Positions 1-64,000 of a DNA stretch of 64,000 nt are shown here, piece after piece. The notes under the pieces are model-generated. The model was not told the origin of the DNA. It was given only the letters and a program-made list of their open reading frames with translations, and did no database searches. Position 1 is the stretch's first letter. Every line of letters starts with the position of its first letter. The stretch is from Micromonospora echinaurantiaca (GTDB lineage: Bacteria; Actinomycetota; Actinomycetes; Mycobacteriales; Micromonosporaceae), in assembly GCF_900090235.1 (NCBI RefSeq), contig NZ_LT607750.1, positions 3,959,001-4,023,000 on the forward strand, read 5' to 3'. The translations under genes were made by a program, and so were the position numbers.

Positions 1-1
1 G

Positions 2-256
2 CTGGTGGTTCTGGGCGTGGCGGTGGCCGGGCACGCCACCCTCGCCCAGCTCCTCCACGCCGGCCTGCTGGTCGACGTCACCGCCCCGGCGGCCGAACTG
101 CGCGCCGCCGCGACGGTCATGTACTACGGCGGTGACCTGGCCGAGCTCCTGCTCGCCCTGGCGCTGCTGGTCACCTGGCGGCCGGAGCCGCGGCGCGCGC
201 GGCAGGCCGACGAGCCGACGCCCGGCACCGCTGCCCTGCCGGCCTCAGCCGGCTGA
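2..256 (+). CDS. CtaG-like cytochrome oxidase assembly membrane protein, C-terminal part only
   Basis: Only the last 84 or so codons lie in the window; the start is upstream of base 1. The visible part has a hydrophobic stretch, then the segment MYYGGDLAELLLALALLVTW followed by a basic tail. That combination is typical of the last membrane helix of actinobacterial caa3-type oxidase assembly (CtaG) proteins, which help insert copper into cytochrome c oxidase. The stop overlaps the end of the convergent WYL regulator by 12 bases. Family call rests on a short fragment. Confidence 0.55.
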   Translation: MVVLGVAVAGHATLAQLLHAGLLVDVTAPAAELRAAATVMYYGGDLAELLLALALLVTWRPEPRRARQADEPTPGTAALPASAG

Positions 257-1210
257 CCGCCCGGCCCAATCGGCCAGCCGGCGGGCGTGCTCGGCCACCG
301 CGTCCCGCAGCGCGTCCGGCCGCAGCACGGTGAACGGCCAGCCCAGCCCGGCGAGCAGCTGGGCCATCCCGTCCAGCCGCTCCGCCCGGGTACGCAGCAG
401 CACCCCGTCGGCGGTCGGGGTCAGCTCGCCCACGCTGGGCGGGATCCGGCGTCGGGCGGTGTCCGGATCGGTCTCCAGCAGCACCTCGACGTCGTGCGCG
501 TACGGCACCCCGGCCAGCGAGCGGGTCACCTGGGCCACCGGGTCGAACCCGGCCGGCACCTCGAAGGTCTCCGCCTCGGTCACCACCTCGCCGATCCGGT
601 CCAGCCGGAAGGTGCGCACCTCGCCGCGGAGGTGGTCGTGACCGGTGACGTACCAGCGGCCGGCGTGGAAGACCAGCCCGTACGGGTCCAGCCGGCGGCG
701 CGACGCGGCGCCGGCGAAGGAGCGGTAGTCCAGCCGCACCCGGCGCCGCTGCCGGGCCGCCGCTGCCAGGGTGAGCAGCGTCCCGGTGGCCGGCCGGACG
801 GCGGGGTCGGCGCGGCGCAGGGTGAAGCCGAGGTGCTCCTGCACGGCCGCCAGCCGGTCGGCGAGCGCTGGTGGCAGCACCCGGCGGATCTTGGCCAGGG
901 CGGTGGCGGTGGCCGGTTCCTCGGTGCCCAGCCCGAGCCGTTCGGCGGCGACCAGGCCGAGCAGCACGGCCACCGCCTCGTCGTCGGTGAGCATCAGCGG
1001 CGGGAGCTTGTAGCCGGGGCGCAGCCGGTAGCCGCCATAGCGGCCCCGGTCGGCGGTCACCGGGATGCCGAGCTCGGCCAGGGTGGTGGCGTAGCGGCGC
1101 ACGGTCCGCTCGTCGACGCCGAGGCGGGCGGCGAGCTCGACGCCGGTCAGCCGGTGGTGGCTCTGCAACAGCTCCAGCAGCCCGAGCACCCGACCGGCGG
1201 GATGTGACAC
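245..1210 (-). CDS. WYL-domain helix-turn-helix transcriptional regulator
   Basis: 321 residues. The N-terminal 55 residues form a DeoR/HTH_11-type helix-turn-helix (LTGVELAARLGVDERTVRRY, residues 21-40). Residues about 155-210 form a WYL ligand-sensing domain, with the core GRWYVTGHD (184-192) and the RTFRLDRI strand (199-206) typical of the family. The GTG start follows AAAGGAG at good spacing. It is divergent from the alpha/beta hydrolase at 1291, with about 80 bases between them, so it most likely controls that gene and itself. The ligand is unknown. Confidence 0.88.
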   Translation of the reverse strand: MSHPAGRVLGLLELLQSHHRLTGVELAARLGVDERTVRRYATTLAELGIPVTADRGRYGGYRLRPGYKLPPLMLTDDEAVAVLLGLVAAERLGLGTEEPATATALAKIRRVLPPALADRLAAVQEHLGFTLRRADPAVRPATGTLLTLAAAARQRRRVRLDYRSFAGAASRRRLDPYGLVFHAGRWYVTGHDHLRGEVRTFRLDRIGEVVTEAETFEVPAGFDPVAQVTRSLAGVPYAHDVEVLLETDPDTARRRIPPSVGELTPTADGVLLRTRAERLDGMAQLLAGLGWPFTVLRPDALRDAVAEHARRLADWAGRSAG

Positions 1211-1241
1211 GGGACACTCCTTTAAACCGGGCGGAAGTCGT

Positions 1242-1266
1242 CCGGATTTGATCGTACGGTATCCGG
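1242..1266. promoter_or_regulatory. Inverted repeat in the divergent regulator/hydrolase intergenic region
   Basis: CCGGAT (1242-1247) and ATCCGG (1261-1266) form an exact inverted repeat spaced by 13 bases. It lies between the divergent WYL regulator and hydrolase starts, where an operator would be expected. Six-base GC-rich arms could arise by chance. Confidence 0.3.
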
Positions 1267-1290
1267 GAGCGACGAGAGAGGGAGATCCAG

Positions 1291-2019
1291 ATGGCGACGT
1301 TCGTGTTGGTGCCGGGGTTCTGGCTGGGTGGTTGGGCGTGGCGGGAGGTGGCCGCCACGCTGCGCGGCCAGGGCCACGAGGTCTACCCGGTGACGCTGAC
1401 CGGGGTGGCCGAACGGGCCCACCTGGCCGGGCCGGAGGTGGGCCTGGAGACGCACACCACCGACATCGTCCGGCTGATCGAGGTGGAGGACCAGCGCGAT
1501 GTGCTGCTGGTCGGGCACTCCGGCGGCGGCCTGCCGGTGACCCAGGCCGCGGACCGGATCCCGGACCGGATCGCCCGGGTGGTCTACGTGGAGAGCGGGC
1601 CGATGCCCGACGGCACGTCCCAGTTCGACTTCAACCCGCCGGAGGAGCAGGAGCGGCTGCGTGCGCAGGTCGGCGACGGGCACCTGCTGCCGCCGCCCGC
1701 CTGGGACCCGGCCGCCGACCCGGAGAACCTTGCCGGCCTGGACGACGCGGCGCTCGCGCTGCTGCGGACCCGGGCCACCGCGCACCCGCTGCGGGCCGCC
1801 ACCGACAAGGTCCGGCGCACCGGCGGGCGGGCGGTGCCGACCGCGTTGGTCGCCAGCACGTTCCCGCTGCCGATGGTGGAGGAGATGATCGCGCAGGGAC
1901 ACCCGTTCTTCGCCGGGCTGGCCGGTGGCCAACTGCACGCCCTGCCCACCGGGCACTGGCCGATGCTCAGCGAACCGAAGGGCCTCGCCACGGTGCTCGA
2001 CACGATCGCCCGCGGCTGA
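1291..2019 (+). CDS. Alpha/beta-fold hydrolase
   Basis: 242 residues, the usual size for small single-domain alpha/beta hydrolases of the salicylate-esterase/MenH-like type. The nucleophile elbow GHSGGG puts the catalytic serine at residue 77. The oxyanion-side motif VLVPGFWLGGWAW is at residues 5-17. The catalytic histidine is in PTGHWPMLSEP near residue 222. No signal peptide, so cytoplasmic. ATG start with a GGGAG site just upstream. It is divergent from the WYL regulator. The substrate cannot be inferred. Confidence 0.85.
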   Translation: MATFVLVPGFWLGGWAWREVAATLRGQGHEVYPVTLTGVAERAHLAGPEVGLETHTTDIVRLIEVEDQRDVLLVGHSGGGLPVTQAADRIPDRIARVVYVESGPMPDGTSQFDFNPPEEQERLRAQVGDGHLLPPPAWDPAADPENLAGLDDAALALLRTRATAHPLRAATDKVRRTGGRAVPTALVASTFPLPMVEEMIAQGHPFFAGLAGGQLHALPTGHWPMLSEPKGLATVLDTIARG

Positions 2020-2030
2020 CCCGCGCCGGC

Positions 2031-2053
2031 GCCGGCCCGCCCGGCGGGCCGGC
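2031..2053. terminator. Bidirectional hairpin between convergent hydrolase and aroK
   Basis: Eleven-base perfect arms (2031-2041 and 2043-2053) with a one-base nominal loop lie in the 43-base gap between two converging genes. There is no U-tract, as is common for actinomycete terminators. Confidence 0.6.
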
Positions 2054-2062
2054 GACCGCCGG

Positions 2063-2578
2063 TCAGCGCTTGAGCAACGCGACGATCTCGGCGGCGATCT
2101 CCTCCGGGCTCCGCCCGTCGGTGACCACCGTCGCGGTGGCCACCTCGGCGTAGAGCGGGCGGCGCTGCTCCATCAGGTGCTTGAGGGTGGCCCGCGGGTT
2201 GAGCGCCAGCAACGGCCGGCCGGCGCCGAGCCCGACCCGCTTCACCGCGTCCGGCAGCTCGACCGAGAGGTGCACCACCGGGTGCCCGACCAGCGCGGCG
2301 CGGTTCTCCTCGGCGAGGACCGCGCCGCCGCCGAGGGCGAGCACCCCGGAACAGGAGGCCAGCCCCGCCGCCACCGCCGCCCGTTCGAGGGTACGGAAGT
2401 GCGCCTCCCCCTCGTCGATGAAGATCTCCGGGATCGGCTTGCCGGCGAGCCGCTCGATGTCGGCGTCGGTGTCCCGGAACTCGACCCCGAGGGCGTCGGC
2501 GAGCGCCCGGCCGACGGTGGTCTTGCCCGAGCCGGGCGCACCGACCAGCACGCAGACCGGCCGCGTCGACCCACTCAC
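2063..2578 (-). CDS. aroK: Shikimate kinase
   Basis: 171 residues, normal size for AroK. It phosphorylates shikimate at O3 with ATP, step five of the chorismate pathway. Walker A GAPGSGKT is at residues 13-20, the DTDADIE shikimate-binding segment follows about 15 residues later, and GGGAV of the substrate-binding loop is present. GTG start. It lies 55 bases downstream of aroC on the same strand. In many actinobacteria aroB follows aroK; here a convergent hydrolase follows instead, so the pathway operon is cut short. Confidence 0.93.
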   Translation of the reverse strand: MSGSTRPVCVLVGAPGSGKTTVGRALADALGVEFRDTDADIERLAGKPIPEIFIDEGEAHFRTLERAAVAAGLASCSGVLALGGGAVLAEENRAALVGHPVVHLSVELPDAVKRVGLGAGRPLLALNPRATLKHLMEQRRPLYAEVATATVVTDGRSPEEIAAEIVALLKR

Positions 2579-2633
2579 CGGAACCGCCCTTCGTTCGCGA
2601 CTGCGGGGCTCCGCTCCGCTGCACTCCTCGCGC

Positions 2634-3812
2634 TCACCGGATCACCAAAGCGTCGAGGTAGCCGGCGAGGTTGCGGCGCATCTCGGCGACCGAGTCGCCG
2701 CCGAACTTCTCCACGGCCGCCTCGGCCAGCACCAGGGCCACCATCGCCTCGGCGACCACCGCGGCGGCGGGCACCGCGGCGACGTCCGACCGCTGGTTGA
2801 TCGCGGTGGCCGGCTCGCCGGTGGTGACGTCCACGGTGGCCAGGGCCCGGTTCAGCGAGGAGATCGGCTTCATCGCGGCCTTCACCCGCAACGGCTCGCC
2901 GGTGGTGATGCCGCCCTCCAGCCCGCCGGCCCGGTCGGTTACCCGTCGCACGCCGGTGGCGGTGGGGATGATCTCGTCGTGCGCCTCCGAGCCGCGGGAG
3001 CGGGCCTGCTGCCAGCCGTCGCCGATCTCGACGCCCTTGATCGCCTGGATGGACATCAGCGCGGCGGCCAGCCGGGCGTCCAGCTTGCGGTCCCACTGCA
3101 CGTGGCTGCCCAGCCCCGGCGGCACCCCGTACGCCAGCACCTCGACCACGCCGCCGAGCGTGTCGGCGGCCTTCTTCGCGGCGTCGACCTCGGCCACCAT
3201 CCGGGCGCTGGCCTCCGGGTCGAGGCAGCGCAGCGGGTCGGCGTCGATCCGGGCGGCGTCCTCGGGGCGGGGGCGCAGCCCCGGCTTCACCGCGACCGGG
3301 CCCAGCTCGACCACGTGCGAGACGATCTCGACGCCGAGCGCCTGCCGCACCAGCGCCTTGGCGACGGTGCCGACGGCGACCCGGGCGGCGGTCTCCCGGG
3401 CGCTGGCCCGCTCCAGGATCGGCCGGGCGTCGGTGTGGCCGTACTTCTGCATGCCGGCCAGGTCGGCGTGGCCGGGCCGGGGCCGGGTCAGCGGCGCGTT
3501 GCGGGCCTGCCCGGCCAACTCCTCCGCGTCGACCGGGTCGGCGGCCATCACCGTCTGCCACTTGGGCCACTCGGAGTTGCCCACCCGGATGGCCACCGGG
3601 CTGCCCAGGGTGGCCCCGTGCCGGAGCCCGCCGATGATCTCGACCTCGTCCTGCTCGAAGGACATCCGGGCGCCCCGGCCGTAGCCGAGCCGGCGCCGGG
3701 CCAGCTCGCCGGCGATCTCGCCGGTGGTCACCTCGACCCCGGCGGGCACCCCCTCCAGCAGCGCGACGAGGGCGGGACCGTGCGACTCACCTGCAGTCAA
3801 CCAGCGCAACAC
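2634..3812 (-). CDS. aroC: Chorismate synthase
   Basis: 392 residues from the GTG at 3812, giving the canonical N-terminus [12 protein letters not shown]; the reading frame extends further upstream but the extra sequence does not resemble the family. It converts 5-enolpyruvylshikimate-3-phosphate to chorismate using reduced FMN. Signature segments [34 protein letters not shown] and the late RSD segment are present, and length is normal. It is followed by aroK. The expected partner aroE is about 16 kb away, beyond a polysaccharide gene island. The start lies about 190 bases from the divergent antiporter gene. Confidence 0.95.
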
Positions 3813-3999
3813 AGCGCCCAGTCTGTCACGCCCGGTGCTCGCCACGGCGGCGCGCCCGGCGCGTCCCGCCCAGCGGACGGCGCCGTCCCCCGCGGCCACC
3901 ACGGGCACCGCCTCTTGCGGTGAACCCGTACGATCATGGCGGCGCGCCGGGAAGTCTGGTCGGCAGATCCTTCGTCGACCCTTCGTTCGGGAGTCACCG

Positions 4000-5217
4000 G
4001 TGCTGCTCTTCGCGTTCGCGGCCGTCCTGCTGCTCGCCGTCCTGCTCTCCAGCCTGGCGCACCGGAGCATCCTCTCCACCGCAGTGCTGTTCCTGGTCGC
4101 TGGCTTCGTGCTGGGCCCGGAGACCACCGGGGTACTGGACATCACCGCCGACGCTCCGATCGTGTCGACGCTGGCCGAACTGGCGCTGTTCACCGTGCTC
4201 TTCACCGACGGCATGCGGGTCGGCTGGGCCGACCTGCGGTCGGCCTGGCGGCTGCCCGGTCGGGCGCTGGGCTGGGGCCTGCCGCTGACCCTGCTGATCA
4301 CGGCCCTGCTGGCGCACTACGTGGCGGGCCTGGACTGGCCGGAGGCCCTGCTGATCGGGGCGATCCTCGCCCCCACCGACCCGGTCTTCGCGGCCGCGCT
4401 GGTCGGCAACGAGCGGGTGCCCGGCCGGCTGCGGCACCTGCTCAACGTCGAGTCCGGCGTCAACGACGGCCTGGCGCTGCCCTTCGTCATCCTGTTCCTG
4501 GCCGTGGCGGCCGGCTCCGACGACCTGCACCTGGACGAGTTGGGCATGGAGCTGCTGCTCGGCCTGGTGATCGGGGTCGCGGTGCCGTGGCTGGCGCTGT
4601 GGCTGGAGCGCCGGCGCTTCTTCTCCGCCTCCACCCAGTACGAGCCGCTCAACGGCGTGGCGATCGGCCTGCTGGTGCTGGCGCTCGGCCAGGTCACGCA
4701 CGCCAACCTGTTCCTCGCCGCGTTCGCCGCCGGTGTCACCGTGGCCACCTTCGGCGAGCGGCAGCGGGAGAGCTTCGAGCACTTCGGCGAGCTGATCGCG
4801 GAGCTGTTCAAACTGGTCGCCCTGCTGGTCTTCGGCGCGCTGATCTCGTTCGAGTTCCTCGGGGAGATCGCCTGGACGGGTTGGATCTTCGCGGTGCTCG
4901 CCATCGTGGTGGCCCGGCCGGTGGCCCTGGCCGTGTCGTTCCTCGGCTCGCACCTGAGCCGCACCGAGCAGTTCGCCGCGATGTGGTTCGGCCCGAAGGG
5001 CTTCGCCTCGGTGGTCTACGGGCTGCTGGTGCTGGAGGCCGGCATCCCGGCCGGGGACGAGGTCTTCCACCTGGTGGCGCTGACCGTCGTGCTGTCGATC
5101 GTCGCGCACTCCTCGACCGATCTGGCGATCTCCCGGATCTTCGATCCGGCCACCACGCCGGCCTGGTACGAGCGGCTGCGGCAGGCGTCGGCGCAGCGAC
5201 GGGACCGGCAACGCTGA
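4000..5217 (+). CDS. CPA1-family cation/proton antiporter (NhaP-like)
   Basis: 405 residues from the GTG at 4000, which has CGGGAG six bases upstream; an in-frame extension to 3724 runs into the aroC promoter and is not membrane-like. About a dozen hydrophobic segments. The family core motifs [12 protein letters not shown] and [15 protein letters not shown] are intact; these include the Asp residues that carry cations in Na+(K+)/H+ exchangers. The C-terminal cytosolic tail is very short, so there is no TrkA-C regulatory domain. Divergent from aroC. Likely role is pH or Na+/K+ homeostasis; ion specificity unknown. Confidence 0.88.
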
Positions 5218-5241
5218 GCGCGGCCGGCCGGGGACCGGCGC

Positions 5242-5895
5242 CTAGGCGCGGACCGCGATCAGCGACTTGGTCAGGCCCGCCAGCCGCTCGTTCCGGACGG
5301 TCGCGTCGGGGAACAGGTAGCGCAGCTCGGCCCGGCCGATCAGTTCCGTGGTCAGCACCTGCCGCATCGCCGCCTCGTAGGACTTGCCCGGCGTGTAGGC
5401 CAGCGGCCACCGCCGGGCCACCACCACCCGCGCCGAGACCGGCAGGAACTGCATGCCGGGCGCCACCCAGTGCGGCTCGATCGGGAAGTACCGGTACGGC
5501 GTCTGCACCCAGTACGCCGGCGCCAGCGCGCGGATCGCCTCGGCCATCCGCCGGCGGCGCTCGTGCCCGCCCACGTGCTCCAGCACGCTGTTGCTGAAGA
5601 CCAGGTCGTACCGGCGGTTCAGGATGCGTTCGGGCAGCTCGCAGGCGTCGGCGTGGTCCGCCTCCGCCCAGTCGGGCAGTGCCGCCGGCAGCGGTTCGAG
5701 GTTGACCACGTGCACGCGGGCCGGTCGGACCGGCACCCCGGCCCAGCTCTCCACCCGTCCGCCCAGGTCCAGCACGGTCATCTCGGCGAGATTCGGGAAG
5801 GTGTGCGACAGCCAGGCGGCGCGGCGTGCCCGTCGCTTCGCGCCGAGCGGGGTCGGCGAGTCGACCAGCCGGAACCTGAGCGAGTGAAGTGCCAT
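5242..5895 (-). CDS. Class I SAM-dependent methyltransferase of the polysaccharide island
   Basis: 217 residues. Motif I is VLDLGGRVESW (near residue 41); the post-II/IV segment is YDLVFSNSVLEHVGG, the usual SNSVLEH signature of class I methyltransferases that act on sugars or other small molecules. It is the last gene of a run of minus-strand polysaccharide genes, 124 bases after the GT2 gene, and probably methylates a sugar or lipid-linked intermediate of the same polymer. That role is inferred from context only. Confidence 0.8.
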   Translation of the reverse strand: MALHSLRFRLVDSPTPLGAKRRARRAAWLSHTFPNLAEMTVLDLGGRVESWAGVPVRPARVHVVNLEPLPAALPDWAEADHADACELPERILNRRYDLVFSNSVLEHVGGHERRRRMAEAIRALAPAYWVQTPYRYFPIEPHWVAPGMQFLPVSARVVVARRWPLAYTPGKSYEAAMRQVLTTELIGRAELRYLFPDATVRNERLAGLTKSLIAVRA

Positions 5896-6019
5896 CGGAG
5901 GTCCTCTCCTGCTGAGTCTGGGCGGGCCCCCGAGGAGGTTCGCCCGGGTCTGGGTGGCTCCGCCGACGACCGTTGGCCCGGGTCCGGTCGGCGCGCCGGC
6001 GGGAGGCGGCCGGGCGGCG

Positions 6020-6940
6020 TCAGATCCCCCGGCCGCGTCGGTGCAGCGTGCGCAGCACCGCGTCGGCCCGCACCATCCGCCCGGCCACGGCCAGGGCGAG
6101 GTAGGCGCGCGGCTCGCGCGGGTTGCGACGCAGGGTCCGGCGGGCCCAACGCACGGCCGCGCCCCGGTCGCCGGCGGCAGCCCGGGCGAAGGCGATCTGC
6201 CCGGCGACCCGGGCCTCCCCGGCCGGCTGGCTGCCGAACTCGGGATAGCGGGCCAGCAGCCACTGCAACGCCTCGGCGATGGTGTCCCAGCGCTGCGCGA
6301 AGTAGGACCGCCGGTGCCAGCGGACCAGCACGTACGGGGTGCGCACGTTGACCAGCGGAGCGCTGCGGGCGGCCCGGAGGAGGAACTCGTAGTCCTCCGC
6401 GTAGCTGCCCGGGATCTCCTCGTCGACCAGCCCGAACCCGTCGCGCAGCGCGGCCGCCCGGATCAGGAACGTCGACGGGTGCAGCTCGGTCATCCGGTCG
6501 CGGAGCAGGTCGGGAAGGGTGACCGCGTCGCGGGGCAGCGACCGGTCGACGGTCCGCCCGTCGTAGCTGACCCGGATGCCGCAGCACGCGAACTCCGCGC
6601 CCGGCGTCGCGGCCAGCGCCCCGACCTGGGCCCGCAGCTTGCCGGGCAGCCACTCGTCGTCGTCGTCGCAGAACGCGATCAGCTCCCCCGCGGCGGCCAG
6701 CGTGCCCGTGTTGCGTGCGCCGGCCAGCCCCGGGGTGCGCCGGTTGCGGAGCACCCGGACCGGTCGGCCGGGCCGGCCCAGGTCGGCCAGCGTGTGGTCC
6801 GGCTCGGACTGGTCGTGGACCACCAGCACCTCGACCGGCCCTGGATGGTCCTGGTCGAGCACCGCCCGGACGGCGGCGCGCAGCAACTCCGGGCGGTCCC
6901 GGGTGGGCACCACCACGCTCACGCTCGGCTGCCCGGTCAT
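6020..6940 (-). CDS. Family 2 (GT-A) glycosyltransferase
   Basis: 306 residues from the ATG at 6940. The N-terminus SVSVVVPTRDRPELLRAAV is the standard GT2 nucleotide-sugar-binding start. ARNTGTLAAAGELIAFCDDDDEW contains the metal-binding DxD-type acidic run at residues 92-95. The rest is a helical C-terminal part. The start overlaps the end of the Alg13-like gene by four bases (ATGA), so the two are translationally coupled. Likely adds one sugar to the repeat unit of the island's polymer on the cytoplasmic face. Donor and acceptor unknown. Confidence 0.88.
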   Translation of the reverse strand: MTGQPSVSVVVPTRDRPELLRAAVRAVLDQDHPGPVEVLVVHDQSEPDHTLADLGRPGRPVRVLRNRRTPGLAGARNTGTLAAAGELIAFCDDDDEWLPGKLRAQVGALAATPGAEFACCGIRVSYDGRTVDRSLPRDAVTLPDLLRDRMTELHPSTFLIRAAALRDGFGLVDEEIPGSYAEDYEFLLRAARSAPLVNVRTPYVLVRWHRRSYFAQRWDTIAEALQWLLARYPEFGSQPAGEARVAGQIAFARAAAGDRGAAVRWARRTLRRNPREPRAYLALAVAGRMVRADAVLRTLHRRGRGI

Positions 6941-7650
6941 CGCCGCGTTCCCTCGCGCCCCGGCCGCGTCCACGCCCACCACCACGCCCGGCTCCGCCGC
7001 CGCGCGGACGCGGCCACCAGGTCCTCCACGATCTGCCCCACCCGCCGCACCGCGGCCCGCTGCGCGTCGGCCGCGGCGTCGACCGAGATGGCGAACCGGT
7101 CCGGGTCGGCCAGGCCGCTGCCGAGCGCACCCCGCAGCGCCTCCCGGGACTCGCAGAGCGCCACCATGCCGGCGGCGCCGAGCCGCCGACAGAACAGCTG
7201 CTGGTGGTCGTCGACGTGCTCGCCGTGAGCCGGGTCGCGGGGCACCACGATCGGCAGGTGGCCGTGCCGGCGCGCCTCCAGGATGGTCGCCGGGCCGCCG
7301 TGGCAGACCACCAGGTCGGAGCCGGCCATCGCGGCCTGCAACGCGTCGTGGCAGAGGAAGGGCACCGCGTCGGGCCGGACCGGCGCCCGGGTGTGTCCGT
7401 GCTGGACGGTGAGATCGACCCGGTCGGCGACCTCGGCGTGCCACTCGCACAGCCAGTCGACCAGTCGGTCGAACGGGTGCCGGTCGGTGCCGACGGCGAC
7501 CAGCAGGTGGATCCGGGCGACCTCGGCCGGGTCGCGGGGGCGGGGCACCGGGTGCGCCGGCTCGACCCGGCCCACCGGCCGCGCCGGCCGGGGCTCCGCC
7601 GGGCCGGGGGCCAACCGGCGCGCCGGCGCCGCGTCGGCGGCCCCGCTCAC
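6937..7650 (-). CDS. Alg13/PssE-like glycosyltransferase subunit (GT28 C-terminal fold)
   Basis: 237 residues from the GTG at 7650, which overlaps the stop of the Alg14-like gene (GTGA). The core carries VAVGTDRHPFDRL (residues 51-63) and VCHGGPATILEA (115-126), the UDP-sugar binding signature of GT28 C-terminal/Alg13 domains. The first 45 or so residues are Pro/Arg-rich and unlike the family, so the true start could be further in. In this family the Alg13-like chain carries catalysis and the Alg14-like chain supplies membrane anchoring and acceptor binding, and the adjacent gene encodes exactly that partner. Confidence 0.85.
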   Translation of the reverse strand: MSGAADAAPARRLAPGPAEPRPARPVGRVEPAHPVPRPRDPAEVARIHLLVAVGTDRHPFDRLVDWLCEWHAEVADRVDLTVQHGHTRAPVRPDAVPFLCHDALQAAMAGSDLVVCHGGPATILEARRHGHLPIVVPRDPAHGEHVDDHQQLFCRRLGAAGMVALCESREALRGALGSGLADPDRFAISVDAAADAQRAAVRRVGQIVEDLVAASARRRSRAWWWAWTRPGREGTRR

Positions 7651-8129
7651 AGCAGCGTCCCCACGACGGTCGCCTCCGGGTACTGCCGGCGCTGCTCCTC
7701 CCACTGCACGAGCATCGCGGACAGGAACGGGCGGCAGAGCCGGGCGGTGAGCGTCGGGGAGTCGATCCGGTCGTACACCTCGATGTAGACGGTCGGGATG
7801 CGGCGCAGCCAGGCCAGCACGACGAACGGGACGGCCACCCCGGCGCCGGTGGTCACCACCGCGGCGACCCGCCGGCGGCGCAGCACCCGCCGGGCCAGGA
7901 TCGCGTTGCGCAGCAGGTTCGGCACGTTGCGGGTGGTCGGGTGGTACGCCGGCACGACTTCCTCACCGGCGAGCAGGGACACCGCCTCGGGCGTGTCGAA
8001 GGTGACCCAGCAGCGGGGCCAGCGCTCGTACCAGGGGCGCAGGGCCAGCAGCTGGGCCAGGTGCCCGCCGCTGGATCCGACCAGCAACAGGACCGGAGGG
8101 TCCGCGCCGTCCTCGATGTTCTGCTCCAC
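7647..8129 (-). CDS. Alg14/PssD-like glycosyltransferase subunit
   Basis: 160 residues from the GTG at 8129. The N-terminal signature VLLLVGSSGGHLAQLLAL (residues 13-30) is the Alg14/PssD hallmark. A hydrophobic segment around VPFVVLAWLRRIPTVYIEV gives membrane association. It forms an overlapping pair with the Alg13-like gene downstream, as in rhizobial pssD-pssE and streptococcal cps genes. The ORF runs on upstream through non-homologous sequence, so the GTG directly before the conserved start was chosen. It begins the last transcriptional block of the island, 218 bases after the kinase gene. Confidence 0.87.
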   Translation of the reverse strand: MEQNIEDGADPPVLLLVGSSGGHLAQLLALRPWYERWPRCWVTFDTPEAVSLLAGEEVVPAYHPTTRNVPNLLRNAILARRVLRRRRVAAVVTTGAGVAVPFVVLAWLRRIPTVYIEVYDRIDSPTLTARLCRPFLSAMLVQWEEQRRQYPEATVVGTLL

Positions 8130-8347
8130 GCGAGTCCCCAGAAGTTCGCTTGGATGTGCGGTCGGCGCCAGGCCGACGCGATGACAGGTCCCCCGGCCGG
8201 TGTGCGGGGCGACCGGCGAGCGGTTGACCCCGCTGGCGGCGGAGCAGGTACGACGCCCGACCGCCACCCCAGCGATGGTAACGGCCTGCGGCCCTTCCGT
8301 CACTGTCCGCCATTGGTCTGATCGGCGTCGCGGCGGAAGCGTTCCGT
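8130..8347. promoter_or_regulatory. Probable internal promoter region of the polysaccharide island
   Basis: A 218-base non-coding gap, by far the longest within the 8-15 kb part of the island, where genes otherwise overlap. It likely carries the promoter of the Alg14-Alg13-GT2 block. No convincing -35/-10 pair can be pointed out. Confidence 0.35.
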
Positions 8348-9601
8348 TCAGTCGCTGCGGCGTTTCTCGACGGCGTCCAACAGCGCCGGGTGGAGGGCGG
8401 GATTCCAGCCCGCCCCGGCGTCGGCCAGCCGCCAGGCGCGCAGCCACAGCTCCATCAGGTAGGCGTCGGCGACCAGCCGGCGGGCGGCCGGGTCGAGCCC
8501 GAGCGCGGCGCCGTACCGGGCCAGCCGGCTGTCCACCGCCCGCGCGGCCTGCCCGACCGGTTCGCCGCGCAGCACCACGGCCCGCTGGAACGCGTCGTGC
8601 GCCAGGTCGAAGCCGAGCGGCACGTCCGGCCCGCTGTGCTCCCAGTCCCAGGCGACCAGCCGGCCATCGTGCCGGCCCAGGTTCCACGGCACCCAGTCGC
8701 CGTGCCAGTGCCCGAACTCGACCCGGGTGTCGCCGTACCGGTGGGCCAGCGCGGCGACCGCCCGGGCACCGGCGGGATCGGCCGCGGCGGCGCGCCGGGC
8801 CGTGCCGGCCAGCCGGGCCAGGAAACCCGAACCGGCCAGCGGCCGGGGCGGCGCCGGCGGGCGACCCCGACGGGCCACCGCGAGCAGCGCCGGGATGGCC
8901 GGCGGCGCCCCGCCCGGCAGGCCGCGTACCGCCGGGGGAAGCGGCTCCACCAGCGCGACCACCTGCCCGTCCCACGACGTCTCGGCCAGCAGCCGGGGCG
9001 CCGCCGGATGACCGGGCACGCCGGCCAGCGCGGGCAGCTCGCGCAGCGCGGCCGCCTCGGCGGTGACCAGCGCCCGGGTGGCGCCGTTCCAGCCGATCTT
9101 GGCGTAACCCCGGGGCCGCCCGTCGGCGGCGAAGAGTTGCAGGGTGGGCTTGTGGTTCGGGTCCGGCGGGCGCACCCCGCACGCCGCGTAGCCGGGCCCG
9201 CCGCCCAGCGCGGCGGCGAGCCGCTGCGCCAGCAGCACGTCGGCCGCGGCCAGCCCGGCGGGCAGCGACACCGTGAGGGTGGGAAACGGCGCCCGGTCCA
9301 GCGCGCCGAGCCGAGCCAGCCCGCCGAGCACCGCCCGCGCCGCACGGACCCCCGGCGGGCGCAGCGCGTTGTACGCCAGCAGCGCGGCGGCCGTGACCCG
9401 GGGCGCGCCGAGCGGCAGCAGGAACCGGGCCCGGCGCACCGACGGGACGACCGCGTACCGGGCCACGGCGCGGTGCCCCGGTGGGGGCGGGCGGTCCACG
9501 GCCAGCCCGATCCGCTCGTCACCGAAGACCGCACGGGTGACCCAGCCGAGCCCGTCCGCTCGGGAACGAGGGTCGGCCGCGGCGCCGGCCGGCGCGGTCA
9601 C
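8348..9601 (-). CDS. Aminoglycoside-phosphotransferase-fold kinase of the polysaccharide island
   Basis: 417 residues; GTG start overlaps the sulfotransferase stop (GTGA). The C-terminal half has the APH catalytic signature HGDWVPWN (residues 300-307) with the catalytic Asp at 302, and the following metal-binding AWDWEHSG with Asp 319. The N-terminal roughly 150 residues are not recognised and may bind the acceptor. APH-fold kinases phosphorylate sugars, choline or antibiotics. Given tight coupling to the sulfotransferase, a sugar or polymer precursor is the likely acceptor (inference). Not expected to be an antibiotic resistance enzyme in this setting. Confidence 0.72.
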   Translation of the reverse strand: MTAPAGAAADPRSRADGLGWVTRAVFGDERIGLAVDRPPPPGHRAVARYAVVPSVRRARFLLPLGAPRVTAAALLAYNALRPPGVRAARAVLGGLARLGALDRAPFPTLTVSLPAGLAAADVLLAQRLAAALGGGPGYAACGVRPPDPNHKPTLQLFAADGRPRGYAKIGWNGATRALVTAEAAALRELPALAGVPGHPAAPRLLAETSWDGQVVALVEPLPPAVRGLPGGAPPAIPALLAVARRGRPPAPPRPLAGSGFLARLAGTARRAAAADPAGARAVAALAHRYGDTRVEFGHWHGDWVPWNLGRHDGRLVAWDWEHSGPDVPLGFDLAHDAFQRAVVLRGEPVGQAARAVDSRLARYGAALGLDPAARRLVADAYLMELWLRAWRLADAGAGWNPALHPALLDAVEKRRSD

Positions 9602-10500
9602 GCCGCCCGGTCCGGCCAGTCGAGGTCCAGCCCGAGCCGCTGCCGCAGCGCCGCGTTGTGGGGGCGGTAGTACTCGGTCAGCTCCGCCCGCAGCGCCGGC
9701 TCCAGCGGCGCCGACCGGCGGTCGTTGTAGACCTTGAAGTCGGGCAGATCGTGCGGGGGCAGGCCGAGGAAGTCCAGGGTGCGGCGGTAGGTCGCGCGGG
9801 GGTCGGCGTAGAGCCGCTCGCTGGGCAGGAACAGGATCCGCGACCGGTCGAAGCGGTGCAGCCACGGCTGCAGGTGTTCCAGGTACCGGCCGCGGGCGCG
9901 GTAGCTGTACCAGTCGTACGCCTGGCTGACGTACTCCGGCTCGGCGACCAGCCGCTCCCGCTCCCCCGCCGTGCGCTCCGGCTCGGCGGCCAGCGCGGCG
10001 GCGAAGTCCAGCGGCTCGACCCCCTGCGCGCGGCGCTCCTTCCAGTGCGAGTACGCCCGCTCCACCGGGTCGCGGAGCAGCACGATCAGCCGCACGTCGG
10101 GCATCAGCGCGGCGACCCGGCGCGCGGCGAGCGGGTGGAACATGTACAGCGGGGCCGCCTCGCCGACCCGCACCGGCCCACCGTGCCGGCGCGCCAGCGC
10201 CTCCCGCTGCCGCACGGTCGGGAAGTGCGACCGGTACCAGGCCTCCCCGCGCGCCCAGTTCTCCTCGAAGTAGTGCGCGCTCTTGGTGTTCCAGGCCGGG
10301 AAGAGCCGGGGCACCAGCGGATGCTGGAGAAGGTAGTTCCACAGCGAGGTGGTGCCGCCCCGCTTCGTCCCGATGATGAGGAATTCCGGCAACGGCCGCC
10401 GGTCGCTGGTGCGCACTCCGTAGTCGACGAGGCTCTCCCGTACCCGGTTGGTCACCTGGGTCGGCACGAGTTGCTTCACCCGGTTCCGGATGGACGACAC
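9598..10500 (-). CDS. PAPS-dependent sulfotransferase
   Basis: 300 residues. The 5'-phosphosulfate-binding loop is IIGTKRGGTTSLWNYL (residues 42-57). The 3'-phosphate-binding region is LLRDPVERAYSHW (141-153), with the conserved Arg 143 and Ser 151. This is the Sulfotransfer_1 fold used for carbohydrate sulfation. GTG start lies inside the last 25 bases of the flippase gene, and the stop overlaps the kinase start, so it is embedded in the polysaccharide operon. It probably sulfates the polymer or its lipid-linked precursor in the cytoplasm. It is the gene that most distinguishes this island from ordinary capsule loci. Confidence 0.87.
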   Translation of the reverse strand: MSSIRNRVKQLVPTQVTNRVRESLVDYGVRTSDRRPLPEFLIIGTKRGGTTSLWNYLLQHPLVPRLFPAWNTKSAHYFEENWARGEAWYRSHFPTVRQREALARRHGGPVRVGEAAPLYMFHPLAARRVAALMPDVRLIVLLRDPVERAYSHWKERRAQGVEPLDFAAALAAEPERTAGERERLVAEPEYVSQAYDWYSYRARGRYLEHLQPWLHRFDRSRILFLPSERLYADPRATYRRTLDFLGLPPHDLPDFKVYNDRRSAPLEPALRAELTEYYRPHNAALRQRLGLDLDWPDRAA

Positions 10501-12092
10501 GACGACCTCCTCCTGCCCTTCGTGGATGCCGGGGCGGGACCGGCGGCAGGGGCCGCCCCGTCCCGCCCACGGATCTGCCTGATGGTCACCCGGATGCCGC
10601 GCCGCACCCGGGGCAACGTCGACGAACCGGCGGCGCCGGCCGCCAGCAACCCGGCCGCCACCGCCAGCCCGGGAAGGCCGCGCCCGGCGGCCAGCACCCC
10701 GGCGCCCGCGGCGGCGCCGACCGCGGTGGTGGTGACCGCGGCCGCCCGCAGCGTCGCCGCGTCCAGCAGCGGCTCGCCCACCACCGCCCGGGCGCAGCCG
10801 TACGCGGTGAGGTTCTCAGTGGCGATGCCGGCCGCCCAGGCCAGCGCGGCGCCGGTGGCGCCGTGGCCGGGGATCAGCCACAGCCCGAGCGAGACGGTGA
10901 CCAGCAGCCCGGCCAGCGTGGCGAGCAGATGCAGCCCGCTGCGCCCGCCCATCAGCAGCAGGCTCTGCACGTTGCCGACCCCGGTGTTCACCAGCATCGC
11001 CAGGGCGAGCACGGTCATCGCCGCCGCGCCGGCCCGGAACTCGGCGCCGAACAGGTCGAGGAACGCCACCCCGAAGACCGCCAGCAGCAGGTAGACCGGC
11101 CAGGACAGCACCAGCCCCCAGGTGGTCAACTGCCGGTGCACGGCGGCCGCCGCGGCCCGCTCCCCTTGGCCGAGCAGCCGGGACAGCTGCGGGGACACCG
11201 CCACCCGCAGCCCCTGCAGGGCCAACTGTCCGGCCAGGACGTACCGGCCGACCGCACCGAACACGCCGGCGTCGGCCGGGCCGGCCAGCACCGAGGTGAG
11301 CAGCACCCCCACCCACATGCTGCCGGCGTCGATCGCGGCCGAGGCGGCCCGGGGCAACGCGAACCGCCAGAACACCCGCCAGTCGGCCGGGTCGGGCCGC
11401 AGCCGCGCACCGCGCCCCACCCCGAGCGGGCCGGCGACCAGCGCCAGGCAGACCAGCAGGGCCGCGGCGGCCGGCAACAGCCAGCCGGCCATACCGGCGA
11501 GCAGCCCGGCGCCGGTCAGCGCCGCCGCGCCGACCAGCGCCGGCCGGGCCACCGGGAGCAGGAGGAACTGCACCCCGACGTACGCCCGGACGGGGCGTAC
11601 GCAGCGCAGCGCGGCGAGCAGCAGGGTCATCGCCGCGACCACCGGCACGGCGGCGAAGGTGACCGCGAGCAGCCCCCCGGCGGCGGCGCCGGGGCCCAGC
11701 AGCCGGGGCGCGAGCGGACCCGCGGCGAGTACCCCGGCCACCGCGACGGCGGTCGCCACCAGCAGCGGCGGGACCAGGGCCACCGGGAGCAGCCGGGCCG
11801 CGTCGCCCCCGGCGCCGAGTCGTTGGCGGGGCAGCGCCCACATCAGCCCGGTCTCCGCGCCGAGCGTGCAGACCGCCGCCGCGACGGTGATCACGCCGAT
11901 CGCGGCGAAGAAGGCTCCGGAGCCCGTGGTGCCGTAGCCGCGGGTGATCACCACGGCCAGGACGAAGCCGAACAGTCCACTGGTGGCCGCGCCGGCCAGC
12001 CCGGCGGCCCCGCTGCGCGCGCTGCGCCGGGTCTCCGCCGTACGGTCGGCGCCGGCCGGCGGGACCGGGCCGGGGCGGGTGGTGGTGGTCAT
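10476..12092 (-). CDS. Lipopolysaccharide/oligosaccharide flippase (MOP superfamily, Wzx-like)
   Basis: 538 residues from the ATG at 12092, overlapping the polymerase stop by four bases. About 12-14 hydrophobic helices begin with GAATSGLFGFVLAVVITRGYG, a typical RfbX/MurJ-like first segment (Gly-Thr-Gly turn after helix 1). It would move undecaprenyl-linked repeat units across the membrane. The C-terminal tail is basic and Ser/Pro-rich, ends 25 bases inside the sulfotransferase gene and looks disordered. Confidence 0.85.
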   Translation of the reverse strand: MTTTTRPGPVPPAGADRTAETRRSARSGAAGLAGAATSGLFGFVLAVVITRGYGTTGSGAFFAAIGVITVAAAVCTLGAETGLMWALPRQRLGAGGDAARLLPVALVPPLLVATAVAVAGVLAAGPLAPRLLGPGAAAGGLLAVTFAAVPVVAAMTLLLAALRCVRPVRAYVGVQFLLLPVARPALVGAAALTGAGLLAGMAGWLLPAAAALLVCLALVAGPLGVGRGARLRPDPADWRVFWRFALPRAASAAIDAGSMWVGVLLTSVLAGPADAGVFGAVGRYVLAGQLALQGLRVAVSPQLSRLLGQGERAAAAAVHRQLTTWGLVLSWPVYLLLAVFGVAFLDLFGAEFRAGAAAMTVLALAMLVNTGVGNVQSLLLMGGRSGLHLLATLAGLLVTVSLGLWLIPGHGATGAALAWAAGIATENLTAYGCARAVVGEPLLDAATLRAAAVTTTAVGAAAGAGVLAAGRGLPGLAVAAGLLAAGAAGSSTLPRVRRGIRVTIRQIRGRDGAAPAAGPAPASTKGRRRSSCRPSGTG

Positions 12093-13447
12093 CCGGGCAC
12101 CGCCGTCGCGCGCCGGCCCGGCCGCGCCCGGCGGGCGACCCCGACCAGCCGTTCCCGCTCGGTGAGCGCCAGGGCGAACGAGATGGCGAAGAAGGCGACG
12201 GCGAGGTTCTGGTTGGCCATGCCGTAGAACGGGATCTGCACCAGGCAGACCACCGGCACCACGGCCAGCCACTGGCCAGCCGCCGAGGTGGCCCGGGCGC
12301 AGGTCACCGCGACCACCACGAACCAGGCCAGGAAGCACAGCAGCGCCGGGACGCCGTGGCTGAACAGCACCAGCCACAGCTGGCCCTGGCTGCCCACCGG
12401 GGCCGCGGCGGTGACCGTGTCGGCGTTGACCGGTGCGCCGTAGCCGAGCCACGGTGAGTCCTGGATCCGCCGGATCACCTCGGCGTAGAGCGAGAGCCGG
12501 TCGGTGTTCGTGTCGCTGGCCTCGACCCGCTTGTCGATCAGGTCGGCGATCGGAATGACCAGGGTGGCGAGCCCGCCGATCACCACCACCCCGGCGAGCG
12601 AGGCGGCCACCCGCGTGTTGCCGCGCAGGCTGGCCCGGACGCCGAGCACCGCCAGCCCCACCCCGAGGCTGAGGAACATCGCCCGGTTGAGGGTGAGGAA
12701 CGCGGGCGCCAGCGACACCGGCAGCGAGGCGACCAGCACCCACCGCAGCACGCCGTGGCGGCGCAGCATGGTGAAGGCCACCACGCAGGGCAGCGTCAGC
12801 GCGTACGCGCTGCCGTAGTTGTTGGTGTACGCGAACGGCGCCGCCGGCCGGTAGATCGGGTCGAGCGACCGGGCGCTGTACTCGGCCGTGGTCAGGTGGA
12901 CCATGTCCTGGACGAACGGGTTGCCGGCGACGCCGGTGGGCAGCAGCACCTCGGTCGGGGTGGTCAGCGCGAACCGCGGCGCGAGGACGCTCAGCCAGCC
13001 CAGCACCACCAGCCCGAGCCAGAACGCGCAGAGCGGGACCAGCACGGCCGTCTGGTCGGGGCGTTCCCGCGCCACGGCGTACACGTAGCCGCCGACCACC
13101 AGCGCGGTGAGGTAGAAGCCCAGCCGCAGGCCGAAGGTGAGCAGCGCGGAGCCCGACGGCAACTGGGTCGCGCTCACCACGACGAGTCCCAGGAAGAGCA
13201 GCCAGAGCCCGGTGGCCGGCGGCAGCGGGACCCGGCCCCGGGTCAGCAGCAGCGCGAACAGCAGCGCACCGAACAGCGGCCAGCCCAGGTAGAAGGCGCC
13301 GGCCAGCCACCAGAGCGGCACCAGGCCGAACATCGTCGCCAGCGGCCAGAGCGGCAGCCGGGGCGGCGGGACCGGCGGCGGCGCCGGTGCCGCGCCCGGG
13401 CCGTCGCCGGCCGGCTCGGTGGTCGCCGGGGCGCGGGTGAGCGGCAC
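12089..13447 (-). CDS. O-antigen polymerase/ligase-like membrane protein (Wzy/WaaL type)
   Basis: 452 residues with about eleven predicted membrane segments and one large periplasmic-type loop (about residues 185-225, containing FVQDMVHLTTAEYSARSLD). The LNRAMFLSLGVGL segment and a later GYGAPVN segment match the Wzy_C pattern, with Arg in LNRA as the usual conserved residue. GTG start 2 bases after the Wzz-type gene and four-base overlap with the flippase. Role: polymerise lipid-linked repeat units or transfer polymer to an anchor. The Pro/Ala-rich 40-residue N-terminus is unusual and may be disordered. Confidence 0.83.
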   Translation of the reverse strand: MPLTRAPATTEPAGDGPGAAPAPPPVPPPRLPLWPLATMFGLVPLWWLAGAFYLGWPLFGALLFALLLTRGRVPLPPATGLWLLFLGLVVVSATQLPSGSALLTFGLRLGFYLTALVVGGYVYAVARERPDQTAVLVPLCAFWLGLVVLGWLSVLAPRFALTTPTEVLLPTGVAGNPFVQDMVHLTTAEYSARSLDPIYRPAAPFAYTNNYGSAYALTLPCVVAFTMLRRHGVLRWVLVASLPVSLAPAFLTLNRAMFLSLGVGLAVLGVRASLRGNTRVAASLAGVVVIGGLATLVIPIADLIDKRVEASDTNTDRLSLYAEVIRRIQDSPWLGYGAPVNADTVTAAAPVGSQGQLWLVLFSHGVPALLCFLAWFVVVAVTCARATSAAGQWLAVVPVVCLVQIPFYGMANQNLAVAFFAISFALALTERERLVGVARRARPGRRATAVPG

Positions 13448-13449
13448 GC

Positions 13450-15045
13450 TCAGCCCCGACCGTTGCGGGTCAGCACGAACCCCAGCGGGGTGACCCCGGC
13501 GGCGCGCAGCCGGTCCGCGAGCCGGCGCAGGTCGCCCTGGCGGGTACGGTCCCGCTCGACCACCACCACGGCGGTGCCCTGCCGGGCCACCGCGACCCCC
13601 CGCTCGTCGGACTCGGCGGGTGGCGCGTTGTACAGCACCAGCCCGTGGCCGGCGCACTGCCGCCAGGTGCCGAACCGCACGCTGCCGGCGCCCACCGGCA
13701 CCGCGTCGGCCTCCGGGGACCGGCCGTTGTCGGTGCTGGGCGCCGGCCGGGGCAGGGTCAGCGTGGCGTCGGTCTCGGCCGACGGGCGCGCGCCGACCGG
13801 GTGTGGCGATGGCCGCCGCGCCGCAGCCGGCGGGGGCGGGTCGCCGCCGGTGACCGAGCCGCCGGGGCGGGGCCGGGGCACCACCGGGCGGGCCGGGTCG
13901 ACGCCGGCCGGCAGCCGCGCCCGGTCGGCCAGCACGGCGCTGCGCAACCGCTCGGCGCGGCCGTGGTCGTCCGCCACGAAGACCTCCCGCCCCCCGGCGG
14001 CCAGCGCCACCGCCAGGCCGGCGGTGAGCGCCGTGGCGTCCTCCCGGGGGGTCAGCAGCGCGACCCGGGCGGGTTGGCGCACCCGCTCGGCGACGGCCAT
14101 CGCCACGTACCGCACGTCGGCGTCGACCGCCCGCCCGGCGCGCGGTTGGCGGCGCCGGACAGTGCCGAGCAGCGGCAGCCCGGTGGCGTCGCGCACCTCG
14201 GCCACCGACCGGACGCGGCGGTCCGCCGACTCCCGGACGTACGCCAGCACCACCCCGGCCAGCAGGCCGCCGAGCAGCCCGGCGAGCAGGTGCAGGGATC
14301 GGTGCCCGGTCGCGGAGACCAGCGTCCGGTCGGCGGTCCGGGTGACCCAGCCGGGGTTGACGTCCACCGCCGCGATCTCGGTACGCGCCGAGTTGAGCTG
14401 GGTGAGCTGGTTGTTGATGCCGGCCAGTTCGGCCACCGCGGCGTCGACCGCGCCGTCCCGGGCGCCGCCGATCCGCTTCTGCAGGGCGCTCTGCTGGGCG
14501 GCCACCCGGGCGATGCTGTCGTCGTACGAGCGCAGCATCTCCGCGCGCTGCTTCTCGTACATGGCGCGGCGCACGTCGAGGTAGGCGCGGGCGGCGAGGT
14601 TGGCGCTCTCCACCGCCTGTCGGGGATCGGACGCGCGGTAGACGAAGCGCAGGATCTGCCCGCCGGTGGGCACCTCCACCTCCAGCGCGTCGCGCACCTC
14701 GCGCGGGTCCCGGCCGCCGGCGTCGGCGAGCCGCTGCACCACCTCGGTGCCGGTGGCGATGCCGCTCTCCACGTTCATGTTGACCGCCCGGTCGGCGGCG
14801 GCCCCGCTGGGGGTGAAGGCGTCGGTGACCACCGGCCGGACCGCCACCACCGCGTTGGCGGTGACCGCTGCCGGGACCAGGAGCAGGTAGCCCGCGGCGG
14901 CCAGCAGGCCGATCGCGGCCACCCCGGCCACCAGCCGGAACCGGTGCAGCGGCACGCGGAGCAGGTCGGTCAGGGTGACCGTGCGGGCGGGCGGGGACCC
15001 GCCCCCGGTGTCGCCGGGCCAGGGACCACCAGAAGCGTCAGCCAT
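13450..15045 (-). CDS. Wzz-type chain-length/co-polymerase protein with degenerate nucleotide-binding domain
   Basis: 531 residues. Two membrane helices (about 38-58 and 251-270) flank an extracytoplasmic part with coiled-coil-like helices (about 155-225), the layout of Wzz/CapA co-polymerases. After helix 2 comes a cytoplasmic region resembling the BY-kinase/ParA fold (RVALLTPREDATALTAGLAV, 327-346; REVFVADD, 353-360). Where a Walker A loop ending GKS/T should be, the sequence is TPREDATAL, with no Lys. The next roughly 100 residues are Pro-rich linker. There is no Tyr-rich C-terminal tail. It probably acts as a structural regulator of chain length rather than a kinase. Overlaps the acyltransferase gene by 8 bases. 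Confidence 0.82.
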   Translation of the reverse strand: MADASGGPWPGDTGGGSPPARTVTLTDLLRVPLHRFRLVAGVAAIGLLAAAGYLLLVPAAVTANAVVAVRPVVTDAFTPSGAAADRAVNMNVESGIATGTEVVQRLADAGGRDPREVRDALEVEVPTGGQILRFVYRASDPRQAVESANLAARAYLDVRRAMYEKQRAEMLRSYDDSIARVAAQQSALQKRIGGARDGAVDAAVAELAGINNQLTQLNSARTEIAAVDVNPGWVTRTADRTLVSATGHRSLHLLAGLLGGLLAGVVLAYVRESADRRVRSVAEVRDATGLPLLGTVRRRQPRAGRAVDADVRYVAMAVAERVRQPARVALLTPREDATALTAGLAVALAAGGREVFVADDHGRAERLRSAVLADRARLPAGVDPARPVVPRPRPGGSVTGGDPPPPAAARRPSPHPVGARPSAETDATLTLPRPAPSTDNGRSPEADAVPVGAGSVRFGTWRQCAGHGLVLYNAPPAESDERGVAVARQGTAVVVVERDRTRQGDLRRLADRLRAAGVTPLGFVLTRNGRG

Positions 15046-15589
15046 CGAACTTCTTCACCATCTGTTGGGGGTTGCCGACCACCACCACCCGCGGTGGCAC
15101 GTCCGTACGGACCACCGTCGCCGCGCCCACCACGGCGTCCCGGCCGATCCGTACGCCCTTGAGCACCAGCGCGTGGGCGCCGATCCAGACGTTCTCCTCG
15201 ACCACGATCGGCGCACGGGTGGCCGCGGTCGGCGGGTCGTGCCGCAGGTGCGGGGGCAGGTTGTGGAAGTCGCTGTCCAGCAGTTCGCAGTTCGACAGCA
15301 GGCACCGGTCGCCGATGGTGACCGAACTCCAGGTGCCGATCCAGGTCGCGTTGAGCAGGCAGTCGACGCCGACCCGGACCTGGCCGGGGCCGGCGAACCG
15401 GACCAGCTTGTTCAGCCGGGTGCGGTCGCCGATGCTGACCCGCACCCCCCGGCGCAGGCGGATCCGGCCGCGGATCTCCACGCCCTGCCCGAGGGTCAGC
15501 CCCGGATAGCGCAGCCGGTACCAGCCGCGCTTGACCGCGAAGACCGTCCGCACCAGGAGCCCCCGGCGGATGCCGTCCGCGCCGACCAC
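15038..15589 (-). CDS. Hexapeptide-repeat acyltransferase (LbH/WbbJ type)
   Basis: 183 residues. Several left-handed beta-helix hexapeptide repeats are seen (VSIGDRTRL, VRVGVDCLL, VTIGDRCLL, VWIGAHALVLKGVRIGRDAVVGAATVV), then the typical closing segment VVVGNPQQMVKKF. The loop with SDFHNL supplies the catalytic His found in sugar O-acetyltransferases. Likely O- or N-acetylates a sugar of the polymer. It is the first gene of the overlapping part of the island; 90 bases separate it from the beta-propeller gene. Confidence 0.85.
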   Translation of the reverse strand: MVGADGIRRGLLVRTVFAVKRGWYRLRYPGLTLGQGVEIRGRIRLRRGVRVSIGDRTRLNKLVRFAGPGQVRVGVDCLLNATWIGTWSSVTIGDRCLLSNCELLDSDFHNLPPHLRHDPPTAATRAPIVVEENVWIGAHALVLKGVRIGRDAVVGAATVVRTDVPPRVVVVGNPQQMVKKFDG

Positions 15590-15679
15590 CGGCCCTCCTC
15601 CCCTCGCCGGGACCGGTCACAGTGGAGCCACCGGCCCGACGCGCACAATCTACCGATTTTCCGTCACGAACCGTAGCCG

Positions 15680-17665
15680 CTATGGCACGGAGAAGAACAT
15701 CGACGGGGTGGACCAGGTCAGCCCGGGAGACGGCGTGGCGATCACGGTGGCCGCCGCACCGTCGACCACCGATGCGGCCGTCGGGTCGAACGGGACGCCG
15801 CGCAGCGTCCCGTCGGTGGCGCCGTAGACGATCCGGCCACCCACCCAGGCCATCCCCCGCACCGCCGACCAGGTCACCCCGGTGGTCGGCAGGCTGAACT
15901 CGGTGCCGCCCAGGTAGTTGCCGTCGATCTCGAAGTACCGGTAGTAGAGCGCGTTGGCGCCGGCCCGGGTGTAGTAGAGCCGGCCGTCGAGGAAGAACGC
16001 GCCGGTCATCGCCGCCGGGGTGAACCAGTCGTTGTAGCCGGACGCCTCCCACGGCACGCCGATGGCGCCGCCGGTGAACATGGAGATGTCGATCCGGCTG
16101 CCGGTGGGGGTTCCGGCCACCGCGTGCGACCAGTAGATCCGGTCGGCCACCCGCCACGTCGCGCCGGCGGCGGTGTAGTTCGGCTGGCTCACCGTGGCCG
16201 GGGCGCCCACCGAGGTGCCGTCGAACGACACCCGGGCCAGCACGCCGCTGCCGGTGCCGAGGTAGAGGTTGCCGGTGGTCGCGGTCGGCGGGTTCTTCGG
16301 GGTGACGGTGCGCCCGCCGGCGAGCGGGAACATGCCCAGCCGGCCGTGGTACTCCTCGGCCATCGCGTCCGAGTTCTGCCCGAAGTAGAGCCCGTCGCTG
16401 CCCCGCCAGAGCACCGGAACCGCCGAGCCCCAGGTGCTGGTGCCGGGGGGCATCGAGGCGCCACCGCTGCGCCGCGGGTTCCAGTTCAGCGGCAGGCCGG
16501 TGGCCGGGCTGACGGCGGCGATGCCCAGCCGGTCGATCGCACCGGGGCCGGCCCGGTCGCTGGCGTTGGGGTTGTTCAGCCAGCGGAAGTGCCCGCCCAG
16601 ATAGATCACCCCGTCGGCCACCTCCACCGAGGTGATGGTGTCGTTGCCGGTGAAGTCGACCCAGGTGGCCAACTGCCCGCCGCCGCGGGCGGCGGTCTCG
16701 AACCGGACCAGCGCGTCGCAGTACGCGGCCGGCCAGCCGGCGCCGCCGTTCGTGCCGACCACGAACCAGCTGCCGTCGGCGCCGAACCGGACGTCCTGCA
16801 CGTAGTGCACGAAGGTGGCCGGCGCCGCGCACGGCGGCGCGAACTTCTCCGTGCTCCAGTCCAGCACGGTCGGCGTGCCGGTGAGGTCCACCAGTGCCAG
16901 TTGGTTACGGGGCAGGCCGTCGACCAGGGTGAAGTTGCCGCCGACGGCGAGCGTGCCGCCGTCCGGGGTGACGTCGATGGTCCACACGTACGACGTGGTG
17001 CCGTGCCGGCCCACGGTGGCGTCGACGGTGAAGGTCGGGTCGATCGCGCCGGTGGCGGCGTCGAGCCGGCCGAGCCCGGCGTGCGCGGTGCCGTTGAGCC
17101 AGTTGAACGCGCCGGCGACGTAGAGCCAGTTGCCGTGCAGTACGAGGTCGCGCACCGTGCCGCCGTCGGAGCGCCCCGCCCAGCCGCCCACGATCGCCCC
17201 GGTGCTCGGGTTGAGCGCCACCAGGTTGCGCCGGCTCACCCCGTTGACAGTCTTGAAGGTGCCGCCGACGATCAGCGTGCCGCCCGGCCCGGCGACCAGC
17301 GCGTTGACCGCGCCGTCGAGCACCGGCAGGAAGCTGGTCGAGATCGCCCCGGTGCTCCGGTCGTACGCGAAGAGGTAGCGCTGGGTGGTCCACGCCGCAC
17401 CGGCGGTCCGCCGGATCTGGGTGAAGCTGCCGCCGACGAAGACCATGGTGCCGATCTGCGCGAAGGCACGGGTCTCGCCGTCGCGGGCGTGCGGCGTGAG
17501 GTCGGCGGGGTTGGTCGCGACCAGGGTCGCCGGCGCGGGCGCCGGCACCACGGCGGCGGACGCGGCGGCGGGCACGGCCAGCACGGCGGCGACGACGGTC
17601 AGCGCGACCATCCCGACCCGGGCGCGGAAGCCGGCGGGTCGCCGGCGGAGCGGGAGTGTGGGCAC
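15680..17665 (-). CDS. Secreted beta-propeller protein (delta-60/PQQ-like repeats)
   Basis: 661 residues from the GTG at 17665, chosen because GGAGG lies upstream and a clear signal peptide follows (basic RRRPAGFRARVG then MVALTVVAAVLAVPAAASA). The mature part is made of repeated blades of about 45-60 residues with G.WLYVAGAF, DLTPHARDG and GTLIVGGTFKTVNG-type motifs, as in extracellular delta-60-repeat propellers. No catalytic residues are recognised. It sits at the start of the island with the GH26 protein and probably binds or organises polymer outside the cell; this is inference. Confidence 0.75.
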   Translation of the reverse strand: MPTLPLRRRPAGFRARVGMVALTVVAAVLAVPAAASAAVVPAPAPATLVATNPADLTPHARDGETRAFAQIGTMVFVGGSFTQIRRTAGAAWTTQRYLFAYDRSTGAISTSFLPVLDGAVNALVAGPGGTLIVGGTFKTVNGVSRRNLVALNPSTGAIVGGWAGRSDGGTVRDLVLHGNWLYVAGAFNWLNGTAHAGLGRLDAATGAIDPTFTVDATVGRHGTTSYVWTIDVTPDGGTLAVGGNFTLVDGLPRNQLALVDLTGTPTVLDWSTEKFAPPCAAPATFVHYVQDVRFGADGSWFVVGTNGGAGWPAAYCDALVRFETAARGGGQLATWVDFTGNDTITSVEVADGVIYLGGHFRWLNNPNASDRAGPGAIDRLGIAAVSPATGLPLNWNPRRSGGASMPPGTSTWGSAVPVLWRGSDGLYFGQNSDAMAEEYHGRLGMFPLAGGRTVTPKNPPTATTGNLYLGTGSGVLARVSFDGTSVGAPATVSQPNYTAAGATWRVADRIYWSHAVAGTPTGSRIDISMFTGGAIGVPWEASGYNDWFTPAAMTGAFFLDGRLYYTRAGANALYYRYFEIDGNYLGGTEFSLPTTGVTWSAVRGMAWVGGRIVYGATDGTLRGVPFDPTAASVVDGAAATVIATPSPGLTWSTPSMFFSVP

Positions 17666-17833
17666 GCGGCGCCTCCAAGGTGGATGACAACCCACGTAGC
17701 GTGACCCGGTGAGCACAGTGGGCGATATCCGCCGATTGGTCGGCCATCGTGTCGCCAAGGTGACGCAGCGCGAACGCGGTCGGAGCCAGGAGAACCTCCG
17801 CGCCACCTTACGTCATCGCGCCGCCACTATGGG
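17666..17833. other. Intergenic region between the GH26 and beta-propeller genes
   Basis: 168 bases between two same-strand secreted-protein genes. Only the GGAGG ribosome binding site of the propeller gene is clear. The gap is long enough for a separate promoter but no canonical boxes stand out. Confidence 0.3.
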
Positions 17834-19522
17834 TCAGCGATTGCCTCCAGTCGGCTGTCGCAGGTAGGCGTCCTGCCCGGCCCGGGTGAACCCGGCCAGC
17901 GCCGCGGCGTCGTGGTTCATCGTCATGTCACACCTGCTCGACCGGGTGGTCATCCCCGCCGAGTTGAAGTAGATCGCCGCCTTGATCTTCGGGTGCGCCT
18001 TGAGCGCCGCCGGGAACTCCTCGAACCAGCGCCGCTTGGCCGCCGGGTCGGCGGCGTCGAAGTTGGTGCCGAACTCGGCGAGCATCCGCGGCTTGCCGGC
18101 GCCGATGCCGTGCTCATCCAGCCAGCGGTAGAAGCTCCCGACCGTGATGCTCGGGCTCTTCCACACCGTGCTGCCGTTGCAGACGTGGAAGTTGTACGGG
18201 TCGTAGGCCACCCAGTCGACGTAGCGGTCGCCCGGGTAGAGGCCGGCGTAGCGGTGGTGGTGGCCGGACCAGCCCATCATCGTCCACACCCAGACCGCGT
18301 TGTCCGCGCCGGCCGCGGCGAACCGGTCGTGCACGTGCCGCCAGGCCCGGACGAAGTCCGCGTCGCTCCCCTTGGCCGGCTCGTCCTCCGGCTCGTGGTC
18401 GAAGCCGAGGAAGACCGGCACGCCGGCGGCCCGGATCCGGCCGGCGACCGCGTCGATCGTCGCGTCGTACCGACCACTGTAGACATCACGCCAGGTCAGC
18501 ACGGCGCCGGCGGAGAAGATCCGGGACTCCCAGGCGAAGAAGAGCAGCCGGCCCTCGCGCATCTGCCGCTGCTCGTACGCGTCGGGGAAGGCGCCGTTGC
18601 TGCCGGTGTTGGAGAAGTCGTGGTACCGGTGCACGATGTCGAAGGTCCGGCCGACCTGCGCCTCCACCTCGGCGACCGCCCGGCCGTGGTCCCAGCCGGC
18701 GGCGGCGCTGGCCGGCGTGTACATCCCCCACCAGGCGCCGCAGGACGGGACCAGCTTCTCCGACACCTGGCCGCAGCGGCCGCTCGGCGCGCTCGGCGTC
18801 GGGCTCGGCGTGCTCCGGGTCGGGCTCGGGCTCGCCGTCGGCCGCCCGGCGGTGGTCGTCGGCGCGGCGGACGGGGCGGCCGGGGTGGTCACGGTCGGGC
18901 TGGGCCGGCTGCCGAGGTCGTAGCTGAGCAGCAGGCGGGGGCGCAGGTCGGGGTCGCGGTGCTCGCTCGACGCCCAGTAGATCCGGGTGCCCAGACCGGC
19001 CTGCGCCAGGGCGACCGTCCAGCTGCCGTTGCCGCGCACCAGCCCCGAGACGTCCCACTCGTTGAAGCCCCACGCCACCCCGGCGACGCTGTCCAGCGTG
19101 GCGCCCGCCGGCAGCGGGGTCGGCCGGGCCGCCCGGGCGTCCAGCGACGACGCGTTCGCGGTGACCGTCGCGGCGAACCGCTGCCAGGCGTACACCCGCA
19201 GGGTGGCGCGGACGTTGACCGCGTTCGCCGGCAGGTCACCGACGGTGAACGCGAGGACCGCCTCCCGGGCACCCCGGGGATTGCCGTCGCAGCGGGCCGG
19301 GCAGGTCGCCAGCGTGCTCTTCGCGCTGTTGTCGCCGTCCTGCGGCACCGCCGTGGCGGTCGTGTCCGCGCTCGCCGGGACGGTGTGGTCGTCGGCGGCC
19401 AGCAGCGGCACCGTGGTGGCCAGCAGGCCGATCGCCACCGTGACGCCGAGGACGCTCAGCACCAGCGCCTTGCGGCGGGGGCCGGCGGGCCGGGGGCGGC
19501 GGTGCAGTCCGTGCCGAGCCAA
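17834..19522 (-). CDS. Secreted GH26-like glycoside hydrolase (mannanase type) with DNRLRE/CBM96-like module
   Basis: 562 residues. A twin basic N-terminus plus a hydrophobic signal segment (ALVLSVLGVTVAIGLLATTVPLLA) indicates export. Residues about 70-200 resemble a DNRLRE/CBM96-type beta-sandwich (WDVSGLVRGNGSWTVAL). A Ser/Thr/Pro linker follows (about 203-245). The catalytic domain carries FLGFDHEPEDE (acid/base Glu) and PRMLAEFGTN (nucleophile Glu), the two GH26 signatures. TTG start, supported by AGGGAG five bases upstream. It likely trims or remodels a beta-mannan-like polymer; being next to the polysaccharide island suggests it acts on that product. Confidence 0.8.
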   Translation of the reverse strand: MARHGLHRRPRPAGPRRKALVLSVLGVTVAIGLLATTVPLLAADDHTVPASADTTATAVPQDGDNSAKSTLATCPARCDGNPRGAREAVLAFTVGDLPANAVNVRATLRVYAWQRFAATVTANASSLDARAARPTPLPAGATLDSVAGVAWGFNEWDVSGLVRGNGSWTVALAQAGLGTRIYWASSEHRDPDLRPRLLLSYDLGSRPSPTVTTPAAPSAAPTTTAGRPTASPSPTRSTPSPTPSAPSGRCGQVSEKLVPSCGAWWGMYTPASAAAGWDHGRAVAEVEAQVGRTFDIVHRYHDFSNTGSNGAFPDAYEQRQMREGRLLFFAWESRIFSAGAVLTWRDVYSGRYDATIDAVAGRIRAAGVPVFLGFDHEPEDEPAKGSDADFVRAWRHVHDRFAAAGADNAVWVWTMMGWSGHHHRYAGLYPGDRYVDWVAYDPYNFHVCNGSTVWKSPSITVGSFYRWLDEHGIGAGKPRMLAEFGTNFDAADPAAKRRWFEEFPAALKAHPKIKAAIYFNSAGMTTRSSRCDMTMNHDAAALAGFTRAGQDAYLRQPTGGNR

Positions 19523-19658
19523 GGCGACTCCCTGCGTCCGAAGTGGTTACGCTCAGCAGCGTATCGACGGTCACGGTACGTCGTGGCAAGGACAGTCGGA
19601 CCTAAGCGCGACTTAACCGACAGCTAAGGCATCGACACGGAGCGCCAGCGCCCGCGGG
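19523..19658. promoter_or_regulatory. Boundary between the polysaccharide island and the aroE block
   Basis: 136 bases, including a short AT-richer stretch around 19598-19630. It should hold the promoter of the GH26 gene and the end of the aroE transcript. An imperfect inverted motif (CTAAGCGCGACTTAA) lies near 19602. No strong terminator hairpin is visible. Confidence 0.3.
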
Positions 19659-20477
19659 TCAGCGGGCCGCGGCGAGGGCGGCGGCCATCGCGTCGCGGGG
19701 CGCCGGGACGCCGGTGAACTGCTCGAACTGGCCGATCGCCTGGGCCAGCAGCAGGTCGAGCCCGGAGACGATCCGGCAGCCGGCCGCGCCCGCCGCGGCG
19801 GCCAGCGGCGTCGGCCACGGGTCGTAGAGCGCGTCGAAGAGCACAGTGCCGGCCCGCCAGGCGACCGTCCCGGCCAGCGGGTCGGCGACCCCCTTCGGGA
19901 CGGTCGAGACCACCACGTCGGCGCGGCAGCGGTCGGCGGCGTCGGCCCAGGCCGCGCCGATCAGCGGGACGCCGACCGCGTGGGCCACCGGGCGCAACTC
20001 CTCGACCGCCGCCGCGCGGCGGGCCACCACGGTCACCTCGCGGGCAGCCAGGCGGGCCGCCGCGGCGAGCGCCGCGCGGGCGGTGCCACCCGCGCCGAGC
20101 ACCGTCACCGTGGCACCGGCCCGCACGCCGGCCCCGGCGAGCACCTCCACCATGCCGCCGACATCGGTGTTGTCCGCGTACCACGAGCCGTCCGGGCGGC
20201 GGACCAGCGTGTTGGCCGCGCCGACGGCGACGGCGACCGGCGAGGCCGCCGCGGCCACCGCGAGCGCCGCCTCCTTGCCCGGCATGGTCACCGACAGCCC
20301 GGCCCACTCCGGGCCCAGGCCGGCGACCAGGTCCGGCAGCTCCGCGGCGGCGCACTCGATCCGGTCGTACGACCACCCGGTCAGCCCGGCCGCCGCGTAG
20401 CCGGCGTTGTGGATCACCGGGGAGAGCGAGTGCGCGATCGGCTTGCCGAGCACCGCCGCCCGCCGTCGGACCGCCAT
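19659..20477 (-). CDS. aroE: Shikimate dehydrogenase
   Basis: 272 residues from the ATG at 20477, which shares one base with the mltG stop (TGATG). It reduces 3-dehydroshikimate with NADPH. The shikimate-binding GKPIAHSLSP is at residues 11-20, catalytic Lys 68 is in VTMPGKEAAL, Asp 105 in ADNTDVGG, and the NADP-binding loop LGAGGTARA at 127-135. It closes the operon DUF948-DUF6167-alaS-ruvX-mltG-aroE. In related genomes aroC-aroK normally follow close by; here the polysaccharide island intervenes. Confidence 0.93.
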   Translation of the reverse strand: MAVRRRAAVLGKPIAHSLSPVIHNAGYAAAGLTGWSYDRIECAAAELPDLVAGLGPEWAGLSVTMPGKEAALAVAAAASPVAVAVGAANTLVRRPDGSWYADNTDVGGMVEVLAGAGVRAGATVTVLGAGGTARAALAAAARLAAREVTVVARRAAAVEELRPVAHAVGVPLIGAAWADAADRCRADVVVSTVPKGVADPLAGTVAWRAGTVLFDALYDPWPTPLAAAAGAAGCRIVSGLDLLLAQAIGQFEQFTGVPAPRDAMAAALAAAR

Positions 20478-21673
20478 CAGATGATCCCGGCCTCCCGGGC
20501 CTTGACCATGTTGCGCTCGTGCTCCGGGTAGGTCTCCGCGAAAGCGGAGTGACCCTCCTTGTCGATCGCCACGAAGTACAGCCACTTGCCCGCCGGCGGG
20601 TCCATCGCACCCTCCATGGCCTGCTTGCCCGGGTTGTTGATCGGGGTCGGCGGCAGGCCGCGCAGCTTGCGGTTGTACGGGTTCTTCGGGTCGTTGAGCT
20701 CGGCGTCGGTCATGTCGGCGGAGCGCTTGGTCGGTTTTCCGATCAACTCCAGGTAGTAGTTGACCGTGACGTCCATCTCCAGGCAGTTGCACGGGAACTC
20801 GCCGAACACCCGGTTGTAGGCCACCCGGGCCACCTTGCCCAGGTCGTCCTTGTTACCCGCCTCCGCCTGTGCCAGCGATGCCACGATCAGTGCCTCGTAC
20901 GGGCTGATCCCGCCGCGCTCCTTCTGCACCCGGTCGGCGAACTCCATCTGCCCGGTGACCGTCAGGAAGTTCTCCACCATCAGCTTGAGGATGCTCTCCG
21001 CGGTGGCCTTCGGCGGGATCTCGTAGGTGTCCGGGTAGAGGAAGCCCTCGATCGACGGCTTGACCTTCTTGCCGTCGGTGCGCTTGAACCACCAGTCCGG
21101 CACGCCGAGCTCCAGCGGGTCCTTCGCCGCCGTCTCGAACTCCTTGACCGGGATCTTGGTCTGCTCGGAGAGCAGCTTGTAGACGTTCTTGGCGGTGCGG
21201 CCCTCGGGGATGGTGAGGCCGTTGACGATCCGGTTCTTCAGGTCGAGCATGGCGGCGACCGCGCTCTCCCCGCTCATCTGCTTGCGCAGCTTGTACAGGC
21301 CCGGCTGGATGTTCTTGCTGCGGGAGTTGTCCGCCGCCGCCTCGATGAACGCCTTGGGGCTCTTCACCACACCGGCGGCGTGCAGCGCGTCGGCCATGTC
21401 GGCGATGAGCGCGCCCTGCTTGATCTCGACCGTCACCTCGCCGGTGCCGGCGCCGTCGTAGTCGGGCGTGACGAAGTAGTTCTGGATCCGGTCGAAGCCG
21501 TAGAAGGCGCCGCCGCCGATGCCGCCGAGCAGCACCAGGGCGAGCAGCAGGGCCAGGACGGTCTTGCCCCGGCCGCCGGAACGCTTGTTCCGCTTCTTGG
21601 CGAAGCCGCGCCGGTGCCGGCCCTTCTCCCCCCGCTCCTGCTCGTCGAACCCGAGGTCCAGATCCTCAATCAT
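20477..21673 (-). CDS. mltG: Endolytic murein transglycosylase MltG
   Basis: 398 residues. A charged cytoplasmic N-terminus (about 38 residues), one membrane helix (TVLALLLALVLLGGIGGGAFYGF), a LysM-like region, then the YceG catalytic domain. The catalytic Glu is in VASLAQAEAG, equivalent to the ASIVEKE segment of E. coli MltG. IEGFLYPDTYEIP and NPYNRKLRGLPPTPINNPG are strong family markers. It cleaves nascent glycan strands and sets their length. It overlaps ruvX by one base (TAATG) and aroE by one base, so the three are co-translated. Confidence 0.95.
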   Translation of the reverse strand: MIEDLDLGFDEQERGEKGRHRRGFAKKRNKRSGGRGKTVLALLLALVLLGGIGGGAFYGFDRIQNYFVTPDYDGAGTGEVTVEIKQGALIADMADALHAAGVVKSPKAFIEAAADNSRSKNIQPGLYKLRKQMSGESAVAAMLDLKNRIVNGLTIPEGRTAKNVYKLLSEQTKIPVKEFETAAKDPLELGVPDWWFKRTDGKKVKPSIEGFLYPDTYEIPPKATAESILKLMVENFLTVTGQMEFADRVQKERGGISPYEALIVASLAQAEAGNKDDLGKVARVAYNRVFGEFPCNCLEMDVTVNYYLELIGKPTKRSADMTDAELNDPKNPYNRKLRGLPPTPINNPGKQAMEGAMDPPAGKWLYFVAIDKEGHSAFAETYPEHERNMVKAREAGII

Positions 21674-22131
21674 TACGTCCGCCTCCGCTGCGCATCCAGC
21701 CAGCTCTGCAGAATCTCCACCGCGGCGGCCTGGTCGACCACCGCCCGTTGCCGTTTCCCCCGGACGCCACGTTCGGCAAGCCTACGAGACGCCACGACCG
21801 TGGACATCCTCTCGTCGGTGAGCGCTACCGGAACAGGCGCTATTACATCGGCCAAGCGGTCAGCGTACGCCTTCGCGTGGACGGCGGCCGGACCGTGCTT
21901 GCCGGCGAGGTTGACCGGAAGGCCGACCACCACCTCCACCGCCTCGTGCTCGGCGACCAGCGCGGCGAGCTCGGCGATGTCGCTCGGCACCGCGTCGGGC
22001 GCCGCGGCGAGGTCGCGGGCGAGGGTGACCAGCGGGGTGGCCAGCACGCCGTGCGGGTCGGAGCGGGCGACCCCGACCCGGACCTGCCCGACGTCCACGC
22101 CGAGCCGGACACCACGCGACGCCTCCGTCAC
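21673..22131 (-). CDS. ruvX: Holliday junction resolvase-like protein RuvX/YqgF
   Basis: 152 residues, RNase H fold. LGVDVGQVRVGVARSDPHG carries the first catalytic Asp, VVVGLPVNLAGKHGPAA the family motif, and DERMSTVVASRRL the second acidic element, with a late DQAAAVEILQSWL. In bacteria the family is linked to 16S rRNA precursor processing and possibly junction cleavage. GTG start. Same operon as alaS upstream and mltG downstream, a standard actinobacterial order. Confidence 0.93.
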   Translation of the reverse strand: MTEASRGVRLGVDVGQVRVGVARSDPHGVLATPLVTLARDLAAAPDAVPSDIAELAALVAEHEAVEVVVGLPVNLAGKHGPAAVHAKAYADRLADVIAPVPVALTDERMSTVVASRRLAERGVRGKRQRAVVDQAAAVEILQSWLDAQRRRT

Positions 22132-22158
22132 CGACGGTCACCGTCCCTGGAAAGCGAA

Positions 22159-22187
22159 CCAGGGCGGACCGGCACGGTCCGCCCTGG
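22159..22187 (-). terminator. Hairpin between alaS and ruvX
   Basis: Thirteen-base perfect arms (22159-22171 and 22175-22187) with a three-base loop lie in the 73-base gap downstream of alaS. It could attenuate read-through from alaS into ruvX or stabilise the alaS mRNA end. Confidence 0.55.
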
Positions 22188-22204
22188 TCGGGCCTGGTAG
22201 CCCA

Positions 22205-24883
22205 TCACGCCTCGGCGATCGCCTTCTCGACCGTGAGCAGCAGGTTCGCGGCTTCCGCCGCCGGCAGCCCACCGCCCTGGGCGAGGTCGGGGCTGCCCCC
22301 GCCACGCCCGGACAGGGCCGCCTTGACCAGGTCGGCGGCACCGATCCCCCGGCTCCGCGCGGCCTGGTTCACCGCCACCACCAGGGACGCCTTGCCGCCC
22401 GAGCGGGCGGCCACGGCCACCACCGCCGGCCGGGCCGGGTCGATCTTGCCGCGGATCTCCTGGGCCAGCGTCCGCACGTCGTTGCCGGCCGCGCCCTCCG
22501 GCGCCTCGGTGCCCACGTAGGCGATCCCGCGCACGTCCTTGGCCTGCGCGGCGAGCGCCGCCGCACCGCCGAGCACCAACTGGGCGCGGAGCTTCTCCAG
22601 CTCCTTCTCGGCGTCGCGCAGCTGGGTGACGGTCTGCTCGACCCGGTCGGCGACCTGGTCGCTGGGCACCCGGTACAGCTCGGCGAGCCGGGCGACCAGC
22701 AGGTGCTCGCGGGCCAGGAAGTTGAACGCGTCCATGCCGACCAGCGCCTCGACCCGGCGCACCCCGGAGCCGATCGACGACTCGGAGAGGATCTTGACCA
22801 GGCCGAGCTGGCCGGAGCGCGCCACGTGGGTGCCGCCGCACAGCTCGCGGGCGTAGTCGCCGACCTCGACGACCCGCACCTCCTCGCCGTACTTCTCGCC
22901 GAACAGGGCCATCGCCCCGATCCGGCGCGCCTCCTCCAGCGAGGTGATGAAGGCGTGCACCTCCAGGTCGGCCAGGAGCACCTCGTTGACCTGCTGCTCG
23001 ACGTCGCGCAGCACGCTCGGCGCCACCCCGGTCGGGGTGTTGAAGTCGAACCGCAGCCGCCCGGGCGCGTTCAGCGAACCGGCCTGGGTGGCGGACTCGC
23101 CGAGGAAGTTGCGCATGGTCTGGTGCACCAGGTGGGTGGCGGTGTGCGAGCGGGAGATGGCCCGCCGCCGGCTGGTGTCGATCTCGGCGAAGCCGGTCTG
23201 ACCGGGCCGCACCTCGCCCCGGACCACCCGGGCCCGGTGCACGATCAGCCCGGGCACCGGCTGCTGCACGTCGAGGACCTCGACCTGGCCGTCGCCCACC
23301 GTGATCATGCCGTGGTCGGGCTGCTGCCCACCGCCCTCGGCGTAGAACGGAGTGGCGTCGAGCACCAGCTCGATCGTGTCGCCCTCGACCGCCGCGCCGA
23401 CCGGCCCGGCCGTGCCGAGCACCGCCCGGACGGTGGACTCCCGGGACACCTCGCTGTAGCCGGTGAACCGCACCGGGCCGCCGGCGTCGAGCACCCCGCG
23501 GTACGCCGACAGGTCGATGTGCCCGGTCTTGCGGGCCTGCGCGTCGGCCTTGGCCCGGGCCCGCTGGTCGGCCATCAGCCGGCGGAAGCCCTCGGCGTCC
23601 ACCGAGAGCCCCTGCTCGGCCGCGATCTCCAGGGTCAGGTCGATCGGGAAGCCGTACGTGTCGTGCAGCTGGAACGCCTTTGCGCCGGAGAGGCTCTTCC
23701 CGCCCGCGGTCCGGGTCTCCGCGATCGCGGTGTCCAGGATCGTGGTGCCCGCGCGCAGGGTGGACACGAACGCCTCCTCCTCCGCGTACGCGTAGTCGGC
23801 GATCCGGTCGAACTCGCTCGCCAGCTCCGGGTAGGACGGGGACATGCAGTCCCGGGCCACCGGCAGCAGCTCGGGCAGCGCCCGGTCCTGCCAGCCGAGC
23901 AGCCGCACCGCCCGGATCGCCCGGCGCATGATCCGGCGCAGCACGTAGCCACGCCCCTCGTTGCTCGGGGTCACCCCGTCGCCGATCAGCATCAGCGCGG
24001 TGCGCACGTGGTCGGCGACCACCCGCAGCCGCACGTCGTCCGGGTGCGACTCGCTGGCCACGTGGCCGGAGCGCGCGCCGTACCGCTTCCCGGTCAGCTC
24101 GGCGGCCTTGTCCAGGATCGGCCGGACCTCGTCGATCTCGTAGAGGTTGTCGACCCCCTGCAGGATCGAGGCCATCCGCTCCAGGCCCATGCCGGTGTCG
24201 ATGTTCTTCGCCGGCAGCTCGCCGAGGATCGGGTAGTCCTCCTTGCCGGTGCCCGGGCCCCGCTCGTACTGCATGAAGACGAGGTTCCAGAACTCCATGT
24301 AGCGGTCCTCGTCGACCGCCGGGCCGCCCTCGCGGCCGTACTCCGGGCCGCGGTCGTAGAACAGCTCCGAGCACGGGCCACACGGGCCCGGGATGCCCAT
24401 CGACCAGAAGTTGTCCGCCTTGCCGCGGCGCACGATCCGGTCGGCCGGCACGCCGACCGAGCGCCAGATGTCGAACGCCTCGTCGTCGTCGAGGTAGACC
24501 GTCGGCCAGATCCGTTCCGGGTCGAGGCCGAAGCCGCCCTGCTCCTGCGACTTCGTGACCAGGTCCCAGGCGAACGGGATCGCCCCGTCCTTGAAGTAGT
24601 CACCGAAGGAGAAGTTGCCGTTCATCTGGAAGAACGTGCCGTGCCGGCTGGTCTTGCCGACCTCGTCGATGTCCGGGGTGCGGATGCACTTCTGGACGCT
24701 CACCGCCCGCCGGTAGGACGGGGTCTGCTGGCCCAGGAAGTACGGGACGAACTGCACCATGCCGGCGTTGACGAACAGCAGGTTCGGGTCGCTGATGGCG
24801 GGCAGCGGAGCGGACGGCACCACGGTGTGACCGTTCGCCTCGAAGTGGGCGAGGTACCGCCGCTTGATCTCCGCCGTCTTCAT
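22205..24883 (-). CDS. alaS: Alanyl-tRNA synthetase
   Basis: 892 residues, full length. The class II catalytic domain begins [19 protein letters not shown]. The editing domain has [11 protein letters not shown] (near residue 576), and CGGTHV near 680 completes the zinc-binding editing site. The C-terminal DHHA1 domain ends with [13 protein letters not shown]. It charges tRNA-Ala and clears Ser- and Gly-mischarged tRNA. The start overlaps the end of the DUF6167 gene (ATGA). Confidence 0.97.
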
Positions 24884-25185
24884 CGCTGGTGTTCCTCCGG
24901 AAAGATCTCTCGGTCGCCGATGCGCGGGTCCTCCCGCAGCTCGGCGAACTGGTCGTCGAAGGCCTCGCCGCTGGCGAACGCCTCGTGGATCTCCTGCTCG
25001 CGTTCGGCCATCCCGGTCCGGACGTCCTCCACGAAGCTACGCAGCGACTCAACCAGCCCGCCAGCCGATTGCGACAACGAGCCGGCGATCCCGGCCGGCG
25101 TGTACGCCTGCGCGGTGCGGGTCGCCTTGCGGACCACCACCACGCCGACGGCCAGGCCGATGCCCAGCCAGAACAACCGCCTCAT
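24880..25185 (-). CDS. Small membrane-anchored protein (DUF6167-like)
   Basis: 101 residues. One N-terminal membrane helix ([17 protein letters not shown]), then an amphipathic helix region (residues about 35-65) and an acidic tail. It matches the small protein that sits directly before alaS in many actinobacteria. Its job is unknown. The stop overlaps the alaS start, so expression is tied to alaS. It lies 27 bases after the DUF948 gene. Confidence 0.75.
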
Positions 25186-25212
25186 GCTCTCAACCTCCTG
25201 GTCGCCGGGCGG

Positions 25213-25674
25213 TCAGCGGTTACCGCGCTTGGCGGCCCGGCGCTGCTGCTTGATGGTGTCGCGCACCTCGCGCTCGGTCTCGGCGTGCCGGCGGGCGGCG
25301 GCGGCCTTGCGGACGCCGTAGCCGAAGGCCGCCACCTTGACCAACGGGTTGGCGGCCGCGGCGGAGACGACGGCGGCCAGGTTCGCCACGTTGGCGGTGA
25401 TGTTCTGCGCGTGGCTGGTCATGGTGTCGACCTTGGCCAGTTGCAGGTTCACCCCGTCCAGCGAGGTCTGCACCTGCTCGAGCGCGGTGTTCACGTTCTT
25501 CACCGTGGCGTTGACGTCGCCGAGCAGTGGCGCGGTGCGGTCGTTGAGGTCGTTGATCATCCGGGTGGTGGCGTCCACGGTGTGCCGCAGCCGCAGGATG
25601 GGCAGCGTCAGGATCAACACCAGCATCGCGAACGCGATCGCCGCGATCAGCGCCGCGACCTCTCCAAAGTCCAC
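25213..25674 (-). CDS. DUF948-domain membrane protein
   Basis: 153 residues from the GTG at 25674, preferred because GAGGAGG lies seven bases upstream and the N-terminus VDFGEVAALIAAIAFAMLV starts straight into the membrane helix. After the helix comes a long heptad-like region (residues about 30-105; NDLNDRTAPLLGDVNATVKNVN) typical of DUF948. The C-terminus is basic. Function is unknown; such proteins may form coiled-coil assemblies at the membrane. First gene of the alaS operon. Confidence 0.8.
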   Translation of the reverse strand: MDFGEVAALIAAIAFAMLVLILTLPILRLRHTVDATTRMINDLNDRTAPLLGDVNATVKNVNTALEQVQTSLDGVNLQLAKVDTMTSHAQNITANVANLAAVVSAAAANPLVKVAAFGYGVRKAAAARRHAETEREVRDTIKQQRRAAKRGNR

Positions 25675-25826
25675 GCCTGTCCTCCTCAACCAGGGGGTTC
25701 CGCGGACCGGACGTCCGCGAACCGCACGACCCTTACCCATGCCGGCGCTCGGCGACCCAGGACGGGCCGGCGGGAGCAGAGCGGGCCCGCCAGCCCCAGA
25801 CCCTACCGTCCGTGATGGAAACCGGC

Positions 25827-28800
25827 TCAGGACGGTGAGGGTGTCACTTCGCCCAGCGGGTCCTCAGTGAGGGTCGGGAACGGATCCTCCCCGGTGAGCG
25901 ACGGGTCGGTGCTCGGCTGTGGTCGGGTCCGTTCGTCGTCGATCGCGTTGCGGACCTTCACCGACACCAACGATCCGGTGCACCCCTCCGCTGCGGCCGA
26001 CGGGCTCGGCGACGGCACCACGGCCGGCTCGCCGTCGACCGGCGGTGGCGTGCAGGCCGGCTCGCGCACCCACAGGTCCAGGGTCAGCTCGTCGCGGCGC
26101 CAGCACGTGTAGCTGCCCTTCGCCGGCTGCTCCGGGCAGCGGGCCACCTTCCACGGACGCCAGCCGTCGGCGGCCAGTGCCGCTTCGTACGCCCGGGCGG
26201 TGTCCTCCGGCGAACCCTCCGAGGTGACCGTGCGTTCGCGCAGCCGGCAGTCCAGCAGGCACCAGCGGCTGCCGCTGACGTCGTCGACCGTCTTCACCGC
26301 CGCCCAGCTCGGCACGTCCAGCTGGTCGAGGGTGTCGAACACCGGGTCGCGGCTGAGCGTACGGATGCCGAAGAAGAGCGGGACGGCGCCGAGCAGCACC
26401 ACACTCACCAGGGCGAGCACGGCCATCCGGAGCCGACGCCGCTCGCGCATCTGCCGGCGCAGTTCGGACCGGGCGCCGCGCAGCCCGCCGGCGGCCGGAG
26501 CGTCCAGTTCCGCCGGATCCGGGTCGGTGGCGCGGCGCAGCGGCGCCCCGCTGACCGGCTCGGGCTCCGGCCGGTGGGCGGGCGGCTCCGGCGGCGGTAC
26601 CACCGCGGCGGCGCGGGCCACCGCCGGTTCGGGCGGCGGCACCGGCGGGACACCGGAGGGCTCCCGACCGGGCTCCCGGTGCGGCGGCGCGGCGCGCCCG
26701 AGCGACCGGTCCTCCGGGCCGGGCGGGCGGGCGGTGCCGGTCGCGCCGGGCGGGCGGGCGGTGCCGGTCGCGCCGGGCGGGCGGGCGGTGCCGGTCGCGC
26801 CGGGCGGGCGGGCGGTGCCGGTCGCGCCGGGCGGGCGGGCGGTGCCGGTCGCGCCGGGCGGGCGGGCGGTGCCGGTCGCGCCGGGCGGAACGGGCCGCGG
26901 CACGTCCTCGGATTCCGGCCGTCCCCGGCCGTCCCCGCCGGCCGGCTGGCCCGGGACGGTGCCCGGACGGGCCACGCCGGGAGGCGTCACACCGGCCCGG
27001 GCCACGCCGGGCCGCGGGCCGGACGGACGCGCCACCCCGGGCGGAGTGGGGCCAGGCTGCGGACCGGAGCCGGGCGGACGCGCCACCCCGGGCGGAGTGG
27101 AGCCGGGCTGCGGACCGGAGCCGGCCGGACGCGCCACCCCGGGCGGAGTGGAGCCGGGCTGGCCGGGGCCGGACGGTCGGGCGACCCCGGGCGGGGTGGC
27201 GCCCCGGCGGATGCCGCCGGGCGGGGTGGCCTCGGGGCGGCCCGGCTCGGGGCGCGCCCGGCCGGCCGGCGCCCGACCGGGTTCGTCGGGTGCGCCGTGC
27301 CGGCCACCGGCCGGGGCCGCGGGTGGCGCGGCGGCGGGGTGGGCACCGGTCGGCAGGTCCGGATCGGCGGCGTGACCGGCCCGTCGGCCGCCCGCGGGCG
27401 GTGGCCCGGCGGCGCCGGCTGCCCGGTCCCGGCCGGCCGGGGCGGCCGGGTCGACGGCACGGCGACCGCCGGCGGGCGGCCCGGACGTCGGGCTCGCCGG
27501 GCGGTCGATGGTCGGCAGCGCCGGGTCGGTGTGGTGGGCGCGGCCGGCCTGCCGGAGCCAGTCGGCCGGCCGTTCCGGGCGACCGCCCCGGGCGGCGGGG
27601 CCGCCCGCCGAGCCCGGCCCGCGCTGCGGGTGCGGTTCCGCCTCCGGCGGGCCGGCGCTGCGTACCGTCGGATCCTCGGGTGCGGACCGCCGGCCACGGG
27701 TCGCCGGGCCGTCGGCCGCCCGCGCACCGGCCACCGGCGGCTCGGTCGCCCCGCGCCGCCCGCGTACCGGCGGCTCGGTCTCGTCGGCCGCGCGCCGGCC
27801 GCGTACCGGCGGCTCGGCCTCCGTCAGCGCGTCCACGGCCGCGCGGCGATCGGCGGCCGGCGAGCCGGGCAGCGGATGACGGCCGCGCGAGCCGGCCGGG
27901 CCGGGAGGTGGCGTCGGCTCGGCGCCGGGTACCGGCGGGGCGTTGCCGGTCAGCGGCACCGGCGGCGGGTTGCCGGTCGGCGGCACCGGCGCGGTGCCTC
28001 CGGTACGGGGTGCCGGCGGCTCGTCGGCGGCCCGGCGGCGACCGCCACCGGGAGCCGGGCGGGGGGCGGTACCGCGACCGCGGACGGGCGCCGGGTCCAC
28101 GCCCGGGGCGCCGCCGGAGGTCGGGCCGTCCACGTGCGGCCGGCCGGGCGGATCGGCGGGCAGGCCCGGCTCGGCCGGGCCGCGCCGGGACCGCCCGGCC
28201 CGCGGCTCGCGCTCGGCCGGACCGGGGCGCGGGACGCCGGCCGGGTACGGCGGGCCGCCGGCGGTGGGCGGCGGGCTCCCGGGCACCGGCACTCCGGCGC
28301 GGCCGGCGGGCGCCCCACCGGGGCGGCCGGGTTCGGTCGGCTCCCCCACCCGCGGCGGACCGGCCGGGCCGGCGCGGCGCGGCGCGGCCGCGCCGGGGTC
28401 CGGCGCACCCGGGGCGGGCCGGCGACCGACGTCCGGGCCACCGGCGGCCGGCGGACGGGCCGGATCGACCGGGACCTGGCCCCGGCCAGCCGGCGGGCGC
28501 GGCGGCCCGACCGGCGCGCCGGAGACGGGCCCGGTCGGCCCGCCGGAGACGGGCCCGGTCGGCCCGCCGGAGACCGGCCCGGTCGGTCCACCGGAGACCG
28601 GCCCGGTCGGTCCACCGGAGACGGGTCGGGGGCGCCGCTCGGCGCCGGAGGGCGGCCAGCCGGCGGCCGGCGGTGGGCCCTGCCGGCCGGGCGGACCGGC
28701 CGGAACGGCGGGGCCGGCGCCGGGCACCGCCGGGTTGCCGGGGTGCGGCCGCTCGGCGGGACGGCCCGCGGGTCGGGGCGACTCGGCCGGGCCGGGCCAG

Positions 28801-29147
28801 GGCCCGTCTACCGGCCGGGAGCGAGGCGGCTCCGCCGCACCGCGACGGGGGTGCGGCGGCGCCGCGGGAGGCCCGCCGACCGGACCGTGCGGAGCGTCCG
28901 GACCGGGTGGCACCGGGGCGCCGGGGCGCGCGGGTGGGGCCGGCTCCGGCGCACCGCCGCCCGGACCCAGCTCAGTGCGCTGCTGCTTGGCCGTACGCAG
29001 GTCGTCGATCCAGCCGAACTCCTCGCCGCTGATCGGCTCCTCCGGCTCGGCCTCCGCCTTGCCCCGGCCCCAGCGGCGGCCCTTGGCGCGGGAATCGCGC
29101 CGCTCGTCCGGGCCGTCCTCCGGTCGCTCCGAACCACGCGATCTCAC
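25827..29147 (-). CDS. Very long proline/glycine/arginine-rich protein with single membrane helix
   Basis: 1106 residues. A short conserved-looking head contains [21 protein letters not shown]. About 800 residues of Pro/Gly/Arg/Ala-rich low-complexity sequence follow, with three in-frame tandem repeat blocks (GPVSGGPT, a 17-residue TPPGVARP unit, PPGATGTAR). One membrane helix ([21 protein letters not shown]) and a compact extracytoplasmic domain with four or more Cys (WCLLDCR, RCPEQ, YTCW, PACTP) complete it. Composition predicts a disordered cytoplasmic region. No enzyme family is recognised. GTG start overlaps the rarA stop (GTGA), so it is co-translated with rarA. The long opposite-strand frames here are compositional shadows. 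Confidence 0.75.
26719..26888. repeat. 27-bp tandem repeat, six exact copies, coding
   Basis: Six identical 27-base units at 26719-26880 plus eight bases of a seventh. In the proline-rich gene they encode (PPGATGTAR)n in frame. DNA-level identity, rather than protein-level similarity, points to recent slippage or gene conversion, so copy number should vary between strains. Confidence 0.92.
27023..27175. repeat. 51-bp imperfect tandem repeat, about three copies, coding
   Basis: Three near-identical 51-base units encode 17-residue repeats around [17 protein letters not shown]. More diverged copies of TPPGVARP extend to about 27220. Confidence 0.8.
28519..28630. repeat. 24-bp tandem repeat, four copies plus partial, coding
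   Basis: 24-base units at 28519, 28543, 28567 and 28591, then a partial copy, encode (GPVSGGPT)n in the proline-rich protein. The first two units are identical; the next two share a few synonymous changes. Confidence 0.88.
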
Positions 29148-30694
29148 TGCTGACCCTCCCCGGCGGCGTTGCTGCCGCCTGCCTGTGCCGCGCCGGCGCC
29201 CGGGCCCATGGACCGACGGCCGTTGCCCGACGCGTCCCCCCCGACCGGCGCCACCGGTCGCGTGCTCTGCTCGGTCGCCGCGCCCTCCGGCCGGGCCTCC
29301 GCCGGGGCGGCCGGTGCCGGCAGGCCCCGGACGATCCGCCGCAGCAGGGGCAGCCGGGTGGCCACCGCCCGCTCGGCGCCATGCTGGCTGGGCTGGTAGT
29401 AGTCGGTGCCGACGAGGTCGTCCGGCACGTACTGCTGGGTGACCACGCCGCGCTGGTCGTCGTGCGGGTAGCGGTAGCCGGTGCCGTGACCGAGCCCCTT
29501 GGCGCCGGCGTAGTGCGCGTCGCGCAGCCCGCGCGGCACCGGACCGCCCCGACCGGCCCGTACGTCGGCGATGGCCGCCCCGATCGCGGTGGTGGCCGAG
29601 TTCGACTTCGGTGCGGTGGCCAGGTGGATCACCGCCTGGGCGAGGTTGAGCTGCGCCTCCGGCAGGCCGACGTACTCCACGGCGTGCGCCGCGGCGGTGG
29701 CCACGCCCAGCGCGCCCGGGTCGGCCATGCCCACGTCCTCGCTGGCGAAGATGACCAGGCGGCGGGCGATGAACCGGGCGTCCTCGCCGGCCACCAGCAT
29801 CCGGGCCAGCCAGTGCAGCGCGGCGTCCACGTCCGAGCCGCGCATGCTCTTGATGAACGCGCTGGTCACGTCGTAGTGGGCGTCGCCGGCCCGGTCGTAG
29901 CGGACCGCCGCCACGTCGACCGCCTGCTCGGCGGTGGCCAGGTCGATCCGGCCGGTGCCGAGCGCGGTCGCGGAGGCGGCGGCCGCCTCGAGCGCGGTGA
30001 GCGCCTTGCGGACGTCACCACCGGCGAGCCGCACCAGGTGGTCCTCGGCGTCGGTCTCCAGGGTGAGCGCGCCGGCCAGGCCGCGCTGGTCGGCGACCGC
30101 GCGGCGCAGCAGGCCGCGCACCGCCGCGTCGCCCAGCGGCTGCAGGGTGAGCAGCACGCACCGGGACAGCAGCGGCGAGATGACCGAGAAGTACGGGTTC
30201 TCGGTGGTCGCGGCGAGCAGCGTGACGGTGCGGTCCTCGACCGCGGCGAGGAGTGAGTCCTGCTGGGTCTTGCTGAACCGGTGCACCTCGTCGATGAAGA
30301 GCACGGTCTGCGGGCCGCCCGAACGGCGCTGGCGGCGGGCGGTGTCGATCACCGCGCGGACGTCCTTGACCCCGGCGGAGAGCGCCGACATGGCGACGAA
30401 CCGACGGTCGGTGGCCCGGGCCACCAGGTGCGCGATAGTGGTCTTGCCGCTGCCCGGCGGCCCCCACAGGATGACCGACATCGGCGCGCCGCCGGAGACC
30501 AGCTGCCGCAGCGGGGCGCCCGGGGCGAGCAGGTGGTCCTGCCCGACCAGCTCGTCGAGGCTCGCCGGGCGCATCCGGACGGGCAGGGGCGAATCCGCCG
30601 CTACCGCGGTGAACCCGTCCACACCGCCGGAACCCGCGGGGGCGCTGGGCGCTCCGGCGGGTTCACCGAGGGAGAAGAGGGCGTCGGACTCCAT
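29144..30694 (-). CDS. rarA: Replication-associated recombination protein A (AAA+ ATPase, RarA/MgsA)
   Basis: 516 residues from the ATG at 30694. Walker A is GPPGSGKTT, Walker [17 protein letters not shown], sensor 1 [10 protein letters not shown], and the arginine finger is in [17 protein letters not shown] and [13 protein letters not shown] are RarA-specific C-terminal signatures. It acts at stalled replication forks and interacts with SSB. The last 60 residues are a low-complexity extension beyond the usual end. It is coupled by GTGA to the proline-rich gene. Confidence 0.94.
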
Positions 30695-30768
30695 CACGAG
30701 AACAGTACCGGGCCGGGTCAGCGACGCCGGAATCGCGCCGCGGACCCGGCCGCGGTGATCGCTTCCGG

Positions 30769-30981
30769 TCAGCCCCGACCCGGGCGCCGACCGCGGTACC
30801 AGCGGCCCCGGCCGCCGCCGCCCGGGCCGCTGCCCACCCCCGCCAGGTAGAGCGAGAGCAGCAGCAGGCCGATGAGCACCAGGGTGTTCCAGTTGAACAG
30901 GTCCGGCGCGCCGAAGTTGGTGTTCAGCAGGTCCAGCAGCAGGGTGAAGGCGAAGACGATGGCCGCGAGAATGGCGAGCAT
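30769..30981 (-). CDS. Small two-helix membrane protein
   Basis: 70 residues. Two hydrophobic helices ([18 protein letters not shown] and [18 protein letters not shown]) flank a short polar loop ([14 protein letters not shown]); the C-terminus is Gly/Arg-rich. The ATG has GGAGGAA at ideal spacing, which makes it a real gene rather than chance ORF. No function known; similar short proteins with the [14 protein letters not shown] loop appear to be common in actinomycetes, but this is from memory. Upstream of rarA on the same strand, 74 bases away. Confidence 0.75.
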
Positions 30982-31125
30982 GGCGTTCCTCCGGTAGGGG
31001 GGTCCCAGTAGGTCGCGCGGGATGTACCCAATCGGTCCGCGCGCCAATCTCCACCGTGGACCGGCCTGGTCACCGGCGCGCCGGGGCCGCCGCGACGACC
31101 GCCGCCGGGGCTCTACGCTGACCAC

Positions 31126-31866
31126 ATGATCATCGCCGACCAGGTCCTGGAGGGGCGGGACGCGATCCTGGCGGCCGCCGGCCACCACCCGTACGCCCGG
31201 CACGCGCTCTGGCGCGGCGGGCGGCCGCGCGGCTGGCAGCGCGACGGCGCCCTGGTCTGGCTGCTCCCCGCCGACCACGGGCCGGCCGGCGGCGCGCTCG
31301 GCGCCGCCACGGCGGCGGTCGAGGTGGCCGCCAGGCTGGCCGCCGCCGGGGCGCTCACACCGGGCCAGTGGCTGCACCTGCCCCGGCTCGCCCCAGCGGC
31401 ACTGGACGGGCGGCTCGCGGTGGACCGGCAGGACGAGTGGGACTTCCAGTGGACCACCAGCGCGCCGCCGCCCCAGCCCGACGAGGAGCGGGTGGTCCGG
31501 CTCACCGAGGCCGACCACCCGGCGCTCGCCGAGCTGATCGACCGCGCCTTCCCCAGCACCACCTCGCGCCCGGGCGATCCCCGGGTGGTCGACTGGTACG
31601 GCATCCGCGACGGCGACCGGCTGGTCGCCTGCGGGGCGGACCGCAGCCGGGGCGACATCGGCTTCCTCGCCGGCCTGACCGTCGCGCCCGACCGGCGTGG
31701 CCGGGGCCTGGGTGCGGCGCTCACCGCCGGGATGACCCGGGCCCTGTTCGCCGACCACGACACCGTGGCCCTCGGCGTCTACACGGCCAACGTCGGCGCG
31801 GTCCGCCTCTACCGCCGCCTCGGCTTCACCAACACCCTCCCCCGCAGCTCGGTCCGCCTCACCTAA
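31126..31866 (+). CDS. GNAT-family N-acetyltransferase
   Basis: 246 residues. The C-terminal half is a GNAT domain with the acetyl-CoA-binding motif VAPDRRGRGLGAALTAGM (about residues 186-203), followed by LGVYTANVGAVRLYRRLGF, the usual motif B/end. The N-terminal 110 residues are a diverged region that may be a second degenerate GNAT-like domain. Acceptor unknown. Divergent from the small membrane protein gene and convergent with the MFS gene. Confidence 0.85.
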   Translation: MIIADQVLEGRDAILAAAGHHPYARHALWRGGRPRGWQRDGALVWLLPADHGPAGGALGAATAAVEVAARLAAAGALTPGQWLHLPRLAPAALDGRLAVDRQDEWDFQWTTSAPPPQPDEERVVRLTEADHPALAELIDRAFPSTTSRPGDPRVVDWYGIRDGDRLVACGADRSRGDIGFLAGLTVAPDRRGRGLGAALTAGMTRALFADHDTVALGVYTANVGAVRLYRRLGFTNTLPRSSVRLT

Positions 31867-31931
31867 TCCGACCTGCCCGCACCCGCAAGCCCTCGACCAC
31901 CCCGGCATCGGGCCCACGGTGACGCTGATCG

Positions 31932-31984
31932 TCTGCTGCCGGTGCGGGCCGACCACCCGGTCGACGCCCGCCCGGCAGCGGACG
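31932..31984. terminator. Long imperfect hairpin between convergent GNAT and MFS genes
   Basis: Outer arms GTCTGCTGCCGG (near 31932) and CCGGCAGCGGAC (to 31984) pair with one mismatch. Inner arms CGACC/GGTCG close on an ACCC loop, with one bulge between. Located just past the MFS stop in a 126-base convergent gap: a bidirectional terminator. Confidence 0.7.
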
Positions 31985-31992
31985 GTCACGCG

Positions 31993-33345
31993 TCAACCGT
32001 TGCGGGCCGGGGTGGGGGCGGGCACCTCCGATCGTGGCGACGCCGGTTCGTCACCTGGCAGCGCGCCGGGGTTCCCGGCGGCGTCCGGGGTGGCGCCGGC
32101 GGCCGGCGGGTCGGTGCGGCCGGCGCGCCAGGCGGGCAGGTAGAGCGGGGCGGCGACGGCCAGCACCACCGCACCGACCAGCATCGCGGCGGTGACGCTC
32201 ACCGTGTCGGCGAGCGCGGTGAGCACGATCGCGCCGACCGCGAAGCCGGGCTGGCCCATCATCGAGTTCAGCGAGATCACGCTGGTCCGGTAGGGACCGT
32301 CGACCTGCCGGTGCAGCAGCCCCATGTGCAGCGGGTTGGACGCCCCGTGCACCGTGTAGCAGGCCAGGTAGGCGACCAGCACGCCGACCGGGCCGGCGAA
32401 GAGCCCCATCCCGACCACCGTGGCGCCCTGGACGATGCGCAGCAGCGCGGCGCTCGGCGCGGCGCCCAGCCAGCGCAGCAGCAGCGGGGTGAGCGCGGCC
32501 CCGGCCGCGCCGGCCAGCCAGGCCGCCGAGTTGGCCGGCCCGAGCAGCGCCGCCGCCCGGTCGGGGTCGCCGACCACCTCGGCGAGCCGCACCGGCAGCA
32601 GCGACTCGAAGGTGACCATCCCGAAGCCCCAGAACAGCTCGACGGCCACCAGCGCGAGCAGCACCCGGGAGCGACGCAGCAGGCCGACCGCCTGGCCCAC
32701 CATCCGGGGCGCCTCGACGACCGACGCCCGCAGCGCGCCGGCGCCCCGGGCCGGGCGGACCTCCCGCAGCAGCACCAGCAGGGCGACCAGGGCCACCGCC
32801 TGGAGGGCGATCGCCACCAGCACCGGTACGGTGAGCGCGCTGACCGGCCCGACCGGACCGAGCGCGACCAGGCCGCCGCCGAGCAGCGCGCCGGCACTGA
32901 TCGCCACGCCGATGACGGTGCCGGCGTAGCCGAGGCCCGGCTCGTACTTCGCGTCGGGATCGGCGGCCAGCGTGGCGTCGACGTACCAGGACTCCAGCGG
33001 GCCGCTGTCCAGCGCCCGGAAGACGCCCTGCAACGCCCACACCAGAAAGAAGAGCGCGAACGAGTCGGCCACCGCGAAGAGCGCGAGGGCGCCGAGGTTG
33101 ATCAGCCAGGCGGTGACCAGGACCGGGCGGCGCCCGAGCGCGTCGGCGAACCCGCCGGTGGGCAGCTCCAGGGCCAGCACGACCAGCCCCTGGGCGACGG
33201 ACACCAGGCCGATCTGGGACAGCGTCAGGCCGCGCTCCTGCATCAGCAGGATCATCACCGGGATCATCAGGCCGGTGGGCAGCCAGCGCAGCCCGTGCAG
33301 CAGCAGGAAGCGACGCCGGACCTGGCGTACGGACAGGGCGCTCAC
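31993..33345 (-). CDS. MFS transporter (12-helix efflux type)
   Basis: 450 residues from the GTG at 33345 (VSALSVRQVRRRFLLLHGLRW). The longer frame starts with TTG inside the ArsR gene and adds a charged, non-membrane stretch. Twelve predicted helices. The A-like loop GGFADALGRRPVLV between helices 2 and 3 marks the major facilitator superfamily. Order with the ArsR-type regulator upstream suggests the pair is an inducible exporter; substrate unknown. Confidence 0.85.
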   Translation of the reverse strand: MSALSVRQVRRRFLLLHGLRWLPTGLMIPVMILLMQERGLTLSQIGLVSVAQGLVVLALELPTGGFADALGRRPVLVTAWLINLGALALFAVADSFALFFLVWALQGVFRALDSGPLESWYVDATLAADPDAKYEPGLGYAGTVIGVAISAGALLGGGLVALGPVGPVSALTVPVLVAIALQAVALVALLVLLREVRPARGAGALRASVVEAPRMVGQAVGLLRRSRVLLALVAVELFWGFGMVTFESLLPVRLAEVVGDPDRAAALLGPANSAAWLAGAAGAALTPLLLRWLGAAPSAALLRIVQGATVVGMGLFAGPVGVLVAYLACYTVHGASNPLHMGLLHRQVDGPYRTSVISLNSMMGQPGFAVGAIVLTALADTVSVTAAMLVGAVVLAVAAPLYLPAWRAGRTDPPAAGATPDAAGNPGALPGDEPASPRSEVPAPTPARNG

Positions 33346-33421
33346 GCCGCCGCTCCGCTTCGCTCCGCGCCGCCGTGCGGCACCTTCGCGCTGAGCCTGC
33401 TGGTTCGCTCGCTGCGCTCGC
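33346..33421. other. Low-complexity spacer between regulator and MFS genes
   Basis: Repeated CGCTCCGCTTCGCTCCGC- and CGCTCGCTGCGCTCGCTC-like words. Similar words recur at 2595-2632 between aroK and aroC. They look like the self-complementary spacers common in high-GC actinomycetes rather than a specific site. Confidence 0.4.
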
Positions 33422-34009
33422 TCATCGCATCTCCTCAAACAGTGGGTAGGCGGCCACGAAGACCTGAACCTGTTCGGCGTCGGGCGCGTCGGCGTCGCTC
33501 TCCTCGCGGTGACGCTCCAGCAGCTCCCACATCTCGGTCTTGAGCTGCTCCAGCCGGGCCGGCGACATGGTCATGAAGATGTCGCCCATGCCGAGGGCGT
33601 CCCGCCAGGCAACCGACCACTCGTGCTGGCGGGCGAACCACCGCTCGGCGTGCTCCACCAGGTGCCGCACCTGGTCGCCCTGGATCCACTCGATGGCGGC
33701 CCGGGCGTCCGGGTCGTCGTCGAAGTCGGTGGACTCCCAGTTGGTGACGTCGTGCGCGGCCCGCCACCAGCGCTGCCGCCCGCTGGCCAGGTCGGGGGCC
33801 TCGACGACCAGGCCGACCTCGGCGAGCTGGCGCAGGTGGTAGCTGGTCGCGCCGGTGTTGGTGTGCAGCAGCTCGGCGAGCGTGGTGGCGGTGGCGGGCC
33901 CCTTCACCCGCAGCGCGCCGACCAGCCGCATCCGCAGCGGGTGGGCCAGCACCCGCACCTGCTGATGGTTCAGCCGGACGGCGCGGGGCTCGGCTCTCTC
34001 GTCGCTCAT
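33422..34009 (-). CDS. ArsR-type winged-helix transcriptional regulator
   Basis: 195 residues. Winged helix at residues about 15-85 (VRVLAHPLRMRLVGALRVKGPATATTLAELLHTNTGATSYHLRQLAEVGLV), of the HTH_20/ArsR type. No metal-binding Cys pair (ELCVCDL-like) is present, so it is unlikely to be a metal sensor. The C-terminal 110 residues are acidic with WESTDFDDDPDARAAIEW and probably bind a ligand or dimerise. The MFS gene follows 76 bases on. No Shine-Dalgarno is visible, and the predicted promoter places the mRNA start at the ATG, so it may be leaderless. Confidence 0.85.
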   Translation of the reverse strand: MSDERAEPRAVRLNHQQVRVLAHPLRMRLVGALRVKGPATATTLAELLHTNTGATSYHLRQLAEVGLVVEAPDLASGRQRWWRAAHDVTNWESTDFDDDPDARAAIEWIQGDQVRHLVEHAERWFARQHEWSVAWRDALGMGDIFMTMSPARLEQLKTEMWELLERHREESDADAPDAEQVQVFVAAYPLFEEMR

Positions 34010-34017
34010 GCATGCAC

Positions 34018-34045
34018 AATATCTGTGCACAGTTTCTATGCACAA
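34018..34045 (-). promoter_or_regulatory. Predicted promoter of the ArsR-MFS operon
   Basis: Read on the minus strand: -35 TTGTGC (34045-34040), 16-base spacer, -10 GATATT (34023-34018). Transcription would start within a few bases of the ATG at 34009. Both boxes lie in or touch the palindromic operator. Confidence 0.55.
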
Positions 34046-34069
34046 GAGTTGTGCATAGAAACTGTGCAC
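34025..34069. promoter_or_regulatory. Perfect 21-bp-arm palindromic operator upstream of the ArsR-type gene
   Basis: Arms at 34025-34045 and 34049-34069 are exact reverse complements separated by GAG. Inside each arm TGTGCAC and TATGCACA-type half-sites repeat, and a further TTGTGCAT copy lies next to the start codon. It covers the predicted -35 and ends beside the -10, so binding would block RNA polymerase. It could also fold as a hairpin in read-through transcripts from the upstream reductase gene. Confidence 0.8.
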
Positions 34070-34095
34070 GGGTGGACGGGGGTCGGCGGGTCGGG

Positions 34096-34908
34096 TCAGC
34101 CGGCCAGGAGTTCCCGGACGCCGCGCAGCCGGGTGCGCAGCAGTCCGGCGGCCCGGGACGAGTCGAGGCGTACGTCGGTCGGCCGGAGCACGCCCGCGGC
34201 AGCGCCGGTGCTGGTCTTCATGCCGGCCGGGTCGATGCCGGAGGCCGCGGCGACCAGCAGGCCCAGTTCGGCGCGGCTGACCGCGTCCGGGCCGGCCACG
34301 TTGAGCGGGCCGGCGTAGTCGGTGTCGACAAGTTCCAGCACGGCGGCGGCCAGGTCGGTGACGTCGACCGGGCAGCGGAGTTCGTCGGTGAACAGGCTCG
34401 CCCGGCCGGCGAGGGCGTCGTGGCAGAGCTGGATCTGCTTGCTCCCCTCCCCCACGATCAGCGAGGTACGCACCAGCGCCGCGCCCGGGTCGAGGGCGCG
34501 GACCGCCGTCTCGGCCGCCGCCTTCGCCGCGCCGTACGGGAACACCGGGCTGGGCGGCTCGTCGTCGCCGTACGGCTCGGGGCGGCCGGCGTGCAGCGCG
34601 TCGCTGGAGATGTGCACCAGCCGGGCCCCCGCCTCGGCCGCGGCGTACCCGACATGCGCCGCGCCGTCCGCGGTGACCGCCCAGTCGCCGTAGCGGTAGG
34701 GGGTGCCGACGACCGCGTCCGGGCGCACCTCGGCGACCAGCGCGCGGACCGCGGCCCGGTCGGTCACGTCCAGCCGCCGCGCCGCCACCCCGGGCACCCC
34801 GATCGCCCCCGAGTGGTACGTCCCCACCACCGACCACCCGGCATTCACCGCCTGCCGGCACACCTCCCGCCCCAGAAACCCACTACCCCCCACCACGAGC
34901 AGCCTCAT
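34096..34908 (-). CDS. RmlD-like NAD(P)-dependent sugar reductase/epimerase (SDR)
   Basis: 270 residues. Rossmann motif VVGGSGFLGREV at residues 5-16. Active-site region VHISSDALHAG and then PYGAAKAAAE supply the Ser and the YxxxK pair (YGAAK). This is the extended-SDR RmlD branch (dTDP-4-dehydrorhamnose reductase). There are no rml neighbours, so the true substrate is uncertain. A repetitive inverted element lies just upstream. Confidence 0.83.
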   Translation of the reverse strand: MRLLVVGGSGFLGREVCRQAVNAGWSVVGTYHSGAIGVPGVAARRLDVTDRAAVRALVAEVRPDAVVGTPYRYGDWAVTADGAAHVGYAAAEAGARLVHISSDALHAGRPEPYGDDEPPSPVFPYGAAKAAAETAVRALDPGAALVRTSLIVGEGSKQIQLCHDALAGRASLFTDELRCPVDVTDLAAAVLELVDTDYAGPLNVAGPDAVSRAELGLLVAAASGIDPAGMKTSTGAAAGVLRPTDVRLDSSRAAGLLRTRLRGVRELLAG

Positions 34909-34928
34909 CCCCCGCCCTCCCCACGAAC

Positions 34929-34983
34929 GATCAAGAGGTTCGCGTCATGTCGACTGGCCGATCATGACGCAAACCTCTTGATC
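34929..34983. repeat. Long inverted repeat (REP-like hairpin) between aspS and the SDR gene
   Basis: 21-base arms at 34929-34949 and 34963-34983 (GATCAAGAGGTT... / ...AACCTCTTGATC) pair with a single mismatch, with a 13-base loop. It lies downstream of aspS and upstream of the reductase gene. The arms are unusually AT-rich for this DNA. The sequence resembles dispersed palindromes I associate with Micromonospora intergenic regions; that is memory, not a search. It may serve as terminator of aspS. Confidence 0.75.
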
Positions 34984-35019
34984 AACGGGGGCCGGCCGGG
35001 CCAGGGCCGGGTGGATGGG

Positions 35020-36825
35020 TCAGGTGGGGTCGGCCACCGGGGCGGCGGGGCCGGCGGTGCCGGTGTGCGGGGCGGCCTGCGGCTTCGGCTTGGCGTCGAT
35101 GCCGGCCTCGGTGCGCTGCTGGGCGGTGATCGGGGTCGGCGCGCCGGTCAGCGGGTCGAAGCCGCCCCGGGTCTTCGGGAACGCGATCACCTCGCGGATC
35201 GAGTCCGCGCCGGCGAGCAGCATGCAGACCCGGTCCCAGCCGAACGCGATGCCGCCGTGCGGCGGCGGGCCGTACTTGAACGCCTCCAGCAGGAAGCCGA
35301 ACTTGTCCTGCGCCTCCTCGGGCGTGATGCCGAGCAGGTCGAAGACCCGGCGCTGCACGTCGCCGCGGTGGATACGGATCGAGCCGCCGCCGATCTCGTT
35401 GCCGTTGCAGACGATGTCGTACGCATACGCCAGCGCCCGGTCCGGCGCCTCCTCGAACCGGTCCACCCAGTCGGCGTTCGGCGAGGTGAACGGGTGGTGC
35501 ACGGCCGTCCAGCCGCCCTCGTCGGTGCGCTCGAACATCGGCGCGTCGACCACCCAGCAGAACGCCCAGGCGCTCTCGTCGACCAGCCCGGCCCGCTTGG
35601 CGATCTCGATCCGAGCCGCGCCGAGCAGTTCCTGCGCCTCCCGGGTGTTGGCGCTGGCGGCGAAGAAGATGGCGTCGCCCGGCTTGGCGCCGACCGCGTC
35701 GGCCAGCCCGGCCAGGTGCGCCTCGGAGAGGTTCTTGGCCACCGGGCCACGGGCCTCGCCGGTCTCCGCGTCGAGCACCACGTACGCCAGGCCGCGCGCG
35801 CCGCGCGCCTTGGCCCAGTCCTGCCAGCCGTCCAGCTCCTTGCGGCTCTGCGCCGCGCCGCCCGGCATGACGACCGCGCCGACGTAGCCGCCCGCGTCGA
35901 TCGCGCCGGCGAACACCCGGAACTCGGTGCCGCGCAGGTAGTCGGTCAGCTCGGTCAGCTCGACGCCGTAGCGCAGGTCCGGCTTGTCCGAGCCGTACCG
36001 GGCCATCGCGTCGTGCCAGGTGATCCGCGGGATCGGCCGGGAGATCTCGTGCCCGGCCAGGTCGGACCAGAGCGCCGCGACGATCGCCTCGCCGAGGTCG
36101 ATCACGTCGTCCTCGGTGACGAAGGACATCTCGATGTCGAGCTGGGTGAACTCCGGCTGCCGGTCGGCGCGGAAGTCCTCGTCCCGGTAGCAGCGGGCGA
36201 TCTGGTAGTACCGCTCCATGCCGCCGACCATCAGCAGCTGCTTGAACAGCTGCGGGGACTGCGGCAGCGCGTACCAGCTGCCGGGCTGCAGGCGCACCGG
36301 CACCAGGAAGTCGCGGGCGCCCTCGGGGGTCGAGCGGGTCAGCGTCGGGGTCTCGATCTCCAGGAAGTCGCGCTCGTGCAGCACCGCGCGGGCGAGCTGG
36401 TTGGCCCGCGAGCGCAGCCGCATGGCCTTCGCCGGCCCGCTGCGGCGCAGGTCCAGGTAGCGGTAGCGGAGCCGGACGTCGTCACCGGCCTCGACCTGGT
36501 CGTCCACCGGCAGCGGCAGCGGCGCGGCCTCGGAGAGCACCTCCAGCTCGGCGGCGGTCACCTCGACCTCGCCGGTGGGCAGGTCGGGGTTCTCGTTGCC
36601 CTCGGGGCGGCGGGTCACCTCGCCGGTCACCCGGACGCAGAACTCGTTGCGCAGCGCGTGCGCGTCCTCCTCGCGGAACACCACCTGGACCACGCCGGAG
36701 CCGTCGCGCAGGTCGACGAAGATCACGCCGCCGTGGTCGCGCCGGCGGGCCACCCACCCGGCGAGCGTCACCGTGGTGCCGGCGTCCGTCGCGCGCAGGC
36801 TGCCGGCGTCATGGGTACGGATCAC
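35020..36825 (-). CDS. aspS: Aspartyl-tRNA synthetase
   Basis: 601 residues from the GTG at 36825, with AGGAG upstream; the frame continues far upstream but without homology. Anticodon-binding OB fold at residues 1-110 ([26 protein letters not shown]). Class II catalytic core with motif 2 [19 protein letters not shown] and motif 3 [13 protein letters not shown]. The bacterial GAD insertion lies between. The bacterial type often also charges tRNA-Asn; discrimination cannot be decided by eye. The C-terminal 40 residues are a low-complexity extension. Confidence 0.96.
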
Positions 36826-36939
36826 GACTTGCGTCTCCTCATCTGCGGTACACGTCTGCTCCCCGCATTCTGTCAGGGTCCTCCGGTGCCGGCTGGCACC
36901 GGGCGCTCCTACCCTGCGTGACCCGGCCCGGACACGCGG

Positions 36940-36969
36940 GCGGGCCGCCGGGTTCACCCGGCGGCCCGC
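36940..36969 (-). terminator. Terminator hairpin of the secreted protease gene
   Basis: Fourteen-base perfect arms (36940-36953 and 36956-36969) with a two-base nominal loop, 15 bases past the protease stop. Confidence 0.75.
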
Positions 36970-36983
36970 TGGCGTGCGTTCGG

Positions 36984-38033
36984 TCAGAAGATGCTGACGC
37001 CGTAGCGGCTCAGCGCCTCGGTGACCGGCTGGAAGTAGGTGGTGCCACCGGTGGTGCAGTTGCCGCTGCCGCCGGAGGTCAGGCCCAGGGCGGTGCTGCC
37101 GGCGAAGAGCGGGCCGCCGCTGTCGCCCGGCTGGGCGCAGACGGTGGTGCGGATCAGCCCGGAGACCGAACCCTCGGCGTAGTTCACCGTGGCGTTGAGC
37201 GCGGTCACCCGGCCGCTGCGCAGGCCGGTGGTGCTGCCGGAGCGCTGCACCGACTGGTTGACGTACGCGTTGCCGGCCGCGGTGATGTCGCGGTAGCTGC
37301 CGTTGTAGAGGTAGACGTTGCCGGCCGCGTTGGCGGAGTTGTTGTGCCGCACGATGCCGTAGTCGTTGCCCGGGAAGCTGCTGCCGGTCCGGGTGCCCAG
37401 CAGGTTGGTCTGGCTGGAGTTGCTGTACCAGCTGGAGGAGATGTTGGTGCAGTGCCCGGCGGTCAGGAAGTAGTAGGTGCTGCCGCTGCGCACGTTGAAG
37501 CCGAGCGAGCAGCGCCCGCCGCCGCCGGCGTAGATGGCGTGGCCGCCGGAGATCCGGGTGCTCAGCACACCGGGCTCGGCCTCGATCCGCACCGCGCCGT
37601 TGGTCCGCGCGGCGGCCGCCTTGACCCGGTCCAGCTTGGCGCCGGTGATCGTGCTGTCGACGGAGACCACCACCTGGTTGGTCGCCGGGTCGGTCCACCA
37701 GGCGGTGCCCGGGATCTTGGCGCCGTTCTCCAGCTCGGCGGTGGCCCGGGCCAGCTCGGCGGCGCCGCGGGTGACCAGCTTCGGGGTGGCGCCGGCCGCC
37801 CGGACCTCGCGGGCGGCGGCCGCGTCGGTCACGGTGACGACCATCTTGCCGCTGGCGTCGGCGTACGTGCCGGCGGACCGGTCGCCGAGTCGCTCAGCCA
37901 GGCCGGCCGCGGCATCGGGGGTGGCAGCCGCGGGTGCCGCCTGGGCGGGGGCGCCGAGCAGCGAGCCGGCGACCAGGGCTCCGGCCGCGGCCACGGTGAC
38001 GGCGCGACGGAGAGATGACCTCGTGGGTCGCAT
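36984..38033 (-). CDS. Secreted streptogrisin/alpha-lytic-type serine protease (S1E)
   Basis: 349 residues from the ATG at 38033, with GGGAGG upstream. Signal peptide [27 protein letters not shown] propeptide of about 140 residues follows, ending near [15 protein letters not shown]. The mature chymotrypsin-fold domain has all three catalytic residues: His in FLTAGHC, Asp in GNDYGIV, Ser in QPGDSGGPL. Three Cys pairs fit the family. It is an extracellular protease whose prodomain acts as folding chaperone. Divergent from the SGNH esterase gene. Confidence 0.93.
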
Positions 38034-38284
38034 GGAACAACCTCCCGGAAGGGGGTGACAGGGCCGCGCCGGGGGTGACGGGCCCGAGGGCGATGCCGGC
38101 CGAGCTGGGGACAACCGGCCGAGCTGAGTGAAGTATTCACATGTTTAAGATCCTCGGCAAGACCTAGTTTGCCCGTATTGACCCGACGCCCCGATGTAAC
38201 ACCGGCGCAACATTGTGGACAGAGAGCGTCATCTATACGATCTGGCCACCGCGTAGTTCTGGCACCCGCGATCCGGAGGCCGCC
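38034..38284. promoter_or_regulatory. Divergent promoter region of secreted protease and SGNH esterase
   Basis: 251 bases with an AT-rich core at about 38128-38180. Toward the esterase, TTGTGG (near 38213) and TACGAT (near 38236) are spaced 17 bases. Toward the protease, TTGCCG and AATACT on the minus strand are also spaced 17. Each gene has a strong GGAGG-type ribosome binding site. Two divergent secreted hydrolases may share control. Confidence 0.45.
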
Positions 38285-39124
38285 ATGTCCCTCGCCCGCC
38301 GCGCGCTGGCCGCCCTCGCCAGCGTCACCGCCACCGTCACCCTGCTCGCCGCCGCCCCCTCCCCCGCCCAGGCCGCCCCCGGCCCACCGCCGAGCTCGAT
38401 GGCGAGTCTCGGCGACTCCATCACCCGCGGCTTCAACGCCTGCGGCTGGTACGTCGACTGCACCGCGCGGTCGTTCAGCACCGGCGACTACGCCACCGTC
38501 AACAGCCACTATCTGCGGATCCGGACGGTCAACCCGGCGATCGGCGGCCGCAACCACAACGACGCCCGGTCCGGGGCGAAGTCGGCCGACATGTACGGGC
38601 AGGCCGGCACCGCGGTCAGCCAGGGCGTCGGCTACGTCACCATGCTGATCGGCGCGAACGACGCCTGCACCAGTTCGGAGTCGAGCATGACCCCGGTGAG
38701 CACCTTCCGGGCGAACATCGACTCCGCGCTCAACCGGCTCAAGGCCGGCCTGCCCACCGCCCGGGTGCTGGTGATCAGCATCCCCGACATCCACCGGCTC
38801 TGGTCCGTCGGCCGCACCAGTGGCAGCGCCCGCACCGCCTGGTCGCTCTTCGGCATTTGCCAGTCCATGTTGGCCAACCCGACCTCCACCGCCCAGGCCG
38901 ACGTGGACCGGCGGGCCCGGGTCCGGCAGCGGGTGGTCGACTACAACACCCAACTGGCCCAGGCCTGCGCCGCGTACGGCGCGAACTGCCTGTTCGACGG
39001 CAACGCGGTGTTCGGCTACCCGTTCACCCTCGGCCAGCTCTCCGGCTGGGACTACTTCCACCCGAACACCAGCGGCCAGCAGGTGCTGGCGAGCGTCTCG
39101 TACGCCGCCGGCTTCCGCTGGTAG
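38285..39124 (+). CDS. Secreted SGNH/GDSL-family esterase or lipase
   Basis: 279 residues from the ATG at 38285, with GGAGG upstream. Signal peptide AALASVTATVTLLAAAPSPAQA. Block I is ASLGDSITRGFNACG with the nucleophile Ser; block III is MLIGANDAC; block V is WDYFHPNTSG with catalytic Asp and His. Six Cys in the mature part suggest disulfides, as in actinomycete secreted SGNH lipases. It hydrolyses lipid or polymer esters outside the cell; substrate unknown. Confidence 0.9.
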   Translation: MSLARRALAALASVTATVTLLAAAPSPAQAAPGPPPSSMASLGDSITRGFNACGWYVDCTARSFSTGDYATVNSHYLRIRTVNPAIGGRNHNDARSGAKSADMYGQAGTAVSQGVGYVTMLIGANDACTSSESSMTPVSTFRANIDSALNRLKAGLPTARVLVISIPDIHRLWSVGRTSGSARTAWSLFGICQSMLANPTSTAQADVDRRARVRQRVVDYNTQLAQACAAYGANCLFDGNAVFGYPFTLGQLSGWDYFHPNTSGQQVLASVSYAAGFRW

Positions 39125-39305
39125 CGACGGCCCCGGCGCGCGGGCGGCCGTCCCGTCCGCGCGCCCACCGTCCACCCGCCTTCCCGTGCGTGCGAGTCGC
39201 TGGCCGCGCCGCCACACCAGCGGAGCCGGTTGCCGCGCCGACCTGTCGGACCGACCTTTCGGACCGGCCATCCCGGACCGGCCTGTCGGGCCGGTGGCGG
39301 GGCGG
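39125..39305. other. Convergent gap with short imperfect direct repeats
   Basis: 181 bases between converging genes. CGGACCG-type words recur four times between about 39246 and 39296 and can pair with one another, so the stretch may fold as a terminator. Nothing coding is seen. Confidence 0.35.
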
Positions 39306-39782
39306 TCAGTCGGCCCGGCGGCGCGCTCCCGGGCCGGGCCGGGGCACCACGTCGCGCGCCGCGGTCACCGGGTGCCCCCGCTCGCAGCGCAGCTCGACGC
39401 GCACCTCGCCGCCGCAGTCGCGGTGCCCGACGCTCAACGGCGAGCCGTCCGGGTCGGCCAGGTAGCGGTCCCCCCAGCCGAGCACCGCCACCAGCACCGG
39501 CCAGAGGTCGAGCCCCTTCTCGGTCAACCGGTACTCGTGCCGTTCCCGGCTGCCCGGCTCCCGGTACGGCTGCCTGCGCAGCACCCCCTCCTCGACCAGG
39601 GTGGCCAGCCGGTTGGTGAGCACCTGGCGGGGGATCCCGGTGCGGATCCGCATGTCGTCGAAGCGGCGTACGCCGTTGAACACCTCGCGGAGCACCACCA
39701 GGGTCCACTTCTCGCCGAGCACCGCCATCGCCCGGGCGATGGTGCAGTTCTCCACCGACCAGTCCAGCGCGGGGGGTCTCAT
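39306..39782 (-). CDS. HxlR-family winged-helix regulator
   Basis: 158 residues from the ATG at 39782. The core CTIARAMAVLGEKWTLVVLREVFNGVRRFDDM is the HxlR signature, beginning with the redox- or aldehyde-sensitive Cys 13 of the family. The C-terminal 50 residues are an extension with two more Cys (DCGG, RCERG), which might form a small metal or redox site. Divergent from the thioesterase gene, its probable target. The GGAGG upstream is very close to the ATG. Confidence 0.88.
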   Translation of the reverse strand: MRPPALDWSVENCTIARAMAVLGEKWTLVVLREVFNGVRRFDDMRIRTGIPRQVLTNRLATLVEEGVLRRQPYREPGSRERHEYRLTEKGLDLWPVLVAVLGWGDRYLADPDGSPLSVGHRDCGGEVRVELRCERGHPVTAARDVVPRPGPGARRRAD

Positions 39783-39796
39783 GCCCTCCAGGCTAG

Positions 39797-39811
39797 GTCT
39801 GATTGACAGAC
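39797..39811. promoter_or_regulatory. Candidate HxlR operator
   Basis: GTCTG-ATTGA-CAGAC is a short perfect inverted repeat in the 56-base gap between the divergent HxlR and thioesterase starts. Confidence 0.4.
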
Positions 39812-39838
39812 TCAGCAACGGGCTGCCAGGCTGAGTCC

Positions 39839-40351
39839 ATGACACAGACGCAGGCGCGCAGCCGTACCTTCTCCTGGTCCGACCCGGGCCTCAACGCCGC
39901 GCTCGTCGGCCGGCGCAGCGGCCTGGAACTGCTCCGCGCGATGATCGCCGGTGAGCTGGCCGCGCCGCCGGTGATGCACCTGATCGACATGACCCGGATG
40001 GAGGCCGACGAGGGCCGGGTCGCGGTCGAGCTGGTGCCGCAGGAGTTCCACTACAACCCGCTCGGCACCGTGCACGGCGGGGTCATCTCCACCCTGCTGG
40101 ACACCGCGGCGGCCTGCGCCGTGCACACCACGCTGCCGGCCGGCGTCGGCTACACCTCGCTGGACCTGAACGTGAAGTTCCTGCGTCCGGTCACCGTGGA
40201 CTCCGGCGTCCTGCGCTGCGAGGGCACCGTCCTGCAGCGCGGCCGCCGCACCGCGCTGGCCGAGGCGAAGCTGGTCGACGCCCGGTCCCGGCTGGTCGCC
40301 CACGCCACCTCGAGCTGCCTCCTGCTTCCCCTCGACTCCCCCACGCCCTGA
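39839..40351 (+). CDS. Hotdog-fold thioesterase (PaaI family)
   Basis: 170 residues from the ATG at 39839. The hotdog core is NPLGTVHGGVISTLLDTAAACAV; the HGG segment and the Asp six to eight residues on form the PaaI active site. YTSLDLNVKFLRPVTVDSGVLRCEG completes the fold. It would hydrolyse an acyl-CoA thioester. Divergent HxlR control suggests induction by an aromatic or reactive compound, by analogy only. Confidence 0.87.
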   Translation: MTQTQARSRTFSWSDPGLNAALVGRRSGLELLRAMIAGELAAPPVMHLIDMTRMEADEGRVAVELVPQEFHYNPLGTVHGGVISTLLDTAAACAVHTTLPAGVGYTSLDLNVKFLRPVTVDSGVLRCEGTVLQRGRRTALAEAKLVDARSRLVAHATSSCLLLPLDSPTP

Positions 40352-40362
40352 CCGCCCACCCT

Positions 40363-40433
40363 GCGATCTTGCGGTCGCCACCCTGCCACGCGCGGCATGC
40401 GACCTCGGCCGGGGCGCCCACGAGCAAGATCGC
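40363..40433. terminator. Nested hairpin downstream of the thioesterase gene
   Basis: Outer arms GCGATCTTGC (40363-40372) and GCAAGATCGC (40424-40433) are exact; inner arms GGTCGC (40373-40378) and GCGACC (40399-40404) also pair. It starts 12 bases after the stop. Confidence 0.6.
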
Positions 40434-40441
40434 CGGAGAGC

Positions 40442-40493
40442 CGCTCCGGGCGCGGTCGTCGTAGTGAGAGCCAGCGACGATCGCGCCCGGAGC
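40442..40493. repeat. Second long inverted repeat in the thioesterase/desaturase gap
   Basis: Nineteen-base arms at 40443-40461 and 40475-40493 (GCTCCGGGCGCG... / ...CGCGCCCGGAGC) pair with one mismatch and a 13-base loop. Either a second terminator or a REP-like element. Confidence 0.6.
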
Positions 40494-40508
40494 GCCAGGG
40501 AGTGGGCT

Positions 40509-40622
40509 GGGCAAGGCGAGCGGCAGCACCCGGGGGTTGGGCAAGGCGAGCGGCAGCGCCCGGGGTGGCGGGGCGAGCGGCAGCGCCCGGAGCGCCGGGG
40601 CGAGCGGGAGCGCCCGGGGTGG
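40509..40622. repeat. Degenerate 27-30 bp tandem repeat, about four copies
   Basis: Units starting near 40509, 40539, 40570 and 40597 share GGCGAGCGGCAGCGCCCGG. Non-coding, in the convergent gap beside two hairpins. The overlapping plus-strand frame is low-complexity and not credible as a gene. Confidence 0.65.
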
Positions 40623-40632
40623 GGCGGGGCGG

Positions 40633-41568
40633 TCAGCCGGCGGCGGTCAGTCGGGCCCGGCGGGCGTCGCGCTTGTCCTCGAACCGGGCGGCGGCGCGCT
40701 CCAGGTCGTCGAGCTGGCGGGCCAGCTGGTCGCGGGCGGCCTCACCGTCGCCGTCCAGGCCGGTGACGTTCCAGACGTCCCACTGCCGCAGCACCGGCAT
40801 CAGCACCTCGTCCCGGTGCTGGCGCAGGTCGTAGATGCCGGCGAGCGCGATCGCCACCGACTTGCGGGCGAAGCCCTCGATCCCGTTGCCGGGCATCTGG
40901 AAGTCGGCCACCACATCCGCCACCGCCCGCATCGCCTGGCTGGGCGCCAGCTCGAAGGCGGCGGCGAGCAAGTTGCGGTAGAAGACCATGTGCAGGTTCT
41001 CGTCCGCGGCGACCCGGGCCAGCAGCGCCTCGCACACCGGGTCGCCGGTGGCCCGGCCGGTGTTGCGGTGCGAGATCCGGGTGGCCAGCTCCTGGAACGA
41101 CACGTACGCCAGCGAGTGCAGCACCTCGTCGTCGTGCGCGTTGACGTAGCCCGCCGACATGTGCACCATCCGGGCCCGCTCCAGGGCGACCGGGTCGACC
41201 GCCCGGGTCACCGTCAGGTAGTCCCGGATCGCCGTGCCGTGCCGCCCCTCCTCGGCCGTCCACCGGTGCACCCAGGTGCCCCAGGCGCCGTCCCGGCCGA
41301 ACAGGGTGGCGATCTCGTGGTGGTACGAGGGCAGGTTGTCCTCGGTGAGCAGGTTGACCACCAGCGCGGTGCGGGCCACCTCGGGAAGGGTCGAGTCGGC
41401 GTCCGACCACGGCTGGCCGCCCAGCGGGCCGTCGAAGGTGCGTCCCTCGCTCCACGGCACGTACTCGTGCGGGAACCACTCCTTCGCCAGCGAGAGGTGC
41501 CGGTCGAGGTTGCGCTCGACCACCGGCTCCAGCTCGACGAGCAGCGCGGTCTGGCTCAGTGCGGTCAC
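40633..41568 (-). CDS. Acyl-[acyl-carrier-protein] desaturase
   Basis: 311 residues from the GTG at 41568, with AGGGAG upstream. Ferritin-like di-iron fold: the first ligand Glu lies in LLTEDNLPSYH, EExxH in TAEEGRHG, and the second pair in AADENLHMVFYRN. Family as in mycobacterial DesA and plant stearoyl-ACP desaturase. It introduces a cis double bond into acyl-ACP and so controls membrane fluidity. A perfect palindrome overlaps its leader and points to tight repression. It is 89 bases downstream of hisS on the same strand, but likely has its own promoter. Confidence 0.92.
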   Translation of the reverse strand: MTALSQTALLVELEPVVERNLDRHLSLAKEWFPHEYVPWSEGRTFDGPLGGQPWSDADSTLPEVARTALVVNLLTEDNLPSYHHEIATLFGRDGAWGTWVHRWTAEEGRHGTAIRDYLTVTRAVDPVALERARMVHMSAGYVNAHDDEVLHSLAYVSFQELATRISHRNTGRATGDPVCEALLARVAADENLHMVFYRNLLAAAFELAPSQAMRAVADVVADFQMPGNGIEGFARKSVAIALAGIYDLRQHRDEVLMPVLRQWDVWNVTGLDGDGEAARDQLARQLDDLERAAARFEDKRDARRARLTAAG

Positions 41569-41578
41569 AAGGCTCTCC

Positions 41579-41607
41579 CTACGGTGGCGTAACTTACGCC
41601 ACCGTAG
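41579..41607. promoter_or_regulatory. Perfect palindromic operator of the desaturase gene
   Basis: Arms 41579-41592 (CTACGGTGGCGTAA) and 41594-41607 (TTACGCCACCGTAG) are exact reverse complements around one base. The site ends 11 bases before the start codon and abuts the ribosome binding site. The size and symmetry fit a TetR-family lipid-responsive repressor site; no such regulator gene is adjacent, so it must act from elsewhere. Confidence 0.75.
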
Positions 41608-41657
41608 GTCCGATCGTCCGTCCGCGCCAGTCCTGTCCCAGCCGGACCGCCGGCGAG

Positions 41658-42980
41658 TCAGCCCACCAGCGGCTTCAGGTCCACCTCCGGAGGCATCCAG
41701 ACACCGGCCTCGGCGGGCACCTGCGCACCGGAGCGGATGTCCTTCACCTCGTCCTGCTCGGCCCCGGGGAACCAGACGTACGGGATGCCGCGCCGCTCGG
41801 CGTAGCGGATCTGCTTGCCGAACTTCGCCGCGCTCGGCGACACCTCGGTGGGCACCCCCCGCGACCGCAGCGCCTCGGCCACCCGGTTGCTCGCCGCGCG
41901 CTGCTCCTCGCTGGCCACCGCCACCAGGACGCAGGTCGGCACGTCCCGCGAGACGGTCAGCGCCCCGGCGCCGAAGAGCAGGCCGAGCAGCCGGGTCACC
42001 CCGATCGAGATGCCCACCCCGGGGAACCGCACGGTGCCGGCGCTGGCCAGGTTGTCGTACCGGCCGCCGGAGCAGATCGAGCCGAACCGCTCGTAGCCGA
42101 CCAGCTGCGTCTCGTAGACCGTGCCGGTGTAGTAGTCCAGGCCGCGGGCGATCCGCAGGTCGGCCACGCAGAGCCCGGGAGCGTGCTCGGCGGCGGTCTC
42201 CACCACCCGGACGAGTTCCTCGATCCCCTCGTCGAGCAGCGGATCGGTCACCCCGAGGGCGCGCACCGCGTCGGCGAAGGAAGCGTCCGGCGCGGAGATC
42301 TCGGCCAGCGCCAGGGCGGCCTTCGCCTGCGCCTCGCTCGCCCCGGCGGTCTCGGCCAGCAGTTCGGCGACCTTCGCCGGGCCGATCTTGTCGAGCTTGT
42401 CGACCGCGCGCAGCGCCGCCTCCGGGTCGCTGATCCCCACCCCCCGGTAGAAGCCTTCGCAGATCTTGCGGTTGTTGACCTGGATGCGCACCGGCGGGAT
42501 CGGCAGCGAGCGCAGCGCATCGCCGACCACCAGCGGCATCTCCGCCTCGTGGTGCGGCGCGAGGGTGTCCCGGTCGACGATGTCGATGTCGGCCTGGAGG
42601 AACTCGCGGTAACGCCCCTCCTGCGGCCGCTCCCCTCGCCACACCTTCTGGATCTGGTAGCGGCGGAACGGGAACTGCAGCTTGCCGGCGTTCTCCAGCA
42701 CGTACCGGGCGAACGGCACGGTCAGGTCGAAGTGCAGGCCGAGCGAGTCGTCGCCGGCCGGGCCCTCGGCGTCGGCCTGCAACCGGCGGATCACGTAGAC
42801 CTCCTTGGAGGTCTCCCCCTTGCGCAGCAACTGGTCCAGCGGCTCCACCGCGCGGGTCTCCAGCGGGGCGAAGCCGTACAGCTCGAAGGTGCTGCGGATC
42901 CGGTCCAGCACGTACTGCTCGATCATCCGCTGCGGCGGCGACCACTCCGGGAAGCCGGAGATGGGCGTGGGCTTGCTCAT
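41658..42980 (-). CDS. hisS: Histidyl-tRNA synthetase
   Basis: 440 residues. Class II core with motif 2 RYQIQKVWRGERPQEGRYREFLQADIDI, the histidine-specific LDYYTGTVYE (histidine A) and CSGGRYDNL, and the C-terminal anticodon-binding domain from about residue 340. The N-terminus MSKPTPISGFPEWSPPQRMIEQ is the actinobacterial form. It sits between the desaturase and the MBL hydrolase on the same strand. Confidence 0.96.
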   Translation of the reverse strand: MSKPTPISGFPEWSPPQRMIEQYVLDRIRSTFELYGFAPLETRAVEPLDQLLRKGETSKEVYVIRRLQADAEGPAGDDSLGLHFDLTVPFARYVLENAGKLQFPFRRYQIQKVWRGERPQEGRYREFLQADIDIVDRDTLAPHHEAEMPLVVGDALRSLPIPPVRIQVNNRKICEGFYRGVGISDPEAALRAVDKLDKIGPAKVAELLAETAGASEAQAKAALALAEISAPDASFADAVRALGVTDPLLDEGIEELVRVVETAAEHAPGLCVADLRIARGLDYYTGTVYETQLVGYERFGSICSGGRYDNLASAGTVRFPGVGISIGVTRLLGLLFGAGALTVSRDVPTCVLVAVASEEQRAASNRVAEALRSRGVPTEVSPSAAKFGKQIRYAERRGIPYVWFPGAEQDEVKDIRSGAQVPAEAGVWMPPEVDLKPLVG

Positions 42981-43050
42981 GGCGTACTCCTTGGCGGTCC
43001 GCGCCGGGCGCGGTCAGGTCGTGGGGCCCGCGCACGGCGCGGGCGGGGGG

Positions 43051-43770
43051 TCACCAGCCTCGGCTGGGAGCGACCGGTCGCGCGCCGTCGGCGCCCGCCA
43101 CCTCGATGAGGTACGGGTTTGTCGCGCGCTCACGGCCGATGGTGGTCGCGGGGCCGTGGCCGGGCAGGACGACGGTGTCGTCGGCCAGCGGGAGGATCTT
43201 GCTCCGCAGGCTGGCGAGCATCGTCGGCAGGTCGCCACCCGGCAGGTCGGTGCGGCCGATGGAGCCGGCGAACAGCACGTCCCCGGAGAGGCAGACCTCG
43301 TCCGCCTCCCACGGCGAGCCGGCGCCCGGCAACCGGAACAGCACCGACCCGCCGGTATGGCCCGGGGCGTGGTCGACGGTGATCTTCAGCCCGGCGAGGT
43401 CGAGGGTGAGCCCGTCGGTCAGCTCGGCGACGTCCTCCGGCTCGGCGTAGGGCAGCCGCCCGCCGAACAGCGCGGTGAGGTCGGCGGAGAGCCCCTTGGC
43501 CGGGTCGGCGAGCATCTCCCGGTCGTCCGGGTGCACGTACGCGGTGATGCCGCGGGCGCCGCACACCGGCGCGACCGAGAAGGTGTGGTCCAGATGGCCG
43601 TGGGTGAGCAGCACGGCGGCCGGGTGCAGGCGGTGCTCGGCGAGCAGCGCGTCGAGCCGGTCGAGCACCCCGATCCCGGGGTCGACCACCACGCACTGTT
43701 CCCCGGGCGCGGCGGCGACCACGTAGCAGTTGGTGCCGAAGGCGTCCGCGGGAAAGCCGGCCACCAGCAC
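43051..43770 (-). CDS. MBL-fold metallo-hydrolase (glyoxalase II-like)
   Basis: 239 residues. Metal-binding LLTHGHLDHTFSV (HxHxDH) near residue 55, later His in HAPGHTGGSV, Asp in CLSGDVLF, and last His in LPGHGPAT. This is the short glyoxalase II-like/YcbL form that lies before hisS in many actinobacteria. It hydrolyses thioesters of the S-lactoylglutathione type or related compounds; since actinomycetes use mycothiol the natural substrate is uncertain. ATG or alternative start at 43770. Confidence 0.9.
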   Translation of the reverse strand: MLVAGFPADAFGTNCYVVAAAPGEQCVVVDPGIGVLDRLDALLAEHRLHPAAVLLTHGHLDHTFSVAPVCGARGITAYVHPDDREMLADPAKGLSADLTALFGGRLPYAEPEDVAELTDGLTLDLAGLKITVDHAPGHTGGSVLFRLPGAGSPWEADEVCLSGDVLFAGSIGRTDLPGGDLPTMLASLRSKILPLADDTVVLPGHGPATTIGRERATNPYLIEVAGADGARPVAPSRGW

Positions 43771-44028
43771 GGGCGATCCCCTTCCGTCGAGCTGTGCGTC
43801 CCTGTGAGCAGCCTAACCGGCGGCGCGAGTCGGTTCTGCGCATCCGCCCCGCCCGCCCCGTACGGCACAGTGACGCGCTCCGATAAGGGCAGCCCGGACC
43901 TCGTACACCACATTCCCAGCCGGTAGCCGTACACTCTGGCGGGCGTGTGGCGCGGCGCACGTGCCGCCCGACGGGGCGCGGGCCGTCCGTCCGCCGGTGA
44001 CGACCAGGGTAGAGGAAGGGGAGCGCGG

Positions 44029-44925
44029 GTGGCTTCCAGCAGGGACCGGCAGCGCAAACTGGCGCGGGCCAAACTCGACCGGCAGTTGGCCCGCCGGGCC
44101 GCCCGGGCCCGGCGCCGCCGGCAGATCCAGGCCGGGGTGGGCGCCGCCGTCGTCCTGCTGCTGATCGTGGCCGGCACGGCCTGGGCGCTGGGCGCCTTCG
44201 ACGACGACGGCAAGCAGAACACCGCCGCCGAGGAGATCTGCCTCTGGACCCCGCAGGACGCCACGGCCAACACCAACCTCAAGGACGTGGGCACCCCGGC
44301 GACCACCGGCCTGCCCACCGACGGCGTCTCGGCGATGACGATCACCACCAACCAGGGTGCGCCGATCACGGTCGAGCTCGACCTGGCCACCGCGCCGTGC
44401 GGCGGGGCCAGCATGGCGCACCTGGCCAGCCGGTCGTTCTACGACAACACCAAGTGCCACGAGATCACCGCCGAGGGCGCGCTGCGCTGCGGTGACCCCA
44501 GCGGCACCGGTCTGGGCGGGCCGACCTACTCCTTCTACAACGAGAACGTGCCTACCGCCCCGTCCGCGTCCCCGTCGGCCAGCCCCGCGCCGGACCAGCC
44601 CCCGGCGTACCCGAAGGGCACGGTCGCGATGATCGCCAACCCGCCGGGCGCCAACGGCAGCCAGTTCCTGATCTTCTTCAAGGACTACCAGACCACCGAC
44701 CCGAAGTTCCCGATCATCGGCCGGGTCACCGGTGGGATCGACGTGGTGGAGAAGATCGGTGCCTTGGAGACCGTGGACAATGGGAGCGGAGCCAAGGTCA
44801 AGCCGAAGACCGACGTGGTGATCCAGAGCCTCACCGTGGGCGAGCCGGTGGCTCAGGCCACGGCGGCGCCGACACCGACGTCCTCGGCGACCGGCGCTCC
44901 GTCGGCCAGCCCGAGCGCCGGCTGA
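44029..44925 (+). CDS. Membrane-anchored cyclophilin-like protein, first of a tandem pair
   Basis: 298 residues from the GTG at 44029, with GGGGAG upstream. A basic cytoplasmic segment is followed by one helix (VGAAVVLLLIVAGTAWALGAF) and an extracytoplasmic cyclophilin domain (TITTNQGAPITVELDLATAPCGGASMAHLA; PPGANGSQFLIFFKD). Where cyclophilins have the catalytic FHR, this protein reads CHEIT: the Arg is Glu, and GGD is CGD. Prolyl isomerase activity is therefore doubtful and a chaperone or binding role is possible. There is a Ser/Pro/Ala insert after NENVP and a similar tail. Confidence 0.87.
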   Translation: MASSRDRQRKLARAKLDRQLARRAARARRRRQIQAGVGAAVVLLLIVAGTAWALGAFDDDGKQNTAAEEICLWTPQDATANTNLKDVGTPATTGLPTDGVSAMTITTNQGAPITVELDLATAPCGGASMAHLASRSFYDNTKCHEITAEGALRCGDPSGTGLGGPTYSFYNENVPTAPSASPSASPAPDQPPAYPKGTVAMIANPPGANGSQFLIFFKDYQTTDPKFPIIGRVTGGIDVVEKIGALETVDNGSGAKVKPKTDVVIQSLTVGEPVAQATAAPTPTSSATGAPSASPSAG

Positions 44926-44985
44926 CCCGGCCCCAACCACTCAGCGGCACCGGCCGCCCCCGACATAGTCCAGGAGGATCCAGGC

Positions 44986-45825
44986 GTGACGTCCACCAGA
45001 GAGCGGCAGCGCGCGGCGGCCCGCGCCCGGCTCGAGAAGGAGATGGCCGAGCGCGCGGCGAGGGCCCGCAAGCGCCGGCAGACGCAGGCGATCGTGGGGG
45101 CCGCGGCGGCTCTGCTGCTGGTGGTCGCCGGGACGGTCTGGCTCGCCACCAGCCTGGGTGACGACGACAAGACCGACAACACCGCGGCGCCGGAGGCCGG
45201 CTTCGTCCAGTGCGCCTTCACCGAGGTCCCCGCCGACCAGCGGACCAAGCAGATCAAGGACGTCGGGGTGCCGGGGGCGCAGCAGTCGAACACCGGCGTG
45301 CAGACCATGACGATCGACACCAACCTGGGTCCGATCACCGCCAAGGTCGACCGGGCCGCGGTGCCCTGCACGGCGGGCAGCTTCACCCACCTGGCCGAGA
45401 AGAACTTCTTCGACAACAGCAAGTGCCACCGGCTGGTGACCGAGGGCATCAAGGTGCTCCAGTGCGGTGACCCGAGCGCGACCGGCAAGGGCTGGCGGGA
45501 GACCGACGGCACCGGCGGCCCGAGCTACCGGCTCGTCGAGGAGAACCTGCCGACCGACAAGCGGCCGCCGTACCCGGAGGGCGTCATCGCCATGGCCAAC
45601 TCCGGCCAGCCGGGCAGCACGGGCAGCCAGTTCTTCATCGTCTACGGCGACTCGCCGCTGGACCCGAACTACACCGTGCTCGGCACCATCACCGGTGGCA
45701 TGGACATCGTCAAGCAGGTCGCGGCGGCAGGCGACGACAAGGCGTTCGCCCAGCAGGCCGGCGGTGGTCACCCGAAGAAGGAGATCACCATCAACAAGCT
45801 CACCATGAGCGCCCCCCAGGGCTGA
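44986..45825 (+). CDS. Membrane-anchored peptidyl-prolyl cis-trans isomerase (cyclophilin), second of the pair
   Basis: 279 residues; GTG start with AGGAGG eight bases upstream. Same plan as the preceding gene: basic head, one helix (AIVGAAAALLLVVAGTVWLA), extracytoplasmic cyclophilin. The catalytic Arg is kept (KCHRLVTEG), and STGSQFFIVYGD matches the active-site GSQFFI of true cyclophilins. Cys pairs in FVQCAF, PCTAG, KCHR and LQCGD suit an exported protein. It is the copy likely to isomerise Xaa-Pro bonds outside the membrane. 60 bases after its paralogue and followed by a strong terminator. Confidence 0.92.
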   Translation: MTSTRERQRAAARARLEKEMAERAARARKRRQTQAIVGAAAALLLVVAGTVWLATSLGDDDKTDNTAAPEAGFVQCAFTEVPADQRTKQIKDVGVPGAQQSNTGVQTMTIDTNLGPITAKVDRAAVPCTAGSFTHLAEKNFFDNSKCHRLVTEGIKVLQCGDPSATGKGWRETDGTGGPSYRLVEENLPTDKRPPYPEGVIAMANSGQPGSTGSQFFIVYGDSPLDPNYTVLGTITGGMDIVKQVAAAGDDKAFAQQAGGGHPKKEITINKLTMSAPQG

Positions 45826-45843
45826 CCCGCCCACCCGCACGAC

Positions 45844-45876
45844 GAAGCGCCCGCCGGCCCCGCCGGCGGGCGCTTC
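45844..45876 (+). terminator. Terminator of the cyclophilin pair
   Basis: Fifteen-base perfect arms (45844-45858 and 45862-45876) with a CCC loop begin 18 bases after the stop. Confidence 0.85.
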
Positions 45877-45940
45877 CACGTCCTCCACCCCACCCGCCGC
45901 CAGCCCCCGGAACCGGCGCGGCACCGGCACCCGGCACCCG

Positions 45941-46015
45941 GCACTGTGATCGTCTGATCGAGAACAGGGCACCGGAAGCCGGTTTTCCCTGCTGCACCGC
46001 AGACGATCATCGTGC
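45941..46015. repeat. REP-like imperfect palindrome in the cyclophilin/relA gap
   Basis: Outer arms around GATCGTCTG (45948-45956) and CAGACGATC (46000-46008), extended by GCAC/GTGC at the ends, enclose an inner stem (CAGGGCACCGG / CCGGTTTTCCCTG). It contains the AT-richer CGGTTTTCCC stretch. It lies between the converging cyclophilin and relA genes, separate from the terminator. Confidence 0.6.
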
Positions 46016-46102
46016 CTCGGGTGGGCGGCGGCGGGGCCGGGTGGGCGGCGGCGGGGAGGCGGGCCGTGGCGGCGGGGTGGTGTCGCCGCCACGGCGGTGT
46101 CG

Positions 46103-48610
46103 TCAGGCGCCGGAGGTGACGCGGTAGGCGTCGAAGACGCCGTCGACCTTGCGGACCGCGGCCAGCAGGTGCCCGAGGTGCTTCGGGTCGGCCATCTCGA
46201 AGCTGAACCGGCTCACCGCCACCCGGTCCCGGGTGGTGGTAACGGTGGCGGAGAGGATGTTGACCCGCTCGTCGGAGAGCACCCGGGTGACGTCGGCGAG
46301 CAGCTTGTGCCGGTCCAGCGCCTCCACCTGGATGGCGACCAGGAACGTCGACGCGCTGGTCAGCTTCCAGCTGACCTCGACCACCCGCTCGCCCTGGGCC
46401 CGCAGGTCCTCGGCGTTGGCGCAGTCGTCGCGGTGCACGCTCACCCCGCCGGAGCGGGTGACGAACCCGAAGACCGCGTCCGGCGGGACCGGGGTGCAGC
46501 AGCGGGCCAGCTTGATCCACACGTCGCTGACGCCGCGTACCACCACACCCGGGTCGGCGCTGCTCTGCCGGCTGCGCGGCGGCCGGGTGGCGACGGCGGT
46601 CTCGGCGATGTCCTCCGCCGCGCCCTCCTCGCCGCCGTACGCGGCCATCAGCTTCTGCACCACCGACTGGGCGGAGACCTGGCTGTCGCCGACCGCGGCG
46701 TAGAGCGAGGCGACGTCCGGCAGGTGCAGGTCCCGGGCGATCGCCATCAGCGCGTCCGGGGTGAGCATCCGCTGCAACGGCATGCCCTGCTTACGCATCG
46801 CCTTGACGATCGCGTCCTTGCCGGCCTCGATCGCCTCCTCGCGCCGCTCCTTGTTGAAGTACTGGCGGATCTTCGTCCGCGCCCGCGGGCTCTTGACGAA
46901 GCCCAGCCAATCCTGCGTCGGGCCGGCGGTGTCGGACTTCGAGGTGAAGATCTCGATCACGTCGCCGTTGGACAGCGTCGACTCCAGCGGCACCAGCTTG
47001 CCGTTGACCCGCGCGCCGATGCACTTGTGCCCGACCTCGGTGTGCACCGCGTACGCGAAGTCCACCGGCGTCGAGCCCGTCGGCAGCGGGATGACGTCAC
47101 CCTTCGGGGTGAAGACGTACACCTCCTGGCTGGACAGGTCGAACCGGAGCGCGTCGAGGAACTCGCTCGGGTCGGCCGCCTCCCGCTGCCAGTCCAGCAG
47201 CTGGCGCAGCCAGGTCATCTCGTCGATGTGCGCCGGCGGGCCGACGATCTGGGTGCCCTTGTGCTCCTTGTACTTCCAGTGCGCGGCGATGCCGAACTCG
47301 GCGGTGCGGTGCATCGCGTAGGTGCGGATCTGCATCTCCACCGGCTTGCCGGTGGGCCCGATGACCGTCGTGTGCAACGACTGGTACATGTTGAACTTGG
47401 GCATCGCGATGTAGTCCTTGAACCGGCCCGGCACCGGCTGCCAGTTGGCGTGGATCACGCCCAGCGCCGCGTAGCAGTCCCGCACCGTGTCGACCAGGAT
47501 CCGCACCCCGACCAGGTCGTAGATGTCGTTGAAGTCGCGACCCCGCACGATCATCTTCTGGTAGATCGAGTAGAGGTGCTTCGGCCGGCCGGTGGTCTCC
47601 GCCTTGATCTTGGCGGCCTTCAGGTCGGTCTGGACCTTCTGGGTGACCTGGCGCAGCAGCGCCTCACGCTGCGGCTGGTGCTCCCCGATGAGGCGGTTGA
47701 TCTCCTCGTACCGCTTCGGGAAGAGCGTGCCGAAGGCGAGGTCCTCCAGCTCCCACTTGATGGTGTTCATACCCAACCGGTGGGCCAGCGGGGCGAGGAT
47801 CTCCAGCGTCTCCTTGGCCTTCTGCTCCTGCTTAGGGCGGGGCAGGAAGGTCAGGGTGCGCATGTTGTGCAGCCGGTCGGCCAGCTTGATCACCAGCACC
47901 CGCGGGTCCTTGGCCATCGCCACGACCATCTTGCGGATCGTCTCGGCCTTGGCCGCGTCGCCCAGCTTGACCTTGTCGAGCTTGGTGACCCCGTCGACCA
48001 GCAGCGCGACCTCGCCGCCGAAGTCGGCGCGCATCTGGTCGAGGGTGTACTCGGTGTCCTCGATGGTGTCGTGCAGCAGCGCGGCGACCAGCGTGGTGGT
48101 GTCCATCCCGAGATTGGCCAGGATGGTCGCCACCGCGAGCGGGTGGGTGATGTACGGGTCGCCCGACTTACGGTACTGCCCGGAGTGCCACCGGGCCGCC
48201 GTGTCGAAGGCGCGCTGGAGCAGCCGCGCGTCGGCCTTCGGGTGGTTCTCCCGGTGGGTCGAGATCAGCGGCTCCAGCACCTCGCTGACCTGCGAGGACT
48301 GCCAGGGCGCGTTGAACCGGGCCAGCCGGGCCCGCACCCGGCGGCCGGTGGGCGCGTTGGAGAGCGCGAACCCGGTGCTGGGCCCGGGCTCACCGGCGTC
48401 GGTCCGGAAGGGGACCACGACCGCGTCCGCCCCCGGCCGGGCGCCCTCGGTCCGGGCCGCGCCGGCGCGTACGCCCTCGGCCGGGCCGGAGCCGTTGCCA
48501 GAGCCCGTCACCCGGGCCGAAGCGTCACCGTTCCGGCCGGTCACCGAGCCGTCCGCGTCACCTGTCGGGTGCACCGTGCCCTCCACCGGAGGGACGACAT
48601 CGTGGGACAC
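46103..48610 (-). CDS. relA: Bifunctional (p)ppGpp synthetase/hydrolase (Rel)
   Basis: 835 residues from the GTG at 48610, preceded by GAGGAGG. Disordered N-terminal 90 residues; HD hydrolase domain with YITHPLAV and [12 protein letters not shown] (His 180, Asp 181); synthetase domain with [17 protein letters not shown] and [16 protein letters not shown] domain ([34 protein letters not shown]); helical and Cys-containing region with [13 protein letters not shown]-terminal ACT domain. Both catalytic halves look intact, so this is the stringent-response enzyme that makes and degrades the alarmone. apt lies just upstream, a standard actinobacterial order. Confidence 0.96.
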
Positions 48611-48781
48611 CGGCCTCCTCACCGCTCGCCGGAAGTACACCGACCGTGCGCCGGCCGGCCTGGTCTCGCGCCACCCGGACGGCCCACCGCCCGGTCAGCA
48701 AAGGGCAATGCTACCCGCACGCACGGTACCCCGCCGCTCCGCCGGACGGACCGCACCGGATCCGTCCGACGGCCGGAGAGC

Positions 48782-49348
48782 TCAAACGGTCAGCAGGGCA
48801 TGGACCGGACGCGGCGCCAGCCGCTCCCGGCCGCCGAGGAAGCCCAGCTCCAGCAACACGGTGAAACCGGCCACCGTGCCGCCGGCCCGCTCCACCAGTT
48901 CCAGGGTGGCCGCGGCGGTGCCGCCGGTGGCGAGCACGTCGTCGACCACCAGCACCCGGTGCCCAGCGGTGAAGGCGTCCTGGTGCACCTCCAGCGTGGC
49001 CTCGCCGTACTCCAGCTCGTACGACGCCGAGTGCACGGCCCGGGGCAGCTTGCCGGCCTTACGGACCGGCACCACGCCCACCCCGGTCGCGTACGCGATG
49101 GCGGCGGCGACCACGAAACCGCGCGCCTCCATCCCCACCACCGCGTCGAACGACTCCGGCCCGTGGTACGCGATGATCCGGTCGACCACCTCGCGGAACG
49201 CCGCACCGTCGGCGAACAGCGGCATCAGGTCCTTGAACACGACACCGGGCTTGGGGAAATCGGGCACGTCGAGCACCCGGCTGGCCACCAGTCGCGCGGC
49301 GTCCAGCCCGCTGTCCCCGCGTAGCCCGCTGCTGTGGGTCTCCGTCAC
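48782..49348 (-). CDS. apt: Adenine phosphoribosyltransferase
   Basis: 188 residues from the GTG at 49348. The PRPP-binding motif VLVVDDVLATGGTAAA is intact, and FPKPGVVFKDLMPLFAD and GMEARGFVVAAAIAYATGVG are the type-specific N-terminal segments. It salvages adenine to AMP. It lies between secF and relA, and its expression with relA is typical in high-GC Gram-positives. The ribosome site is weak. Confidence 0.94.
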   Translation of the reverse strand: MTETHSSGLRGDSGLDAARLVASRVLDVPDFPKPGVVFKDLMPLFADGAAFREVVDRIIAYHGPESFDAVVGMEARGFVVAAAIAYATGVGVVPVRKAGKLPRAVHSASYELEYGEATLEVHQDAFTAGHRVLVVDDVLATGGTAAATLELVERAGGTVAGFTVLLELGFLGGRERLAPRPVHALLTV

Positions 49349-49372
49349 GGCAGTTCTGTGTCCCTTCCACGA

Positions 49373-49418
49373 CGACGGCGTCCTTCGTGCTGCTCGCACA
49401 GCATGAAGGACGCCGTCG
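49373..49418 (-). terminator. Terminator hairpin between secF and apt
   Basis: Twenty-base arms (49373-49392 and 49399-49418) pair with one mismatch around a six-base loop, starting 33 bases beyond the secF stop. It should separate the secDF transcript from apt. Confidence 0.75.
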
Positions 49419-49450
49419 GGTCGTCTCCTACCGGGTGTCCCCTGCGCCGC

Positions 49451-50641
49451 TCAGCGCCGCTTTCCACCCGGCCGGTTGCCGCCGCCACCGGACGGCCGCC
49501 CGCCCCGGGCGGTGCCGCCGGACCGCTTGCCGACCGGGCGGGCGCCCACCTTGGGCGCGGCGCCGGCCAGCGCGGCCGCCTCCGGGTCGACCGCCGCGGC
49601 GGTCTCCGCGCCCGTCCGCGGCGCGCCCTTCGGGGTGATCTCGCCCCGCTCGATGGCGCCCCGGCGGGCCAGGACGCGCTTGGTGTGCGCCTGGATCCGC
49701 GGGTCGTAGTTCTTCAGCAGCACCAGCAGCGGGGTGGCCAGCAGGATCGAGGTCAGGAAGGCCACCGCCATACCGACGAAGAGCACCAGGCCGAGGTCCT
49801 TCAGGGTGCCCGCGCCGAGCAGTCCGGCACCGATGAAGAGCAGACCACCGACCGGCAGCAGGGCGACCACCGAGGTGTTCAGCGACCGCATCAGGCTCTG
49901 GTTGATGGCCAGGTTGGCCGCCTCGCCGTACGTCTGGTTGTTGTTGGCGGTGATGCCCCGGGTGTTCTCCTGGACCTTGTCGAAGACCACCACCACGTCG
50001 TAGAGCGCGAAGCCCAGAATGGTGAGGAAGCCGATGATCGTCGACGGGGTGACCTCGAAACCGACCAGCGAGTAGATGCCCGCGGTGAGGATCAGGTTCA
50101 TCACCAGCGAGGCGACCGCCGCGACCGCCATCCGCCACTCGAAGCGCAGGATCAGGTAGACCATCACCACCGCGATGAAGATCAGCAGACCGAGCAGCGC
50201 GCGTTCGGTGACCTGGCTGCCCCACGCCTCACTGACCTGGTTGCCACTGATCTGCGTCGGGTCGATGCCGAACTCGCGGGCGATCTCGGCCTTGACGTCG
50301 TTGGCCTGCTCGGCGCTGAGCTGGGTGGTGCGCATCTCGTAGAAGTCGCCACCGGTGCCGCCGACCTTCTGCGCGGTGACCACCTCGGCGCCGTCGCCCG
50401 CCGTGGCGAGCGCCGCGTCGACCTGCTCCTCGGCCCGCTCCAGCGTGCCCACGCTGGCCGGGATCTGGAACGAGTTGCCGCCGGCGAACTCGATGCCGAG
50501 GCTGAAGCCGCGCAGCGAGACGCTGAGCACCGCGATCAGGATCAGCGCGCCGGCGACGGTGAACCACAGCTTCCGCCGGCCGATGATGTTGAGACCGGCC
50601 TCGCCCCGGTAGAGGCGACTCGCCAGACCACTTCCAGCCAT
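49451..50641 (-). CDS. secF: Protein translocase subunit SecF
   Basis: 396 residues from the ATG at 50641, two bases after secD ends. Six helices; the first periplasmic domain follows SLGIEFAGGNSF. FDKVQENTRG, the conserved RND-type segment of SecF, and INQSLMRSLNTS are present. A Gly/Arg-rich C-terminal tail of about 60 residues is longer than usual. With SecD and YajC it uses proton-motive force to assist SecYEG export. Confidence 0.95.
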   Translation of the reverse strand: MAGSGLASRLYRGEAGLNIIGRRKLWFTVAGALILIAVLSVSLRGFSLGIEFAGGNSFQIPASVGTLERAEEQVDAALATAGDGAEVVTAQKVGGTGGDFYEMRTTQLSAEQANDVKAEIAREFGIDPTQISGNQVSEAWGSQVTERALLGLLIFIAVVMVYLILRFEWRMAVAAVASLVMNLILTAGIYSLVGFEVTPSTIIGFLTILGFALYDVVVVFDKVQENTRGITANNNQTYGEAANLAINQSLMRSLNTSVVALLPVGGLLFIGAGLLGAGTLKDLGLVLFVGMAVAFLTSILLATPLLVLLKNYDPRIQAHTKRVLARRGAIERGEITPKGAPRTGAETAAAVDPEAAALAGAAPKVGARPVGKRSGGTARGGRPSGGGGNRPGGKRR

Positions 50642-50642
50642 C

Positions 50643-52535
50643 TCAGGCCTCCTTGGCACGCGGGTTGCGGGGCGTGGCCTGCTGGGCCCGGGCCGGCAGT
50701 GCCCGGCCCAGTCCGCTGACCCGCGGGGACAGGAACGCCCGGGTCCGGGCGAACATCGTCATGATCGGGTGGCGGAAGAGGAAGACCACGACCAGGTCCA
50801 GCACGGTGGCCAGACCCAGGGCGAACGCGAAGCCCTTCACCGTGCCGACCGAGACGATGTAGAGCACCACGGCCGACATGAGGGTGATGGCGTTCGCCGA
50901 GATGATCGTCCGCCGGGCCCGGATCCAGGCGCGCGGCACGGCGCTGCGCGGGCTGCGCCCCTCCCGGATCTCGTCCTTGAGCCGCTCGAAGTAGATGACG
51001 AACGAGTCCGCCGCCACACCGAGTGAGACGATCATGCCCGCGATGCCGGCGAGGGTGAGGGTGAAGCCGATCTGCCGGCCGAGCACCACCAGCGCGCCGA
51101 AGACCAGCAGCGCCGAGAGGATCAGGCTCAGGAAGATCACCGAGCCGAGCAGGCGGTAGTAGAAGAACGAGTAGATGATGACCAGCAGCATGCCGATACC
51201 CGCCGCGAGCAGACCGGCCCGCAGGTGGCTGGCGCCCAGGGTGGCGGTGACGTTCTGCTGCTCCTGCGCCTCGAAGGTCACCGGCAGCGCGCCGTAGCGC
51301 AGCTGGCCGGCCAGCTCGCTGGCGTCCTTCTGGTTGAAGCTGCCGGTGATCTGCGAGTTGCCGGTCAGCACGCCCTGGATCTCCGGCGAGGAGACGATCT
51401 CGTTGTCCAGTACCACGGCGACCCGGCACTTGCCGTCCTGGCCCAGCGCGGTCGCGTCGCAGGCGCCGCCCTCATTGTTGAACGCCTCGCGGGTGAGGTT
51501 CGTCCACTTCTCCTGACCGTCGCCGGTGAAGTCGAGGCTGACCACCCAGGCGCTGGTCTGGTCGAGCACCGCGTTGGCGTCGCTGACGTCGGTGCCGAGC
51601 ACCTTCGCCACGTCGAGCAGGTACTTCGCGGCGCCGTCCTCACAGGCCACGACCTGCTGGTTCGGGTCGGAGATCGACGCCGGCGGCCGGTCGTCGAGCT
51701 GGGCGCAGCTGATCTGCGGCACGTTGAACTGCATGGTCGCCGGCAGCACCGCGACCTCGCGTGGGGTGAGCGAGGCGAACGGCTTGAGCTTCTCGGCCAG
51801 CGACGGGTCGCTGCTCAGGTCGGCCGGGCCCTGCAGGCCGCTCGCGGCGGCCCAGGCGGCGGCGCCGACCTTCTGCTCGACCGCCTTGCGCTGCTCCTCG
51901 ATGCCCTGCGGCACCGGGGCGGCGCTGGCGCTCGGCGACGGCGCGGCGGCGCTCGGCGAGGCGGACGGGGTGGCGCTCGGCGCCGGGGCGGAGCCGCCCT
52001 GGCCACCGGCGGTCGGTGAGGCGGTCGCGGCCGGCGCGCTGGCCGACGGGGTCGGCGCGGCGCTGCCGGACGGCGCCGGGCTGGCGGTGCCCGACGGGGT
52101 CGGGGTGGCCGCCGGCGCGGTGACCGCGCCGCTGCCGTCGGCGGCCTTCAACAGCTTGCGGAAGCGCAGCTCGGCCGCGCTGCCGACCTCGGTCAGGTCC
52201 CGGTTCTCACCGGGCAGGGAGATCACGATGTTCCGGTTGCCCTCGGTGACCACCTCGGCCTCGGCCACGCCGAAGGCGTTGACCCGGCTCTCGATGATCT
52301 GGCGGGCCTCCTCCAGGTTCTCCGCCGTCGGGGCCCGGCCGTCGACGGTGTTGGTCGCCTCCAGCGTCAGCCGGGTGCCGCCGACCAGGTCCAAACCGAG
52401 CCGGGGCTCGAGCCGGTCCTTCAAGCCGCCGCTGGCGCCGCCCGAGAAGAACACCAGTAGGTAGAGGACGACGAAGATGAGCCCGAGCACGGCCAACTGC
52501 CGTCCGGGGCGCATCTGTCCCTGAGGTGGTGCCAC
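50643..52535 (-). CDS. secD: Protein translocase subunit SecD
   Basis: 630 residues from the GTG at 52535. First helix LAVLGLIFVVLYLLVFF, then LDLVGGTRLTLEA, the P1 head/base domain, and five C-terminal helices with GIAGMIVSLGVAADSFVIYFERLKDE, the SecD signature. Between about residues 145 and 210 there is an Ala/Pro/Ser-rich insert absent from short homologues, so the domain is split by a likely flexible loop on the outer face. Operon yajC-secD-secF. Confidence 0.95.
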   Translation of the reverse strand: MAPPQGQMRPGRQLAVLGLIFVVLYLLVFFSGGASGGLKDRLEPRLGLDLVGGTRLTLEATNTVDGRAPTAENLEEARQIIESRVNAFGVAEAEVVTEGNRNIVISLPGENRDLTEVGSAAELRFRKLLKAADGSGAVTAPAATPTPSGTASPAPSGSAAPTPSASAPAATASPTAGGQGGSAPAPSATPSASPSAAAPSPSASAAPVPQGIEEQRKAVEQKVGAAAWAAASGLQGPADLSSDPSLAEKLKPFASLTPREVAVLPATMQFNVPQISCAQLDDRPPASISDPNQQVVACEDGAAKYLLDVAKVLGTDVSDANAVLDQTSAWVVSLDFTGDGQEKWTNLTREAFNNEGGACDATALGQDGKCRVAVVLDNEIVSSPEIQGVLTGNSQITGSFNQKDASELAGQLRYGALPVTFEAQEQQNVTATLGASHLRAGLLAAGIGMLLVIIYSFFYYRLLGSVIFLSLILSALLVFGALVVLGRQIGFTLTLAGIAGMIVSLGVAADSFVIYFERLKDEIREGRSPRSAVPRAWIRARRTIISANAITLMSAVVLYIVSVGTVKGFAFALGLATVLDLVVVFLFRHPIMTMFARTRAFLSPRVSGLGRALPARAQQATPRNPRAKEA

Positions 52536-52791
52536 GGCTGTCCTGTCTCCCTGTAACGGTCGCGCCGCCGGGCTGCGGCGGCGGGTGTCGGGCCGGGGTT
52601 TCCGGCCGACGGGCCTGAGGGGTCGGCACCGGGCCGACACGCCGCCGCTGCGGCCGGCGGGCGCCGACCGGTCACGGGTACGTGCCGACGCCCGGCGTCG
52701 ACCCGACTATCCAGTTTTCACGTCACGTCCGCCGACCACCCGGCGTGGCGCACCGGCGTGCGGCGGCCCCACCCCGGACGGGTGGACGACC
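52536..52791. other. Gap between yajC and secD
   Basis: 256 non-coding bases. No clear hairpin or canonical promoter was found apart from the weak AGGA site before secD. Overlapping frames are compositional. Confidence 0.3.
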
Positions 52792-53151
52792 TCACTCCTT
52801 GACGGCGTCCGCGTCCTCGACGACTTCCTCGGCCGGGCGCTCCGCCTGGGTGACCACCCGGGCGATCGCCGGGCGGGCGTACCGGGTCTGCACACCGGGT
52901 GCGACCTCCAGCAGGACGGTGTCGTCGTCCACGCCGGTGACCGTGCCGTAGAGCCCGCCGATGGTGACCACCTCGTCCCCCGGGGCGAGGGCACGCTGCA
53001 TCGCCTCCGCCTCGCGGCGGCGCTTCTGCTGAGGGCGGATCATCATGAAGTACATGACGCCGAAGAGCAGGACGATCATCAGGATCGGCGTGAGACCGCC
53101 GGCACCTCCGCCGCCCTGTGCTGCATAAAGCACGGTTACAGACCTTCCCAT
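52792..53151 (-). CDS. yajC: Preprotein translocase subunit YajC
   Basis: 119 residues from the ATG at 53151 (GGAGG four bases before); a GTG at 53133 is an alternative. One helix PILMIVLLFGVMYFMMIRPQQKRR, where the MIRPQQKR end is diagnostic, then a small beta domain GDEVVTIGGLYGTVTGVDDDTVLLEV and an acidic tail. It joins SecDF. It is located between ruvB and secD, a classic order. Confidence 0.94.
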   Translation of the reverse strand: MGRSVTVLYAAQGGGGAGGLTPILMIVLLFGVMYFMMIRPQQKRRREAEAMQRALAPGDEVVTIGGLYGTVTGVDDDTVLLEVAPGVQTRYARPAIARVVTQAERPAEEVVEDADAVKE

Positions 53152-53272
53152 TGGCCTCCGACTCGGCACGAGGGGCGCCGGAGCGGAGGCGGATTCTCAC
53201 GTCCTGTACAGACCGCGGCGAGTCTAATCCCTGCACCTGGGAACGCCGAATGCGGCACAGATCACGTTCGCA

Positions 53273-55351
53273 TCACGGCTGATCGGGCTGCACGGAGAAC
53301 AGATCGGGCGCGGGAGGGGCATCGGTGCCAAATGTACCATTCGGCGGCGTACGCCCCAGATGCCGCCAGGCAGCCTCGGTGGCCACCCGCCCCCGGGGCG
53401 TACGGGCCAGCAGGCCGGCCCGCACCAGGAACGGCTCGCACACCTCCTCGACCGTGTCCGGCTGCTCCCCCACCGCCACGGCCAGGGTCGACAGGCCGAC
53501 CGGGCCGCCCCGGAACGAGTCGACCAGCGCGGTCAGCACCGCCCGGTCCAGCCGGTCCAGGCCGAGCGCGTCGACGTCGTACACGGTCAGCGCCGCCCGC
53601 GCGGTCTCCAGGTTGACCACACCGTCGGCCCGGACCTCGGCGAAGTCGCGGACCCGCCGCAGCAGCCGGTTGGCGATCCGGGGGGTGCCCCGGGACCGGC
53701 CAGCGATCTCGGCGGCGCCGTCGTCGGTGATCGGCACGCCGAGGATCCGCGCCGAGCGGTGCAGCAGCGTCTCCAGGTCCGTTGGGGAGTAGAAGTCCAG
53801 GTGGGCGACGAAGCCGAAGCGGTCCCGCATCGGCCCGGTCAGCAGGCCGGACCGGGTGGTCGCGCCGACCAGGGTGAACGGCTCGACGTCCAGCGGGATG
53901 GCGGTGGCGCCCGGGCCCTTGCCGACCACCACGTCGACCCGGAAGTCCTCCATCGCGCTGTAGAGCAGTTCCTCGGCCGGCTTGGCGATCCGGTGAATCT
54001 CGTCGATGAAGAGCACGTCACCCTCGGCGAGGCTGGTCAGGATCGCCGCCAGGTCGCCCGAACGCTCGATCGCCGGGCCGCTGGTCACCCGGATGCCCGA
54101 GCCCAACTCGGCGGCGACGATGTTGGCCAGGGTCGTGTTGTGGACGACGAAATCGTTGACGGTGAAGGTGTGGTCCCCGTCGACCGTCAGACACCGGCAC
54201 TCGTGCAGACCGGCGGGCTCCACAGCCGTCACCCGGTCGGCCGCCAACCGCTCCTCGAAGCGGTCGCGGCGCGGACCCCATTCGGCGAGTCGCATGCCCC
54301 GCGCGCCGATGACCGTGACCCGTTCGACGAACCGGGCCACATCGTCCTGACTGGTGATGCTCAGCCGCCAGGACTCGTGCGGCCTGCCCTGGTAGCGGCC
54401 ACGCTTGAGCTTGAGCCGGGACTGGACGCCCAGCCGGAGCAGCAGGTGCTGGACGTCCTCGAGCAGGCCGCGCGACACGCTGTAGTACTCGACGACCACG
54501 TCGTAGCGGTCACGTCCGCGCCGGCTCACCGTGCCGTCACAGGCGAAGTACGCGCCGAGGAATGCCCCGACCTGCCAGCTGTCGCCGCGGTAAACGAAGT
54601 CCGGTACCCGCTTCTGCCAGGCGTTCTTGTCGATCAGTTGGTGTTCCGTGAGCCATGACCGGAGTCCGGACACCCGAACCAGAGAGCTGCGGGGACTGTT
54701 CGGCCTGGTGGTGTGCGCATGGCCAAGCCGGTCGCACACCGCCCGGAAGTCGGCGAGGACGGCCTCGTCGCCGCCCGTGAAGGTCACCTGGTTGGTCGTG
54801 CAGCCATCCCCGATGAGGTATCCGGCCAGCCGGAACTCATCGACGTCCTCGGTTCCGCCGGAGATCAGCTCCGGACACAGCACGTTCGCAACGGAGTCAC
54901 GTTCCGTGAGGTCGCCTGCCTTGACCCAGCCGTCGGGCGTCCAGAAGGGGTGGTCCGGCGCGGCAACGACCTCCCGTCCGCTGACTGTCCGAATCCGAAC
55001 CGAATCCAGTTCGCCCTGTTCATGCACGGCCGTCACCGTGGCACCCTCGCCCGTCCGGGTGATGACCCGGTCGCCCACGACGATGTCGCCCAGCCGACGA
55101 CGGGTACCGTCCTCGAGCAGTACCAGGGCATCGACTGAGACCGGTTTACCCAGGCCAGGCGGCCCCGACAGGAGGATGTGGTCCGGCGGGCTGCCGCGGC
55201 GCATCGCGCCCTTGAGCAGCAGGTCGAGCTGGTCACGCACCCGGTGCTGGGCGATGAACTCGTCCAGCCGCTTCGGCCGGACGCTGGCCTCCGCGTCCCG
55301 TTCGGCGTCGTGAACGTACGCCGAGACCAGGCCGCCGTCGGGACCGGTCAT
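53273..55351 (-). CDS. ruvB: Holliday junction branch-migration ATPase RuvB, interrupted by an intein
   Basis: 692-residue precursor in one open frame. Residues 1-69 and 406-692 join to a normal 356-residue RuvB: N-part ends GPPGLGK and C-part begins [12 protein letters not shown], together the Walker A motif GPPGLGKTT. Walker B is LFIDEIHRI, sensor 1 GATTRSG, and the C-terminal winged helix is present. Without splicing the P-loop is split, so ATPase activity should need intein removal. It is coupled to ruvA by a four-base overlap (ATGA) and followed by yajC. Confidence 0.96.
54137..55144 (-). mobile_element. RuvB intein with LAGLIDADG homing endonuclease, class 3-like
   Basis: 336 residues (precursor 70-405). 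Block A is [20 protein letters not shown], starting with Pro rather than Cys/Ser. Block B is AAPDHPFW. The endonuclease has two DOD motifs, LAGYLIGDG (precursor 176-184) and LGAYFACDG (265-273). Blocks F/G are [20 protein letters not shown] followed by Thr +1. Trp 137, Cys 387 and Thr 406 fit the WCT set of class 3 inteins. Base composition is less GC-rich than the flanks: 37 of 60 in the line at 54781 against 48 of 60 at 53641. Confidence 0.93.
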
Positions 55352-55950
55352 CGGGTCCGGCCCAGCAGCCGGATGGCCTGCTTGAGCAGGACCGGCACGG
55401 GCGGGGTGTCCCCGTCCACGGTCTCCGCCACCGCGGCCACCGCCTGGTCGGCCTGGGCGGCCGTCCAGCCGAGCCCGACCAGCGCCTGGCGGACCTGCTC
55501 GGGCCAGGCCCCGCCGGTCACCCCGGCCGCGCCGTCGGCGCCGACCGGCACCGGACCGATCCGGTCGCGCAGCTCCAGCACCAGGCGTTCGGCGCCCTTC
55601 TTGCCGATGCCGGGCACCCGGGTCAGCGCGGCCGTGTCGGCGTTGGCGATGGCCTTGCGGACCGCGTCCGGGGTGTGCACGGCGAGCACCGCCTGGGCCA
55701 GCCGGGGGCCGACCCCGCTGGCCGTCTGCAACAGCTCGAACAGCTGCTTGGCGTCGTCGTCGGCGAAGCCGTAGAGGGTGAGCGAATCCTCCCGGACGAC
55801 CAGGCTGGTGGCCAGCCGGGCCGGCTGACCGACCCGCAGGTCGGCGATCGTGGCCGGGGCGCAGTGCACCGCCAGCCCGACCCCGCCGACCTCGATCACC
55901 GCCTGATCCGGACCGGTCGCGGTCACCACGCCGCGCACGCTGGCAATCAT
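55348..55950 (-). CDS. ruvA: Holliday junction DNA-binding protein RuvA
   Basis: 200 residues from the ATG at 55950. Domain I OB fold [25 protein letters not shown]; domain II helix-hairpin-helix motifs [13 protein letters not shown] and [16 protein letters not shown]; domain III at the C-terminus for RuvB contact ([15 protein letters not shown]). Overlaps ruvC (ATGA) and ruvB (ATGA), so ruvCAB is one unit. There is no sign of an intein here. Confidence 0.96.
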
Positions 55951-56474
55951 CTGCCTCCTCCTCGTCGTACCCGGTCGGCCGCGGCGGCCAGCTTGGAGCG
56001 CGTACCGCCGCGCCACACGTGGCAGATGGCCAGGGCGAGGGCGTCGGCGGCGTCGGCCGGCCGGGGCGGCTCGGGCAGCCGCAGCAGCCGGGTGACCATG
56101 GCCGTCATCTGCGCCTTGTCGGCCTGACCGGAACCGGTCACCGCGGCCTTCACCTCGCTCGGGGTGTACGTCTGCACCGGCAACCCGGCGCGCGCCCCGG
56201 CCAGCACGGCGATCCCGCTCGCCTGTGCGGTGCCCATCACCGTGCGGACGTTGTGCTGGCTGAACACCCGCTCCACGGCGACGCTGTCCGGCCGGTGCTC
56301 GGTAACCAGGTCGGTCAGCGAGCGGTCCAGGTGCAGCAGGCGCACCGGCAGCTCGTCGGCTGGGTCGGTGTAGACGACGTAGTAGGCGACCAGGGTGCAC
56401 TGCCGCCCGGGCAGCCCCTCGACCACGCCGACCCCGCACCGGGTCAGCCCCGGGTCGACGCCCAGCACCCGCAC
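55947..56474 (-). CDS. ruvC: Holliday junction endonuclease RuvC
   Basis: 175 residues. RNase H-like fold with the four acidic residues in [13 protein letters not shown] (Asp 7), [10 protein letters not shown] (Glu) and [11 protein letters not shown] (Asp pair). Cuts junctions symmetrically after RuvAB migration. First gene of ruvCAB. Confidence 0.96.
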
Positions 56475-56670
56475 GCCGCCTCCTCCCCCAGCCGTCAGCA
56501 GTACGTGTGTTCGACACCCTACTGGGGTCCGCTGGCGGGTGCCCGGCGGGACACGCCGGGACGGCGCGCCGGCACCGCGATCCGGCGGTGGGCGGGCACC
56601 GAGGGCCCCGGAGCCGCGGCCCAGCCACCGGAATTCGGGCGACGGGCCGGGCGACGGCGGTGACCGGCGA
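56475..56670. promoter_or_regulatory. Upstream region of ruvCAB
   Basis: 196 bases between ruvC start and the DUF1905 gene end. It should hold the ruvC promoter. No LexA-like GAAC-N4-GTTC site stands out, so SOS control is not supported by eye. Confidence 0.3.
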
Positions 56671-56949
56671 TCACACCCGGGCCCGGTCCACCTCGACCGC
56701 CACGGTCACCACGTCGCCGTCGTCCTTGCCGGCGCGGATCCGGGCCGGCACCGCCAGCAGCCAGCCGGCCTTCCGGTCGCGCCAGACGCTGGTCGACCAG
56801 GTGCGGCCGTCCACGGTGGCGGTCACCGGCACCCGGCCGAACGGCCCGGCCTCGTCCGGCGCGTGCTCCTCGGGCACGGGAGCGAACACCCAGCCGCCCG
56901 CGCCGGACCACCGGACCAGGGTCGCCTCGAAGGTCGGCGTCACCCGCAT
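56671..56949 (-). CDS. DUF1905-domain protein
   Basis: 92 residues from the ATG at 56949 (AAGGGG upstream; an in-frame ATG 12 bases earlier is possible). The sequence [22 protein letters not shown] and [29 protein letters not shown] is the DUF1905 beta-barrel. Function unknown; no catalytic residues are known for the family. Divergent from the hydroxybutyrate-type dehydrogenase. Confidence 0.85.
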
Positions 56950-57168
56950 GCCCCTTCCCATCTCCGCCCGAACAGGCCGCCCGTCGGATGCCGCTGGGCG
57001 GCCTGACCCCACCGCCCGCGACTGTGCCACCGCCCCCCGACATTCCGCCCGCCGCGGCAGCCGACGGGGCCAGCGGCGAGGAGGCGCTGCGGCCCACACA
57101 ACCTGACCGTCGAGTATGTGTCGCCACCCCATGTGCGCCCGGCCACACAGCTCGTAACTTCTTGCGCC
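56950..57168. promoter_or_regulatory. Divergent region before the dehydrogenase/regulator pair
   Basis: 219 bases. The last 80 (57090-57168) are less GC-rich, with ACACA (57098) and TGTGT (57117) inverted around a 14-18 base centre and repeated CACACA/ATGTG words. The GAF/PucR regulator downstream may bind here; no canonical -35/-10 pair is certain. Confidence 0.35.
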
Positions 57169-57951
57169 ATGACGGCAGAACCCGTGGCGGTCCCCCACGT
57201 CGTGAACGTCGACCTCGCCGGTCGCAGCGCCCTGGTGACCGGGGGCGGCAGTGGCATCGGACGGGCCTGTGCCCTGCGCCTGGCGGCGGCCGGCGCGACG
57301 GTGCTGGTGGTGGATCGCAACGTCGAGGCGGCCAAGGCGGTGGCGGCCGAGACCGGCGGCCGGGCCGAGGGCATCGACCTGGCCGACGCCGAGGCGGTGG
57401 ACCGGCTCGACGCGGATGTGGACATCGTGGTGAACAATGCCGGGTTGCAGCACGTCGCCCCGGTGCCGGAGTTCCCCGCGGACCGGTTCGCGTACCTGTA
57501 CCGGGTGATGGTGGAGGCGCCATTCCTGCTCATCCGCCGGGCGCTGCCGCACATGTACGCGCAGGGCTGGGGGCGGATCATCAACATCTCCTCGGTGCAC
57601 GGGCTGCGCGCCTCGCCGTACAAGGCCGCGTACGTGTCGGCCAAGCACGCGCTGGAGGGGCTGTCGAAGGTGGTCGCGCTGGAGGGCGCGGCGCACGGCG
57701 TGACCGCCAACTGCGTCAACCCGGCGTACGTGCGCACACCCCTGGTGGAGAGTCAGATCGCCGACCAGGCGGCCAGCCACGGCATCCCCGAGGCCGAGGT
57801 GGTCGAGAAGATCATGCTGGCCCGGGCCGCGATCAAGCGCCTGATCGAACCCGAGGAGGTGGCGGAGCTGATGGCGTACCTCTGCTCCCCGCCGGCGGCG
57901 TTCATCACCGGCGCGTCGATCGCGCTCGACGGGGGCTGGACGGCGAGCTAG
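57169..57951 (+). CDS. 3-hydroxybutyrate dehydrogenase-type short-chain dehydrogenase
   Basis: 260 residues from the ATG at 57169. NAD-binding TGGGSGIG (residues 24-31), NNAGLQHVAP, catalytic Ser in NISSVHG, and Tyr 155/Lys 159 in YVSAK. The sequence LQHVAPVPEFP, VNPAYVRTPLVESQI and ITGASIALDGGWTA is close to the D-3-hydroxybutyrate dehydrogenase subgroup, which links ketone-body or PHB breakdown to acetoacetate. No PHB genes are nearby. The stop overlaps the GTG of the next frame (TAGTG). Confidence 0.85.
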   Translation: MTAEPVAVPHVVNVDLAGRSALVTGGGSGIGRACALRLAAAGATVLVVDRNVEAAKAVAAETGGRAEGIDLADAEAVDRLDADVDIVVNNAGLQHVAPVPEFPADRFAYLYRVMVEAPFLLIRRALPHMYAQGWGRIINISSVHGLRASPYKAAYVSAKHALEGLSKVVALEGAAHGVTANCVNPAYVRTPLVESQIADQAASHGIPEAEVVEKIMLARAAIKRLIEPEEVAELMAYLCSPPAAFITGASIALDGGWTAS

Positions 57952-57965
57952 TGGCGAGCCGCACA

Positions 57966-59885
57966 ATGTCGGTCATGTCGTCGCCGGTGGAGTACCTGGA
58001 ACTGCTCGCCCGGGAAGCGGCCGCGGTGGAGTTCGAAGGGCCGCTGGTCGCCGCCCGCGCCGCCGGCCTGCCCGCCGACCGGCTGGCCGAGCTGGAGCAG
58101 GCCAAGACGGTGGCGCTGCGGGTCCGCGCGCTGCTGGAGCGCCGGCGCCGCCGGGAGACCGAGCTGTCCGGGCTGTACGACACGGTCAGCGACCTGGCCG
58201 GGCTGCGGGACCTGGACGACGTGCTGCGGGCGATCGTGCACCGGGCGCGCAACCTGCTCGGTGCCGACGTCGCCTACATGACGCTCGACGACGAGGAACG
58301 CGGCGACACCTACATGCGGGTGACCGACGGTTCGGTGTCGGCTCGCTTCCAGCGGCTGCGGCTGCCGATGGGCGCCGGGCTCGGTGGTTTGGTGGCCCAG
58401 TCCGGCGCCCCCTACGTGACCGCCAACTATCCCGAGGACGACCGCTTCCACCACACCGGGGAGATCGACGCCGGGGTGGGTGAGGAGGGCCTGGTGGCCA
58501 TCCTCGGGGTGCCGCTGCGGCTCGGCTCGACCTCGATCGGCGTGCTCTACGCCGCGAACCGCTCGGCCCGCCCGTTCGCCCGGGAGGAGGTCGCGCTGCT
58601 GGTCTCGCTGGCCGCGCACGCCGCGGTGGCGATCGACACCGCGCGGCTGCTCGCCGAGACCCGGTCGGCGCTGGAGGAGCTGTCGGCGGCCAACACCACC
58701 ATCCGGGCGCACAGCAGCTCGGTGGAGCGGGCCGCCGCCGCGCACGACCGGATGACCGCGCTGGTGCTGCGTGGCGGCGGGGTGGAGGACGTGGCGGCGG
58801 CGGTGACCGAGGTGCTCGGCGGGGCGCTGCTGGCGCTGGACGCCGAGGGCCGGCTGCTGGCCCGGGTCGGCGAGATAGAGGAGCCGGACCGGGCGGACAT
58901 GGTGGAGGCGATCGCCGCGTCGCGTACCGAGGGGCGCAGTGTGCGCCGCGGTTCGCTCTGGTACGCCGCGGTGGTGGCCGGCGCGGAGAACCTGGGCGCG
59001 CTGGTGCTCCGCCCGGACGACGACCTGGTCGACGCCGACCAGCGGATCCTGGAGCGGGCGGCCCTGGTGACCGCGCTGCTGCTGTTGTTCCGGCGCACGG
59101 TGGCCGAGGCGGAGGGGCGGGTCCGCGGCGAACTGCTGGACGACCTGATCGCCCGGCCGCTGCGGGACACCGACGCGCTGCGTAGCCGGGCCCGCCGGCT
59201 CGGGGTGGACCTGGACGCCCCGCACGTGCTGGTGGCGGTCGGCGACGACGCGATCGCGGCGACCGGCTCGGCCCGGCAGCGGGTGCTCTCCTGGGCCACC
59301 ACGTACGCCTCGACGCGGGGCGGGCTGGCCGCGGCGCGCGACGGGCGGGTGGTGCTGATGCTGCCCGGCACGGATGCCGGCGGCAGCGCCCGGGCGGTGG
59401 CCCGGGACCTGTCCCGGGTGACCGGCCGGCCGGTGACCGCCGGGGCGAGCGGCCCGTCCACCGGGCCGGCGTCGCTGGCCACCACGTTCCGGGAGGCCGA
59501 CCGTTGCCTCACCGCGCTCGGCGCGCTGGGCCGGGCCGGGCAGGGCGCGAGCACCGCCGAGCTGGGCTTCGTCGGGCTGCTGCTCGGCGCGGTCGGCGGC
59601 CAGGGCGACCAGGACGTCACCCGGTTCCTGGAGGCGACCGTCGGCCCGGTGGTCGACTACGACGCGCGGCGGGGCACGGCGCTGGTCAAGACGCTGGAGG
59701 CGTACTTCGGGGTGGGTGGCAGCCTGGCCCGGGCCGCCGAGCTGCTGCACGTGCACGTCAACACGGTCACCCAGCGGCTGGAGCGGGTCGGGCAGCTGCT
59801 CGGCGCGGACTGGCAGAAGCCCGAGCGGGCGCTGGAGGTGCAGCTCGCGCTGCGTCTGCACCGCCTCCGGACACCCGCCGGCTGA
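57966..59885 (+). CDS. GAF-domain PucR/CdaR-family transcriptional regulator
   Basis: 639 residues from the ATG at 57966; GTG 57951 and ATG 57975 are alternatives, the first overlapping the dehydrogenase stop. Coiled N-terminus, GAF domain (about residues 80-225; LLGADVAYMTLDDEERGDTYMRV ... LVAILGVPLRLGSTSIGVLYAANR), a second sensor-like region (275-390), then a CdaR-type GGDEF-like domain and a C-terminal PucR helix-turn-helix (SLARAAELLHVHVNTVTQRLERVG). Such proteins activate catabolic genes. Its position suggests it controls the dehydrogenase. Confidence 0.88.
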   Translation: MSVMSSPVEYLELLAREAAAVEFEGPLVAARAAGLPADRLAELEQAKTVALRVRALLERRRRRETELSGLYDTVSDLAGLRDLDDVLRAIVHRARNLLGADVAYMTLDDEERGDTYMRVTDGSVSARFQRLRLPMGAGLGGLVAQSGAPYVTANYPEDDRFHHTGEIDAGVGEEGLVAILGVPLRLGSTSIGVLYAANRSARPFAREEVALLVSLAAHAAVAIDTARLLAETRSALEELSAANTTIRAHSSSVERAAAAHDRMTALVLRGGGVEDVAAAVTEVLGGALLALDAEGRLLARVGEIEEPDRADMVEAIAASRTEGRSVRRGSLWYAAVVAGAENLGALVLRPDDDLVDADQRILERAALVTALLLLFRRTVAEAEGRVRGELLDDLIARPLRDTDALRSRARRLGVDLDAPHVLVAVGDDAIAATGSARQRVLSWATTYASTRGGLAAARDGRVVLMLPGTDAGGSARAVARDLSRVTGRPVTAGASGPSTGPASLATTFREADRCLTALGALGRAGQGASTAELGFVGLLLGAVGGQGDQDVTRFLEATVGPVVDYDARRGTALVKTLEAYFGVGGSLARAAELLHVHVNTVTQRLERVGQLLGADWQKPERALEVQLALRLHRLRTPAG

Positions 59886-59940
59886 CGGTGCCGCCGGCTG
59901 ACGGCGGTGGGCTGACGGTGGTCGCCGGCGGCCGGGACGG

Positions 59941-60549
59941 TCAGCGGGCGCGGATGCCCTCCAGCACGCCGTCGACGACCCGCTCGGGCAGGCCGGCGTC
60001 GTCGAGGTCGGGGCTCCAGCGCAGCACCCGCTGGATCAGCATCGGGCCGGTGAGCATCGCCATGGTGACCTCGATGTCGAGGTCGGCGCGCAGCTCGCCG
60101 GTGCGGATCCCCCGGCGCAGCACCTCGCGCATCAGCGCCCGGCGCGGCTCGATGATGCTCTGGTAGAGCTGGTACTCGTCCGGGCTGCGGTTCACCCTCG
60201 GCACCAGGCAGGGCATGATCCGCGCCGCCCGCGGGTCGATGTGGTGGCCGACCGCGCTCACCAGCACCACCAGGTCGTCGCGGACCGATCGGCCAGCCGG
60301 CGCCGGCGGGTTGCCCTTGAGCCGGCGCAGCGCGTCGGTCAGCAGGGCGTCCTTGCCCGGCCAGCGGCGGTAGATGGTGGCCTTGCCGACGCCGGCCCGG
60401 GCCGCGATCGCCTCGATCGAGATCGTCTCCACCGAGTTGCCCTCGGCGAGCAGATCCAGGGTGGCCTCGACGATCGCCTCGTCCGCGCGGACGCTCCGCG
60501 GTCGCCCGGGCGACCGCGGAGCATCGGCGGCGGAAGTCATGTCGGACAT
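59941..60549 (-). CDS. TetR-family transcriptional regulator
   Basis: 202 residues from the ATG at 60549 (or ATG at 60540). N-terminal helix-turn-helix [29 protein letters not shown] (residues about 42-70). C-terminal ligand domain of the TetR_C_16/TetR_C_11 kind ([35 protein letters not shown]). It follows the MFS gene by 11 bases on the same strand, so it is co-transcribed with the pump it probably represses. Confidence 0.9.
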
Positions 60550-60560
60550 TGTCGCCGACC

Positions 60561-62126
60561 CTAGGCGGTCCCGGCCAACTCGGGTTCGCCGGCCGGCACC
60601 GGGGCCGCCGGGGCCGCCGAGCGGCCGGGCATCCAGCGGGCCACCACCAGCAGACCTGCGGCGGCCGCCACCGCGGCGAGCATCGCGGCCCAGTGCATCG
60701 CGGTCACGAAGGCGTCGTTGGCCACCGCAATCAGGTGCGGCGCCGCCGGGCCGAGCTGACCCGCCGCGGCGTACGCCCCGGAGATCGACTCGCCGGCTGC
60801 CTGCTGCGCCCCGGCCGGCAGGTCCCGCAGGGCCGGCTCGACGTCGCCGCGGTAGACCGCGGAGAGCACCGACCCGAGCACCGCGACGCCGAGTGCGCCG
60901 GCCACCTGCCGGATGGTGTTGCTGACCGCCGAGCCGACTCCGGCCTTCTCCCGGGGCAGCGCTGACATGATCGACTCGGTGGCCGGCGGCATGATGTTGG
61001 CCATCCCGACGCCCTGGAGGAAGAAGAAGACCAGCACCACCCAGATCGGCGTGGTCGCGTCGATGAACGCGAACGCGCCGAGCGCCACCGCGGTGAGCGT
61101 CAGGCCGACCGCGGCGACCGCCTTGCCGCCGTACCGGTGCACCATCGCCGCGCTGCGCGGGGCGAAGAAGAGCTGGGCGGCGGCGAACGGCAGGAAGAGC
61201 AGGCCGGTCTCCAGCGGGCTGTAGCCGCGGACCAGTTGCAGGTAGAACGAGCTGAAGAACATCACGCCCATCGCGGCGAAGAAGACCAGCCCGACCAGGG
61301 CCACCGGCGCGGCGAAGCGCGGCACCCGGAACAGCCGGACGTCCAGCGACGGGTGGTCGCTGCGCCGCTCGTGCGCGACGAACCAGGTCAGCACCGCCAG
61401 ACCGCCGACGATCGAGGCCCAGACCACCGGCCGGCCGAAGCCGTGCTCGCCGCCGTCGATGATGCCGTACGACAGGGCGACCAGGCCGACCACGGAGAGC
61501 AGCACGCCGAGCACGTCGACCCGGCCCGGCTTCGGGTCCCGCGACTCGGGCACCAGCAGCGCGACCAGGACCACGCCGAGCGCCACCACCGGCACGTTGA
61601 TCAGGAAGACCGAGCCCCACCAGTAGTGCTCCAGCAGCGCGCCGCCGAGCACCGGGCCGATCGCCACGGCCAGGCCGACCGCCCCGGCCCAGACGCCGAT
61701 CGCCCGCCCCCGCTCCCGAGGGTCGAAGACGTTGGAGATGATCGAGAGCGTCACCGGCATGATCGCCGCGCCGCCGACGCCCATCAGCGCGCGGGCCGCG
61801 ATCAGCTGGCCCGGGCTCTGGGCGTACGCGGACAGCAGCGAGGACAGGCCGAACAGCGCCAGCCCGACGAGCAGGAAGCGCTTGCGGCCGGCCCGGTCAC
61901 CGAGCACCCCGAAGGTGAAGAGCAGACCGGCGAAGACCAGCGTGTAGGAGTTGATCGCCCACTCCAGCTCGCCCTGGCTGGCGCCGAGGCCGTGCACCGG
62001 GTCGGCGAGGGTGCGGAGCGCGACGTTGAGGATCGTGTTGTCCAGGACGACCACGAGGAGGCTGATCACCAGCACCCCGAGGATCGCCCACCTCCTCGGA
62101 TGTCCGGTGTTCTCGTTCGGTGGCAT
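60561..62126 (-). CDS. DHA2-family MFS multidrug exporter (EmrB/QacA type)
   Basis: 521 residues from the ATG at 62126 (GTG 62150 also possible). Fourteen helices. Helix-1 motif [19 protein letters not shown] is the DHA2 D1 signature; loop 2-3 [17 protein letters not shown] is motif [32 protein letters not shown] is the helix 4-5 motif of 14-helix pumps. Exports hydrophobic drugs or dyes by proton antiport. The gene precedes its TetR regulator and has palindromic elements upstream. Confidence 0.92.
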
Positions 62127-62211
62127 CGGTGGTGTTCTCCCCCCGGTCACCCGTGCCGGAATACGATACGGGACAGACTCGTAACTGGGGTCAGCGTAGG
62201 CGCTGCATTAA

Positions 62212-62234
62212 CGATACGGAACCGATCCGTATCG
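62212..62234. promoter_or_regulatory. TetR-type operator upstream of the DHA2 exporter
   Basis: CGATACGGA (62212-62220) and TCCGTATCG (62226-62234) are perfect inverted arms with a five-base centre. A related half-site ATACGATACGG lies at 62161-62171, nearer the exporter start. Likely bound by the co-transcribed TetR protein. Confidence 0.65.
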
Positions 62235-62414
62235 GATGTGTCGGCCGTCACGTCTGAGCCGACCGGTCGTCAACGGGGGGATCGCCCCGTGGACTCCGGT
62301 CGCCGCCCGGATCCGGGCGCGTCCTTCCGCGGGCGGCGACGGCACCCTGACGCGGCTGCGAGGTTCGGGGCCGATCGTCCGATTCGGCGGTGTGACCGGC
62401 TGCATCCGGGGCGC

Positions 62415-62441
62415 GGAATCGTGGCCGGGCGCGGGGCGTTA
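62415..62441 (+). promoter_or_regulatory. SigR/SigH-like promoter 1
   Basis: GGAAT at 62415-62419 and GTTA at 62438-62441, separated by 18 bases, match the GGAAT-N18-GTT consensus known for Streptomyces SigR and related ECF factors. First of three tandem copies. Confidence 0.6.
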
Positions 62442-62489
62442 CACCATGCGGACGATCGAGCAAGGGCACGCCAGCCGTGACCCGGCCGC

Positions 62490-62516
62490 GGAATGACGGT
62501 GGCCCGCCGGTCGTTG
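62490..62516 (+). promoter_or_regulatory. SigR/SigH-like promoter 2
   Basis: GGAAT at 62490-62494 and GTTG at 62513-62516 with an 18-base spacer, 75 bases after copy 1. Confidence 0.6.
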
Positions 62517-62569
62517 CATCCCCCGGAACGATCGCAGCAAGGCCCCGCCGGACACGGGTCCCGGCCCCC

Positions 62570-62596
62570 GGAATGATGCCGGGCCGGCGGTCGTTA
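62570..62596 (+). promoter_or_regulatory. SigR/SigH-like promoter 3
   Basis: GGAAT at 62570-62574 and GTTA at 62593-62596 with an 18-base spacer, 80 bases after copy 2. Start of transcription would give a leader of roughly 135 bases. Confidence 0.6.
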
Positions 62597-62737
62597 CACA
62601 TGGTCCCGGCGCCGCGAGGCATCCCCCGCCCACGGCAAGCGCCGGTTCTTTCCCCCAGTTCTGTGAGCGCCTGATGGTGCTTGCGCCCGGCCGCGACCCC
62701 CTCGGTGCGGGCGTCAACCCCCGAATGGAGCTTCCTG

Positions 62738-63325
62738 ATGAACACGATCATGCGTAAGAGCGTTCTCGGTATCGCTGGTCTCGCCGTCGCCGGTGGCCTC
62801 GCCGCTGGCCCGCTGAACCACGCCGACAGCACCCCCACGACCGGCCCGGCCGCGGTCGCCATGGTCGAGGCCGGCAAGCCGGACATGGGCAAGCTGATTC
62901 CGCATGGTGTGCAGGGTGAGCAGTCGCGCATCGAGCTCGACGGTGAGCAGGTGGAGAACGTGAAGGCGATCATCGCGGCGACGAAGAAGTCCGACATGGA
63001 CGAGCGGGCCGCCGTGGTGGCGATCGCGACCGCGCTGCAGGAGTCGAAGCTGGAGAACCTGGGTCACCTGGGTGAGCGCAACGACCATGACTCGCAGGGC
63101 CTGTTCCAGCAGCGCCCGTCCAGCGGTTGGGGCACGGTCGAGCAGATCACCGACCCCGAGTACTCGACCACGGCGTTCCTGAAGGGCCTCAAGCAGGTCG
63201 ACGGCTGGCAGGACATGCCGCTGACCAAGGCCGCCCAGACGGTGCAGGTGTCGGCCTACCCGTTCCACTACGCCCAGTGGGAGCAGCAGGCCGCCGACCT
63301 CGTCGCCGAGCACTGGAACAGCTGA
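62738..63325 (+). CDS. Secreted lysozyme-like protein of unknown function
   Basis: 195 residues from the ATG at 62738 (GGAG eight bases upstream; ATG 62750 possible). Signal peptide MRKSVLGIAGLAVAGGLAAGPL. The mature part has VKAIIAATKKSDMDERAAVVAIATALQESKLENL, then DHDSQGLFQQRPSSGWGTVEQITDPEYSTTAFLKGL: a helical fold with a conserved Glu (QES) like that of transglycosylase/lysozyme-type domains in actinomycete NlpC/P60 and resuscitation proteins. No LysM or other wall-binding module is present. Peptidoglycan cleavage is plausible but unproven. Expression appears driven by three stress-type promoters. Confidence 0.75.
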   Translation: MNTIMRKSVLGIAGLAVAGGLAAGPLNHADSTPTTGPAAVAMVEAGKPDMGKLIPHGVQGEQSRIELDGEQVENVKAIIAATKKSDMDERAAVVAIATALQESKLENLGHLGERNDHDSQGLFQQRPSSGWGTVEQITDPEYSTTAFLKGLKQVDGWQDMPLTKAAQTVQVSAYPFHYAQWEQQAADLVAEHWNS

Positions 63326-63349
63326 CAATCGAACACGCAGGACCGACAG

Positions 63350-63386
63350 CCGCTGGCCGGCACCCGTGACGGGTGCCGGCCAGCGG
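63350..63386. terminator. Bidirectional terminator between the lysozyme-like gene and livM
   Basis: Eighteen-base perfect arms (63350-63367 and 63369-63386) around one base; in RNA the loop would open to a few bases. Located between two converging genes. Confidence 0.9.
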
Positions 63387-63405
63387 CGTGTCGGTAGCGG
63401 TCCGG

Positions 63406-64000
63406 TCAGCGTCGGCGGGACGCCCACCAGCGGCCGGCCAGGGCGGCGACGCTGCCCCAGATGCCGCGCCGGAACAGCAGCACGACGAGGACGAAGATGC
63501 CACCGGTGACCAGGCCGATCGCCTCGAAGCCGGAGAACGACAGCCAGTCCTCCAGGCGCACCACGATGGCCGCGCCCAGCACCCCGCCCCAGAGCGTGCC
63601 GATCCCGCCGAGCACCACCACGATGACCGCCTTGCCGGAGGTGGTCCAGTGCAGCACCTCCAGCGAGACGAACCGGTGCCCCACCGCGAACAACCCGCCG
63701 CCGAGCCCGGCGATGAACCCGGAGAGCACGAACGCGGTCAGCTTGTAGCGGTGCACCGGGTAGCCGAGCGCACGGGCCCGCGCCGGGTTGTCGCGGATAC
63801 CGACCAGCACCCGGCCGAACGGCGAGTGCACGATCCGCCAGGCGCCGAGCAGGCCGAGCAGCACGATCGGCAGGATCGCGTAGTAGAAGTAGTAGTCGTC
63901 GCTCAGGTCCAACCCGAACAGCTCGCGGGGCACACCCTGCAGGCCGTTCTCGCCCTGGGTCACCGACCGCCACTCGTTGGCCACGTAGTAGACCATCTGC
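63406..64000 (-). CDS. livM: Branched-chain amino acid ABC transporter permease LivM, C-terminal part
   Basis: About 198 residues; the N-terminus is beyond the right edge. Hydrophobic helices with the LivM signature HSPFGRVLVGIRDNPARARALGYPVHRYKLTAFVLSGFIAGLGGGLFA, and then GGIGTLWGGVLGAAIVVRLEDWL. Forms the membrane pore with LivH. The partner genes livH/F/G should lie just to the right or nearby. The gene ends with a short basic tail. Confidence 0.92.
   Translation of the reverse strand, partial: QMVYYVANEWRSVTQGENGLQGVPRELFGLDLSDDYYFYYAILPIVLLGLLGAWRIVHSPFGRVLVGIRDNPARARALGYPVHRYKLTAFVLSGFIAGLGGGLFAVGHRFVSLEVLHWTTSGKAVIVVVLGGIGTLWGGVLGAAIVVRLEDWLSFSGFEAIGLVTGGIFVLVVLLFRRGIWGSVAALAGRWWASRRR

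Follow-up and report, generated by a model that had tools for sequence, protein, structure and literature searches.

A Walker A intein of Micromonospora RuvB with a Phe-Cys-Val triplet and a probable class-3-type splicing route

Introduction

Class 3 inteins are recognised by a Trp-Cys-Thr (WCT) signature. These residues occupy positions B:12, F:4 and G:5, respectively, according to passages of PMC5222942 and PMC3196547, and their proposed catalytic centre is a Cys-His-Thr triad (a passage of PMC7664689). A wider working definition, given in a passage of PMC7891396, combines the absence of the N-terminal Cys with the presence of Cys F:4, and in the 1701 inteins of that study the Trp and the Thr deviate in 6.1 and 4.6%, respectively. 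The same source describes the AceL NrdHF intein, which has an MCT triplet, follows the class 3 route without the Trp and still splices, about tenfold more slowly, when Thr G:5 is changed to Ala. The TerL intein of phage phiCbK begins with Pro, for which its authors cite a functional precedent (a passage of PMC3556154), and a table of eubacterial intein hosts already includes RuvB, in a passage of PMC5874633 that gives no class, site or residues.

Because this definition, the initial Pro and the RuvB host are all present in those passages, the kind of intein reported here is already known, and the N-terminal Pro of the RuvB intein is not new. No description of the Phe-Cys-Val (FCV) signature as a coherent, terminase-centred lineage was found in the open-licence papers searched, taken without supplements; FCV inteins may be among the WCT-deviating entries of PMC7891396.

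The intein in ruvB

The window is the whole stretch of 64,000 nucleotides of Micromonospora echinaurantiaca DNA that was analysed (contig NZ_LT607750.1, positions 3,959,001 to 4,023,000), and features are numbered from its first letter. RuvB is a DNA-repair motor, and the host is a soil actinobacterium whose complete genome has a single ruvB gene, the one interrupted by the intein. The intein splits the Walker A motif of RuvB between Lys69 and Thr406:

53273..55351, minus strand: ruvB-intein precursor gene, 692 aa
55145..55351, minus strand: RuvB N-extein, residues 1-69
55145..55165, minus strand: first part of Walker A, GPPGLGK (63-69); the following RuvB residue is Thr406, past the intein
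54137..55144, minus strand: intein, 336 aa (70-405)
55142..55144, minus strand: Pro70, intein residue 1 (A:1), a non-nucleophile (Pro in 65/69 distinct relatives)
54941..54979, minus strand: block B, with Ala131 (B:7), His134 (B:10), Phe136 (B:12) and Trp137 (B:13)
54803..54829, minus strand: LAGLIDADG motif 1, LAGYLIGDG, 175-183
54533..54559, minus strand: LAGLIDADG motif 2, LGAYFACDG, 265-273
54155..54199, minus strand: block F, with Cys385 (F:2) and Cys387 (F:4, proposed first nucleophile)
54134..54154, minus strand: block G, with Val403 (G:5), His404 (G:6), Asn405 (G:7) and Thr406 (+1)
53276..54136, minus strand: RuvB C-extein, residues 406-692

The initial annotation had described an intein in the RuvB Walker A motif with no nucleophile at its first residue; both observations hold, the former exactly to the base (54137-55144, minus strand). 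Its proposal that RuvB ATPase activity depends on splicing is also retained, since the Walker A Lys and Thr lie 336 residues apart and the activity should need their joining. Block B reads APDHPFW and the C-terminal end reads FVVHN/T (a slash marks a splice junction). The two LAGLIDADG motifs lie within the HINT domain, as in a LAGLIDADG intein with a putative endonuclease. The score of the ruvB intein with the Pfam Intein_splicing model is below the cut-off of that model.

Open reading frames between 50643 and 56474 of the window, read by eye, are all on the minus strand in the order secD-like, yajC-like, ruvB, ruvA-like and ruvC-like.

Class assignment and comparison with described inteins

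The RuvB intein has Pro70 in place of a Cys, Ser or Thr at residue 1, Cys387 at F:4 and Thr406 at +1, where the WCT signature takes Ser or Thr. Phe136 replaces Trp at B:12 and Val403 replaces Thr at G:5, which gives an F-C-V triplet instead of W-C-T. In the alignment with PDB 6riz (gp41-1, engineered WCT), its Trp falls on Phe136 and its Cys on Cys387, and together with the intein panel this bears out the earlier placing of Cys387 at F:4; the Thr at +1 is likewise as first read. The class 3 Trp had been sought in Trp137, which is B:13, a position where 9/9 of the panel's Cys1 RtcB inteins and one Cys1 phage portal intein also carry Trp. Thr406 had been taken as the T of WCT, which belongs at G:5 and not at +1. 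Class 1 inteins differ by residue 1 (here Pro70 for Cys, Ser or Thr) and by the assisting Thr B:7 (here Ala131), and class 2 inteins (KlbA) have Cys+1, Ser G:6 and Asp F:4, where this one has Thr406, His404 and Cys387. The class 3 reading thus survives in Cys387 and Thr406 and fails in its WCT signature; the intein falls within the working definition of PMC7891396, and a class 3 mechanism is likely despite the missing signature.

TerL inteins of phiCbK-like Caulobacter phages (a passage of PMC3556154) and of IMG/VR contigs share with the RuvB intein Pro1, Lys -1, Ser or Thr +1, Phe B:12, CxC with Cys F:4, and Val G:5, and they differ in their host gene and in +1, which is usually Ser. The phiCbK-type ones have lost the LAGLIDADG acids, unlike the RuvB intein. 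A terminase intein from an Acidobacteria metagenome-assembled genome (MAG; L049), of 46% identity, shares both LAGLIDADG acids, Pro1, CxC and FVVHN; it belongs to another phylum and its host gene is a PHROG terminase large subunit (E 1.9e-46). The AceL NrdHF split intein shares a class 3 mechanism shown without Trp B:12, but has the MCT triplet with Thr G:5 kept, is split and lacks His G:6 (PMC7891396, same passage).

Class 3 WCT inteins, such as mycobacterial DnaB-1, which lies at the same P-loop place, share the absence of Cys1, the Cys F:4 and the Ser or Thr +1. They have Trp B:12, Thr G:5, Asp B:7 (7/9 rows) and a longer block F-G, whereas in the RuvB intein these residues are Phe, Val and Ala and the length is class 1-like. 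The DnaB of the same genome (L121, G000:C1:6299500-6306000) carries a 472-aa WCT class 3 intein in its Walker A motif, with Ala1, EHLW, RCVTV and PTHN/S, so that one genome holds two nucleophile-less P-loop inteins. Class 1 P-loop inteins (DnaB Walker A L211, L214 and L223; TerL L084 and L192) share the insertion after the Walker A Lys and are mostly similar in B:12 and block F length, but they have Cys1 and Thr or Ser B:7 and lack Cys F:4.

The 27 rows of the class 1 panel fall on one side of the splicing-domain tree at 94/94 (at 97/93 when the panel has 28), WCT inteins form one side (100/98), and FCV inteins lie between them; a topology with FCV as a single clade is not rejected (p-AU 0.49).

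Conservation among FCV inteins

The 69 distinct inteins comprise 27 RuvB alleles of Micromonosporaceae and phage or MAG inteins, mostly from terminases. Residue 1 is Pro in 65, Asp in three and Glu in one. Val G:5 and Asn G:7 are present in 69/69, G:6 is His in 64, Lys in three, Ser in one and Arg in one, and +1 is Ser in 37 and Thr in 32. Cys F:2 is found in 65/69 and Cys F:4 in 69/69, a count that is partly circular because the patterns of the first viral scan included block F words. That scan gave 55 loci, of which 39 were read and 33 entered the panel, leaving out the near-copies L143, L155 and L195, the Cys1 row L192 and the shifted-site L167 and L176. Five incomplete loci of the remaining 16 were inspected, and Cys F:4 is present in 4/4 that reach block F. 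Lys at -1 is invariant in a 43-row alignment. The second tree has 44 FCV rows; Phe stands at B:12 in 40 of them, Tyr in two, Leu in one and Val in one, and B:7 is Ala in 38, His in four and Glu in two. The nine WCT rows all have Trp B:12, with Asp (7), Cys (1) or Gly (1) at B:7, and the 28 class 1 rows all start with Cys1 and carry either Thr (24) or Ser (4) at B:7. The Cys1 intein L192, which follows a similar terminase-like Walker A motif, has Asn at F:4 (by eye).

A control scan used a single block B pattern, HPF[LW]TxxGW, which makes no use of block F but fixes B:12 as Phe; the best 80 of 352 loci were kept, some of them copies or from the same contig. Residue 1 is Pro, Asp, Glu or Gln in 68 of these 80, and Cys F:4 is present in 67/67 of the nucleophile-less loci that reach block F, the contig of L304 ending before it. 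None of these 67, again from the best 80 of 352, has Thr at G:5, and two (L305, L318) have Ile there. The other 12 of the best 80 have Cys at or near the start; at B:7 ten of them carry Thr, one Ser and one Asn, and Cys F:4 occurs in 0/7 of the readable inteins of this type. Thr or Ser at B:7 is found in 0/68 nucleophile-less control-scan loci vs 28/28 Cys1 class 1 panel inteins, as expected if the N-S shift of class 1 is gone.

Distribution and origin

The RuvB intein is present in 14/151 Micromonospora genomes and absent from 137/151. One sample of 41 Micromonospora genomes has ruvB in all 41, with the intein in five and without it in 36; the unbroken GPPGLGKT[T/S]LANIV is found in 25/25 of the intein-less loci read (of 36). 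One intein-less Micromonospora ruvB (G015:C79:108616-109476) is reported with an in-frame TAG. The family sample has a RuvB intein in 9/150 genomes at E 1e-60 (L225-L229 fall outside the loci read), and named carriers include Micromonospora, Plantactinospora, Asanoa and Actinoplanes/Paractinoplanes. Among the 296 genomes of the phylum sample, the only such match is the window's own genome (E 3e-148; next best 1.7e-34). Where inteins were read from the other genomes, they belong to class 1 or WCT.

Besides the Acidobacteria terminase intein, the best non-RuvB relatives are in IMG/VR phage contigs, at up to 47% identity over the full length; terminase inteins of Caulobacter and Brevundimonas phages have 28-35%. 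The flanks of 10 non-RuvB loci, compared with Pfam and PHROGs, correspond to terminase large subunits in eight and to DnaB-like helicases in two. Phage terminases are the main hosts of the FCV lineage, which usually inserts behind a Walker A Lys. Many ruvB alleles of Micromonosporaceae are empty.

Distances between inteins correlate with those between exteins (Mantel r 0.77), and the genus groups agree, which indicates that the RuvB intein is old in Micromonosporaceae, where it has been lost or has spread incompletely, with some movement within the genus. The lower GC of the intein relative to its flanks, from which arrival by homing had been proposed, is real, but it is no sign of recent arrival, and a recent lateral arrival is not favoured by intein and extein trees that agree at genus level. 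The first splicing-domain tree groups the RuvB inteins with L049 and one phage mini-intein (84/93), a grouping that would fit a move of the intein from the P-loop of a phage terminase into that of RuvB.

Splicing route and its alternatives

The intein is probably an active LAGLIDADG intein that follows a class-3-type splicing route on a non-WCT active site. Cys387 would attack the Lys69-Pro70 bond with the help of His134 and form a thioester branch at block F, from which the N-extein would be transferred to Thr406. Asn405 would then cyclise with the assistance of His404, and an O-N shift would join Lys69 to Thr406 and restore GPPGLGKTT. In the core, Phe136 would stand where class 3 inteins have their Trp, and His134 would act without the backing of Thr G:5. 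We infer each of these chemical steps from the observed anatomy, conservation and relatives of the intein and from its predicted fold.

The non-nucleophilic residue 1 would also suit a class 2-like route, in which Thr406 itself attacks the Lys69-Pro70 bond and Cys387 has only the assisting role that Asp F:4 plays in classes 1 and 2; F:4 is an assisting position in both (a passage of PMC4031507), and G:5 and B:12 of the RuvB intein look class 1-like. Such a route is quite unlikely, given that the known class 2 inteins of that passage have Cys+1, Ser G:6 and Asp F:4 where Thr, His and Cys stand here, that the invariance of Cys F:4 would be left unexplained, and that a class 3 intein with a mutated Cys F:4 did not switch to its natural Cys+1 (a passage of PMC5222942). 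Cys385 could instead be the first nucleophile, or relay with Cys387 within CxC; it is present in 65/69 relatives and its position holds no Cys in the WCT and class 1 rows of the panel. Four inteins (L026, L165, L174 and L152) lack Cys F:2 yet keep Cys F:4, which makes this very unlikely. The CxC pair, kept in 65/69 relatives, is also the one hint for conditional branch migration, an idea of the initial annotation that is here speculation. A Cys385-Cys387 disulfide would block splicing under oxidation and gate branch migration, compatibly with the class-3-type explanation, and in M. smegmatis the class 3 DnaB intein does fail to splice when its catalytic Cys is held in a disulfide (a passage of PMC6195587). 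Conditional splicing is nevertheless unlikely: the phage relatives conserve CxC to the same degree, and there a gate of this kind would make no obvious sense, and most Micromonospora genomes lack the intein.

The intein could also be inactive, or only cleave, leaving the strain without functional RuvB; splicing is a prediction here, and the Pfam model scores under its cut-off. Against this, the intein has a dN/dS of 0.071-0.182 relative to the window allele, rough values because intein dS is 0.3-1.2, and the C-extein one of 0.023-0.134, each in 35 comparisons with other RuvB loci of which 10 repeat an allele. The splicing residues are intact in 27/27 distinct RuvB alleles, one of which lacks a working endonuclease: this Actinoplanes allele (L051), the sole RuvB gene matched in its genome, has a 221-aa mini-intein in which the endonuclease is degraded and no splicing residue is lost. 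Mini-inteins also occur in phages, with lengths of 157 and 137 aa, and the phiCbK-type TerL inteins keep their splicing blocks (by eye). The mini-inteins, the relatives with dead endonucleases and a dN/dS of about 0.1 suggest selection for splicing, and with ruvB single in the genome an inactive intein is highly improbable. The 157-aa mini-intein of one viral contig (L187 / L270) has an amplified SAGR repeat immediately ahead of block B.

Beyond the class-3-type route itself, FCV inteins might represent a separate mechanistic kind, with block F Cys chemistry on a class 1-like scaffold, without Trp B:12, Thr G:5 and Asp B:7, and perhaps with Cys385 tuning or redox-locking Cys387. Such a kind would either have acquired the class 3 route independently or preserve the state ancestral to WCT, which would then have arisen from it in phages; this is a tentative and rather doubtful proposal. 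If the FCV lineage splices, the third member of the Cys-His-Thr triad is dispensable in nature, which bears on a single or multiple origin of class 3 chemistry, and the lineage offers mini-inteins of 137-221 aa in which Pro is tolerated at the junction.

Other insertion sites

Two viral contigs (L156, L170) have FCV inteins in phage DnaB-like helicases, which elsewhere host WCT or class 1 Walker A inteins. In the viral contig L144, the FCV intein lies beyond the ATPase part of the terminase (by profile position), at a P-loop-like DPGxAGK or EPG stretch, and by eye this second terminase site is also used in L148, L307-L309, L317 and L325. The FCV inteins of the viral contigs L167 and L176 lie a few residues earlier, at PPG/P...KN/CMKS or SMKS, with Cys at +1 in L167; both have Cys F:4 and Val G:5 as well. 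In the viral contigs L297 and L318 the FCV intein is followed by the end of a second, class 1-like intein (VYDIQV...VHN/C). Actinobacterial DnaB proteins (L122, L134 and relatives) carry two inteins, one of class 3 in the Walker A motif and one of class 1 (RESG/C...HN/SIEQD). A protein of Pseudomonas phage PS119XW (L086), annotated as 'DarB-like antirestriction', has a WCT-type intein that seemingly starts with Ser, at GTGK/S.
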